Source: Dehalococcoidia bacterium
GTDB taxonomy: Bacteria > Chloroflexota > Dehalococcoidia > SHYD01
Direction of reading: 5' to 3'
Assembly (NCBI GenBank): GCA_009692945.1
Contig: SHYD01000021.1
Span: 1 to 39,849, forward strand
DNA: 39,849 nt
Shown here: piece after piece, positions 1 to 39,849 of the stretch
Numbering within the stretch: position 1 is the stretch's first letter
How the letters are laid out: each line of letters opens with the position of its first letter
Position numbers and translations under genes: made by a program
The notes under the pieces: model-generated
What the model saw: only the letters and a program-made list of their open reading frames with translations
Database searches by the model: none
What the model was told of the DNA's origin: nothing

Positions 1-1
1 G

Positions 2-771
2 GGTGTTCGGGTCACGCCGCTGGAGCGCCAGGGGCGGGGCGCGCTGTTCGAGTTCATGGGCAGCGAACTCTCGCCCGAGAAGCCCAAAGCCCCGCTGGTA
101 CGAGCGGTGGCCCAGGAGCTGGTCAAGGCCCGGGCCGCCGGCAAGCCCCGCCTCCTAGTGCTGGGTCCCGTGGTGGTGCATACGGGCGGCGCCCCTGCAG
201 CGGCGGCGCTGGTGCATGACGGCTATGTGGGGTGCCTCTTCGCGGGGAACGGCCTGGCGGTTCACGATATGGAGGTGGCGATCTACGGCACGTCCCTGGG
301 GGTGCCCATGTCGGGCGGGAGGGCGCAGCCAACGGGCCACCAGCACCATCTGCGCACCATAAACCGGGTGCGGGCCCTCGGCAGCATCGCCGCCGCGGTG
401 CACCAGGGGGTGGTCACATCGGGCATCATGCACGCATGCGTGACCAAAGGTGTGCCCTACGTGCTGGCCGGCTCTCCATCCGTGACGACGGCCCGCTGCC
501 CGATGTCTGCACCGATGCGGTACAGGCCATGGATGCCCTGCGCGAGCACATCCGGGACGTGGATCTCGTGCTGGTCTTCGCCTCGATGCTGCATGCCATT
601 GCGGTGGGCAACATCCTGCCCGCCAGAGCCCGCCTTATCGTGGTGGATATCCATCCCCCGGTGCTTACCAAGCTGAGCGACCGCTGCTCGTTTCAGACGG
701 TGTCCATCGTGTCGGACGCCGGCCTGTTCCTCGGGCAACTGGTGCAGGTACTGCGCAGCGAGGGCGCATGA
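2..771 (+). pseudogene. LOR/SDH-type ornithine cyclodeaminase, 5' partial and frameshifted
   Basis: This is the C-terminal part of a TIGR00300 (LOR/SDH) protein, the family that converts ornithine to proline and ammonia with NAD. The reading frame enters from before the window; FEFMGSE, VVHTGG, FAGNGLAVHDME, GTSLG and the HHLRTINRVRALGSI-type block are visible up to VLAGS. The frame then breaks at about 471-476: the expected SIRDDGPLPDV block continues in another frame, and removing two bases (a TC within GGCTCTCC) restores it. From there the second half reads on to the stop at 769-771, through DLVLVFASMLHAIAVGNILP and a final SDAGLFLGQLVQVL. The stop overlaps the ATG of the next gene (ATGA), so the two genes look translationally coupled. 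The break is either a true mutation or a sequencing/assembly error in a short TC repeat. The family call is strong; activity is doubtful if the indel is real. Confidence 0.8.
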
Positions 772-1559
772 CCCGGCTGCTGATGTGTGCTCCGGAGTTC
801 TACGGGGTCGAGTACGAAATCAACCCGTGGATGCAGGTTTCGGTCCCGGCCGACCGCGATCTGGCGCTGCGCCAGTGGGACGGGCTGTACCGAGTGTTGG
901 GTGAGCTGGGTGCCGCCATCGAGTTGCTCGATCCAGTGCCCGGGCTCCCGGACCTGAGTTTCACTGCTAACGGCGGTTATGTGCAGGGCCGGCAGGTCCT
1001 GCTGAGCGCGTTCCGGTACCCACAGCGGCAGCACGAAGCGGCGCATTTCGAACGCTGGTTTCGCGGCCGGGGTTACCAGGTGCTGACTCCGCCGGCCGGG
1101 TGCTTCTTCGAGGGTGAGGGTGACGCCTTGCCGTCAGGGGAAACCATCTTTGCGGGCTACCGGCATCGGTCTGATATCGGTTCGCATACTGAGCTGGGGC
1201 AGATGACCGGGCTGCGGGTGCTCTCGCTGGAGTTGACGGACCCACGCTTCTACCATCTGGACACGTGTTTTGCCCCGCTGCCCTGCGGCGCTGCCCTCTA
1301 CTATCCGCCGGCCTTCGACGAATACGGCTTCCGCGTTATCCGTCACCACGTGGCGAGCCCGGTCGCTGTGGACGAGGCACTGGCACTGCGTTTCGCCTGC
1401 AACGCGGTGGTGGTGGGCGATACATTGGTGGTGAACGCCGGCTGTGAGGAGTTGGCCCCGCTCATCGAGCCCTTTGGGTTGCGGTTGCGGACCGTGGATC
1501 TGAGCGAGTTCATCAAGGCAGTCGGCAGCGCCAAGTGCCTGGCACTCAACCTGGAGTGA
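768..1559 (+). CDS. Arginine dihydrolase (ArgZ/AgrE-type amidinotransferase fold)
   Basis: 263 residues, matching the N-terminal guanidine-modifying domain of cyanobacterial ArgZ/AgrE, which hydrolyses arginine to ornithine, CO2 and two ammonia. The opening CAPEFYGVEYEINPWM block is characteristic of that branch. Likely catalytic residues are Asn68 (TAN, where most amidinotransferase-fold hydrolases have Asp), His163 (FYHLDTCF) and the nucleophile Cys226 (NAGCEEL). In cyanobacteria this domain is fused in front of the LOR/SDH domain. Here the two are separate genes in the opposite order, overlapping by four bases. Together they would form an arginine to ornithine to proline route. Dimethylarginine hydrolase is the main alternative, but the neighbour favours arginine dihydrolase. 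Confidence 0.85.
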   Translation: MTRLLMCAPEFYGVEYEINPWMQVSVPADRDLALRQWDGLYRVLGELGAAIELLDPVPGLPDLSFTANGGYVQGRQVLLSAFRYPQRQHEAAHFERWFRGRGYQVLTPPAGCFFEGEGDALPSGETIFAGYRHRSDIGSHTELGQMTGLRVLSLELTDPRFYHLDTCFAPLPCGAALYYPPAFDEYGFRVIRHHVASPVAVDEALALRFACNAVVVGDTLVVNAGCEELAPLIEPFGLRLRTVDLSEFIKAVGSAKCLALNLE

Positions 1560-1579
1560 AGGGTTCGCAACGGCAGGCC

Positions 1580-1951
1580 TTACATCGAGGGGCGCCTTGT
1601 CGTTGACGAAGCGGTGAGGAAGGAGTCGCTCATCTTGAAGAGCCAGCCGTCCAGACCGCCCGTCTGGGTGTGTGTGCTGAGTTCCCTTTCGACCCGCTCG
1701 CTGGGCCGAAGGGGGATGAAGTATAGCGGAAGATGTTCATCGACCTGCATTGTGACCAGCCGAGCGACCACGACAGCCATGACCTCATCGGTATCATCCA
1801 CGTCCACAATAGCAGTTAGGTACGTCCCCTCCGGGTCCTCGCCCTCGCCCACCTGGAAGCTGGCTGAAGGAAACCGCTGCCTAACGATTGCCGGCAACTC
1901 ACCGTTCGCGGCAGCCAACCGGCGTTCATCCTGCTCTTTCTGCTCACTCAT
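1580..1951 (-). CDS. HEPN-partner protein, unknown function
   Basis: 123 residues from an ATG at 1951 (MSEQKEQDERR). An upstream in-frame ATG exists, but 1951 is chosen because a GAGGGGG ribosome-binding site lies about 7 bases before it and because it overlaps (ATGA) the natural end of the upstream HEPN frame. The core, with segments such as GEDPEGTYLTAIVDVDDTD and HLPLYFIPLRPSERV, resembles small uncharacterised proteins encoded beside HEPN proteins. The last 30 or so residues are low-complexity and probably not part of the fold. The pairing suggests a toxin-antitoxin-like or nucleotide-binding module, but no nucleotidyltransferase GSxxxG motif is visible, so no activity is assigned. Confidence 0.6.
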   Translation of the reverse strand: MSEQKEQDERRLAAANGELPAIVRQRFPSASFQVGEGEDPEGTYLTAIVDVDDTDEVMAVVVARLVTMQVDEHLPLYFIPLRPSERVERELSTHTQTGGLDGWLFKMSDSFLTASSTTRRPSM

Positions 1952-2346
1952 CGTCGTCCCCCTCGGCCATTGATCGCGGCCTGTACCAGCGTTTCGGCGC
2001 GGCGCAACGCCCTGGCAGCCTGTAGCTGGCTCACCATATCGTCTCGGTAGTCGGCCTTCTGCCGTCATTGAAGGTTCCATGCCAGCGTTTCCCGCAGGCC
2101 CGCAGAGTAACGGTGGCCCCGGTTGATCAGGTCTCCGACGAATTGGCTCTGCACCATATCATGGCGCACCTGGCCATTGGACGCAAAGGGGTTCAGGCCT
2201 TCCATCAAGAGCGCTGCGATCGCCGCCTGCAGGCAGGCGTAATAGCTCCGGTTGGCACTGCTGTTGAAGTGGCGATTGCCCAATTCGCTCTGGGCGCTGC
2301 TCAAACTCTCCAGCGCTTTGTACAAGTACAACTCATGGTTTGGCAT
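1948..2346 (-). pseudogene. HEPN-domain protein interrupted by an in-frame TGA
   Basis: The frame begins at 2346 (MPNHELYLYKALESLSSAQ) and shows the helical HEPN signature, including NRSYYACLQAAIAALL. It stops at a TGA (2065-2067) after ETLAWNLQ. Directly after that codon, in the same frame, come 41 more codons beginning RQKADYRDDMVSQLQ and containing ARALRRAETLVQAA. This is the expected HEPN C-terminal helix pair (RxxADY...VS...A...L..A..). That extension ends at 1948-1950, overlapping the next gene's ATG as ATGA, which is the natural operon junction. A single base change, for example CGA to TGA, would explain the stop. HEPN proteins are often RNases or partners of nucleotidyltransferases; no R-x4-6-H RNase motif is evident here. 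Confidence 0.7.
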
Positions 2347-2468
2347 AGCAGGCTCAGCATAGCATTATCGGCCGTGCACTCCTTCCCACCAGCCGGGAAA
2401 CCCGGCTTGTGGACGGGCCGACGCTGGCCGCCGTGAGCCTGCTGGTGAAGGCGGGCCGCTCGGTAACG

Positions 2469-3431
2469 CTACAACAGCGCGAGCGGGTTCACCGGGCTGG
2501 CGCTGGCGCCGTTGAGCTTCAGCGGCGACACCACGAACAGGAACTCCCAGCGGTTGCGCCGGGCACATTCGTCGCTGAGCCCCTCGTAGTCGGCGCCGTC
2601 GATGAGCCAGAGCCCCATGCCAGCGATGCCGATGCAGTGGATGGGCCGCAGGATGCGCCCCTCCTCCTTCGGCACCCAGTCGTTGGCGGTGTCGCAGGCG
2701 AGCAACGCGATGTCCCGCTCCCGCAGCCAGGGCAGGCAGGCGCCGTCGGGCCCGGCCTGGATGCCGGGATCGGCGTTCCAGCCCAGTTGATGCTTGCGCT
2801 TGGTGTGGCCGGTGCGCACGCAGAGGATGTCGCCGGGGCCCACCTTCACGCCCTGCTTGGCCTCCGCCTCCTCCAGGTCCTCGGGGAAGATGGGCGTGCC
2901 CGGCTCCAGCCAGTCGACTCCCCTCAGGCGGGCGATGTCGAGCAGCACGCCGCGGGAGACGATGCCGTCGCCCGCCAGCGTGACCGCGCCCTTGGTGACG
3001 CCGTCACGGGCCGTGATCGAGGTGGGCGGCAGACCGTTGTAGCCCGCCAGCGGGCGGTCCTTGGCGGGCTTGAAGAAGTAGTGGCCGGGGCAATCGAGGT
3101 GGGTGAGCGACAGGCCGTGCAGGTTGAGCACGGCGACGTCGGAGCTGCCGGCCATGCCCACGAAGTCGGGGTCCACAGCGTGGGGCGGGATGTTGTTCAT
3201 GTAGTGGCGGGCCTCGGGCCAGGCGTCGTCCAGGTTGTGCTCGTTGAAGCGGATGGCGTGGGCGCAGGAGATGGCCAGCCCCTCCCGGGCCAGGGCGAAA
3301 GCCTGGCGCCGCTTCTCGGTGGTGATGAGGTTCAAGGTGCCCAGCAGGTCATCCTTACCCCAGCGGCCCCAGTTGCTGAGGCTGTCGAACCACTGACAGA
3401 TCTGCTCGTCCGATGGGCTGACTCTGGCCAT
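2469..3431 (-). CDS. Cyclase family protein (kynurenine formamidase-like metal hydrolase)
   Basis: 320 residues of the PF04199 cyclase/formamidase fold. The metal-binding signature is seen as H105 followed by LTHLDCPGHYFF, giving His111, Asp113 and His117. Other conserved parts are DDLLGTLNLIT near the N-terminus, the GPGDILCVRTGHT stretch, and CIGIAGMGLWLIDGADYEGL near the end. The ATG at 3431 has a GGAGG eight bases upstream. Family members hydrolyse N-formylkynurenine or cyclic amides and esters, but the substrate cannot be told here. No tryptophan-degradation neighbours are present. Upstream lies a repeat-rich gap and downstream the HEPN pair, so it is probably transcribed alone. Confidence 0.8.
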   Translation of the reverse strand: MARVSPSDEQICQWFDSLSNWGRWGKDDLLGTLNLITTEKRRQAFALAREGLAISCAHAIRFNEHNLDDAWPEARHYMNNIPPHAVDPDFVGMAGSSDVAVLNLHGLSLTHLDCPGHYFFKPAKDRPLAGYNGLPPTSITARDGVTKGAVTLAGDGIVSRGVLLDIARLRGVDWLEPGTPIFPEDLEEAEAKQGVKVGPGDILCVRTGHTKRKHQLGWNADPGIQAGPDGACLPWLRERDIALLACDTANDWVPKEEGRILRPIHCIGIAGMGLWLIDGADYEGLSDECARRNRWEFLFVVSPLKLNGASASPVNPLALL

Positions 3432-3542
3432 TTGTATGTCCTCCGTTGGTCGTGTGTGGAACTGTTGAGTTATGAAGGGAGACTATCACACTAACGGGGT
3501 GGGGGTGCAAGGAGACGACCGCCGGTGTAGGAGTCCACAATT

Positions 3543-3664
3543 GAGGCACTATCGGGCTCAGGAGCGGGACTGCATGAGGGCGCCAGCCCTCTGCCGAGGG
3601 CGTGGGGGTGTCCCACGCAGAGAATTCTCCTCTTTTTTCCCGGGTTGGGGGGCGTGGTTCATGC
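3543..3664 (+). repeat. Dispersed hairpin repeat, family A, copy 1
   Basis: About 120 bases that recur with high identity at 21161-21282 and, inverted and shorter, at 25342-25415. It starts GAGGCACTATCGGGCTCAGG, passes through a G/C-rich hairpin (CCCTCTGCCGAGGGCG) and a GTGGGGGTGTCCCAC inverted repeat, and ends with AGAGAATTCTCCTCTTTTTT. It lies in the gap between the cyclase and purM. Just after it (3676-3705) is a CGAGTCTGAACTC segment also found near 21118 and 29372. No protein is encoded. Confidence 0.75.
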
Positions 3665-3760
3665 GGCCAGCCCCCGAGTCTGAACTCATACCCGCCGGTC
3701 GGTAACTACTCGATGTTTGGGTGACGAACTGTCGCTGGGGGGGGCGATTACAGCTACTCC

Positions 3761-3856
3761 CTTGCCCCACCCCAACCAGAAAAAAAGAGAGCGTTTTTTC
3801 TGGGGGACACCCCCAAACCCCCGGCAAAGGGCGACCGCCCTCTGCACACCTGCTCC
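3761..3856 (+). repeat. Dispersed hairpin repeat, family A, copy 2
   Basis: This copy begins TTGCCCCACCCCAACCAG and runs through an A-rich stretch, a CTGGGGGACACCCCCA-type inverted repeat, a CCCCCGGCAAAGGGC segment, then GCCCTCTGCAC. The same order of blocks is seen at about 21020-21110 and 28887-28950. With copy 1 it forms an inverted pair about 100 bases apart. Between this copy and purM is a short repeat at 3868-3897 (ATCTGCGT units) shared with 27498-27528. Confidence 0.65.
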
Positions 3857-3867
3857 CTACATTCCGG

Positions 3868-3897
3868 AATCTGCGTACATCTGCGTCATCTGCGGAT
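3868..3897 (+). repeat. ATCTGCGT-type short repeat at the purM 3' end
   Basis: Tandem ATCTGCGT units ending CATCTGCGGAT. A near-identical copy is at 27498-27528. Its last base is the first plus-strand base of the purM stop codon (TCA at 3897-3899, TGA on the gene strand), so the repeat abuts the coding end. Confidence 0.75.
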
Positions 3898-4997
3898 CAC
3901 CCTCCGGCTCTCCGGAACCCCCGCCTGTCCGCCACCAGCCCCTCCCTCGGCAGCGACACCACGCCGCGCAGCGCGCTGCGGGCGTGACCGACGGCCTGGG
4001 CCTCGAAGGCGTGGGCTTTGGCGGCGGCCAGCACGGTGTCCGCCGCATCAGGGCGGCACACCACGCAGAAGCCGATACCCATGTTGAACACCTGGTACAT
4101 CTCGGTAAGGTCCACGGGCCCGAGTTGCTGGATGAGGTCGAACACCGGGTGCGGTGCGGGCAGAGTGGTCAGTTCGAAGCCGCAGTCTGTGTGCAGCCGT
4201 AGCAGGTTCAGGAAGCTGTCGCCGGTGATGTGGGCCAGCCCGGTGATGCCGCTGGTCTGCTCCAGGGCTGCCAACACCGGCTTGACATAAATGAGCGTCG
4301 GCCGCAGCAGTTCGTCCGCTAGGTTGGCCCCGCCCAGGGCCGCCAAAGGCTGATCCAGCGGGGTTTCTCCCAGCAGCACGCGGCGAGCCAGCGTGTAGCC
4401 GTTGCTGTGCAACCCGGAACTACGGAAGCCGATGACCACGTCGCCATCGTGGATGGCGCTGCCGTCGATGATGCGGTCCAGCGCCACTACCCCGATGGCC
4501 GCGGCGGCGATGTCGAACCCGGTGCCCTCGGGACCGCCGCGCAGCATCTCGGGGATCTGGGCCAGTTCGCCGCTGGCGATGGCCACCCCCGCCTGACGTG
4601 CGCCCTCGTGCAGCCCGCGTCCCAACTGCTCCAGCATCGCCCCGTCGACCCGCTGCACTGCGAGGTAGTCCACCAGCGCGATGGGGCGGGCGCCGACGCA
4701 GAGGATGTCGTTGACGTTCATCGCCACGCAGTCGATGCCCACGGTGTCGTAGCGGCGCAGCAGTTCGGCCACCAGCAGCTTGGTGCCGACGCCGTCGGTG
4801 GAGAAGGCGACGCCGAGGCCGTTGCCCAGGTCGTGGACGTTGGCATAGAATCCGTTCTCCATCACGGGCCGCCCGACGGCCCCGGGGAAGGTGAAGGTCT
4901 GGTTGAGCCAGCCCAGCAGGCCGGAGAGGGCGTTCTCGGCCTGGCCGGTGTCGACGCCTGCGGCGGAGTAGGTTTCGGGAGTGTTCATGGCTGCCAT
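3897..4997 (-). CDS. purM: Phosphoribosylformylglycinamidine cyclo-ligase
   Basis: 366 residues, usual length about 340-350. PurM closes the imidazole ring of AIR in purine synthesis using ATP. Seen: GVDTGQAENAL at the N-terminus, STDGVGTKL (ATP/substrate loop), GIDCVAMNVNDILCVGA, ASGELAQIPEM, GLHSNGYTLAR, the HITGDSFLNLLRL segment and EMYQVFNMGIGF. Two start codons are possible (4997 and 4988) and neither has a clear ribosome-binding site. The C-terminus (GVVSLPREGLVADRRGF) ends exactly at a dispersed ATCTGCGT-type repeat, so the last few residues and the stop may be repeat-derived. The gene is divergent from the beta-lactamase-like gene and has no other purine genes beside it. Confidence 0.95.
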   Translation of the reverse strand: MAAMNTPETYSAAGVDTGQAENALSGLLGWLNQTFTFPGAVGRPVMENGFYANVHDLGNGLGVAFSTDGVGTKLLVAELLRRYDTVGIDCVAMNVNDILCVGARPIALVDYLAVQRVDGAMLEQLGRGLHEGARQAGVAIASGELAQIPEMLRGGPEGTGFDIAAAAIGVVALDRIIDGSAIHDGDVVIGFRSSGLHSNGYTLARRVLLGETPLDQPLAALGGANLADELLRPTLIYVKPVLAALEQTSGITGLAHITGDSFLNLLRLHTDCGFELTTLPAPHPVFDLIQQLGPVDLTEMYQVFNMGIGFCVVCRPDAADTVLAAAKAHAFEAQAVGHARSALRGVVSLPREGLVADRRGFRRAGG

Positions 4998-5059
4998 TCT
5001 ACCATCGGAAACGCCCCAAACATTCCGCCAACCGCTCCGTTAGAATAGGCAAAAACACC

Positions 5060-6004
5060 ATGAGACGACTTCGGCTGTGCCTTTTGTGCTTCGCCCTGCT
5101 GCTGGCGGCTGGGTGCGTGTTGGGCGGGGCAGCGCCCGATCCGGCGCCGCCGGTGGAGATGGTGTTCCCCACGCCGGCGCCGCCGCCTCGGTTAGCACGG
5201 CGGGCGGAGGCCCCGCGTCCGGCGCCTCCGCCCGCCTCGGTGCGGCGGCTCGACCAGGACCTCCAACGGGTGGTCGAGCACGCGCTGGGCGGCGAGGCGG
5301 ACCACTACGGGGTGGTGGTGCTGCGGCTGACCGACGGCCGCGCCGCCCAACTCAACACCGAGAGGGTGTTCTACGCCGCCAGCCTGTTCAAGCTGCCGGT
5401 GATGGTGGAGGTGTTCCATCAGGTGGCGGCCGGAACGTTGTCCATGGACGAGGCGCTGGTGGTCACCGAGAGCGCCGTGGAATACGATCTCGGAACGCTG
5501 GCCCACGACGTGGGCGAGGCGGTGACGGTGCGGCAACTGCTGGAGGAGATGATCACCTACAGCGACAACGTGGCCGCTATCATGCTGCTGGGGCACGTCG
5601 CACCTGCCTCCATCGACGAGACGCTGGTCTCTCTCGGACTCGACCACACCTCGGTGGTGACCGAGGAGATCCCCACCACCGCCGGCGACATGGGACGGCT
5701 GATGGAGTTGCTGGGGCGGGGCCAGGTGGTGGACCACGCCGCCAGCGAGGCGATGTTGGCGCTGATGCGGCGGCAGGGCATCAACGACCGCATTCCCCAG
5801 GGGCTGCCCGACGGGGTGCCGGTGGCCCACAAGACAGGCAACGGGGACGACGCCACCCACGACGCCGGCATCGTATTCGCGCCGCACGGGGCCTACGTGC
5901 TGGCGGTGCTCTCGGACCTGGCGTGGGAGAACGAGGGGATCATCGACCTCTCACGGGCCGTGTTTCGCTACTTTGAAGGGCTGCCGCTAGAATCTAGACC
6001 TTGA
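5060..6004 (+). CDS. Class A beta-lactamase-like serine hydrolase, lipoprotein
   Basis: 314 residues. A short signal peptide ends in a lipobox, LAAGC (Cys19), followed by a Pro/Ala-rich linker to about residue 62. The penicillin-binding fold follows, with Ser108-x-x-Lys111 (ASLFK), Ser168-Asp-Asn170 (YSDN) and Lys258-Thr-Gly260 (HKTG). The omega-loop Glu-x-x-Leu-Asn of true class A beta-lactamases is not recognisable; EEIPTT lies nearby. It may therefore be a weak hydrolase, a DD-peptidase-like protein or a penicillin-binding enzyme rather than a resistance factor. The ATG has no clear Shine-Dalgarno sequence. Its 3' end overlaps thyX convergently by 11 bases. Confidence 0.82.
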   Translation: MRRLRLCLLCFALLLAAGCVLGGAAPDPAPPVEMVFPTPAPPPRLARRAEAPRPAPPPASVRRLDQDLQRVVEHALGGEADHYGVVVLRLTDGRAAQLNTERVFYAASLFKLPVMVEVFHQVAAGTLSMDEALVVTESAVEYDLGTLAHDVGEAVTVRQLLEEMITYSDNVAAIMLLGHVAPASIDETLVSLGLDHTSVVTEEIPTTAGDMGRLMELLGRGQVVDHAASEAMLALMRRQGINDRIPQGLPDGVPVAHKTGNGDDATHDAGIVFAPHGAYVLAVLSDLAWENEGIIDLSRAVFRYFEGLPLESRP

Positions 6005-6791
6005 CATTCTCGGTGTGTGCCTCGAAGGTGCCGTCTGCCAGCGCGACAAACTCGTAGTCGCCGAAGATGTGGGGGGCTTCGCCGAGCAGTGCCTGGGCCA
6101 CCTTATATTGCAGGCGCCGGATTTCGGCTTCGGCGTGGCCCGACACCCGCAGTTCGATGATGTTGCGCCAAGCCCGGGCGTTGCCGGTGGCGAAGATCAT
6201 CGTCTCGGTGGCGTTGGGCAGGTTCGACCGCGCCGCCTCCCGCACCATCTTGCGGCGCTCGGTGCGGCTGGGGATCGCTTGGAACTCGGGCCACGCCATC
6301 ATGCGCTCCACCCGCGCCATGTAGTTGGCCAGGTCCTCGGCCACCTCTTTGAACCAGATAGCCTCCTCGTCGGGGTGGCCCTGAATGGCGGGCGGCATCA
6401 CGAACCGGGCCCGGCTCTCGTCGACGTAGCGCTGCGAAAGCTGGGAATACGCCATCCCGGCGCGGTGCCGGACCAGTTCGTGGGTGAGGGAGCGGGAGAT
6501 GCCGGTGAAAATGAACCCCCACACGGCGTGCTCCAGCACCGACCCGTGGCGGGAGGAGAGGATGTTGTTGACGTAGGCGGTGAGGTCGCTGCGGCCGGTG
6601 CCGAAGGAAAGGTAGCAGAGCCGCCCTGCGGACTCGACGACCAGTTCGGCGGGCCAGGGGAGCCGGTCCGAGTAGTCCCACTGAAACCCCTCATTGGCCA
6701 GGAACCGATCGAGTTCCGGGGTGACCACGGTTTGGTGCGAAATCAGGTACACGTCCGGTTCCCGGACCACCGCTGGTGGGGTTTCCGGCAT
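5994..6791 (-). CDS. thyX: Flavin-dependent thymidylate synthase
   Basis: 265 residues from the ATG at 6791, chosen over an ATG at 6821 because GGAGG lies seven bases upstream of it. ThyX makes dTMP from dUMP with FAD, NADPH and methylene-tetrahydrofolate. Visible are SSRHGSVLEHAVWGFIFTG, ELVRHR (Arg108-His109-Arg110), SQLSQRYVDES (Ser119, Arg121) and the C-terminal SNLPNATET and ARAWRNIIELR segments. The signature spacing is RHR plus eight residues to Ser119, one longer than the textbook RHR-x7-S. The opening ISHQTVVTPELDRFL resembles a longer ThyX subfamily. The gene converges on the beta-lactamase-like gene with an 11-base overlap. Confidence 0.93.
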   Translation of the reverse strand: MPETPPAVVREPDVYLISHQTVVTPELDRFLANEGFQWDYSDRLPWPAELVVESAGRLCYLSFGTGRSDLTAYVNNILSSRHGSVLEHAVWGFIFTGISRSLTHELVRHRAGMAYSQLSQRYVDESRARFVMPPAIQGHPDEEAIWFKEVAEDLANYMARVERMMAWPEFQAIPSRTERRKMVREAARSNLPNATETMIFATGNARAWRNIIELRVSGHAEAEIRRLQYKVAQALLGEAPHIFGDYEFVALADGTFEAHTENVKV

Positions 6792-6819
6792 AAGCGCCTC
6801 CGGCAGAAATAGTCGTCTC

Positions 6820-6825
6820 ATTATA
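6820..6825 (-). promoter_or_regulatory. Possible -10 box for thyX
   Basis: On the minus strand a perfect TATAAT sits 28 bases before the chosen thyX ATG. No good -35 box is seen at 17-19 bases upstream, so this is a tentative call. Confidence 0.35.
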
Positions 6826-6916
6826 CGGCCAACGCTTATTGTTCCCCTGTCGAGCGCCCCCTATACTGGGGCACTGGAACGGGTCGACCCGGATCAGTTT
6901 TTGGAGGTCGCCTTTT

Positions 6917-7384
6917 TTGGAACGCCGGCGGTCAGGAATCCTCGCTCTCATGGCGCTGTTGTTCAGCGGCCTCATCACCACCACGGTGACGGCAGAGCAT
7001 CAGCCGGTGGGCGGCCGGGTGCGCCGGGTGGCCGCGGTAACGGCTCCGGTGCCCTTCGGGCCAGGAAACGGGGTACCGCTGCCCAGCGTCGGGCCGATTG
7101 CGTTCCTGTGGCAGCTTCCGGCCGGGGCCACCCAGTACCAATTGCAGGTCATCCCCTTTCAAGGCGACGGCCCGGGCGTCAACTTGATCCGGGATGCCGA
7201 ATCCAACTTTGTGGTACCCGCCCATGTGCTCGGGCAGGGCCCCTACGTGCTCTTACCCGGCATGAGCTTGGCCGAAGGAGCGCATGCAACCCTTGAGGTT
7301 CGGACTGCCGGCAGTCTTGCTGGCAGGCGCAAGCTGGGCGCTGGCTACGGCCATGCTCTGGGCGGGCGCCGCGCCGCTGGTTGA
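6917..7384 (+). CDS. Secreted immunoglobulin/fibronectin-like domain protein, probably truncated
   Basis: The likely start is a TTG at 6917 with GGAGG nine bases upstream. It gives an ERRR n-region and a hydrophobic core (LALMALLFSGLITT) before a VTAEHQ cleavage region. The body (LPSVGPIAFLWQLP, ATQYQLQVIP, GQGPYVLLPGM) looks like a beta-sandwich domain of cell-surface proteins in which a WRVR-type strand normally follows. Here the frame runs into Gly/Arg-rich sequence and overlaps the next gene by 101 bases. The 3' end may therefore be frameshifted or cut by the neighbour. An alternative start is ATG 6950. Function unknown; its position suggests a link to the copper genes downstream. Confidence 0.5.
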   Translation: MERRRSGILALMALLFSGLITTTVTAEHQPVGGRVRRVAAVTAPVPFGPGNGVPLPSVGPIAFLWQLPAGATQYQLQVIPFQGDGPGVNLIRDAESNFVVPAHVLGQGPYVLLPGMSLAEGAHATLEVRTAGSLAGRRKLGAGYGHALGGRRAAG

Positions 7385-7748
7385 CCACCACGCTGGGGAG
7401 CGCGACCCCTGGCATACCCACGTGACCACGAGCGCGCTGCCGGCGCCGGGAGCCCACCTCGCTCACATCCACCCCTACGAACTTCCTCATCTGCACGACC
7501 GCTCGACGCCCGCTCACTTCGATGTTGGGTCCGGCGCCGAGACCGTCCCGGGACTGGTGCTGATGACCAGCGCTCCGGATTCTGCGCCTTCCTCCACGGC
7601 GGCGCCGCTCGGTACGGGAGCGTTGGACACCACCACCCCTGCAGCCGTGGCCTTTATGCGAGGCGTCTCCGCTGACGGCGCGACGGTGACGCTCCTCGGC
7701 GTAGCGGCCGGCGCCCCCACACCTCCCCCTGAACCCGGTCTCGTTTGA
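7284..7748 (+). CDS. His-rich membrane/secreted protein, possible metal binder
   Basis: 154 residues from an ATG with AAGGAG five bases upstream. One N-terminal hydrophobic helix (PAVLLAGASWALATAMLWAG) is followed by a His-rich stretch (DHH, HTH, HLAHIH, HLH, AHF) within about residues 34-79, then a Ser/Thr/Ala/Pro-rich tail. No family is recognised. Clustered His on the outer side of the membrane, just upstream of YtkA- and CopCD-type genes, suggests copper or other metal binding; that is inference. It overlaps the previous frame by about 100 bases but has the better start signal. Confidence 0.6.
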   Translation: MQPLRFGLPAVLLAGASWALATAMLWAGAAPLVDHHAGERDPWHTHVTTSALPAPGAHLAHIHPYELPHLHDRSTPAHFDVGSGAETVPGLVLMTSAPDSAPSSTAAPLGTGALDTTTPAAVAFMRGVSADGATVTLLGVAAGAPTPPPEPGLV

Positions 7749-7814
7749 CCGTTCGCGTATTCAGGCGTTCCGGCCGGGCCGGGGCGTCACTATCTACGAT
7801 GGGGAGATGTGACC

Positions 7815-8477
7815 ATGATCAACGTATTCCCGGCGGTTGGCCGGCTATTGGCGGCGGGAGTTTGCTCGTGGCTGCTCCTGTGGCCGGCGGTGGCGCTGGC
7901 CCACGAGCGGCGCGACGTCGGCAAGTACCAGTTTGTGGTGGGCTGGGCGGGTGAACCAGCCTTCGAGGGCGAGAAAAACGGCATTTCCCTCAGGATTCTG
8001 GTGCGGGACAGCAACGAACCGGTCTCGGGCGCGGAGCAGACGCTGAAGGCCGAGGTCTTGTTCGGGACACAACGCAAGGAGGTCCCGCTGCGGGCGGTGT
8101 TCCAGCAGCCCGGGATGTATGCCGGGGACCTGGTGCCCACCAAAGAGGGTGATTACCGCTTCCGGTTCTTCGGCGCCATCGATGGCGCCGAAGTGAACCA
8201 GACCTTCGACAGCGCCGACAAGATGTTCAACGGCGTGGAAAGCATCAGAGCGATCCAATTCCCCGCCGCAGAGTCCCCGGTAGCGACGGCGCCGCCCGTT
8301 CCAGCCGCCGCTGCGAATTCCGGAGCCGCTCTCGCTGGCTTGCAGTCCGCCGCACAAGCAGCCCAGAGCGCTGCGGCCAGCGCGCAGACGCTTGCCATTG
8401 TGGGGGCGGTGCTGGGGGGTCTCGGCCTCCTTCTGGGTGGAGTGGCAATGTTGCGCAACCGCCCGGCGGCGGCATAG
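7815..8477 (+). CDS. YtkA/FixH-like extracytoplasmic protein with C-terminal anchor
   Basis: 220 residues from ATG 7815, with GGGGAG about eight bases upstream. The signal peptide ends near AVALA-HERR, leaving His30 at the mature N-terminus. Residues about 30-150 form a beta-sandwich region (KYQFVVGWAGEPAFEGEKN, EVLFGTQRKEVPLR, AGDLVPTKEGDYRFRFFG) of the kind found in YtkA-like or CopC-associated proteins. An Ala-rich spacer (about 160-190) leads to a C-terminal membrane helix (LAIVGAVLGGLGLLLGGVAML). The CopC-CopD fusion follows 61 bases downstream, so a role in copper delivery or sensing outside the membrane is likely but unproven. Confidence 0.7.
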   Translation: MINVFPAVGRLLAAGVCSWLLLWPAVALAHERRDVGKYQFVVGWAGEPAFEGEKNGISLRILVRDSNEPVSGAEQTLKAEVLFGTQRKEVPLRAVFQQPGMYAGDLVPTKEGDYRFRFFGAIDGAEVNQTFDSADKMFNGVESIRAIQFPAAESPVATAPPVPAAAANSGAALAGLQSAAQAAQSAAASAQTLAIVGAVLGGLGLLLGGVAMLRNRPAAA

Positions 8478-8538
8478 CCGGATCGAAGGCGGGGAGGGCC
8501 GAGTGGCGCCGCCCGTCCCCGCTCGATCAGGTGCGACG

Positions 8539-10782
8539 ATGTTGAACTTGCCGCGGCTGCGTTTCCCTCGTGGCGCTCTGTTTATAGCCACCGTCCTCGC
8601 CCTATCGCTGGTTCGGGCGGGGCCGGCCGAAGCCCATGCCAGCTTCGTGCGATCCGATCCCCCGGCAGACTCGGTTCTGGCGGCGTCGCCGCCGCGCATC
8701 CAGATCTGGTTCACCGAACCGCTGGAGTCTGGTTTTTCGACCATCCAGGTGCTTGATGCTCGGAGCCAGCGACAGGACGAGGCCGACGCGGCCATCGCGC
8801 CTGGCGATCGGACATCGATGACCGTCTCACTGAAGCCGGTCCCCGATGGCAGCTACACCGTGGCCTGGACCGCGCTGTCTTCGCTGGACGGCCATGTCAC
8901 CCGGGGCGTGTTCTCGCTGTTCATCGGAGTACCGGCGACGCCTCGGACAGCCGAGGTCATCACGGAGGCGAACAGCGGCACTCCCTGGGAGGCGGGCGCC
9001 CGCTGGCTGGTGTTCCTGGGGGCCGCTCTCACCTTGGGCACGCTCGTCTTCCGCGCATTCGTCCTGGAGCCCGTGGTGCGACGGGCGAACCCGGCGGCGC
9101 CTCCGCCGCTGCCGCGGCCGGCCTGGCTCATGGCGGCGGGATGGATCATGCTGGCGCTCGGGACCGCCGGAGGGCTAGCCGTCCAGGTGGTGGCGGTCGG
9201 CAACGAGGCCACGATCGAGGGCGCGGCCGCCTTGTTGACCTCGACACGCTACGGTGCGCTGTTGCAGGTGCGGCTGGTCCTGCTGGCCCTGGCCGGGATC
9301 TTGTTGTGGGCAGGGCGCCAGGAGGGACGGGCTGTTGCCGGCGCGCTGCTGTTGGGGGTGCTGGCCACCGTCAGCATGAATAGTCACGGCGCAGCCGCCG
9401 AGCCCGCGGCACTGGCGATCGCCTCAGACTGGCTGCATTCCATTGCCGTCGCGGTTTGGGCCGGGGGGTTGGCCAATTTGGCGCTGGGGAGCAGGAGCGT
9501 GATCAAGGGCACGGCGGAGGGATGGCCGCTGCTTGGGGCGATCGTCCTCCGGTTCTCCAACGCCGCCACCATTGCGGTGGCGGTGGTGCTCGTGACCGGT
9601 ATCTATCAGAGCGACCTGCACGTCGGCGGTCCCGGCGCCCTCACCGGGACCCTGTTTGGGCGGTCGCTTATGGCGAAGATCGCTCTTTTCGGCGTTCTGT
9701 TGGTCCTGGGGGGATTCAACCATTTCTACATCGGTCCACGGCTGGCGCGGTCGAGTGGAGCAGGCGTGGTTGCCGCTGCGAGGATGTTCAAACGAACGAT
9801 TGGCGCCGAGGCGGTCCTAGTGGTGCTGGCGCTGCTGGCAGCAGGGCTGCTCACCAGCGTGCCACCAGCGCGCGGCACCTATGACCAACTCCAGGCGCAG
9901 CGGGGCCTGACCCTCACGGCAACAGCACGGGGACTGCAGCTAGCGCTCAACGTGGCGCCCGGACGCCCGGGGGTCAACCGCTACCAGGTCGCCGTCACCG
10001 ACAACGCCGGTCAGGCGGTGGTGGATGCAGAGCGGGTCGATGTGAATTTCAACTATTTGGACAGCGCGCTGGGCGCCAAGCTGGAACGGATGGAGCCCGC
10101 CGGTGGCGGCCGGTACGTCGCCACCGGCGGGACGTTGGCGCTGGAGGGCCGCTGGCAGGCCGACCTGTTGGTGCGGCGACCCGGCCAGGAGGATGTCCGA
10201 ACGGCGTTCCGGTTCCGCGTCACCCCTATGGGAGCCCAAGCCGAGGCGGCTGGCGCCCCGCCGGCCGCGGGTTTCCCCGCGTTCGGCCTCGTCAACCTCG
10301 CCGCATGGTTCTTCGCCGTGGTGACGCTGCTCGGGGCGGGAGCCGCGGCGAAACGGTTGGGCGTGCGGACCTTGGAGGGCGGGGCCACCACCGCTGCTGG
10401 GCTGCTCCTCGCCGCGCTCATGGTGTTCGTGGCGGTGCGGACTGAGCCCGCCGTGCCACCTCCTGACGTTAAGTCGGTGGTCAATCCCTTTCCTGCGACA
10501 GACGATTCGATCCGCTCGGGGGAGGCCATCTATCAGGCCAATTGTCTGAGCTGCCACGGCGTCACCGGACGGGGCGACGGACCGGCCGGGTTGGTGCTCA
10601 ATCCCAAGCCGGCCGACTTCAGGATCCACATGGCCGCGGGGCATACCGATGGCGAACTGTTCAATTGGCTCAGCAACGGCTTCCCGGGCACCGCAATGCC
10701 GGCGTTTGGCGATAAACTGACGGAAGAACAGCGATGGCACGCGATCAACTTCATCAGGACCTTTGCTCCATCCGACCGTTGA
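8539..10782 (+). CDS. CopC-CopD copper protein fused to a cytochrome c domain
   Basis: 747 residues from ATG 8539. Parts in order: signal peptide ending AEA; CopC domain with His33 at the mature N-terminus and Asp117-Gly-His119 (SLDGHVTRG), the usual copper ligands; CopD membrane domain of about eight helices (roughly 145-470; AGARWLVFLGAALTLG, MNSHGAA, SDWLHSIAVAVWAGGLANL, VTGIYQSDLHVGG, GGFNHFYIGPRL); an outer beta-sandwich (about 480-580; NRYQVAVTDNAGQAV) like YtkA; one or two helices; and a class I cytochrome c with C669-x-x-C672-His673 and probable axial Met720 (GTAMPAFG). CopC and CopD move copper across the membrane; the attached heme implies redox coupling, which is inference. It sits between a YtkA-like protein and a beta-propeller lipoprotein in one apparent operon. 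Confidence 0.9.
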   Translation: MLNLPRLRFPRGALFIATVLALSLVRAGPAEAHASFVRSDPPADSVLAASPPRIQIWFTEPLESGFSTIQVLDARSQRQDEADAAIAPGDRTSMTVSLKPVPDGSYTVAWTALSSLDGHVTRGVFSLFIGVPATPRTAEVITEANSGTPWEAGARWLVFLGAALTLGTLVFRAFVLEPVVRRANPAAPPPLPRPAWLMAAGWIMLALGTAGGLAVQVVAVGNEATIEGAAALLTSTRYGALLQVRLVLLALAGILLWAGRQEGRAVAGALLLGVLATVSMNSHGAAAEPAALAIASDWLHSIAVAVWAGGLANLALGSRSVIKGTAEGWPLLGAIVLRFSNAATIAVAVVLVTGIYQSDLHVGGPGALTGTLFGRSLMAKIALFGVLLVLGGFNHFYIGPRLARSSGAGVVAAARMFKRTIGAEAVLVVLALLAAGLLTSVPPARGTYDQLQAQRGLTLTATARGLQLALNVAPGRPGVNRYQVAVTDNAGQAVVDAERVDVNFNYLDSALGAKLERMEPAGGGRYVATGGTLALEGRWQADLLVRRPGQEDVRTAFRFRVTPMGAQAEAAGAPPAAGFPAFGLVNLAAWFFAVVTLLGAGAAAKRLGVRTLEGGATTAAGLLLAALMVFVAVRTEPAVPPPDVKSVVNPFPATDDSIRSGEAIYQANCLSCHGVTGRGDGPAGLVLNPKPADFRIHMAAGHTDGELFNWLSNGFPGTAMPAFGDKLTEEQRWHAINFIRTFAPSDR

Positions 10783-10793
10783 GGTGAAGTGCG

Positions 10794-11858
10794 GTGAAGA
10801 AGGCAATGCACAGGTTTTTCTCCCGAACTCTGTTGGCACTCTTGGCAGCAGGCGTGGTCGCCGTGACGGGAACGACGGTGACCGCATGCCAAGCCAAGCA
10901 ACCGGCGATCGCCACGCCTCCCCCGGGCCCCACGGTAGCCGGACCGCTGCCCGGCGTGGCGGGACGGCTGCTCTTCGCCAAGTACAACGAGTTGTGGAGC
11001 CTCGAACTGGGCACCGCCAAACTCGAGAAGATGGTGGCGTTCCAGGAGCAGAGTTTCGTAGGCTGGCCCGCGGTCTCGCCAGATGGCAAGCTGGTGGCCT
11101 TCAGCCTTTATCGCCCGGGCCGGACGCCTCAGGAACTCGGGGGGAGCGACCTCTTTGTCATGAGCGCCACGGGCAGCGACCGCCGGATGGTGCTGGCGCA
11201 CGACACCCCAGGGTCGTCGCTGTCTGAGCCCGCCTGGGCCGCCGGCAGTGCCGGCCTGTACTTCACCCGCCGCGGTCTCGACGGCTCGGCCCGCATCGAA
11301 CGCATCGGTCTGGATGGCGCCGGAAGGACTCCGCTGGTTCCCAACGCGCAGTCACCCGCGGTGGCGCCGGATGGGTCCCGGATGCTCTACCTGACCACCA
11401 ATCCCAAGACGTCGTCGCAGCTCCTGTGGACGGCCGGGGTGGATGGAACCGGCGCGAAAACGTTGGTAACGGACCAGGACTTCACGTTGCTGGGCTTTCC
11501 GCGGTTTGCCCCGGACAGCAAACGGGTCGCCTTCGTCGCAGTGGGCGGCCCCACGCCCCCCGCGAAGCCGGCGAGTCTACCCTCGGGCCGGGCGCTCCCC
11601 GGCGGCCTGCTCGAACTCCCGCCCGCCTACGCCCACGGTGTCCCCTGGGATCTCTGGGTCATCAATACCGACGGTACTGGTCTAAAGCGGCTGACGGAGA
11701 TGGGAGGCGATTCCCCGGTGCCGGCCTGGTCGCCCGACGGACAACGCATCGCCCTGGCTATGGAATTCGGGATCTACCTCGTCGACCTCATCGGGTCCCC
11801 GCCGCTGCTGGTAGCCGAAGACTTCACCACCGGTGGGGTGACCTGGCTGCCGCGGTAA
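10794..11858 (+). CDS. Beta-propeller (PD40/TolB-like) lipoprotein
   Basis: 354 residues from a GTG at 10794, with GAGGTG eight bases upstream, 11 bases after the CopCD fusion and so in the same operon. An N-terminal hydrophobic segment ends VTAC (Cys32), a probable lipobox. Repeated PD40-type strands follow: WPAVSPDGKLVAFSLY, DLFVMSATGSDRRMV, SPAVAPDGSRMLYLT, FPRFAPDSKRVAFVA, DLWVINTDGTGLKRLT and VPAWSPDGQRIALAM. Such propellers are usually scaffolds or binding proteins. No catalytic residues are recognised and the ligand is unknown. Confidence 0.8.
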   Translation: MKKAMHRFFSRTLLALLAAGVVAVTGTTVTACQAKQPAIATPPPGPTVAGPLPGVAGRLLFAKYNELWSLELGTAKLEKMVAFQEQSFVGWPAVSPDGKLVAFSLYRPGRTPQELGGSDLFVMSATGSDRRMVLAHDTPGSSLSEPAWAAGSAGLYFTRRGLDGSARIERIGLDGAGRTPLVPNAQSPAVAPDGSRMLYLTTNPKTSSQLLWTAGVDGTGAKTLVTDQDFTLLGFPRFAPDSKRVAFVAVGGPTPPAKPASLPSGRALPGGLLELPPAYAHGVPWDLWVINTDGTGLKRLTEMGGDSPVPAWSPDGQRIALAMEFGIYLVDLIGSPPLLVAEDFTTGGVTWLPR

Positions 11859-11945
11859 GGGTACGGCTGGCTGCCGCCGCCGGACTAACTGCTGGTGATG
11901 CGCCGCCGACCTGCCAACTGACCAGCTCATGATTGAACTGCCCAA

Positions 11946-13439
11946 TTACCCCAACAACTCCATCGCCACTGTCGCATCGTGGAACGGCATCTCAGCGCCG
12001 TTGAGCGGGATGGTCTGCTCGTGACCGCGTCCGGCCAACAGCACGGCGTCGCCGGGGCCGGCAAGGGCAAAGGCTTTCGCAAAAGCCTCCCGGCGATCGA
12101 GCACACAGAAGAAGTCGGCGTCCTCGCGGCAGCCGAGTTCCAGCGCCGCTGAGCGCATCTCGGACAGGATGGCTGCCGGGTCCTCGTCGTAGGGGTCGTC
12201 CATGGTGAGCACGAAGCGGGCGTTCGCCTGCTGGGCGGCCGACACCAGGTCGCGCCGGTGGTGTGTATCGCGCCGTCCGGCGTGGCCGAACACGGCGATG
12301 GGGCGACGCCCCGGATGCACCGCCTCCACCGTTGCGAGCGCTGCGGCCAGCCCCTGGGGCGTGTGGGCAAAGTCCACATACACCGTGAACGCGCGGTGGG
12401 CCGGCAGCCGCTCCATGCGGCCGGGCGGCGGCGTCACCGTCGCGGCAGCGGCGGCGACATGTTCCGGGCCGGCGCCACAGGCCAGCGCGGCGGTCGCCGC
12501 CGCCAGCCAGTTGCGCACATTGAACCGGCCCAACAGCGCGGTCTGGATGGGCGTCTCACCCTGGGGCGTAACTAAAATGAAATCCGTGCCCTCCGGCGTC
12601 AGCACGATGGAACGGGCGGTGACGTCGCCCGGTCCGTCCAACCCCCAGGTGCGGACTGCCGGGGCGGCGGCGATGAAGTGGGCGGCGGAGGGATCGTCCA
12701 GGTTGATAACACCCACCGGTTCGTGGGGCTTGTGCCGGGGCCCGCGCAGTTGCTCGAAAAGCCGGAGCTTGGCGGCCCGGTATTCGTCCAGGGTGGCGTG
12801 GTAATCGAGGTGTTCCGGGGCGAGGTTGGTGAACACGGCGACGTCGAACTCGCAGCCATCGACCCGCCCGGTGGCGAGCGCATGCGAGCTGACCTCCAGA
12901 ACGGCGTCGGTCGCACCGCCGTAGGCGGCCTCGGTCAGCAGCCCCTGGAGTTCCGGCGCCTGGGGCGTGGTGAAGCCTGCCCGGTTGGCCCGAGCCGATG
13001 CGCCGTCGTGGAACTCGACGGTGGTGAAATGAGCGGTGCGGCGCCCGGCGGCCCGCAGAATGGCCGCGATGAGCAGCGTGGTGGTGGTCTTGCCGTCGGT
13101 CCCAGTGACGCCGATCAGCCGCATCCGTCGGCTGGGGTGGCCGAAGTAGGCACTGGCGATGGGGCCCACCGCCGCGGCGGGATCGTCCACCACGACCATG
13201 CAGGCGGGCAACGGTCCCCCCTCGGGCGGCTGCAGGCACACCACGACGGCGGCTCCGGCGGCGACCGCGGCGCCGATGAAGTGGTGGCCGTCGGCCTGGA
13301 GTCCCGAGAGGGCGACGAAGAGGTCGCCGGGCTGCACCCGGCGGCTGTCGGTCACCACGCTGCGGATGGCGGTGTCGGGGTTGCCGGTCACCGACCGCAC
13401 CGGCAGACCGGCGATGAGTTCTCGGAGCGTTTGGAGCAT
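11946..13439 (-). CDS. murE: MurE-like Mur ligase (UDP-MurNAc-tripeptide synthetase family)
   Basis: 497 residues with the three Mur-ligase domains: N-terminal UDP-binding (SVVTDSRRVQPGDLFVAL), central ATPase (P-loop GVTGTDGKTTTT at 111-120, LEVSSHAL, FTNLAPEHLDYH, probable carbamoylated Lys224 in RAAKLRLF) and C-terminal domain (GRMERL, DFAHTPQGL, GRGHEQ). The amino-acid-selecting loop, DNPR in diaminopimelate-adding MurE, reads DDPY (414-417) here. The usual GxGGDRDxxKR segment reads GHAGRRDTHHR. The amino acid added is therefore probably not meso-diaminopimelate, or the protein has another role. No other cell-wall genes are adjacent. Confidence 0.85.
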   Translation of the reverse strand: MLQTLRELIAGLPVRSVTGNPDTAIRSVVTDSRRVQPGDLFVALSGLQADGHHFIGAAVAAGAAVVVCLQPPEGGPLPACMVVVDDPAAAVGPIASAYFGHPSRRMRLIGVTGTDGKTTTTLLIAAILRAAGRRTAHFTTVEFHDGASARANRAGFTTPQAPELQGLLTEAAYGGATDAVLEVSSHALATGRVDGCEFDVAVFTNLAPEHLDYHATLDEYRAAKLRLFEQLRGPRHKPHEPVGVINLDDPSAAHFIAAAPAVRTWGLDGPGDVTARSIVLTPEGTDFILVTPQGETPIQTALLGRFNVRNWLAAATAALACGAGPEHVAAAAATVTPPPGRMERLPAHRAFTVYVDFAHTPQGLAAALATVEAVHPGRRPIAVFGHAGRRDTHHRRDLVSAAQQANARFVLTMDDPYDEDPAAILSEMRSAALELGCREDADFFCVLDRREAFAKAFALAGPGDAVLLAGRGHEQTIPLNGAEMPFHDATVAMELLG

Positions 13440-13471
13440 CAGATCACACGAGGTCCTGCGTGAGTAAGCCC

Positions 13472-13969
13472 TCAGTCAGAGCCCTGACGCATCGGCCTCG
13501 TTCTATTATCGCTCCCGCCTGCCACGAGCCTCTTCATGAACGTGGCAGGGGTGCCGTAGAGTCCGCCGGCCAGGTCTGCCAGCGTCGCATGCTCGATGTC
13601 TTTTAAATCGCCCAGCTTGCTGGTCCACCGGCCGTCCGCCAACTGGCGGGCTACGTGGGTTGGCACCTGTTGAGCATCGGCGTAGATCGCTCTCTTCTCG
13701 ATGCCATCTTCGAGATCGGGCTGATCGCATTCGACGTAACGCAGTGTCGCAAACGCAGCGACAAAAGCGGTAATAGATTCTTCGAGGGGGACATTTTGAG
13801 GCCAATAGTACGGCCACTCGAAGGGCCACCACGGAACAGTGGTAACTCCGGCTGCCCATGCCACGCAGTTGTAACTGCTGTCCACCGGACTGGGTTCCTT
13901 GAAATTCTGTGAGATAAGTCGCGGAAAATCCAAACGAGACCGAAGTTCATCCTGCCCCAGGTCGAGCAA
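13472..13969 (-). CDS. DUF7689-like protein, unknown function
   Basis: 165 residues. It appears to start with TTG at 13969, one base after the stop of the preceding gene; no ATG occurs nearby in frame. The sequence has SYNCVAWAAG followed by an aromatic stretch (VPWWPFEWPYYWP), then ITAFVAAFATLRY, EKRAIYAD, PTHVARQLADGRWTSKLG and DIEHATL. The YNC(V/I)AWA...THxARQ...GxWxSKLG pattern is that of small uncharacterised proteins assigned to DUF7689. The Cys and His could form a papain-like pair (Cys of NCVAWA, His of PTHVAR), but that is speculation. It is the last of three tightly spaced genes. Confidence 0.65.
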   Translation of the reverse strand: MLDLGQDELRSRLDFPRLISQNFKEPSPVDSSYNCVAWAAGVTTVPWWPFEWPYYWPQNVPLEESITAFVAAFATLRYVECDQPDLEDGIEKRAIYADAQQVPTHVARQLADGRWTSKLGDLKDIEHATLADLAGGLYGTPATFMKRLVAGGSDNRTRPMRQGSD

Positions 13970-13970
13970 C

Positions 13971-14339
13971 CTAGATGAACCCTTGATCGCTGCCCCATTT
14001 GAGCCAAGCCTGTCGAACCGTAGCGAAGGTCGCGGGCCTATCCTTCGGTCGAGGACACGTTCCGGTAATGCGTTCTAGGGCATAAAACCAGTAACCGCCG
14101 TGGTCCCGCAGGTCTTCCAGAATCAATGGAACGGCAGCTTCCCGCAGACCGATGATCCGCTGGTATGCCCGGTGTTTGACCTTCTGAGACGGCGACGACA
14201 AGACGTCGGTGGCTTCGTGCCACCAGTCTGCCAAGGCGCGGAACTCGTTTCGGACCCCTTGGTTGACCGCCGGGTTCTTTGGATTGTACCGGCGATTGGG
14301 GAGTGCCGCGGTTGGTCGCTCAAGCGTGTAAGTGGGCAT
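13971..14339 (-). CDS. Conserved hypothetical protein of the three-gene cassette
   Basis: 122 residues from an ATG that directly follows the previous stop (TAGATG). Visible segments are PNRRYNPKNPAVNQGVRNEF, ALADWWHEATDVLSS, HRAYQRIIGLREAAVPLILE and GYWFYALERITG. The middle is helical and the C-terminus carries an AWLKWG segment. Proteins like this commonly precede DUF7689-type proteins in my recollection of other genomes. No catalytic motif is recognised. Confidence 0.6.
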   Translation of the reverse strand: MPTYTLERPTAALPNRRYNPKNPAVNQGVRNEFRALADWWHEATDVLSSPSQKVKHRAYQRIIGLREAAVPLILEDLRDHGGYWFYALERITGTCPRPKDRPATFATVRQAWLKWGSDQGFI

Positions 14340-14768
14340 CTAGTCGTTGCTCCTTTCGCTTCTGGCTACGACAATGGCGTTCATCAGCTTTTCCAGGCGG
14401 TGAAGGTCTTGCGGTCCGCCAAAAATTCGACCCCGTTCCTCATGGGTCCAAAACGCCAAGATGTGCGGGCTCCGAGAATCCGTCACATCTTGCAGGGTCA
14501 TGTCACTGAGAGCGTCTAAGAACGTGCAACCCCGGTGGACGTCGCCACCATCAAGGACCGTGTAGCTGTAAAGTGCCAAGCTTCCTAACAGGTAAACATC
14601 CAGCTTTACGTTCTCTTGGTCGTAACCCGGACCGCCCCACACCGCGTACGCCTGGCAGGCGTCGTTCCCCACGAGAGTTTCAAGGGCACGGATGCTCTCA
14701 ACCGCGTCCAGGGCTTGGGAGAGACAAACTTGACGTATCTCATTGACCAACTCTGTCGGTAGTGCCAC
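14340..14768 (-). CDS. Hypothetical protein, first gene of the three-gene cassette
   Basis: 142 residues if the GTG at 14768 is used; it has GGGGAG at good spacing. A GTG at 14792 would add eight residues but lacks such a site. The N-terminal half is helical (ALPTELVNEIRQVCLSQ, DAVESIRALETLVG). The rest is mixed alpha/beta (LLGSLALYSYTVLDGG, HILAFWTHEERGRIFGG). No family is recognised. Its stop touches the ATG of the next gene with no spacing, so the three genes are surely co-translated. Confidence 0.55.
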   Translation of the reverse strand: MALPTELVNEIRQVCLSQALDAVESIRALETLVGNDACQAYAVWGGPGYDQENVKLDVYLLGSLALYSYTVLDGGDVHRGCTFLDALSDMTLQDVTDSRSPHILAFWTHEERGRIFGGPQDLHRLEKLMNAIVVARSERSND

Positions 14769-14911
14769 GAGTACTCCCCAGCGTAAGGACACTGAAAGGT
14801 GCGCGAACGGTGACGCACACCGCGATCATCCCCAATCCTACACGATAGTTCATGCGCTGAGCCTTGACGACCTGACGGTAACTCCGCCGCCGTGTCAATT
14901 GCATCGTCCCC

Positions 14912-15742
14912 TCAAGTATAGCGTGGGGTGGCGCGGGTCGCCCCGATCCGCGCCACCCCCAACCCCACCAACTGGTACACGCTCCAACTGAATGGCACGT
15001 AACCCAGGTAGCCCAGCAGCGGTATCTCGAACACCTGCAGGAAGTGGAGGAACGGGACCGAATAAGTCCATTTGGGCATCGCCGCCACGTTCCATAATTC
15101 CCAGCAGAAGCCGCAGCCGATGCCCGCCAGTCCGATGGTCAAGGGCAGCCGCCACCGCCCCGCTGCCATGGCGCTGAGCAGGCTGGGCTTACCCGCGATT
15201 CCCACCGCCGCGTCCAAGATCAGGAAGGGCGCGATCCAGGCCCACGGGTAGAAATAGTGCGGCAATACAAAAACGAGGACCTGCCCGGCGACTCCCACCG
15301 CAGCCTCGGCGGCGTACCAACGCCGGCTCCGGTTTGGGGACGGGGCCGGGTCCACTCCGGCGAAACGGGTTGCGAGTTGCCAGGCCGCGTCCAGCGCGGG
15401 GATCACCGTGGAGAAGGCCACCGACGCGAATAGCCGGTATTCTACTGGGGTGTATTCGACCGTGCCATGGTACGACCAGTTCCCCAGGAACCGGTTGACG
15501 AACTCGAACCACCACCAGAGCGGGACCGAGAGGATGCTCAGGGCCAGGTGGCGCCGCCATTGGCCCGGCGGCCGGCCTGCCAGGTTGCGTGCGGTCCAGA
15601 TGGCCGCCGTCCAGAGCCCGAAGAAGAAGAGGGGATTCCAGTAGCTGCGCACCAGCCACAACAACGCCCAGCACGTGGCCAGCAGCGCCAGCGACCCCAC
15701 GAGCCAGGGTTTGTTGAACGGCAGCGGCAGGCCGCCGGTCAC
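14912..15742 (-). CDS. Polytopic membrane protein, unknown function
   Basis: 276 residues from a GTG start at 15742 with only a weak ribosome-binding site. About seven or eight hydrophobic helices are visible (for example WLVGSLALLATCWALLWLV, NPLFFFGLWTAAIW, HLALSILSVPLWWWFEFV, VGVAGQVLVFVLPHYF). It is rich in Trp and Phe, with conserved-looking WWWFEFVNR, YPWAWIAPF and FCWELWN motifs inside or next to the helices. No transporter family is recognised. The gene starts 33 bases after the alpha/beta hydrolase and is probably in its operon. Confidence 0.65.
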   Translation of the reverse strand: MTGGLPLPFNKPWLVGSLALLATCWALLWLVRSYWNPLFFFGLWTAAIWTARNLAGRPPGQWRRHLALSILSVPLWWWFEFVNRFLGNWSYHGTVEYTPVEYRLFASVAFSTVIPALDAAWQLATRFAGVDPAPSPNRSRRWYAAEAAVGVAGQVLVFVLPHYFYPWAWIAPFLILDAAVGIAGKPSLLSAMAAGRWRLPLTIGLAGIGCGFCWELWNVAAMPKWTYSVPFLHFLQVFEIPLLGYLGYVPFSWSVYQLVGLGVARIGATRATPRYT

Positions 15743-15775
15743 TCGATGATCGCCGGGTGGCGGTTCAGGGCGGGC

Positions 15776-16669
15776 TCACCGGATCGCGCCTGCCGGGACA
15801 CCCACAAATGAGGCGAGTTCCTCCAGCAGCACCTGCGGACGGTGCAGTTGGATGTCATGGACCGTGTCCGGGACCCATCGCACCACGACCTGGGGCACCA
15901 CTTGCTGGGTGCGTTCGACCCGCGTCCGCTTGGCCGCCATGCGCTCGGCAGCGGCGGGGTCGCTCGACTCGGCGGCGATCATCAGGGCGGGGCAGCGGAT
16001 GGCAGCGTATTCCGTCTCCCTCGCCTGACCGAACATCCCTTGCAGGATGAGCTTCTGGTGGCCGCGATCGAGCTTCTCGCGCACCGTGCCGTCGTCGTTG
16101 CGATAGATGGATGCCAGGGCGATGGCCTCGATCTGGGCGGTCCACGGGCCCGGGAAATGGCGCCGCACCTCGCCCATGTAGGTCTCCACCGATGCGTAGA
16201 TGTGCGCGGGCGCCAGCATGCGCTCGAGTTCCTCCTCGGACAGGGGCCCGGGCCGGACCGGACCGATGAACCCGCCGTCCACCAGCGCCAATCGGTCGAC
16301 CCGGTCCGGCAGTTGCCCGGCCACCATTGCGGCGATGGACGCACCCCAGGAATGGCCCGCCAGGGTTGCCGTGTCCACCGCTAGCCGGTCCATCACGCCC
16401 TCGATGTCGGCGCGGATGGTCGGGAAGTCGTAGCCGTGGCCCGGCTTATCGGTGTCGCCATGCCCCCGCAGATCGAGTGCCAACACCCGTGCCCCCCGTG
16501 CCAGCGCTGGGGCAACGAAGGCCCAGGTTTCGGCGCAACTCGTCAGTCCGTGCAGCAGCAGCACTGCGGGCCCGCCTTCCGGCGGCCCCTGCCACTCCAG
16601 GCAACGGTGGAACAGCCCATTGGCCTTGATGTGGTGCACCGCCGGACGGGCATCGTCCGGCCAGATCAC
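15776..16669 (-). CDS. Alpha/beta hydrolase
   Basis: 297 residues from a GTG at 16669 whose GTGA overlaps the stop of the upstream glyoxalase-fold gene; an earlier start lies inside that gene and is rejected. Fold markers are LLLHGLTS (oxyanion loop), LDLRGHGDTDKP, the nucleophile elbow GHSWGA (Ser107) and a C-terminal catalytic His271 (PDTVHDIQL). The acid is probably one of the Asp residues near AAESSD. The sequence resembles C-C bond hydrolases and haloperoxidase-like esterases. Coupling to a glyoxalase/dioxygenase-fold protein suggests work on a ring-derived or lactone metabolite, but the substrate is unknown. Confidence 0.85.
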   Translation of the reverse strand: MIWPDDARPAVHHIKANGLFHRCLEWQGPPEGGPAVLLLHGLTSCAETWAFVAPALARGARVLALDLRGHGDTDKPGHGYDFPTIRADIEGVMDRLAVDTATLAGHSWGASIAAMVAGQLPDRVDRLALVDGGFIGPVRPGPLSEEELERMLAPAHIYASVETYMGEVRRHFPGPWTAQIEAIALASIYRNDDGTVREKLDRGHQKLILQGMFGQARETEYAAIRCPALMIAAESSDPAAAERMAAKRTRVERTQQVVPQVVVRWVPDTVHDIQLHRPQVLLEELASFVGVPAGAIR

Positions 16670-17127
16670 AGTTGTTTGCTGAGGGCGTACAGCGGCTTGG
16701 TGGGCGATGCCACGGCCGCCGGGTTGTCCTTCCAAACCGCGGGTTGGACGTCGATGTAGAGCTCGACCTCGTTGCCGTCGGGGTCAAGGATGTAGAGGCT
16801 GTGGGTGACGGTGTGATCCGACATGCCGACGACGGTCACGCCTTCCTTTTCGAGTTGGTCGAGGGCATCCTGCAGTTCGGCGTCGGTCTCACCGATCTTG
16901 AGGCCGATGTGGTAGAGCCCAGCCCGATGGCCCTTGCTCACCGGGGCGGCCTCCTGGCCGACGTTGAGCAGCAGCAGTTCGTGGTGGGTGCGGCCGGAGG
17001 AGAACAGGACGCCCCGGTTGCCCATGCCGGCCACCTGCCGGAATCCGAGGATGTCCCGGTAGAAGTGCGCCGAGCGCTCAAGGTCCCGTACGAAGAGTAC
17101 GACGTGTCCCAGTTCTTTGACTTCCAT
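16666..17127 (-). CDS. VOC (glyoxalase/extradiol dioxygenase fold) protein
   Basis: 153 residues from ATG 17127, chosen because AGGAGG lies nine bases upstream; the frame is open earlier but without such a signal. The paired beta-alpha-beta-beta-beta modules are seen in LGHVVLFVRDLERSAHFYRDILGF and YHIGLKI...SLYILDPDGNEVELYID. Probable metal ligands are His8, His73 and Glu122, the extradiol dioxygenase/glyoxalase pattern. Its stop overlaps the hydrolase start. Catechol dioxygenase, fosfomycin-type or isomerase roles cannot be separated from sequence alone. Confidence 0.82.
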   Translation of the reverse strand: MEVKELGHVVLFVRDLERSAHFYRDILGFRQVAGMGNRGVLFSSGRTHHELLLLNVGQEAAPVSKGHRAGLYHIGLKIGETDAELQDALDQLEKEGVTVVGMSDHTVTHSLYILDPDGNEVELYIDVQPAVWKDNPAAVASPTKPLYALSKQL

Positions 17128-17326
17128 CGGATTGCGCCTCCTGGCAGACTGAATGCATCGAATCGAGGTCACTATGATTGTACTACCAATGGGCCGGGGT
17201 AGGGCGGGACACCATCACTCGATACGGCGTGCGCTCCCTTGGGAGAGAGCGAATGAGGTCCAGTTCCTTCCAGCCCCGGCGCCCGTTACGTACCGGTGCG
17301 TATGGCAGGCGCTCGGGCCCGGATGC

Positions 17327-17332
17327 TATACT
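17327..17332 (+). promoter_or_regulatory. Possible -10 box for tRNA-Tyr
   Basis: TATACT lies 55 bases before the tRNA 5' end. The best -35 candidate (TGGCAG, 17303-17308, 18-base spacing) is weak, so the promoter is tentative. Confidence 0.35.
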
Positions 17333-17387
17333 AAAACCTGCCGAACGCTGGGCGGTCACCCCCGGCGTTTGCGGCCCTCCGGGATGT

Positions 17388-17475
17388 GGAGGGGTGGCCG
17401 AGAGGATAATGGCAACAGACTGTAAATCTGTCACGCTGACGCGTTACACAGGTTCGAATCCTGTCCCCTCCACCA
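17388..17475 (+). tRNA. tRNA-Tyr (anticodon GTA)
   Basis: A class II tRNA of 88 bases including an encoded CCA. The acceptor stem GGAGGGG (17388-17394) pairs with CCCCTCC (17465-17471), the discriminator is A and CCA follows. The anticodon stem ACAGA/TCTGT encloses CTGTAAA with GTA at 17422-17424. The long variable arm is ACGC-TGAC-GCGT and the T arm is ACAGG-TTCGAAT-CCTGT. A terminator follows at once. Confidence 0.97.
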
Positions 17476-17493
17476 ATTTTAGGCACGAAAGCA

Positions 17494-17532
17494 CCCCCGG
17501 ACGGCACGCCCAATGGCTGGCCGGGGGTTTTT
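17494..17532 (+). terminator. Rho-independent terminator after tRNA-Tyr
   Basis: CCCCCGG (17494-17500) pairs with CCGGGGG (17521-17527), and five T residues follow at 17528-17532. It lies 18 bases past the tRNA and would end its transcript. Confidence 0.85.
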
Positions 17533-17533
17533 C

Positions 17534-17570
17534 TACCCCAACGTTTACCCCAACCCGTACCACCCCAACC
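17534..17570 (+). repeat. Three short direct repeats next to tRNA-Tyr, possible recombinase arm sites
   Basis: TACCCCAACG (17534-17543), TACCCCAACC (17546-17555) and CACCCCAACC (17561-17570) are spaced 12 and 15 bases apart. Short direct repeats between a tRNA 3' end and a tyrosine-recombinase gene are typical arm-type binding sites of integrating elements. Here the candidate integrase tail starts at the very next bases on the minus strand. Interpretation is inference. Confidence 0.4.
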
Positions 17571-17571
17571 G

Positions 17572-17640
17572 TTAGCGGGCCAGGGCCTTGTCCATTGAGG
17601 CAGCGGCGTCCCGCAACAACGTGGGGCCAACGAGCGGCGC
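17572..17640 (-). pseudogene. Possible C-terminal remnant of a tyrosine recombinase
   Basis: On the minus strand the last codons read GPTLLRDAAASMDKALAR followed by a TAA/TAG-type stop at 17572-17574. This resembles the extreme C-terminus of phage-type integrases, which often end HV(L/A)PxLxxDAAxxLDxAL just after the catalytic Tyr. Upstream on that strand the sequence turns into the antisense of the D-aminoacylase, so nothing else of the gene survives. Only about 20 codons support the call, but the position beside a tRNA 3' end is where such a gene would sit. Confidence 0.35.
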
Positions 17641-18102
17641 GAGGTCAACAGCGACGAGGTGGGCATGGCCGCGCTGCTGACCAGCCCCTACACCATCATC
17701 GGCCAGTCCGACGGCGGCGCCCACGTGGTGTTCCGCACGGATTACAGCTACAGCACCTATCTGCTCGGGCATTGGGTCCGGGAGAAGAGGATCATGTCCT
17801 TGGAAGAGGGCATCCGAAAGCTCACCTCCGAACCCGCCGCCATCTTTGGCATCGCTGACCGCGGCCTGCTCCAGCCCGGCAAGGCCGCCGACATCATGGT
17901 GTTCGACCCGCAGGCCATCGGCCCGCGCGAACCGGAGGAGGCCCAGGACCTCCCCAGCGGAGCAACCCGCCGCAAGCAGCTCGCTCAGGGGATTCGGTGG
18001 ACCGTGGTGAACGGCCAGGTGCTGCTCGACGAGGGTGAGCACACCGGAGCGCTGCCCGGGCGGGTGGTGAGGGGCGTACCGGCGGTCGCATCCCGCATCT
18101 GA
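17599..18102 (+). pseudogene. N-acyl-D-amino-acid deacylase, C-terminal remnant
   Basis: The frame, open from 17599, begins to match the D-aminoacylase/amidohydrolase family at about 17641 (EVNSDEVGMAALLTSPYT). It then runs through IIGQSDGGAHVVFRTD (the metal-binding Asp region), WVREKRIMSLEEGIRKLT, LQPGKAADIMVFDP and IRWTVVNGQVLL to a normal C-terminus. About 150 of some 500-570 residues remain; the N-terminal two thirds, with the HxH metal site, is missing. No start codon with a ribosome-binding site is present. The break lies about 165 bases from the tRNA-Tyr 3' end, so loss through integration and imprecise excision of an element is a reasonable guess. Confidence 0.8.
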
Positions 18103-18159
18103 GGCTGCTGAAGCACGGCAGCAAAGAAGCGGAGGACGCAGCCGCTCGACACGCCGCCG

Positions 18160-18984
18160 CTATCGGGCCGTGTCTCTGATCGCTATGACGGCTCCAAACC
18201 TGCCGCATGGACGCCCGAGCCGCCGCTCCGAGTAGAGGAGGTCCGCATTACAGGCGGTGCAGAGCGGGGACACCTCGATATGGTCCGCGCGCAGACCGGC
18301 CGCCTCCAGTTGCATCCGGTTCAACGCCTTCAGATCCAGCATGCGGCGGTCCGGCTGGGCCGTCGCAGTGGTCACCCGGTCGAAGAACCGCCCCTGGTCG
18401 CGGAGCAACGGCGCCAGGACGGGTCCGTCGACCTCATAACAACACCCGCCGATGGCGGGGCCGACGGCCGCCCGGAGTTGCGCGGGGCGGCTCCCGTACC
18501 GCTCACCCATCGCCGCCACCGTATGGCGCGCCATCCCCGCCACCGAACCGCGCCACCCTGCGTGGGCAGCCGCGACGGCGCGGTGTTCCGGGTCCCAGAA
18601 CAGCAGAGGCACGCAGTCAGCCGCCAGCACCAGCAGCCCAAGGCCGGGAACGCCGGTGATCAGCGCATCGGCCGCCTCGGGCGGGGGGACGGTGGGCAGC
18701 ATGCCCCGTCCGCCGTCGGCTCGGGCCGCCTCGACCACGCGGGTGCCGTGGACCTGGGTCAGCGCAACCGTTGAGGGCAACGTGAGCCCGAGGCTCGCCA
18801 GGAAACGGGCGCGGTTTTCGTAGACCGCGGGCTGGTGGTCGCCCACTTTGATGCCGAGATTGAGGGAACTGAAAGGGCCGGTGCTGGCCCCTCCGCGGCG
18901 GGTGGAGACCGAATGGATCACCTGGGTACTGTCGAAGAGATCGAACGTCAGGACCGGCAATTGGGCTGGATGCTGCGAGTCCAT
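18160..18984 (-). CDS. pgeF: PgeF/YfiH family protein (purine nucleoside phosphorylase/laccase-domain)
   Basis: 274 residues of the Cu-oxidase_4 (YfiH) fold. The metal triad is His79 (TQVHGTRVV), Cys124 (LAADCVPLL) and His141 (AAHAGWRG). Also seen are STRRGGASTGPFSSLNLG, the GPAIGGCCYEV loop and SPLCTACN...YSERR near the end. Members have been described as laccases, purine nucleoside phosphorylases and editors of cell-wall precursors. It starts four bases after the MFS gene stop and is the last gene of a four-gene minus-strand operon. Confidence 0.9.
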   Translation of the reverse strand: MDSQHPAQLPVLTFDLFDSTQVIHSVSTRRGGASTGPFSSLNLGIKVGDHQPAVYENRARFLASLGLTLPSTVALTQVHGTRVVEAARADGGRGMLPTVPPPEAADALITGVPGLGLLVLAADCVPLLFWDPEHRAVAAAHAGWRGSVAGMARHTVAAMGERYGSRPAQLRAAVGPAIGGCCYEVDGPVLAPLLRDQGRFFDRVTTATAQPDRRMLDLKALNRMQLEAAGLRADHIEVSPLCTACNADLLYSERRLGRPCGRFGAVIAIRDTAR

Positions 18985-18987
18985 CGG

Positions 18988-20313
18988 TCAGTCGACGCGC
19001 ATCGGGACTGCCGAGAGGCGGCGGGTGTGGGCGACGCTGAACCCCCCGGCCACCAGCAGTCCGATGGCGCCGAAGATCGTCACCTCGCTCACGCCGACAA
19101 GGTCAGCCAGGCTGCCCAGGAACAGCAACGGGATGATGGCGGCGGTGTTGGAAATGGCGAACTGAGCGGCGAAAATCCGCCCTTGCAGGTCCAGCGGGGT
19201 CCGTTCCTGCACCAGGGTCTGAGCGGCCACGTTCACCAGCGAGTAACCCACTCCCAGCAGGAAGGCGAGTCCCATCACCACCAGCACCGGCCCGGTTTGC
19301 TCCGGGGCGGCAAACCAGCCAAACAGCAGGACCTCGCCGTTACCCCTTGGCAGGATACCCAGCTGCCCCACCAAGCCCAACAGCAGCAGCACCGACCCCG
19401 TCGCAACGATGCCGAAGTTGGCGATGGCCTCCTTGGCCCAACGGGCGGCCAGCTGGGGGAGCCCCGCAATACCGGCAAGCATGCCGAACCCGGCCGGGGC
19501 CATTATGAACACCGAATCGTCGGCGCCGATGCCCAGCACCCGGCTCACGTAGCCGGGCGCCAGCATCCCGATGATCAGGACCAGCGAATTCATCAGGATG
19601 AGGTGCAGAATCGAAACCGAGACGCCGTTGTTGCCGGCCAGCAGACGCCAGCCCTCATGCAGGTCTTCCGCGACCGGCCGCACCCAGCCCCGCTTGAACT
19701 CCAGCGTGGACCTCTTGAGTTCCGGCTCGGCCAGCCTCACGGACCAGATGAGGCCAGAACAGAGCAGGTACACGGCGGCGAGGGAGAGGTAGACCGAAGG
19801 CCCTCCGAAGCTTTTGATCAAAATGGGACCGATGATGACAAACCCCATCAACTGGGCGCCGCTCATCGTGATGTTGAACAGGCCGTTGGCGACTATCAGT
19901 TGGTCTTTAGGCACCAGCACCGGGATGGCGGCCACCTCCGCCGGCGCGAAGAACTGGCTGACCACCGAGTAGGCCAGGTTGAGCGCGAGGATCAGATAGA
20001 AATCGAGTCCTACCAGGGCGAAACAGGCCACGATGCCGGCCCTCAGGACATTGGTGATGACCAGCACCCGCTTCTTCCGCCAGCGGTCCACAAACACCCC
20101 CGCCGGAACCCCAATGGCGACCGATGGCAGGATGAACGAGAGGATCAGCAGTCCAAGCGCCGTCGATGAACCGGTGTTCTGCTGGACCTGCACCAGCAGG
20201 GTGTAGACCGTGGCATTGAGCGCAGTTTGAGACAGCGCCTGAGCGATCCAGAGAAAGAGGAACGGGCGGTTGCGGAGGACGCCTGAGACGTTGACCAGGG
20301 TCGGTGGTTGCAT
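18988..20313 (-). CDS. MFS transporter (EntS/MFS_3-like exporter)
   Basis: 441 residues with about twelve hydrophobic helices. Near the N-terminus is FLFLWIAQALSQTALNATVYTL; the loop between helices 2 and 3 carries GVPAGVFVDRWRKKRVL, the MFS signature. Later parts include EDLHEGWRLLAGN and the paired TLVQERTPLDLQGRIFA. The layout is that of exporters in the enterobactin-exporter group, often efflux pumps for hydrophobic compounds. Substrate unknown. It starts 13 bases after the DUF951 gene and is followed after three bases by pgeF. Confidence 0.88.
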   Translation of the reverse strand: MQPPTLVNVSGVLRNRPFLFLWIAQALSQTALNATVYTLLVQVQQNTGSSTALGLLILSFILPSVAIGVPAGVFVDRWRKKRVLVITNVLRAGIVACFALVGLDFYLILALNLAYSVVSQFFAPAEVAAIPVLVPKDQLIVANGLFNITMSGAQLMGFVIIGPILIKSFGGPSVYLSLAAVYLLCSGLIWSVRLAEPELKRSTLEFKRGWVRPVAEDLHEGWRLLAGNNGVSVSILHLILMNSLVLIIGMLAPGYVSRVLGIGADDSVFIMAPAGFGMLAGIAGLPQLAARWAKEAIANFGIVATGSVLLLLGLVGQLGILPRGNGEVLLFGWFAAPEQTGPVLVVMGLAFLLGVGYSLVNVAAQTLVQERTPLDLQGRIFAAQFAISNTAAIIPLLFLGSLADLVGVSEVTIFGAIGLLVAGGFSVAHTRRLSAVPMRVD

Positions 20314-20326
20314 GGGAGAGCGGCTC

Positions 20327-20629
20327 TCAGGGAGCGGATAGCGGGATGGCAGGGGAGCTTTCGGCGCCCCGCTCGACGAATCGTTTCATCCGCCGTTCCA
20401 GCACACTCCGTTCCAGCAGGACACGGTGCTTGCAGGTGGCGCAAACGAGACCGATGTCGGCGCCCAGCCTAACGATGGCCCACGTGTCGCCGCCACACGG
20501 GTGGAGCTTGCGGAGTTGGACCACATCGGCCAACCGGAATCCCACTACCAACGGAGTCGCCGTCCAACGGTCGGCTGCTGCATCGGGCGGAGTGGCCGGG
20601 GCCGGCCTGCGATTGCGCTGGACGCACAC
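20327..20629 (-). CDS. DUF951 family protein
   Basis: The conserved part begins at [20 protein letters not shown] and continues [24 protein letters not shown], the DUF951 pattern of small OB-fold-like proteins of unknown role. Cys45, Cys63 and Cys66 could bind metal. Members are usually about 65 residues. The 100-residue frame given starts at a GTG (20629) without a clear Shine-Dalgarno site, and a GTG (20545) or TTG just before the conserved region may be the true start. It lies between the glutaredoxin-like gene and the MFS gene. Confidence 0.75.
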
Positions 20630-20653
20630 GGCGTCCGGTGTTTACATGAACTC

Positions 20654-20887
20654 TCAGCCACGTTCGCCCCGAAACCCGACCTCCCACCGCCCATCGGGAT
20701 GCAGGAAAACGGGAACGGTGACCTGTTTGGTCTTGAGAAGCACCTCGTCCTGCCAGTCCTCGCGGTCGTCCAGCAGCCGCTCATCGAACTCGATCCCCTC
20801 TTCTGTCATCACTCTGCGCGCCTTCACGCAGGTGGGACAGAACTCCTGGGAGTACATGACCAGCTTACCGGAAGTGCCTTCAGCCAC
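20654..20887 (-). CDS. Glutaredoxin-like protein
   Basis: 77 residues from a GTG at 20887 with GGAGGG six bases upstream. The thioredoxin-fold active site is FCPTC (Cys17, Cys20) after the first strand (KLVMYSQE). It then reads ARRVMTEEGIEFDERLLD and the cis-Pro region VTVPVFLHPDG. It may reduce disulfides or act as a thiol partner of the next gene, DUF951, which has its own Cys pair; the latter is inference. It is the first gene of the operon running down to 18160. Confidence 0.82.
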   Translation of the reverse strand: MAEGTSGKLVMYSQEFCPTCVKARRVMTEEGIEFDERLLDDREDWQDEVLLKTKQVTVPVFLHPDGRWEVGFRGERG

Positions 20888-20982
20888 CGCGAGCCCTCCT
20901 CGGCCGGGGGCATTTCAGAGCGCCTCCAGCAGGTATCAGTATGGGCCGAAACCCTGCCGCGCTCAAGCCGCCCCGTGCTAGG

Positions 20983-21110
20983 GTATCTGTTCAGATTTAA
21001 GTGGCAGTTTCTCGATCGTTTGCCCCGCCCCCCGAGAAGAAGAAAAGGTAGTGTTTCTGGGGGAACACCCCCAGGCCCCCGGCAGGGTGGCTTCGCCCCC
21101 TGCACCCCCG
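20983..21110 (+). repeat. Dispersed hairpin repeat, family A, copy 3
   Basis: It begins GTATCTGTTCAGA, passes CGTTTGCCCCGCCCC and an A/G-rich stretch, then the inverted repeat CTGGGGGAACACCCCCAG and a CCCCGGCAGGGTGGC segment. The same block order, in the same orientation, is at 28851-28950. It lies in the 611-base gap before the nuclease-helicase gene, which holds only repeats. Confidence 0.7.
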
Positions 21111-21160
21111 TGTCCGACCGCGACTCTGAACTCGTACCCAGACAGTAGGAGTTCAGAATC

Positions 21161-21282
21161 GAGGCACTATCGGGCTCAGGAGCAGGAGTGCATGAGGGCG
21201 GCAGCCCTCTGCCGGGGGCGTGGGGGTGCCCCACACAGAGAATTCTCCTCTTTTTTCCTGGGGTGGGGGGGGAGTGGCTCAT
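21161..21282 (+). repeat. Dispersed hairpin repeat, family A, copy 4
   Basis: A close match to 3543-3664 over its whole length: same GAGGCACTATCGGGCTCAGG start, the same AGAGAATTCTCCTCTTTTTT tract and a similar TGGCTCAT end. It lies just downstream of copy 3 with a GACTCTGAACTC segment between them. A more diverged unit follows at about 21334-21382. Confidence 0.75.
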
Positions 21283-21498
21283 ATCACTGAACCCTGAGAC
21301 TGAATAGATACGTGCTAAGAAGAGAAGAATTGGTCTTGGGGGCACCCCAAATCCCCCGACGCAGGCTCCGCTCTGCACGTCTGCCCCCGGGGTTTCCGCC
21401 CCGGCGATTCTGAGCAGACGCGTGCTATGCTCCCTTCACCGGGGCGGAGACGTGGCGCAGAGTGCGTAACCCCCAGTTGAGGTACGGCTAACTTCCCC

Positions 21499-24400
21499 AT
21501 GCAACTGATCGACGGACGGCTCGTGTACTCAGCGACCGACCTCGTAGGCTTCCTCGAGTGCCGGCACCTCGCGAATCTTGAGCGGGCCGCGGTCGAGGGC
21601 CACATCAAGCGGCCGATGCGGGCCGACCGGGTGCTCGACCGCATTGCGCAGCGGGGGCGGGAGCACGAGGCGCGCTTCCTGAGCGACCTGATCGCCGGGG
21701 GCGCCGCCGTCGTCGAGATCGGACCGGAAGCGGGGCTTTCGTTCGGTGATCGCCTCGCCCGCGGGCGCGATGCTACGCTCCAGGCGATGCGCTCGGGCGC
21801 CGCTGCCATCTACCAGGCGACGCTGTTCGATGGCTGGCGGCTCGGCTACGCGGACTTCCTGCGGCGGGTCGACCGGCCCAGCGCCCTCGGCGGTTGGAGC
21901 TACGAGGTGTGGGATACCAAGCTGGCCCGCCACGCCAAAGCCTCCGCCGTGCTGCAGATCTGCATGTACTCCGAGATGGTGGGCGCCCTTCAGGGGCGGG
22001 CGCCGGAGCAGATGCATCTCGCCTTGGGGGGCGCGCGGCGCGAGACGGTCTCGTTTCGCGTGACAGACTACGCTGCCTACTCTCGCTCGGTGGCGCGGGA
22101 CTTCGAACAGCTGCTGGGGGGCGCTGCTCCAACGTTTCCGGTCGTCACCAAGCCCGAGCCGGTGGAGCATTGTGACGTGTGCCGTTGGAGCCTGGAGTGC
22201 CGGGCGCAGTGGCGCGCTGAGGACGACCTCTCCCTGGTGGCCAATCTCACATCCCGCCAGCGGCGCGCCCTCCACGGCATTGGAGTCGCCACGCGTACGG
22301 GGCTGGCCGAGCCGCCGCAGCCGCTCCCGGAGCGGCTGGAGGGCGCGGGCCGGGAGGCGTTGGCCCGCATCCAGGCCCAGGCCCGGATCCAGGTGCGGGG
22401 CGAACGGCTGCGGCGGGTCATCTCGGAGCGGATCCAGCCCCCCCGAGACCGCGCAGGGACGCTGGCGCCCAACACCGGGCTGCTGATGCTGCCGGCGCCG
22501 TCCCCCGGTGACCTTTTCTTCGACATCGAGGGCGACCCCTTCTTCGGGTCCGAGGAGGCCGACGGTATCGATTACCTGTTCGGTGTCATCGAACCCGGCC
22601 GGCTCGACGGCGCCGGGCAACCGGCGTTCCACGCCTTCTGGGCCATCGAGGGCGGCACCGTCACCCCCGGCGCTGAGCGGCGGGCCTTCGAGGCCTTCAT
22701 CGACCTGGTCATGGACCGGCTGGCCGCGGACCCACAACTGCATATCTACCACTACGCGCCCTACGAGCCCACTGCGGTCAGGCGCCTGGCCGGACGCCAC
22801 GGCACCAGGGAACAGGAGGTCGACCGGCTGCTGCGCGGCAACGTGTTCGTCGACCTCTACCGGGCCGCCCGGCAGAGCATCCGGGCCTCGGTGGAGAGCT
22901 ACTCCATCAAGCGGCTGGAGCCGCTCTACGGCTTCAAACGGGAGATCGACCTCAGGGACGCCGGCACCAGCATCGTCGAATTCGAGACGTGGCTGGAACT
23001 GGGGCAGGGCGAGGAGCGGAGCGGCGTGCTCGCCCAGATCGAGGGTTACAACCGTGACGACTGCGTCTCGACCCTGCGGCTGCGCGACTGGCTGGAGCAG
23101 CAGCGGGACGCGCTGGAGGCCGATCTCGCTGAGCAGTTGCTCCGCCCAAGCGGCATTGAACCCGAGGAAACCGAGGACAGCGAGGCGCAGCAGGCGGTGC
23201 AGCGCCTGGTGGACCATCTCACCGTTGGGCTGCCTGAGGGCATGGCCGGTGCGGGCGATGAGCAGCGAGGTCGCTGGCTGCTGGCGCAACTCCTCAACTG
23301 GCACCGGCGGGAGGCGAAGGCCTTCTGGTGGCGCTACTTCTTCCTCAAGAATGAACTCACGGATGAGGAGCGCCGGGACGAGCCCGATGCCTTGGGAGTC
23401 CTGACCTTCGAGCGCTCCTGGCCGGACCCCACCCCCAAGGCGCGGTCTACTCTCTACCGGTTCACGTTCCCGCCCCAGGAGCACAAGATCCGGGCGGGCG
23501 ATTCGCCGCATGATCCCGCGACAGGTGGCCCGGCGGGGACGGTGTTCTATTTGGACGACGAGGCCGGCGTGATCGACTTGCGGCTCGCGACCAGCCGGCC
23601 GGCGCCCACGGCCACCTCGCTCATCCCCCACGACTATGTCGCGGCGCGCCCGAAGCCCGCGAGCCTGCAACGTCTGGCGAGGTGGGTGATCGAGCACGGT
23701 ATCGACGCTCCCGGCGATTTCCGCGCCGCCCGGGACCTCCTGATGGGACGGCCGCCGCGGGCTGGGCAGGAGCGCGGGGGCGGGCTCTCGAGGGTGAGTG
23801 AGGATGCCCAGAACGGCGCCAGGAGGCTGCTTCTCGCGCTCGACCGGAGCTACCTGGCGGTGCGGGGCCCGCCGGGATCGGGCAAAAGTTCGGTGGGCGC
23901 ACGGATGATCGTCGATCTGGTGGCTGCCGGGAAGCGGGTGGGCGTGACAGCGAACAGCCACAAGGTGATCGGGGAGCTGCTGGAGAAGGCGGCGCGGGCC
24001 GCCGAGCAGCAAGGCGTCGCTCTCCGCATCGGCCAGCGCACCAACGGCGATGAACCCGCCTGCCGGGATGCCGTGCTTCTCCCGACGAACGACGCAGCCC
24101 TCGCTGCGCTCTCGGACGGCTCAAGCCGGGTGGTGGGGGGGACCGCCTGGCTGTGGGCGCGCCCGGAGATGGCGGGCAGCGTGGACGTGCTGTTCATCGA
24201 CGAGGCGGGCCAGATGTCGCTGGCGGACGCGCTGGCTGCGTCGCTCTGCGCCACGAACCTCGTCCTGCTCGGCGACCCGCAGCAACTCGATCAGCCGCTG
24301 CAGGGCGCCCACCCGCCGGGCTCCGAGCGCTCCGCGCTCGCCCATGTCCTGAACGGCGAGCGGGTGATCCCCTCTGAACTCGGCCTGTTCCTCGATGGCA

Positions 24401-25005
24401 CCTGGCGGTTGCACCCCAGTATCAGCGCGTACACCTCCGAGGTATTCTACGAAGGCCGCCTGCACTCGCACCCCGGCCGCGATGCCCTGGACCTGACGGG
24501 TGCGCACCCCCTCTCCGGTACGGGCATGCGCTTTATTCCTGTGCTGCACGAGGGGCACTCGAACGACTCGCCGGAGGAGGCGGCCGCAATCGCCGCGCTG
24601 ATCCGCCGGCTGCTGGCGTCGAACCCAACCTGGACCGACGCCGAGGGGACGGTGCGGCCGCTCACCCAGGCCGGCGTATTGCTCATCACCCCCTACAATG
24701 CCCAGGTCACCGCGCTCAGAAGGGAACTCTCGGATCTGCGCATCGGTACGGTCGACAAGTTCCAAGGCCAGGAAGCGCCCATCGCCGTCTACTCCATGGC
24801 AACCAGCAGCCCGGAAGAGGCTCCCCGCGGGCTGGAGTTTCTCTACAGCCTGAACCGCTTGAACGTGGCCACCAGCCGCGCCCAGTGCCTCGCGGTCGTG
24901 GTGGCCAGCCCCGCCCTGTTGCGGGTGCGCTGCCGGACGCCCCGCCAGATGCGGCTGGTGAACGCGCTAGCCCGGCTGGTGGAGGTGGCTGGGGGCCTGG
25001 GGTAG
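21499..25005 (+). CDS. TM0106-type RecB-like nuclease fused to an SF1 helicase
   Basis: 1168 residues. Residues 1-240 form a PD-(D/E)xK nuclease with Asp119, Asp139-x-Lys141 and Gln153. Four cysteines (C21, C225, C228, C234) are placed as in the Fe-S cluster of Cas4/AddB-type nucleases. Residues about 330-540 form a YprB-like RNase H-fold region (DLFFDIEGDPFF, HYAPYEPTAVRRLA, EGYNRDDCVSTLRLRDWL). The C-terminal half is an SF1 helicase: Walker A GPPGSGKS (Lys796), Walker B FIDEAGQ (Asp901-Glu902), GDPQQLDQPLQGAHP, FLDGTWRLHP, LLITPYNAQV, TVDKFQGQE and NRLNVATSRA. The family is widespread and may act in DNA repair or against foreign DNA; the exact role is unknown. It stands alone, flanked on both sides by repeat clusters. 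The ATG lacks a strong ribosome-binding site. Confidence 0.88.
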   Translation: MQLIDGRLVYSATDLVGFLECRHLANLERAAVEGHIKRPMRADRVLDRIAQRGREHEARFLSDLIAGGAAVVEIGPEAGLSFGDRLARGRDATLQAMRSGAAAIYQATLFDGWRLGYADFLRRVDRPSALGGWSYEVWDTKLARHAKASAVLQICMYSEMVGALQGRAPEQMHLALGGARRETVSFRVTDYAAYSRSVARDFEQLLGGAAPTFPVVTKPEPVEHCDVCRWSLECRAQWRAEDDLSLVANLTSRQRRALHGIGVATRTGLAEPPQPLPERLEGAGREALARIQAQARIQVRGERLRRVISERIQPPRDRAGTLAPNTGLLMLPAPSPGDLFFDIEGDPFFGSEEADGIDYLFGVIEPGRLDGAGQPAFHAFWAIEGGTVTPGAERRAFEAFIDLVMDRLAADPQLHIYHYAPYEPTAVRRLAGRHGTREQEVDRLLRGNVFVDLYRAARQSIRASVESYSIKRLEPLYGFKREIDLRDAGTSIVEFETWLELGQGEERSGVLAQIEGYNRDDCVSTLRLRDWLEQQRDALEADLAEQLLRPSGIEPEETEDSEAQQAVQRLVDHLTVGLPEGMAGAGDEQRGRWLLAQLLNWHRREAKAFWWRYFFLKNELTDEERRDEPDALGVLTFERSWPDPTPKARSTLYRFTFPPQEHKIRAGDSPHDPATGGPAGTVFYLDDEAGVIDLRLATSRPAPTATSLIPHDYVAARPKPASLQRLARWVIEHGIDAPGDFRAARDLLMGRPPRAGQERGGGLSRVSEDAQNGARRLLLALDRSYLAVRGPPGSGKSSVGARMIVDLVAAGKRVGVTANSHKVIGELLEKAARAAEQQGVALRIGQRTNGDEPACRDAVLLPTNDAALAALSDGSSRVVGGTAWLWARPEMAGSVDVLFIDEAGQMSLADALAASLCATNLVLLGDPQQLDQPLQGAHPPGSERSALAHVLNGERVIPSELGLFLDGTWRLHPSISAYTSEVFYEGRLHSHPGRDALDLTGAHPLSGTGMRFIPVLHEGHSNDSPEEAAAIAALIRRLLASNPTWTDAEGTVRPLTQAGVLLITPYNAQVTALRRELSDLRIGTVDKFQGQEAPIAVYSMATSSPEEAPRGLEFLYSLNRLNVATSRAQCLAVVVASPALLRVRCRTPRQMRLVNALARLVEVAGGLG

Positions 25006-25231
25006 GCGGTGCGTCAGATGACGCTGAGTTCATCCCGCCCGAGTCCACTCGCTCCAGCCTCGGGCATCACCCATGTATACGTATCTATTCAGACGCCCAT
25101 GACCGTGGGGACACCACCGGGCCATGAAAAGGCGAGGACAGCGACCTCCTCCCAAGAACACTCATGGCGGACGGGGCGGGCCCCTTGACCCCCTCCCTGC
25201 CGGAGGAGAAATAAAGAGATGGATGGTGAGG

Positions 25232-25279
25232 GTACACCCCTCACACTCCCCGCCAGCGGGAGACCCGCTGGACACCCCT
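25232..25279 (+). repeat. Dispersed repeat, inverted partner of 39786-39831
   Basis: It contains the perfect stem CCAGCGGG-AGA-CCCGCTGG and shares 29 consecutive bases (reverse complement) with 39786-39814, with scattered differences after that. It sits in a gap of about 720 bases (25006-25728) that holds several unrelated repeats and no gene. Confidence 0.75.
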
Positions 25280-25341
25280 GGAGGAGATGCTGTTCCTGGT
25301 GAGCCACCGCCTTTTCACAGCAGTGTCGGGGGTTCGGGGGT

Positions 25342-25415
25342 ATGAGCCACGCCCCCACCCCAGAACAAAGAGGAGAATTCTCTGTGGGGGGCACCCCCAC
25401 TCCCCCGGCAGAGAG
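25342..25415 (-). repeat. Dispersed hairpin repeat, family A, inverted copy
   Basis: Read on the minus strand it matches the second half of 3543-3664 and 21161-21282: CTCTGCCGGGGG, a GTGGGGGTGCCCCCCAC inverted repeat, AGAGAATTCTCCTCTTTG, and ATGAGCC at the other end (plus strand). Confidence 0.75.
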
Positions 25416-25513
25416 TTTGTGACTTTTTGCTGGATCGAGCCGGAATCGCCCCCATTTCGTGCCTGGCTTGCGGCCAAAACTACCCCAGAACGCCAAAAAC
25501 TCACAAACTCAGA

Positions 25514-25613
25514 GGGGCTCCCGCCCCTCGTGCACTCCCCGGTTCGACCGAGCACGCCCAGGTACAAATTGAAAAGGTGCCCACTCCTATGGGGGCACCC
25601 TCACTCCCCCGGC
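25514..25613 (+). repeat. Dispersed repeat, family B, copy 1
   Basis: About 100 bases shared in the same orientation with 29038-29138: GGGCTCCCGCCCCTCGTGCA, then CTCCCCGG, a variable stretch, ATTGAAAAGGTGCCCACTCC and TATGGGG, ending CCCCCGGC. The Gly/Pro-rich frames it produces on both strands are not genes. Confidence 0.7.
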
Positions 25614-25728
25614 AGAAGGGCTGCCGCCCTCGTGCACTCCCACTTCTGAGCCCGGCCGCCCCTCAACAATGAACTCTTGCATGTATACTTCCCGCGACGA
25701 CAGGACGCCGGTTGGAGGGTGGTGGGCG

Positions 25729-26868
25729 ATGGCGGTGCGCGATCTGCTGGACAGGGCCTGTATTGCCGGGGTCGGGGCCACGCCTCAGGGGCAGTGGCCC
25801 GAATACTCCGCCGACGACCTCGCCATCTGGGCATTCCGTGAGGCGCTCAAGGATAGCGGCCTGCGGAAGGCCGCTATCGACGGCGTGTTCGTGCAGCCAA
25901 GCTTCGGCGGGCAGGGCGACCTCAAGACGCTGGGGCACCGGCTGGGCATGGAACCGCGGGTGGCGGCCAACGTCGACTTCCACGGGCAGGCCTTGCAGTT
26001 CGCCACCCTGCTGGTGCACCAGGGCCTGTGCAACTACGTGGCGTGCATGTACGCCACCAACCAGCGCACCAACCGCAACCGCTTCGCATCGACCGCCTAC
26101 CACCTGGGCGGCAACTTCGACGACGTCTACGGGCTTTCGAACCCCGGCTCCGTAGCCGCGTTCAACTACCGCCGCCGCATGCACGACTTCGGCGCCACCG
26201 AGGAGCAACTCGGCGCCATCGCCGTGGCCCAGGCTCGGGCGGCCTCGCTGAACCCGCTGGCGGTGTACCGGTCGCCCCTCACTATCGAGGACTACCTCAA
26301 CGCACGTTACGTCATCGCACCCTTGCGGCTGATGGACTTCTGCATGATCAGCGATGGCGGCTTCTGTGTCATCGTCACCACCCCGGAGCGGGCTAGAGAC
26401 CTGCCGAAAACGCCGGTGTTCATCTCGGGCCTGGGGAGCCAGGCGTGCTTCCTGGAGCTGGAGCACCCCGATGCGATGTACCACCCGCCGCAGCGGCCCA
26501 ACGCGAGCATGCTGTGGGAGAATTGCGACTACGCGCCAGAGGATATCGAGGCGTTGTACGTGCAGGACGCCTACACCCCCAACGTGCTGGCGGCGCTGGA
26601 GAACTACGGGTTCTGCGAGTTCGGCACGGCCCACGAGTGGGTGCAGGGCGGGCGCATCGAATTGGGCGGCGAACTGCCGGTGAACGTCCACGGCGGCCAG
26701 AACCGCATGACCTACATGCTGGGCTGGCAGAACACCCACGACGCCGTGCTGCAACTGCGGCACGAGGCGATGGAGCCCGCCCGCCAGTTGCCGGACCCCG
26801 AGGTGATCATGGCGACTTACAGCACCGGGCTCTGGCAGGAGACCTGGTCGTACATCTTCCGGAGATGA
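25729..26868 (+). CDS. Thiolase-like protein (SCP-x/acetyl-CoA acetyltransferase family)
   Basis: 379 residues from ATG 25729, preceded by GGAGGG; an upstream start in the repeat region is less likely. The fold is seen in DRACIAGVGATPQGQWPEYS, LAIWAFREALKDSGL, the SNPGSVAAFNYRRRMHDFGA block, RLMDFCMISDGGFCVIVTT and PVNVHGGQNRMTYMLG with its His. The usual nucleophilic-Cys motif is not clear, as in many SCP2-like thiolases that pair with a DUF35 protein. That partner gene follows after three bases. Such pairs take part in acyl-CoA or ketone/steroid side-chain metabolism; the substrate is unknown. Confidence 0.85.
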   Translation: MAVRDLLDRACIAGVGATPQGQWPEYSADDLAIWAFREALKDSGLRKAAIDGVFVQPSFGGQGDLKTLGHRLGMEPRVAANVDFHGQALQFATLLVHQGLCNYVACMYATNQRTNRNRFASTAYHLGGNFDDVYGLSNPGSVAAFNYRRRMHDFGATEEQLGAIAVAQARAASLNPLAVYRSPLTIEDYLNARYVIAPLRLMDFCMISDGGFCVIVTTPERARDLPKTPVFISGLGSQACFLELEHPDAMYHPPQRPNASMLWENCDYAPEDIEALYVQDAYTPNVLAALENYGFCEFGTAHEWVQGGRIELGGELPVNVHGGQNRMTYMLGWQNTHDAVLQLRHEAMEPARQLPDPEVIMATYSTGLWQETWSYIFRR

Positions 26869-26871
26869 CCG

Positions 26872-27282
26872 GTGGCAGAGTACGCCAAGCCGCTGCCCGT
26901 GGTGAACGATCTCAACCGGCCCCATTGGGAGGGGGCACGGGACGGCAGGTTCATGGTGCAGCGCTGCCTCGGCTGCGGGCATCTGGCGCTGCCGCCCATG
27001 CCCAACTGCAGCGGTTGCCTTGAGACATCGATGGAGTGGGTCGCGTCGAGCGGACGGGGCGTCGTGTTCTCGTGGATCGAGTACCACCAGGGTTGGCTGC
27101 CGGGTTACCGGGACGAGACGCCGTACAACGTAGCCATCGTCGAACTGGAAGAGGGGCTGCGGGTGGTGAGCAACCTGGTTGGCCTGCCTCATGATCAGAT
27201 CGCGATTGGGATGCCGGTGGAAGTCTGGTTCGATGAGGTGACGCCGCAGGTGACCATCCCCCGGTTCCGGCCGCGGGTCTGA
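26872..27282 (+). CDS. DUF35 OB-fold acyl-CoA-associated protein (zinc ribbon)
   Basis: 136 residues from a GTG at 26872, with GGAG ten bases upstream inside the end of the thiolase gene. A rubredoxin-like zinc ribbon has Cys32, Cys35, Cys46 and Cys49 (RCLGCG...NCSGC). The OB-fold follows (GRGVVFSWIEYHQG, PYNVAIVELEEGLRVVSNLVG, GMPVEVWFDEV). Proteins of this type form complexes with thiolase-like enzymes and hold the acyl-CoA. The two genes form a unit. Confidence 0.9.
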   Translation: MAEYAKPLPVVNDLNRPHWEGARDGRFMVQRCLGCGHLALPPMPNCSGCLETSMEWVASSGRGVVFSWIEYHQGWLPGYRDETPYNVAIVELEEGLRVVSNLVGLPHDQIAIGMPVEVWFDEVTPQVTIPRFRPRV

Positions 27283-27393
27283 CCGGCCGGCGGACTCCGC
27301 GCCCCACCCACCCCTGCCGCGGCTAAAGAGAGCGTTCGTACGTCCCACCCTTCGACATGCTCAGGACGGCGCCCACCTGCCCTTCGTTCTTTC

Positions 27394-27447
27394 GTGTGGG
27401 GACACCCCACGCCCCAGCAGGGAGGCGTCCCTCCCTGCACCCTTTTC
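27394..27447 (+). repeat. Dispersed hairpin repeat, family A-like
   Basis: The GTGTGGGGACACCCCAC inverted repeat is followed by GCCCCAGCAGGGAGGCGTCC; a close match is at 29009-29070. The 367-base gap (27283-27649) also has CCCTTCGACATGCTCAGGA (about 27347) and an ATCTGCGT repeat (27498-27528), and no gene. Confidence 0.65.
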
Positions 27448-27497
27448 CCCGCAGGCGGTTCTCTGAACCCCGAACCTCGCACATTGAACCCAATCCC

Positions 27498-27528
27498 AAA
27501 TCTGCGTTAATCTGCGTCATCTGCGGAT
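27498..27528 (+). repeat. ATCTGCGT-type short repeat
   Basis: Near-identical to 3868-3897: two AATCTGCGT units, then CATCTGCGGAT. It lies about 120 bases before the Gfo/Idh/MocA gene. Confidence 0.8.
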
Positions 27529-27649
27529 AATTTTCCTTTTGCGCTGGCCCGCGTTGACGCTGCCTTTGCCCCGGTGCTACGCTACGGCGGCTATAGGCCG
27601 GGGGCAGCGTGAGGTTCCCGGTCCCCACCGAATTACTCTGGAGGCGTTT

Positions 27650-28837
27650 ATGGCAGAGCCTGTTTTGAAACTCGGACTCATCGGTATCGGTTCCGGCGCC
27701 CGCGGCCTTTTAGAGGCGTTCGTGGCCCATCCCGGCATCAAGCTGGTGGCGGCGGCCGACACCCGGCAGGACGCGCTGGACAAGTTTGCGGGCGAGTATG
27801 GCGCCAAGACCTATAACTCGGCCGAAGCGCTGTGTTCGGACCCCAATGTTGATGCGGTGTGGGTGGCCACCCCCAACCATTTCCACGCCGAGCACGTGAT
27901 CATCGCGGCGGAGCACAAAAAGCACGTTGTCGTCTCAAAGCCGATGGCGGTGAGCCTGGAACAGTGCCAAGCAATGGTGGCTGCCACCGATAAGAACGGC
28001 GTGAAGCTGCTGGCGGGTCACACCCAGAGCATGCTGCCGGGCGTGACCCGACTGGCGGAACTGGTGCGATCCGGCGATTACGGCCCGTTGGGGATGCTGC
28101 ACTCCTGGAACTACACCCCTTGGATCTATCGTCCCCGGATGCCCGAGGAGTTGGACGCCACCAAGGGCGGGGGTGTGGTGTTCCGGCAGTCTCCCCATCA
28201 CATCGATATCGTGCGGCTCATCGGCGGCGGGATGGTGCGGAGCGTGCGCGCGATGACGCTGCTGCTCGACCCAAGCCGTCCCGTGCCGGGGGCCTTCGTC
28301 GCGTACCTTGAGTTCGAGAACGGCGTGCCCGCCACCATCATCTACTCCGGCTACGGCCACTTCGATTCGGCCGAACTCACCTTTGGCTTGGGCGGATTCA
28401 CCTCACCGGGCCGGGGGGCGGTGTTGGTGGGCAGCGGGCTCACCAACGAGGAGGAGCAGGCGCTGAAGGAGGCTGCCCGCTACAGCGCCCGCTCGGCCAA
28501 TCAACCGCCGCCGCCGGTGTTCGGCGACAAAGACGTGCCCTCGACGCCCTTTGGCCTGACCATCGCCAGTTGCACCAAGGCAGACCTTCGTCAGTCGCCG
28601 AAGGGCGTCTACATCTATGGAGAGCAGGGCGCCCGGACCGAGGTCCCGGTGCAGGGCCCCGTGCCGCGGGGCTATGCCGAATTGGACGAACTGTACCAGG
28701 GCGTGGTGAACGGGAAACCCATCGTGCACGACGGCCGCTGGGGTCTGGCGACCCAAGAGGTGACGATGGCCATTCTCCAGTCGGCCCAGGAGCGGCGGGA
28801 GATCATGATGCAGCACCAGGTGGCGTTCCCGGGGTAG
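27650..28837 (+). CDS. Gfo/Idh/MocA family oxidoreductase
   Basis: 395 residues from ATG 27650, with GGAGG five bases upstream. An N-terminal NAD(P)-binding Rossmann fold is seen in KLGLIGIGSGARGLLEAF, VAAADTRQDALDKFA and WVATPNHFHAEHVIIAAEH. The family's EKP-type motif reads SKPMAVS. The C-terminal substrate domain holds GGGVVFRQSPHHIDIVRLIGGG, with the likely catalytic His pair. It resembles dihydrodiol or sugar-type dehydrogenases of the family, but the substrate cannot be named. It stands alone between two repeat-filled gaps. Confidence 0.88.
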   Translation: MAEPVLKLGLIGIGSGARGLLEAFVAHPGIKLVAAADTRQDALDKFAGEYGAKTYNSAEALCSDPNVDAVWVATPNHFHAEHVIIAAEHKKHVVVSKPMAVSLEQCQAMVAATDKNGVKLLAGHTQSMLPGVTRLAELVRSGDYGPLGMLHSWNYTPWIYRPRMPEELDATKGGGVVFRQSPHHIDIVRLIGGGMVRSVRAMTLLLDPSRPVPGAFVAYLEFENGVPATIIYSGYGHFDSAELTFGLGGFTSPGRGAVLVGSGLTNEEEQALKEAARYSARSANQPPPPVFGDKDVPSTPFGLTIASCTKADLRQSPKGVYIYGEQGARTEVPVQGPVPRGYAELDELYQGVVNGKPIVHDGRWGLATQEVTMAILQSAQERREIMMQHQVAFPG

Positions 28838-28850
28838 GAGGCCGGCCAGC

Positions 28851-28950
28851 GTATCCGTTCAGACATGATGGGGTGCTGCTTGATTGTTTGCCCCACCCCC
28901 AAAGAAAAGAGATGTTTTTGTTTCTGGGGGAACACCCATAGGAGTGGGCA
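28851..28950 (+). repeat. Dispersed hairpin repeat, family A, copy like 20983-21110
   Basis: GTATCCGTTCAGA, then TTGATTGTTTGCCCCACCCC, an A/G-rich stretch and TTTCTGGGGGAACACCC, in the same order as 20983-21110. It ends ATAGGAGTGGGCAG, which is part of family B inverted. Confidence 0.65.
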
Positions 28951-29008
28951 GGTTTCTCCTCGGACAACCTCGAAGGCTGTACTTCCCACCCACCCACCCA
29001 TCCCGTTT

Positions 29009-29138
29009 GTGTGTGGGGACACCCCACACCCCGGCATAGGGGCTCCCGCCCCTCATGCACTCCCCGGCCCGAGCGGCCACTTCCAGACACAGATTGAAAA
29101 GGTGCCCACTCCTATGGGGAACACCCCAGTCCCCCGGC
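29009..29138 (+). repeat. Composite repeat: family A-like hairpin plus family B, copy 2
   Basis: Starts with the GTGTGGGGACACCCCACAC hairpin (as at 27394), then from 29038 the family B block found at 25514-25613, including ATTGAAAAGGTGCCCACTCC. Confidence 0.7.
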
Positions 29139-29152
29139 CCTTCGACAAGCCA

Positions 29153-29330
29153 GGGAGCCTGTCTCAAAAGTCCGGGGGGAGTCGTTTCGCGTCGGTCTTT
29201 CACGCTCTCCCTACCCTCTCCCATCGAGGGAGAGGGTTCCGAATGAGCATCCTCTTCCTTGGTGGGAGAGGATTGAGGAGAGGGGGCGCCCCTCCGTCCG
29301 GGTCACCCTCAGGTATTGAGACAGGCCCTC
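29153..29330. mobile_element. MITE-like element with GCCTGTCTCAA terminal inverted repeats
   Basis: GCCTGTCTCAA (29157-29167) and its reverse complement (29316-29326) bound about 170 bases without coding capacity. Inside are CCCTCTCCCATCGAGGGAGAGGG (a hairpin, 29213 onward) and related GGGAGAGG runs. Elements of this layout are common small non-autonomous repeats. The 576-base gap 28838-29413 otherwise holds only family A/B repeats and a GAGTCTGAACTC segment (about 29374). Confidence 0.6.
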
Positions 29331-29413
29331 AGGACAAACAGGGGCTTCGCCCCCTGCACCCCCGTTTCGGAACCGGAGTCTGAACTCCTCGTACCGGCCA
29401 GCCAATAACTTGA

Positions 29414-29952
29414 CTAGCTGGGTTCGCCCGCGGCCGATTCGGGCCCGTTAAGCTGTTCGTCCAGCACGGCGATGTCGCCTTGATCGAGCACCTTGTCGAT
29501 GTCCAGCAGCAGCTTGACGCCCTTCTCGGCCTTGCCAATGCTCAACAGGAACTCGGTGCTGACCCCGGCGCCGAAGGATGGCGGCGCTTCGATGACGGCG
29601 CCGTCGATGTTGAGCACCTCCGACACGCGGTCGACCACCACGCCGACCCCGACGCCGAAGGTCTCGACCACGATGATGCAGGTCTCGTCAGTCCGCTCCT
29701 GGGCAGGCCGAACTTGGTGCGCAGGTCGATGACAGGGATGACCTTGCCGCGCAAGTTAATCACGCCGAGCACGTGTTCCGGCATCTTGGGAACGGCGGTC
29801 ACCGGCATCATGCCGAAGATCTCCCGGACCTTGTGGATCTGGAGGCCGTACTCCTCGCTCCCGGCGAAGAAGGTGAGGTATTTGCCGGCCAGGTTCGTGT
29901 AGCGGTCGGTGGCGGCCCCGCTAGTGAGCTTGTTGGTGAGGGCGGTGGTCAT
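29414..29952 (-). pseudogene. cheW: CheW-like chemotaxis adaptor, frameshifted
   Basis: ATG 29952 has AGGAGG five bases upstream. The first part (KYLTFFAGSEEYGLQIHKV, EIFGMMPVTAVP, VLGVINLRGKVIPVIDLRTK, FGLP) is a standard CheW. At about 29695-29705 (GCCCAGGAGC on the gene strand) one base is missing. The expected continuation (ERTDETCIIVVETFG, VGVVVDRVSEVLNIDG, GVKLLLDIDKVL) is in another frame, ending at 29414. Restoring one base gives about 180 residues. CheW links receptors to the CheA kinase. It lies downstream of the receptor gene on the same strand, with a perfect palindrome between them. No CheA is in the window. Confidence 0.85.
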
Positions 29953-30028
29953 GGGGTCCTCCTGCGCGGAGCGCTGATGAAAAATCGGTTGTCGTGGCTG
30001 CTATCGGCTTCTGGCGGCGGGTCCGGGG

Positions 30029-30068
30029 GCAGGGGTAGGGGCGAATGATTATTCGCCCCTACCCCTGC
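30029..30068. repeat. Perfect 18-bp stem palindrome between receptor and cheW
   Basis: GCAGGGGTAGGGGCGAAT (30029-30046), loop GATT, and the exact reverse complement at 30051-30068. It lies 12 bases past the receptor stop on the gene strand. It could end or attenuate transcription into cheW or protect mRNA ends, but no T run follows on the minus strand, so a plain terminator is unlikely. Confidence 0.9.
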
Positions 30069-30080
30069 GTTACCCCTTTT

Positions 30081-32147
30081 TTAGAACCCCTCGAAGGGGT
30101 CGGCCGTCTTGCTGCGGCCGTTCTTGCCGTTGCCGTTGCTGCTGCCAGCAAGGGCGTGCTCCCGGACCGCCGGCGCCTTGCGGGCGCCCTTGCGGCCGGA
30201 CGCGCCGCCCTCGCTCAGCGTGAAGCTGTCCACCATCTCCATCATCTCGCCGGACTGGCCGGACAGCTCCTCGGCGGCGGCGGCCGATTCCTCGGCGTTG
30301 GCGGCGCTCTGCTGCGTCGCCTGGTTGAGCTGGTTGACCGCGGCCGAGATCTGGTCCACCGCGGAGGTCTGCTGCTGCGATGACTGGGCGATATCGCCGA
30401 TGGTGCCGCTCACCTGGTGCACCCGCTGTGCGATCTCCTGCAGGTTCTTCATCACCTCGTCGTTGAGCACCACCCCGCCCTGAGCGTTCTGGGAGGCCTG
30501 CTCGATGAGGTCGGCGGTGTTGCGGGCGGCCTCGGCGCTGCGCATGGCGAGGTTGCGCACCTCTTCGGCCACCACCGCGAAGCCCTTGCCGGCGTCGCCG
30601 GCTCGGGCCGCTTCCACGGCGGCATTGAGGGCCAGCAGGTTGGGCTGGAAGGCGATCTCGTCGATGGTCTTCACGATCTTGGCGGTGCTGTCGGACGAGG
30701 CCTTGATCTTGGCCATGGCCTCGGATAGCCGTTCCATGTTCTTGACGCCGGTGCTCACCGAGCCCCGGTTCTCCTGGCTCAGCGTCTGCGCCTGCTGCGC
30801 CGACGCAGAATTCGACCGCGTCATGGCCGTGATCTCCTGGAGCGAGGCGGTGATCTCCTCCAGTGTGCTGGCCTGTTCTGAGGCGCTCTGGGCCATGGAC
30901 TGGCTGCCCGCGGCGATCTGGGAGGAGGCTGAGGCCACCTGCTGCGCCCCGGTGGCGGTCTGAGCCAGGGCGCCGTCCAGGTTCTCGGCGGCGAGGCTGA
31001 GGGCCTCTTTGATCTTGTTGTAATCGCCCTGGTAGGAGCCCTTCATGCGGGCGGTCAGGTCCTTCTCGGCGACACGTTCGAGCACGGTGGCAGCCTCGTT
31101 GACCGGGGTGGCCATGGCGTCCAGCGTCTGGTTGAAGCCGTCGATGAGGTCGCGGAAGGCGCCCTGGAACTGTCCGGCGTTGCCGCGTGCCGTGAGGTCG
31201 CCCCGGCGGGCGGCTTCGACCAGCATGTTGGACTCTTTGGTGAGGCCGCGCAGGGTATCCAACAGTTGCTGGAAGGCCTTGCCCAGGGTGTCCTGCTCCG
31301 AGCGGACGGTGACCTGGGCGGTAACGTCGCCGGCCGCGAGCTGGCGGGCGGCGCCCGCGGTCTCGTTGAGACCTTCGGCCATGGTCTTCAGGGTTCCCAA
31401 CAGCACGCCGGTCTCGTCCTTCGAGTCGACGGTGACATCGATGGCGGTGTCGCCGAGGGCGACGCGGTTGGCAACGGCGACCGCCTTGCCGATGGGGCCC
31501 GTGATGCTGCGGGTCACCCACCAAGCGGCGACGATACCCAGCAGGATGGCGATGCCCGCGATCCCGAAGAGTTCGTTGCGGGCCTCATCGTAGGTGGCCG
31601 CCGCTTCCTCACCCCGTTGATCGACCCGTTGGTCCTGGAAGTCACCGAGGTCGTGGAGCGCCTTGAGGTACTTCCCCAGCGACGGCAGCAACTGCTCCCG
31701 TACCACGACCTGCGCCTCGGTCAGATTGCCTGCCGTCGCCAGCTTGTTGACCTGGTCGGCGACCGGCGTATAGGACTTTCGCACCTCCTGCGTGGCAGCG
31801 AACAGCCGTTTGCCCTCGGCGCTGGTGATGATCGGTTCCAGTTCGAGGTAATATTTGCCGTTCTCGGCCCGATTGGCCAAGGCTTGCTCAACCATCTTGG
31901 CCCGGGCGGCCGGATCGGGGGTGATCACCATTTCCAGACTCAACTTTGCGTTTTCGGTGAGGTTGTCCGAGAGTTTAGCGGTCACCTTGCTCTTGTGCCA
32001 ATCCTCATCGATCATGCTGCTGACGTCATCGTTGAGGGTGGCCAGCGCATTTTGGCTGATGCCGACCACCGCGGCCAGCAACACCAGCACCAACGCGAAA
32101 CCGCCGCCCAAGCGGACGCCTATCTTCAAATTCTTCACGATGCCCAT
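30081..32147 (-). CDS. Methyl-accepting chemotaxis protein
   Basis: 688 residues from ATG 32147 with GGAGGAG upstream. Helix 1 (about 13-33), a four-helix-bundle-type sensor with many charged residues (about 34-190), helix 2 ([19 protein letters not shown]), then HAMP ([22 protein letters not shown]) and a second HAMP-like repeat ([33 protein letters not shown]). The signalling domain has the hairpin [21 protein letters not shown] and [15 protein letters not shown]. The usual Q-T-N at the tip is Q-P502-N here. A Gly/Asn/Lys-rich tail ends DPFEGF. The signal sensed is unknown; the cheW gene follows on the same strand. Confidence 0.92.
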
Positions 32148-32411
32148 TGCTCCTCCTTCAAGTCGGGTGAGATGTTCCTGCCGGCAGACTCCCTCCGCCG
32201 GTGTCGATGTTGTGGCTCCTGCCTCCTCTCCGTGCTGCGTCCATGCAGTCCGGTCTCCCACCGGTTGCGGACCCAAGAGTTGTTCGTAACCATGATCGCC
32301 GGGCTCGAGGCCGGGGCGAAGGTACCCCGGCCTCGATTTCGTTGGCCACTCGATCCCCGGGACCGGTACCAACGGCCAGCCGCCACTGGCCGTCCGGTGC
32401 AATCGTTCGGC

Positions 32412-32545
32412 TAGTGGTCCAAGACACGTAATGCGGGGTCATCACAGACCGCTCACCCTGAGCCTGTCGAAGGGCGAGCCCGTGGTTCGACGGGGCTCAC
32501 CACGAGCGGTTTCGTACCACCCGATTCATGAGTCATAGACCACTA
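32412..32545. mobile_element. MITE-like element whose right end supplies the carbonic anhydrase stop codon
   Basis: Ends CTAGTGGTC (32412-32420) and GACCACTAG (32537-32545) are exact inverted repeats of nine bases and stay alike for about 20. The inside has a large imperfect hairpin, CCGCTC...GAGCGG, with CCCTGAGCCTGTCGAAGGG (32456 onward), a sequence that recurs in part at about 27347. The carbonic anhydrase stop TAG lies in the right end (32543-32545). The remainder of the gap (32148-32411) shows no gene. Confidence 0.6.
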
Positions 32546-33472
32546 GCGGGAATCGTCCACGAACACATCCCGGCCGTAGAGCGGCTGAGTGATGCGGCTG
32601 TTGTAGTCGAACAGCGCCCGGAAGGTCTGGATCTGCGAGGGCGATACGCTCACCGGCGTCTTCATCAGCAGCCAGGACACGCCCTCGGAGCAGGGCGGCG
32701 TGGTGAGCGAGCCGGCGTAGCGGAAGGTGGTGCGGACGGCGGGCAGGATGGTGCTGGGATCGAATACCCCGGCGATGAGTTGCTGGCCGCCCTCTTTGGT
32801 GGGCATGGCCTCCCACACCGGGGCCAAGGCGTTGTTCTGCGCGCCGCTGTCGAGCAGCACGCCGACCACCGCCAGCTTGCCGTCCTTGTTCTTGTGCACC
32901 AGGTGCAGTTCCATGGGGAACTGGCGTCCGTTCACCGAGTGCTCGCTGGGGCGGTGGAAGTGGAACTGGGCCAGCTTGTACTCCTGGCCCTCCAGCACAA
33001 TGCCGCCGCCGTCGGTCGCAGGGTCGACGCCGAAGTTGCCCTGGATGGTGTGGCCGTTGTTCACCACCTGGACCTGGGCCGCGCGGTACTTGTAGTCGAT
33101 CTTGCTCAGCGGCGACGGGGTCGGGTTGCTGATGTCGATGGGCGATTGGGCCGAGCCGTCGAGGCACGCTTCATACGCTGCGGAAAGCCCGCCCCAGCGC
33201 TGCTGGCCCTGCTTGCCGGTGTAGTTCCAGTGGGGAGCGGCGTGCCCGGCGTCCTTGGCCGCCACGCCGTGGCCGGCGTCCTTGGCAGGCGCCGCGCCGT
33301 GAGGATCGGCAGAGGTGCTGCTGGTGTTCTCAGTCTCGTGGCCTGCGGCCGCAGCGCTGGCGCTGGGGTTGGTCTCTTTCTTGGTCTTGGCGCTGGGGGC
33401 GCAGCCGATGCTGAGCAACAGCAACGAGCTGGCCAGCAAACCAACAAAAAACTTCCCACTATTCAGTTGCAT
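32543..33472 (-). CDS. Alpha-type carbonic anhydrase, lipoprotein
   Basis: 309 residues from ATG 33472 with GGAGGT seven bases upstream. A signal peptide ends LLSIGC (Cys24, lipobox), then comes an Ala/His-rich linker with two AKDAGH units. The alpha-carbonic anhydrase domain follows: HWNYTG, QSPIDIS, zinc ligands His171 and His173 (FHFHRPSEH) and His190 (ELHLVH), Glu177-His178, and SLTTPPCSEGVSWLL near the end. It hydrates CO2 reversibly outside the cell membrane. The stop codon lies in a MITE-like end, so the last residues could be slightly altered. No bicarbonate transporter is adjacent. Confidence 0.93.
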   Translation of the reverse strand: MQLNSGKFFVGLLASSLLLLSIGCAPSAKTKKETNPSASAAAAGHETENTSSTSADPHGAAPAKDAGHGVAAKDAGHAAPHWNYTGKQGQQRWGGLSAAYEACLDGSAQSPIDISNPTPSPLSKIDYKYRAAQVQVVNNGHTIQGNFGVDPATDGGGIVLEGQEYKLAQFHFHRPSEHSVNGRQFPMELHLVHKNKDGKLAVVGVLLDSGAQNNALAPVWEAMPTKEGGQQLIAGVFDPSTILPAVRTTFRYAGSLTTPPCSEGVSWLLMKTPVSVSPSQIQTFRALFDYNSRITQPLYGRDVFVDDSR

Positions 33473-33669
33473 CTCGCCCACCTCCATCGGGAAATTCGCC
33501 CCGTTCAAATGAGGCTTCACCTGTACTATCGGTGGGGTCGAGCCGGGTGTGAGAGGGCGGGATGGGAGGGGATCAGCGGGTCGGTCGCCCGTAGCGGTGA
33601 CGCATGCGTCGAACGAACGGTTGTCCCGTAGTGGCGACGCCCGGTTGCGGGATGAGGGCGTGGGGCCGA

Positions 33670-33839
33670 GGGCGGGTTTCAAACCCGCCCCTACACCGGA
33701 TCGCCGGCCCCGCAACGAGGCCAATGGCGCGCATCGGCGCGTCAGCATCGGGCCGGGCAGGTCCCCGGAGAGCGGCCCGGATTGGGCTTATTACCGCCAC
33801 CGTTTGCGTTCTCCGTAGGGGCGGGTTTCAAACCCGCCC
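33670..33839. repeat. Inverted pair of GGGCGGGTTTC palindromes
   Basis: The 21-base palindrome GGGCGGGTTT-C-AAACCCGCCC occurs at 33670-33690 and 33819-33839. The first is followed by CCTAC and the second preceded by GTAGG, so the two units face each other. The 491-base gap 33473-33963 holds no gene; it also has two similar CCGTAG(C/T)GG(T/C)GACGC segments at about 33584 and 33627. Confidence 0.75.
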
Positions 33840-33963
33840 TGGGGCCGCCGGGCGGGAGCACCCGTCGGGATGGTTCACTCGTTGACAGCCCCCCGCCGGT
33901 GCGGTAGCGTACGCGCCATCGGGCCCGATTCGGGTCGCCGCCCGAACCCACAGGAGGAGCAGC

Positions 33964-35142
33964 TTGCCGGGACCGCTGGCGGGGATCCGCGTCTTCGACC
34001 TCACCATGTGGATGGTGGGGCCGTGGGCGTCGACGCAACTGGGGGCGCTGGGGGCCGATGTCATCCACATCGAGCACCCCAACGTCGATTGGGGGACGTT
34101 GGGCGCCGGGGTGCCGCCGCGCGTCAACGGCACCTCCATCGGCTACATCGCCTGGAACATGAACAAGCGCAGCCTGTTCCTGGACCTCAAGACCGCTGAA
34201 GACCGCGCCATCGCCCACGCGCTGCTCAAAACCTGCGACGTGTTCCTCATCAACATGCGGCCGGGGGTGGCGGAGCGGCTGGGCATGGGCTATGAGCAAC
34301 TGGCCGCGATCAACCCCCGGCTGGTCTACTGCTCCATCACCGGTTGGGGGGGCGACGGCCCCATGGCCGACCGCCCCGGGGCCGATGGCTACGCCAATTA
34401 CTTCACCGGCTTCTGGTCGGTCAACGGCCGGCCGGGCGGCCGCCGGGAGGTGTACCGCCACTTTACCCAGATGGACGGGACCACCGGGTTGCTGGCGGCG
34501 CAGGCGGTCCTGATGGCGCTGCTGGCACGCCGGCGCACCGGGCGCGGCCAGCGCATCGATATGAACATGGTACAGGCCTCGGCGGCGCTCCAGGCCACCC
34601 GATTGGCCGAGTTTCTGGCCAGCGGCAATGCCGCCGAACCGCTGGGCAGCGCGGCCTATGCCACCGCCCCAGACCAGGCCTTCGAGTGTGAAGACCGGCT
34701 CTACGTGGGGGTCTCGGTGACCAGCGAAGCCGAGTGGGCCGCATTCTGCGGCTTGATGGAGCGTCCGGACCTGATGGCGGACGCGCGTTTCAGCACCAAC
34801 GTCGAGCGGGTGAAGCATCGAGAAGCCCTGGCTGCGCTGCTGGAACCGGTGTTCCGCTCGAAACCCCAGTACTACTGGATGGAATACCTGGGCCGGGCCG
34901 GGATCCCCTGCGGCTACCCCCTGCGCTTCGAGCAGCTTCGGTACCATCAGCAGGCGTTGGAGAACGGCTATCTGGTGCGGCCGGAGACCTCGGGCTGGGG
35001 ACGCATCTATTCGGGCGGCCCGCCCTGGAGCTTCTCGGAAACGCCGGCCACGTGGACCGGCACCCCCATGCCCGGCGAACACACCTGGGCGATCCTCGAT
35101 GAGTTGAAAGTGGGGGCTCCCGCCCCCGCGACGGGAGGCTAA
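33964..35142 (+). CDS. CaiB/BaiF family CoA-transferase (first of a pair)
   Basis: 392 residues from a TTG at 33964 with AGGAGG six bases upstream; homology starts here (GPLAGIRVFDLT). Class III CoA-transferases move CoA between acids through an Asp-linked intermediate. Seen: QLGALGADVIHIEHP, NMNKRSLFLDLKT, INMRPGVAERLGMGYE, YCSITGWGGDGPMADRPG, ADGYANYFTGFW and GRGQRIDMNMVQAS. The usual catalytic Asp appears to be in the QMDGTTGLLAAQAVLMALL region. Substrate unknown. Homologous to the next gene, which begins right after it. Confidence 0.88.
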   Translation: MPGPLAGIRVFDLTMWMVGPWASTQLGALGADVIHIEHPNVDWGTLGAGVPPRVNGTSIGYIAWNMNKRSLFLDLKTAEDRAIAHALLKTCDVFLINMRPGVAERLGMGYEQLAAINPRLVYCSITGWGGDGPMADRPGADGYANYFTGFWSVNGRPGGRREVYRHFTQMDGTTGLLAAQAVLMALLARRRTGRGQRIDMNMVQASAALQATRLAEFLASGNAAEPLGSAAYATAPDQAFECEDRLYVGVSVTSEAEWAAFCGLMERPDLMADARFSTNVERVKHREALAALLEPVFRSKPQYYWMEYLGRAGIPCGYPLRFEQLRYHQQALENGYLVRPETSGWGRIYSGGPPWSFSETPATWTGTPMPGEHTWAILDELKVGAPAPATGG

Positions 35143-35143
35143 A

Positions 35144-36292
35144 CTGGCCGGACCGCTGGAGGGCTACCGGGTGGTGGAGCTGGTCGAGGGCGTGGCGGGC
35201 CCCGCCTGCGGCCTGCAACTGGGCGACGCTGGTGCTGACGTGATCAAGATCGAGCCGTTGGCGGGCGACCGCGCCCGGGGCTGGGGACCGCCCCTGATGG
35301 GGGATACCAGCGCGGTATTCCTCGCCCTCAACCGCAACAAACGCAGCATCGCCCTCGATCTCGCCTCGGCCAACGGTTTCGAGACGGCACGACGCCTGCT
35401 GGCGGCGGCCGACGTGGTGATCGCCGAGCCCGCCCGGTTGCCCGACGCTGCGCTGGGTTACGAGGCGGTGGCCGCCCTCAACCCCCAGATCGTCTACTGC
35501 GCCGTCTCAGGGTTCGGGCCCAAGGGGCCCTGGGCGGGGCTGCCCGCGGGAGAGCTGCCGGCGCAACTGCTGGCCGAGGCCACCGCTTCGCTGGGGCGTC
35601 CCGGTGAGCCGCCGGTGCGGGCGGGAGCGGACCTGGGCGGCATGTACGCCGCCATCTACGGGGTGCAGGGCATCTGCGCTGCCCTGCTGGCGCGGGACGT
35701 GATCGGGCGTGGGCAACGGGTGGACGTCTCGCTGTTCGGCTCGCTGCTGGCCATGCGCTCGACGCTGTGGGGCGCACACTCCAACCCCGACGAGTGGTGG
35801 GGTTTCCACCTGGACAGCTACGTGAAGCCCCCCGACCACGGGTATCAGTGCAACGACCTGCCCATTTACTTCACGTTGGCTCGCATGGACGCTGATCGCG
35901 AAGGCCTGCTGCGCGACCTCGACATGGAATGGGTGCGGGAAGACCCGCTGTTCGACCAGTTCATCACCGACAACGGTGGGGGCGGCGACCGCTATTCCCA
36001 CGTGGTGCACCACCTCTGGGAGCGGGCGTTCGCCAAGTTCACCGCCGCCGAGGTGATGGCGATCATCGAGCGCAACGGCGGCATCACCTTTCCGATGAAC
36101 GACTACCCCCGCTTCGTCGAGCAGGCCCAGGTGCAGCACCTCGGGGTAATTCGCACCGTGGACCACCCCGGCATCGGACCGGTGCGGATGGTGGCGCCGC
36201 CGTGGACCTTCTCCGGCACCCCGGCCGAGATCAGACGGCCCGCCCCGCGCTTGGGCGAGCACACGGATGAGGTGCTGAGGGAACTGCGGTAA
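35144..36292 (+). CDS. CaiB/BaiF family CoA-transferase (second of a pair), probable CTG start
   Basis: About 382 residues. Homology begins at LAGPLEGYRVVELVEGVAGP, encoded from a CTG at 35144, one base after the previous stop and five bases past GGGAGG. No ATG, GTG or TTG lies between that point and GTG 35171, which would drop the conserved N-terminal strand. CTG is therefore the likely start. Seen: LQLGDAGADVIKIEPLAGD, LNRNKRSIALDLAS, VYCAVSGFGPKGPWAG, GADLGGMYAAIYGVQGICAA and GRGQRVDVSLFGS. With the first gene it probably forms a heteromeric or parallel CoA-transferase unit. Confidence 0.8.
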   Translation: MAGPLEGYRVVELVEGVAGPACGLQLGDAGADVIKIEPLAGDRARGWGPPLMGDTSAVFLALNRNKRSIALDLASANGFETARRLLAAADVVIAEPARLPDAALGYEAVAALNPQIVYCAVSGFGPKGPWAGLPAGELPAQLLAEATASLGRPGEPPVRAGADLGGMYAAIYGVQGICAALLARDVIGRGQRVDVSLFGSLLAMRSTLWGAHSNPDEWWGFHLDSYVKPPDHGYQCNDLPIYFTLARMDADREGLLRDLDMEWVREDPLFDQFITDNGGGGDRYSHVVHHLWERAFAKFTAAEVMAIIERNGGITFPMNDYPRFVEQAQVQHLGVIRTVDHPGIGPVRMVAPPWTFSGTPAEIRRPAPRLGEHTDEVLRELR

Positions 36293-36430
36293 GCGCCTGG
36301 GACCACAGCGGGGTGCGAACAGCGTGGGCCGAAGCCCTCGGCCGGAGTCGGCGGGTAGGCTCCGGCCCCAAAGTTCAAAAAAATTTCACAAATTGCCGCC
36401 CAACCCCTTTCCAGAGGGTTGGCCTTCGGC

Positions 36431-36436
36431 TACAAT
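36431..36436 (+). promoter_or_regulatory. Possible -10 box for the ActA/ActB operon
   Basis: TACAAT lies 82 bases before the ATG at 36518, just past an inverted repeat (CCAACCC 36400-36406, GGGTTGG 36416-36422). No strong -35 is seen. Confidence 0.3.
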
Positions 36437-36517
36437 AGGCTCTCGGTGGCCGCTTGCCATGTTGGTGCGTGCCGCCTGTTTGTGGCGACGCTATTGAGCC
36501 GGAGAGGAGGCGCCCAG

Positions 36518-36808
36518 ATGGACCCGAGAGCGATCACCTCGTCAGATTGGGCGTCCTTCGGCTCCCTGGTAACTCTGCTGTGGGTGGTGGTGGTCTGTAA
36601 CGTGACCTTCGCCACCTGCCTGCTCTTGGCTCATGCCGCCGCCCCCTCGTTGCTGGGCACCGGCCACCTCAAGCCTGCGTTGGCGAAGGTGCGCCCGGTG
36701 ATCTACGCGGTCGGAATCGCGGCACTGATAGGCACCGGGTGGGCGGTCGTGAGCTGGATTGGTGGGTTGCACGTTGTTTACAGCGTCTACGACAAACGCC
36801 TCTTTTGA
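36518..36808 (+). CDS. Small membrane protein heading the ActA/ActB operon
   Basis: 96 residues from ATG 36518 with a perfect AGGAGG seven bases before it. Two hydrophobic helices are seen: SLVTLLWVVVVCNVTFATCLL with the following LAHAAAP, and VIYAVGIAALIGTGWAVVSWI. No family is recognised. The gap to the cytochrome gene is 33 bases, so it is part of the operon and may be a small subunit or assembly partner of the respiratory complex. Confidence 0.7.
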   Translation: MDPRAITSSDWASFGSLVTLLWVVVVCNVTFATCLLLAHAAAPSLLGTGHLKPALAKVRPVIYAVGIAALIGTGWAVVSWIGGLHVVYSVYDKRLF

Positions 36809-36841
36809 ACAAGAGGCGACTTTCTTGACAAGGAACCGATT

Positions 36842-37423
36842 GTGAACCGGGGCTCTCCCCTCATTCTTGGTGTTGCGGTGATCGTGGTCCTGCTTGCGGT
36901 ACTCGCCGGAGGCCAGGTGGTGGCCGCCCAGCTCCAGGCTGGGCCGGAGCAGCCGGTGGGATTCACCCACCTGACCCATGCCGGGACCCTGCAGATGGAC
37001 TGCACCTTCTGCCATCGCAATGTGGAGAAGGGCGCCAACGCCAGCGTTCCCGCCGTGCAGCAGTGTATGTTCTGTCATTCGGTGGTGTCGGAGAAAGAGA
37101 ACGCTCCGGGCGTCCCCAATGCCGAGATCGCCAAGGCGCGGGAGGCGTACGAAGCGGGCCGCCCCATAGACTGGATGCGGGTGCACCGGCTGCCAGATCA
37201 CGTGCGGTTCATTCACGAAGCGCACGTCCGGGCGCTGGGCCCGGCGCCTCAAAGCTGCACCGTTTGTCACGGCGATATCAAAGGCATGCAGAAGGTCTCC
37301 CAGGTCCAGTCGCTGAAAATGGGCGATTGCGTGTCGTGCCACCGTGGCGACCGCAAGGTCCTGATCGGCAACGAGATGAAGTCCTTCACCGCCCCCACCG
37401 ACTGCACGACCTGTCACAGGTAG
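36842..37423 (+). CDS. actA: Pentaheme cytochrome c, ActA-type
   Basis: 193 residues from a GTG at 36842 (AAGGAA about nine bases upstream). One N-terminal membrane helix (LGVAVIVVLLAVLAGG) is followed by five CxxCH sites at C54, C75, C139, C163 and C188. Typical ActA features are GFTHLTHAGTLQMDCTFCHR, VHRLPDHVRFIHEAHVR and MGDCVSCHRG. In alternative complex III, ActA carries electrons from the quinol side towards the monoheme subunit. The next gene is an ActB-type protein, 11 bases on, which fits that complex. Function in this organism remains inferred. Confidence 0.88.
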   Translation: MNRGSPLILGVAVIVVLLAVLAGGQVVAAQLQAGPEQPVGFTHLTHAGTLQMDCTFCHRNVEKGANASVPAVQQCMFCHSVVSEKENAPGVPNAEIAKAREAYEAGRPIDWMRVHRLPDHVRFIHEAHVRALGPAPQSCTVCHGDIKGMQKVSQVQSLKMGDCVSCHRGDRKVLIGNEMKSFTAPTDCTTCHR

Positions 37424-37434
37424 GCCAAGGTTTT

Positions 37435-39720
37435 ATGGAAGTTTCCCGGCGCAATTTCATCAAGGTTACCGGCGCATCCACGGCCGGAGCGGTGCTGTTC
37501 AACGGCTGCACGGTTCCGGACCGGGAGAAGGTCATCCAGAGCCCGAACCAACTGCCGGAAGATACCGTCAGCAGCTTCGAGAACTGGTACGCCAGCGTGT
37601 GCCGGGGCTGTTCCGCCGGCTGCGGCATCATCGTCCGGGTGGTCGAGGGCCGCGCCAAGAAGATCGAGGGTAACCCGGACCACCCGGTGAGCCAGGGCCG
37701 GTTGTGCGCCCGTGGGCAGGCCGGCCTCCAGGACCTCTACCACCCCGACCGCATCCGCAGCCCCTTGCGACGGGTGGGGCCGCGTGGTTCCGGGCGCTAT
37801 GACGTCATCTCGTGGGACGACGCCCAGGCCGAGTTGACGGGCCGCCTGAAGGCGCTGGCGGAGGAGGGCAAGGCGGATAGCGTGGTGCTGGCCACCGAGC
37901 CGCTCCGAGGGCTGAATGCGTTCATCGCCCAGCAGTTCAGCACCATCTATGGGGCCAGGCTCCTCGCATTCGAGCCGTTGGACCAGGGGGCGTTATGGAA
38001 GGCCTCCCGGGACGTGTTCGGCGAGGACACCATTCCCTTTTTCGACATCGAGCGGGCGAATTACGTCCTCTCCTTCGGGGCCAACTTCCTGGAGCCCTGG
38101 CTGTCGCAGGTCTCCTACAGCCGGGCCTACGGCGAGTTCCGCCAGGGCGAACGCCGGGAGCAGCGGGGCCATCTGGTGCAGTTCGAGCCCCGGATGTCGA
38201 TGACCGGCGCGAACGCCGATGAGTGGGTGACCATCAAGCCCGGCTCCGAAGGCATTCTGGCCATGAGCATGGCCTATGTCATCATCGCCGAGGGGTTGGC
38301 CAACCGCGCCGTGGTGGACATCATGACCGCCCGTGGCGGCGCCAGTGCCCTGGCCGCCTTCCGCCCCGAGGAGGCTTCGAAGCAGACCGGAGTCCCGGCT
38401 GAGCGGATCCAGGGGTTCGCCCGGGCCTTTGCCAAAACGGCGCCCGCGCTGGCCATTGGTGGCGCCGGGGCAGCGGCCCATACCAACGGCTCTTTCAATC
38501 TCACGGCGATACTTGCGCTCAACTTCTTGGTGGGAAACATCAATCGCCCCGGCGGCGTATTCGCCAACCCCACGGCATCGATCCCCGAATTCTCGGCGCG
38601 GGTGACCGCAGCGCCCTACCGGGAGTGGCAACGGCTGGCAGATCGGTTCGAAAACCCCAGCCTCCGGCCGGTGGGGATGCTGCTGGTCAACAACACGAAC
38701 CCGCTCTACGGGTTGCCGCTGGAGGCCAGATTCGGGGACGGCCTCAAAAAAGTCCCGATGATCGTTAGTTTCTCCAACATGATGGACGAAACCACGGTCA
38801 TGGCGGACCTCATTCTGCCCAGCGGCTCCTACCTGGAGTCGTGGGGAGACGATATCCCCGAGCCCGGCATCGGTTACGAGACCATCAGCTTCCAACAGCC
38901 GGTGGTGCGCCCGATGTACCTGACCCGCAGTTTTGCTGATGTCATGTTGGCCTCGGCAGCCGGTCTGGGCGGCCAGTTGAAGACGGCGTTGCCCTGGGAA
39001 AATCAACAGGCGGCGCTCAAGGCGGCGGCCGACAAGGTGTTCAAGCTGAACCGGGGTTCCGTCCGTGGTCCCAGCTTTGCGGGTTGGTGGAACGGCGTTC
39101 TGCAGCGCGGGGGCTGGTGGGACTTCACCCCCACAGGACGCAAGGACATCCGGGTGGCCGCCCCCACGCTGCCGCGGCAGGTGATATCCGCTAATTTCGC
39201 GGGGTCTGACAAGGAATTCCCGTTCCATTTGACGATTTTTGCGTCGACGGGTGTGGGCGATGGCCGTGGCGCCCACCTGCCCTGGCTCCAGATGACGCCG
39301 GACCCGACCACCACGATCGCCTGGCAGAGTTGGATCGAGGTCAACCCGAAGACCGCGACACGGCTGGGTCTGAAATCGAACGATATCGTGACGGTCACGG
39401 CGCCCAACAACCGCAAGCTCGAAGCCATCGTTTACGTTTACCCGGCGATACCGGAGGACGTGGTAGCCATGCCCGCGGGGCAGGGGCACAGCTTCATGGG
39501 CCGTTATGCCCAGAAGCGCGGCGCCAACCCCCTTGCCATCCTTGCGTCTCAGGTGGACAGCGACACCGGCGCGTTGGCGTGGGGCGCCACCAGGGTGCGG
39601 ATCGACAAGACAGGACGCACCGTGCGCCTGCCCAAGCTGGAGGGGGCGGTGCCCGCGGTGCAGCCCCCCGACTACGAAGTGGTTCAAATCACCGACCTGC
39701 GCAAAGCCGGCGGCAACTGA
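37435..39720 (+). CDS. Molybdopterin oxidoreductase-like protein, ActB-type
   Basis: 761 residues from ATG 37435. A Tat-type signal SRRNFIK is followed by a hydrophobic stretch ending LFNGC (Cys25). Cys56-x2-Cys59-x3-Cys63-x27-Cys91 looks like an intact [4Fe-4S] site. Then come Mo-bisPGD-type domains: SWDDAQAELTGRLKAL, VLSFGANFLEPW, WVTIKPGSEGILAMSMA, NFLVGNINRPGGV, LLVNNTNPLYGLP, LILPSGSYLESWGDD and a C-terminal beta-barrel (ATRLGLKSNDIVTVTAP). Canonical ActB fuses such a domain to a ferredoxin-like B2 domain of about 250 residues that is absent here; B2 is either a separate gene beyond the window or missing. A Psr/Phs-type enzyme is an alternative. A repeat follows 66 bases after the stop. 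Confidence 0.85.
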   Translation: MEVSRRNFIKVTGASTAGAVLFNGCTVPDREKVIQSPNQLPEDTVSSFENWYASVCRGCSAGCGIIVRVVEGRAKKIEGNPDHPVSQGRLCARGQAGLQDLYHPDRIRSPLRRVGPRGSGRYDVISWDDAQAELTGRLKALAEEGKADSVVLATEPLRGLNAFIAQQFSTIYGARLLAFEPLDQGALWKASRDVFGEDTIPFFDIERANYVLSFGANFLEPWLSQVSYSRAYGEFRQGERREQRGHLVQFEPRMSMTGANADEWVTIKPGSEGILAMSMAYVIIAEGLANRAVVDIMTARGGASALAAFRPEEASKQTGVPAERIQGFARAFAKTAPALAIGGAGAAAHTNGSFNLTAILALNFLVGNINRPGGVFANPTASIPEFSARVTAAPYREWQRLADRFENPSLRPVGMLLVNNTNPLYGLPLEARFGDGLKKVPMIVSFSNMMDETTVMADLILPSGSYLESWGDDIPEPGIGYETISFQQPVVRPMYLTRSFADVMLASAAGLGGQLKTALPWENQQAALKAAADKVFKLNRGSVRGPSFAGWWNGVLQRGGWWDFTPTGRKDIRVAAPTLPRQVISANFAGSDKEFPFHLTIFASTGVGDGRGAHLPWLQMTPDPTTTIAWQSWIEVNPKTATRLGLKSNDIVTVTAPNNRKLEAIVYVYPAIPEDVVAMPAGQGHSFMGRYAQKRGANPLAILASQVDSDTGALAWGATRVRIDKTGRTVRLPKLEGAVPAVQPPDYEVVQITDLRKAGGN

Positions 39721-39849
39721 TCGCCGGGCCGGCGAGCTAGTCTAGTGGGTTAAAGAATGGTGCCTATTACCGACACGGCTCGACAAGGGGTGTCCAGCGG
39801 GTCTCCCGCTGGCGAGGTACGTGAGGGGTGAGGTCAGTTGATAATCTAC
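39721..39849 (+). other. Window end: gap with a dispersed repeat
   Basis: No gene is seen. From 39786 to 39831 lies a repeat that is the reverse complement of 25232-25279, containing the stem CCAGCGGG-TCT-CCCGCTGG (39794-39812). A 24-codon frame from ATG 39757 runs into this repeat and is not credited. Whether the next respiratory gene lies beyond cannot be told. Confidence 0.7.

Follow-up and report, generated by a model that had tools for sequence, protein, structure and literature searches.

A YcnJ-like copper protein fused to cytochrome c in a conserved operon of Chloroflexota: a candidate for redox-coupled copper acquisition

The closest characterised protein to the fusion described here is B. 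subtilis YcnJ, in which CopC, CopD and YtkA domains follow one another in a single chain. The CopC and CopD sites of YcnJ are needed under copper starvation for oxidases, its YtkA domain aids CuA assembly, and no associated reductase is known (PMC13344008); whether copper is 'reduced en route' has been stated as open (PMC12362106). The handling of oxidation state by CopD-type importers is an explicit open question (PMC13344008, PMC12362106), for which the fusion is a concrete candidate. A comparable set in C. glutamicum, comprising an anchored CopC (cg1884), a PCuAC encoded nearby (cg1883) and CtiP, in which CopD is joined to the respiration-related domain CtaG, is needed for cytochrome aa3 (PMC9145763), and SCO and PCuAC act together in building the CuA centre (reviewed in PMC9145763). 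In Rhodobacter capsulatus, oxidase assembly is served by the membrane cupric reductase CcoG (cited in PMC13344008). Two further points of comparison come from the sulfur metabolism of Thioalkalivibrio paradoxus: cytochrome c552 (9vr0/7o9u), which partners thiocyanate dehydrogenase, a copper enzyme (PMC9456337), and a flavocytochrome c-CopC complex (5n1t), which is a precedent for CopC beside a heme c protein. We found no description of a CopC-CopD-YtkA-cytochrome c fusion in an open literature of 5.39 million papers, and an earlier mention elsewhere is possible; nor did that literature yield a matching characterised system or an earlier description of the operon, in line with the original prediction that no characterised system has this exact set.

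The copper gene run occupies the plus strand of the window, i.e. the whole stretch of 39,849 nt from a Dehalococcoidia bacterium (contig SHYD01000021.1) that was analysed, at positions 6917-11858, and is flanked by thyX and a convergent minus-strand ORF (Table 1). The original prediction, made from the sequence alone, was of a copper operon of five same-strand genes. Four of these genes can be retained, and the recurrence of such neighbours on the fusion's strand among 86 loci bears out a conserved copper operon. The place of the fifth, ORF 6917-7384, is doubtful because it shares approximately 100 nt with the gene for the His-rich protein, no homologue of it was found beside the fusion in relatives, and its FnIII-like domain occurs in 15 copies scattered over the host genome, most of the alignments ending near residue 120. 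The FnIII-like domain was seen joined to a CopC domain once (L167:3251-4141), the second copper His of that CopC domain being lost (EDGDKA replaces DGH). Scans of the gene run for sigma-70-like promoters and for terminators gave nothing above chance, and an RNA element or riboswitch within the operon was rejected, as an Rfam search gave no match. The window also encodes an alpha-type carbonic anhydrase (32543-33748, minus strand) and a TAT-signal molybdopterin oxidoreductase, possibly in a respiratory complex (37063-39720, plus strand).

Table 1. The copper gene run, its boundaries and the domains of the fusion protein (window positions)
Feature	Position	Strand	Remarks
thyX	5994-6821	-	boundary of plus-strand run, 5' side
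ORF with FnIII-like domain	6917-7384	+	TTG start, ATG at 6950 possible; doubtful operon member
Small His-rich protein	7284-7748	+	homologues recur upstream of fusions
Anchored beta-sandwich protein (c1)	7809-8477	+	predicted mature N-terminus His32; C-terminal membrane helix
CopC-CopD-YtkA/FixH-like-cytochrome c fusion	8539-10782	+	747 aa; ATG 8539, stop 10782
CopC domain	8635-8916	+	Pfam CopC, residues 33-126, 1.1e-18
Putative Cu(II) His-brace ligands of CopC	H33 (8635), D117 (8887), H119 (8893)	+	invariant, 38/38
CopD membrane domain	8995-9867	+	eight predicted membrane helices; invariant H283, D297, H300, E424
YtkA/FixH-like beta domain, outer side	9904-10224	+	FixH E=0.0022; strands 457-561
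Two membrane helices (584-606, 612-634)	10288-10440	+	model and hydropathy; predicted to return the cytochrome to the outer side
Class I cytochrome c	10474-10767	+	CLSCH 10543-10557, M720 10696, H697 10627, H702 10642
PD40 beta-propeller lipoprotein	10794-11858	+	Pfam PD40 3e-16; probable partner or scaffold of fusion
Convergent ORF	11946-13439	-	boundary of run, 3' side

The central gene had been read as encoding a 747-residue fusion of four domains with copper ligands on CopC and a heme c with a Met ligand, and both the domain matches and the conservation of the ligands, scored on a 38-sequence alignment, agree with this. Beyond the N-terminal CopC domain, Pfam matched CopD (residues 335-438, 7.7e-17), FixH (461-554, 0.0022, below the cut-off) and Cytochrome_CBB3 (657-739, 4.3e-13), and the NCBIfam CopD model aligned to residues 153-443. 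The predicted mature protein begins at H33, signal peptide cleavage falling between PAEA and HASF, and the heme motif, C669-x-x-C672-H673, is followed by the Met ligand M720, matching the pattern of CxxCH with a Met about 45 residues on. None of the 38 aligned sequences departs from the others at the CopC ligands, the four CopD residues, CxxCH, M720 or a further pair of cytochrome histidines, H697 and H702. Across 34 family members, CopD and Cytochrome_CBB3 were matched in every one, and the third domain was matched by YtkA in 11 (best 2e-8) and by FixH in seven (best 6e-6); in the window protein this domain matched FixH only, sub-threshold, so that its YtkA type is seen at the family level.

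An AlphaFold2 model built from the 34-sequence family alignment (mean pLDDT 82) has the same order, namely a CopC beta domain, eight helical segments of membrane length (149-440), another beta domain (457-561), a pair of helices and an all-alpha cytochrome. Its top PDB match by Foldseek was the CopC domain of YcnJ (9c14, TM 0.92), and the nearest solved fold for the cytochrome part was T. paradoxus c552 (9vr0, TM 0.80), with ActE of alternative complex III (6lod_E) also matched; structure prediction, which had been proposed as a check, is in agreement with the four-domain reading. Because the signal peptide is cleaved and an even number of helices precedes each outer domain, we infer that CopC, the YtkA-like domain and the cytochrome share the outer face. 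We considered whether H697 and H702 are a signature exclusive to the fusion and rejected this, since T. paradoxus c552 has both and a few fused members are without the motif.

The likeness to YcnJ covers domains 1 to 3 and their order, the same CopC His-brace ligands and the conserved CopD histidines (H283 and H300 in the fusion, either of which might correspond to H295 of YcnJ), as well as a neighbouring gene for an anchored protein of the outer side and a link to oxidases. However, YcnJ is without cytochrome c, whereas the fusion adds two helices and a heme domain after YtkA; judged from its sequence, the fusion appears to be YcnJ plus a heme, with domains 1 to 3 known and the C-terminal helices and cytochrome c new. 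Similarly, the His-rich protein and the PD40 lipoprotein are additions relative to ycnKJI. In C. glutamicum CtiP the partner of CopD is CtaG rather than cytochrome c, and the T. paradoxus proteins, despite the shared pair of extra histidines, are separate soluble proteins and do not form a membrane copper importer.

A search for the four-domain architecture, one of the checks suggested by the original prediction, collected at least 98 distinct ORFs, nearly all from Chloroflexota or Thermomicrobiota. Within the class, a match over the full span (residues ~15 to 743) was present in 60 of 294 genomes. A wider scan covered ~85,000 species genomes, and most of the best 80 loci taken from it belong to Chloroflexota (Dehalococcoidia, SAR202 among them, Anaerolineae and Tepidiforma) and Thermomicrobiota, with a few labelled otherwise; some of the ORFs lie on very long contigs, and one is carried by a named strain, Thermalbibacter longus CFH 74404 (Thermomicrobiota). 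Phylum-wide, many genomes have the full-length protein and many others the three-domain CopC-CopD-YtkA part alone, ending near 565-590 (model position). Common carriage on plasmids was rejected, as no plasmid record spans 80% of the fusion.

The heme is not present throughout the family. In nine Anaerolineae-type members (L139, L142, L147, L150, L152, L154, L155, L158 and L162, from Anaerolineae and related genomes) all copper ligands are kept and the cytochrome has shrunk to a remnant without CxxCH, and in an intermediate (L157) CxxCH is retained and the Met and both extra histidines are gone. A tree of the non-cytochrome domains places these ten in a single starred clade nested within the heme-bearing set, which is consistent with a single loss of heme in one Anaerolineae lineage. 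Since the copper sites of this clade are intact, the heme appears not to be essential everywhere: on the aligned sequences it would be dispensable at least in these Anaerolineae and has been retained elsewhere. The role of the heme could be judged against the heme-less sister clade, which nature provides as a control.

We compared gene order at 86 distinct loci whose upstream flank was 2.5 kb or longer, counting neighbours within 2.5 kb of the fusion. The anchored beta-sandwich protein, here termed c1, was found at 37 loci, an anchored stand-alone CopC (c2) at 34, the His-rich protein at 19 and the PD40 lipoprotein at 15, always on the strand of the fusion and never on the opposite strand, so that the proposed search for gene order did find His-rich, c1 and PD40 genes recurring beside it. 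The His-rich and c1 genes recur immediately upstream of the fusion, in a position that c2 takes at other loci. The two anchored proteins occurred together at one locus of the 86; this mutual exclusion suggests that c1 and the anchored CopC have the same job, like YcnI beside YcnJ. All 19 loci with the His-rich protein also have c1. Both the small His-rich and the N-terminal-His anchored families exposed by the operon are without an assigned function. In three loci (L036, L038 and L039, e.g. L039:10272-11825), the fusion is followed on its 3' side by a conserved membrane protein of ~515 aa, without a Pfam match, in which one loop is rich in Cys (CGKCSQECN...CVDCFECF).

The His-rich protein, described earlier as a His-rich membrane protein, proves to be one of a conserved family, with 25 homologous ORFs upstream of fusions. 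It has a hydrophobic N-terminal segment, the motif PLVDHHxxERxPxHTH...HxH...HxH and a proline-rich C-terminus, and its histidines are strongly conserved (H44 and H46 in 24/24 sequences, H61/H63 in 23/24 and H69/H71 in 22/24). A Pfam search with this protein gave no match; it likely binds copper on the outer side. For c1, the earlier description as a YtkA-like anchored protein is upheld as regards the anchor and the beta-sandwich, which is predicted together with a C-terminal helix (pLDDT 86), but not as regards YtkA: the window protein was not matched by that profile (PF13115), and matches in five of 29 members were weak (best E 5.6e-4). The predicted mature N-terminal H32, together with E49 and N57, is present in 43 of 44 c1 sequences, and among the Ig-like folds that Foldseek matched to the model was that of CrdA, a copper resistance protein (TM 0.62). 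YcnI (DUF1775) shares the N-terminal His and the membrane anchor, but c1 has no match to the DUF1775 profile, and no YcnI was among the fold matches listed. By analogy, we propose that c1 may be a Cu(II) carrier for the fusion, in the place that YcnI has beside YcnJ.

The beta-propeller lipoprotein was recognised correctly from the outset; besides the PD40 match, the lipobox Cys (C32) is kept in 21 of 24 homologues. In a Thermomicrobiales member (L143) a propeller of this kind forms the C-terminal end of the fusion itself (38% identity over 326 aa, E 1e-51), and this single case argues strongly that the separate propeller probably works with the fusion. A copper-binding propeller like that of thiocyanate dehydrogenase or N2O reductase was considered and rejected, as no His is conserved in at least 75% of the 24 sequences.

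The suggestion that copper might be handled to load oxidases gains support from both gene neighbourhoods and gene content. The nearest relative of the window protein (L083, 45% identity) is encoded in a single run of SCO, His-rich, c1, fusion, SCO, PCuAC and PD40 genes, another locus (L145) has the order anchored CopC, fusion, SCO, PCuAC, and in Armatimonadota (L160) genes for SCO, PCuAC and VKOR precede the unfused version, a separate cytochrome c gene and a CopC-CopD-YtkA gene. SCO and PCuAC were not found in the window's own operon, and the 81%-complete host genome gave only a sub-threshold SCO match. The heme-copper oxidase subunit COX1 was detected in 58 of the 60 fusion-bearing genomes and in 118 of the remaining 234 (Fisher P=7e-13, uncorrected for genome relatedness), an association that may in part reflect aerobic life. 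The host genome itself encodes COX1-3 with a COX2-cytochrome c fusion, i.e. a CuA-type caa3 oxidase, as well as a cytochrome c assembly protein.

Taken with the domain order, these data suggest that copper is reduced or oxidised while it is taken up for the making of respiratory enzymes. Our working hypothesis, which we hold at about even probability, is that the operon is a YcnJ-type system, with a heme relay, that acquires copper or delivers it for the assembly of oxidases, the relay most likely serving Cu(II) reduction. Redox-coupled acquisition or delivery is favoured because an electron carrier has been added on the Cu(II)-capturing face. The outer-side, membrane-anchored His-rich and N-terminal-His proteins would capture Cu(II) and transfer it to the His-brace site of CopC, from which it would be handed over to the membrane site of CopD, and the YtkA-like domain would pass copper on to oxidase assembly chaperones. 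Copper binding and transport, and the import step in particular, are here modelled on YcnJ. The cytochrome c, lying on the shared face, would swap one electron with copper; most likely it would reduce Cu(II) to Cu(I), drawing on the respiratory cytochrome c pool for electrons, and the reduction would serve either the crossing of CopD by copper or its loading into CuA. Both the transfer between heme and copper and its direction are our reading of this arrangement. The heme would then have the role that CcoG has in R. capsulatus; CcoG is an iron-sulfur protein, unrelated to the fusion and not joined to a transporter. The more specific idea of a self-reducing importer, in which the fused cytochrome c reduces Cu(II) of CopC/CopD with respiratory electrons during uptake or CuA loading, is a tentative one that we put at somewhat less than even. 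If true, the fusion would contain the dedicated cupric reductase that is missing for YcnJ-type importers, the Anaerolineae clade would later have uncoupled the reductase by heme loss, and the operon would help to explain oxidase loading in mostly uncultured Chloroflexota, including SAR202.

Electrons might instead flow in reverse, the cytochrome taking them from Cu(I) and passing them to the oxidase so that Cu(II) is presented to CopC and damage by Cu(I) is limited. CopC is by its ligand set a Cu(II) site, COX1 is co-present in fusion genomes, and T. paradoxus c552, with its same extra His pair, accepts electrons from a tri-copper dehydrogenase (PMC9456337); however, the SCO and PCuAC genes of relatives are genes of delivery and not of detoxification, and no recurrent multicopper oxidase or efflux ATPase was noticed among neighbours in clusters that were annotated in part, so that we regard a cuprous oxidase as unlikely. 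To a cytochrome that serves docking or sensing, tethering the copper machinery to the caa3 oxidase or to alternative complex III with no redox chemistry of copper, we assign a similarly low probability: the likeness of its fold to ActE and the persistence of a domain remnant in the heme-less members fit such a role, but the invariance of CxxCH and Met in the 38 aligned members exceeds the needs of a purely structural one.

More doubtful still is an ordinary CopCD-type operon for copper resistance or storage, where the heme does nothing specific to copper. CopC and CopD do take their names from copper resistance, and the His-rich protein could be a copper sponge, yet the characterised YcnJ acts under copper starvation (PMC13344008), the linkage to SCO/PCuAC and the association with COX1 point to oxidases, and the recurrent neighbours noticed, again in partly annotated clusters, included neither a CopA/CopB-type multicopper oxidase nor an efflux pump. 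Finally, joining of the heme and CopC domains by misassembly had been named as an outcome that would undo the prediction, and the window does come from a fragmented genome; an assembly or annotation artefact is nevertheless extremely improbable, and misassembly was rejected, because the same domain order is found within one ORF across at least 98 distinct loci, among them the very long contigs and the T. longus strain mentioned above.

Several individual loci depart from the common arrangement. The propeller-bearing member is a single ORF of 1153 aa with five domains, CopC-CopD-YtkA-cytochrome c-PD40 propeller (L143:7881-11342), and one fusion has two cytochrome c domains (L041). At another locus an additional stand-alone cytochrome c gene lies right after the fusion (L088:10217-10939), and a second CopC-CopD copy within one genome (L165, G000:C62, ~2189-3397) has in-frame stops that reflect either decay or sequencing error.
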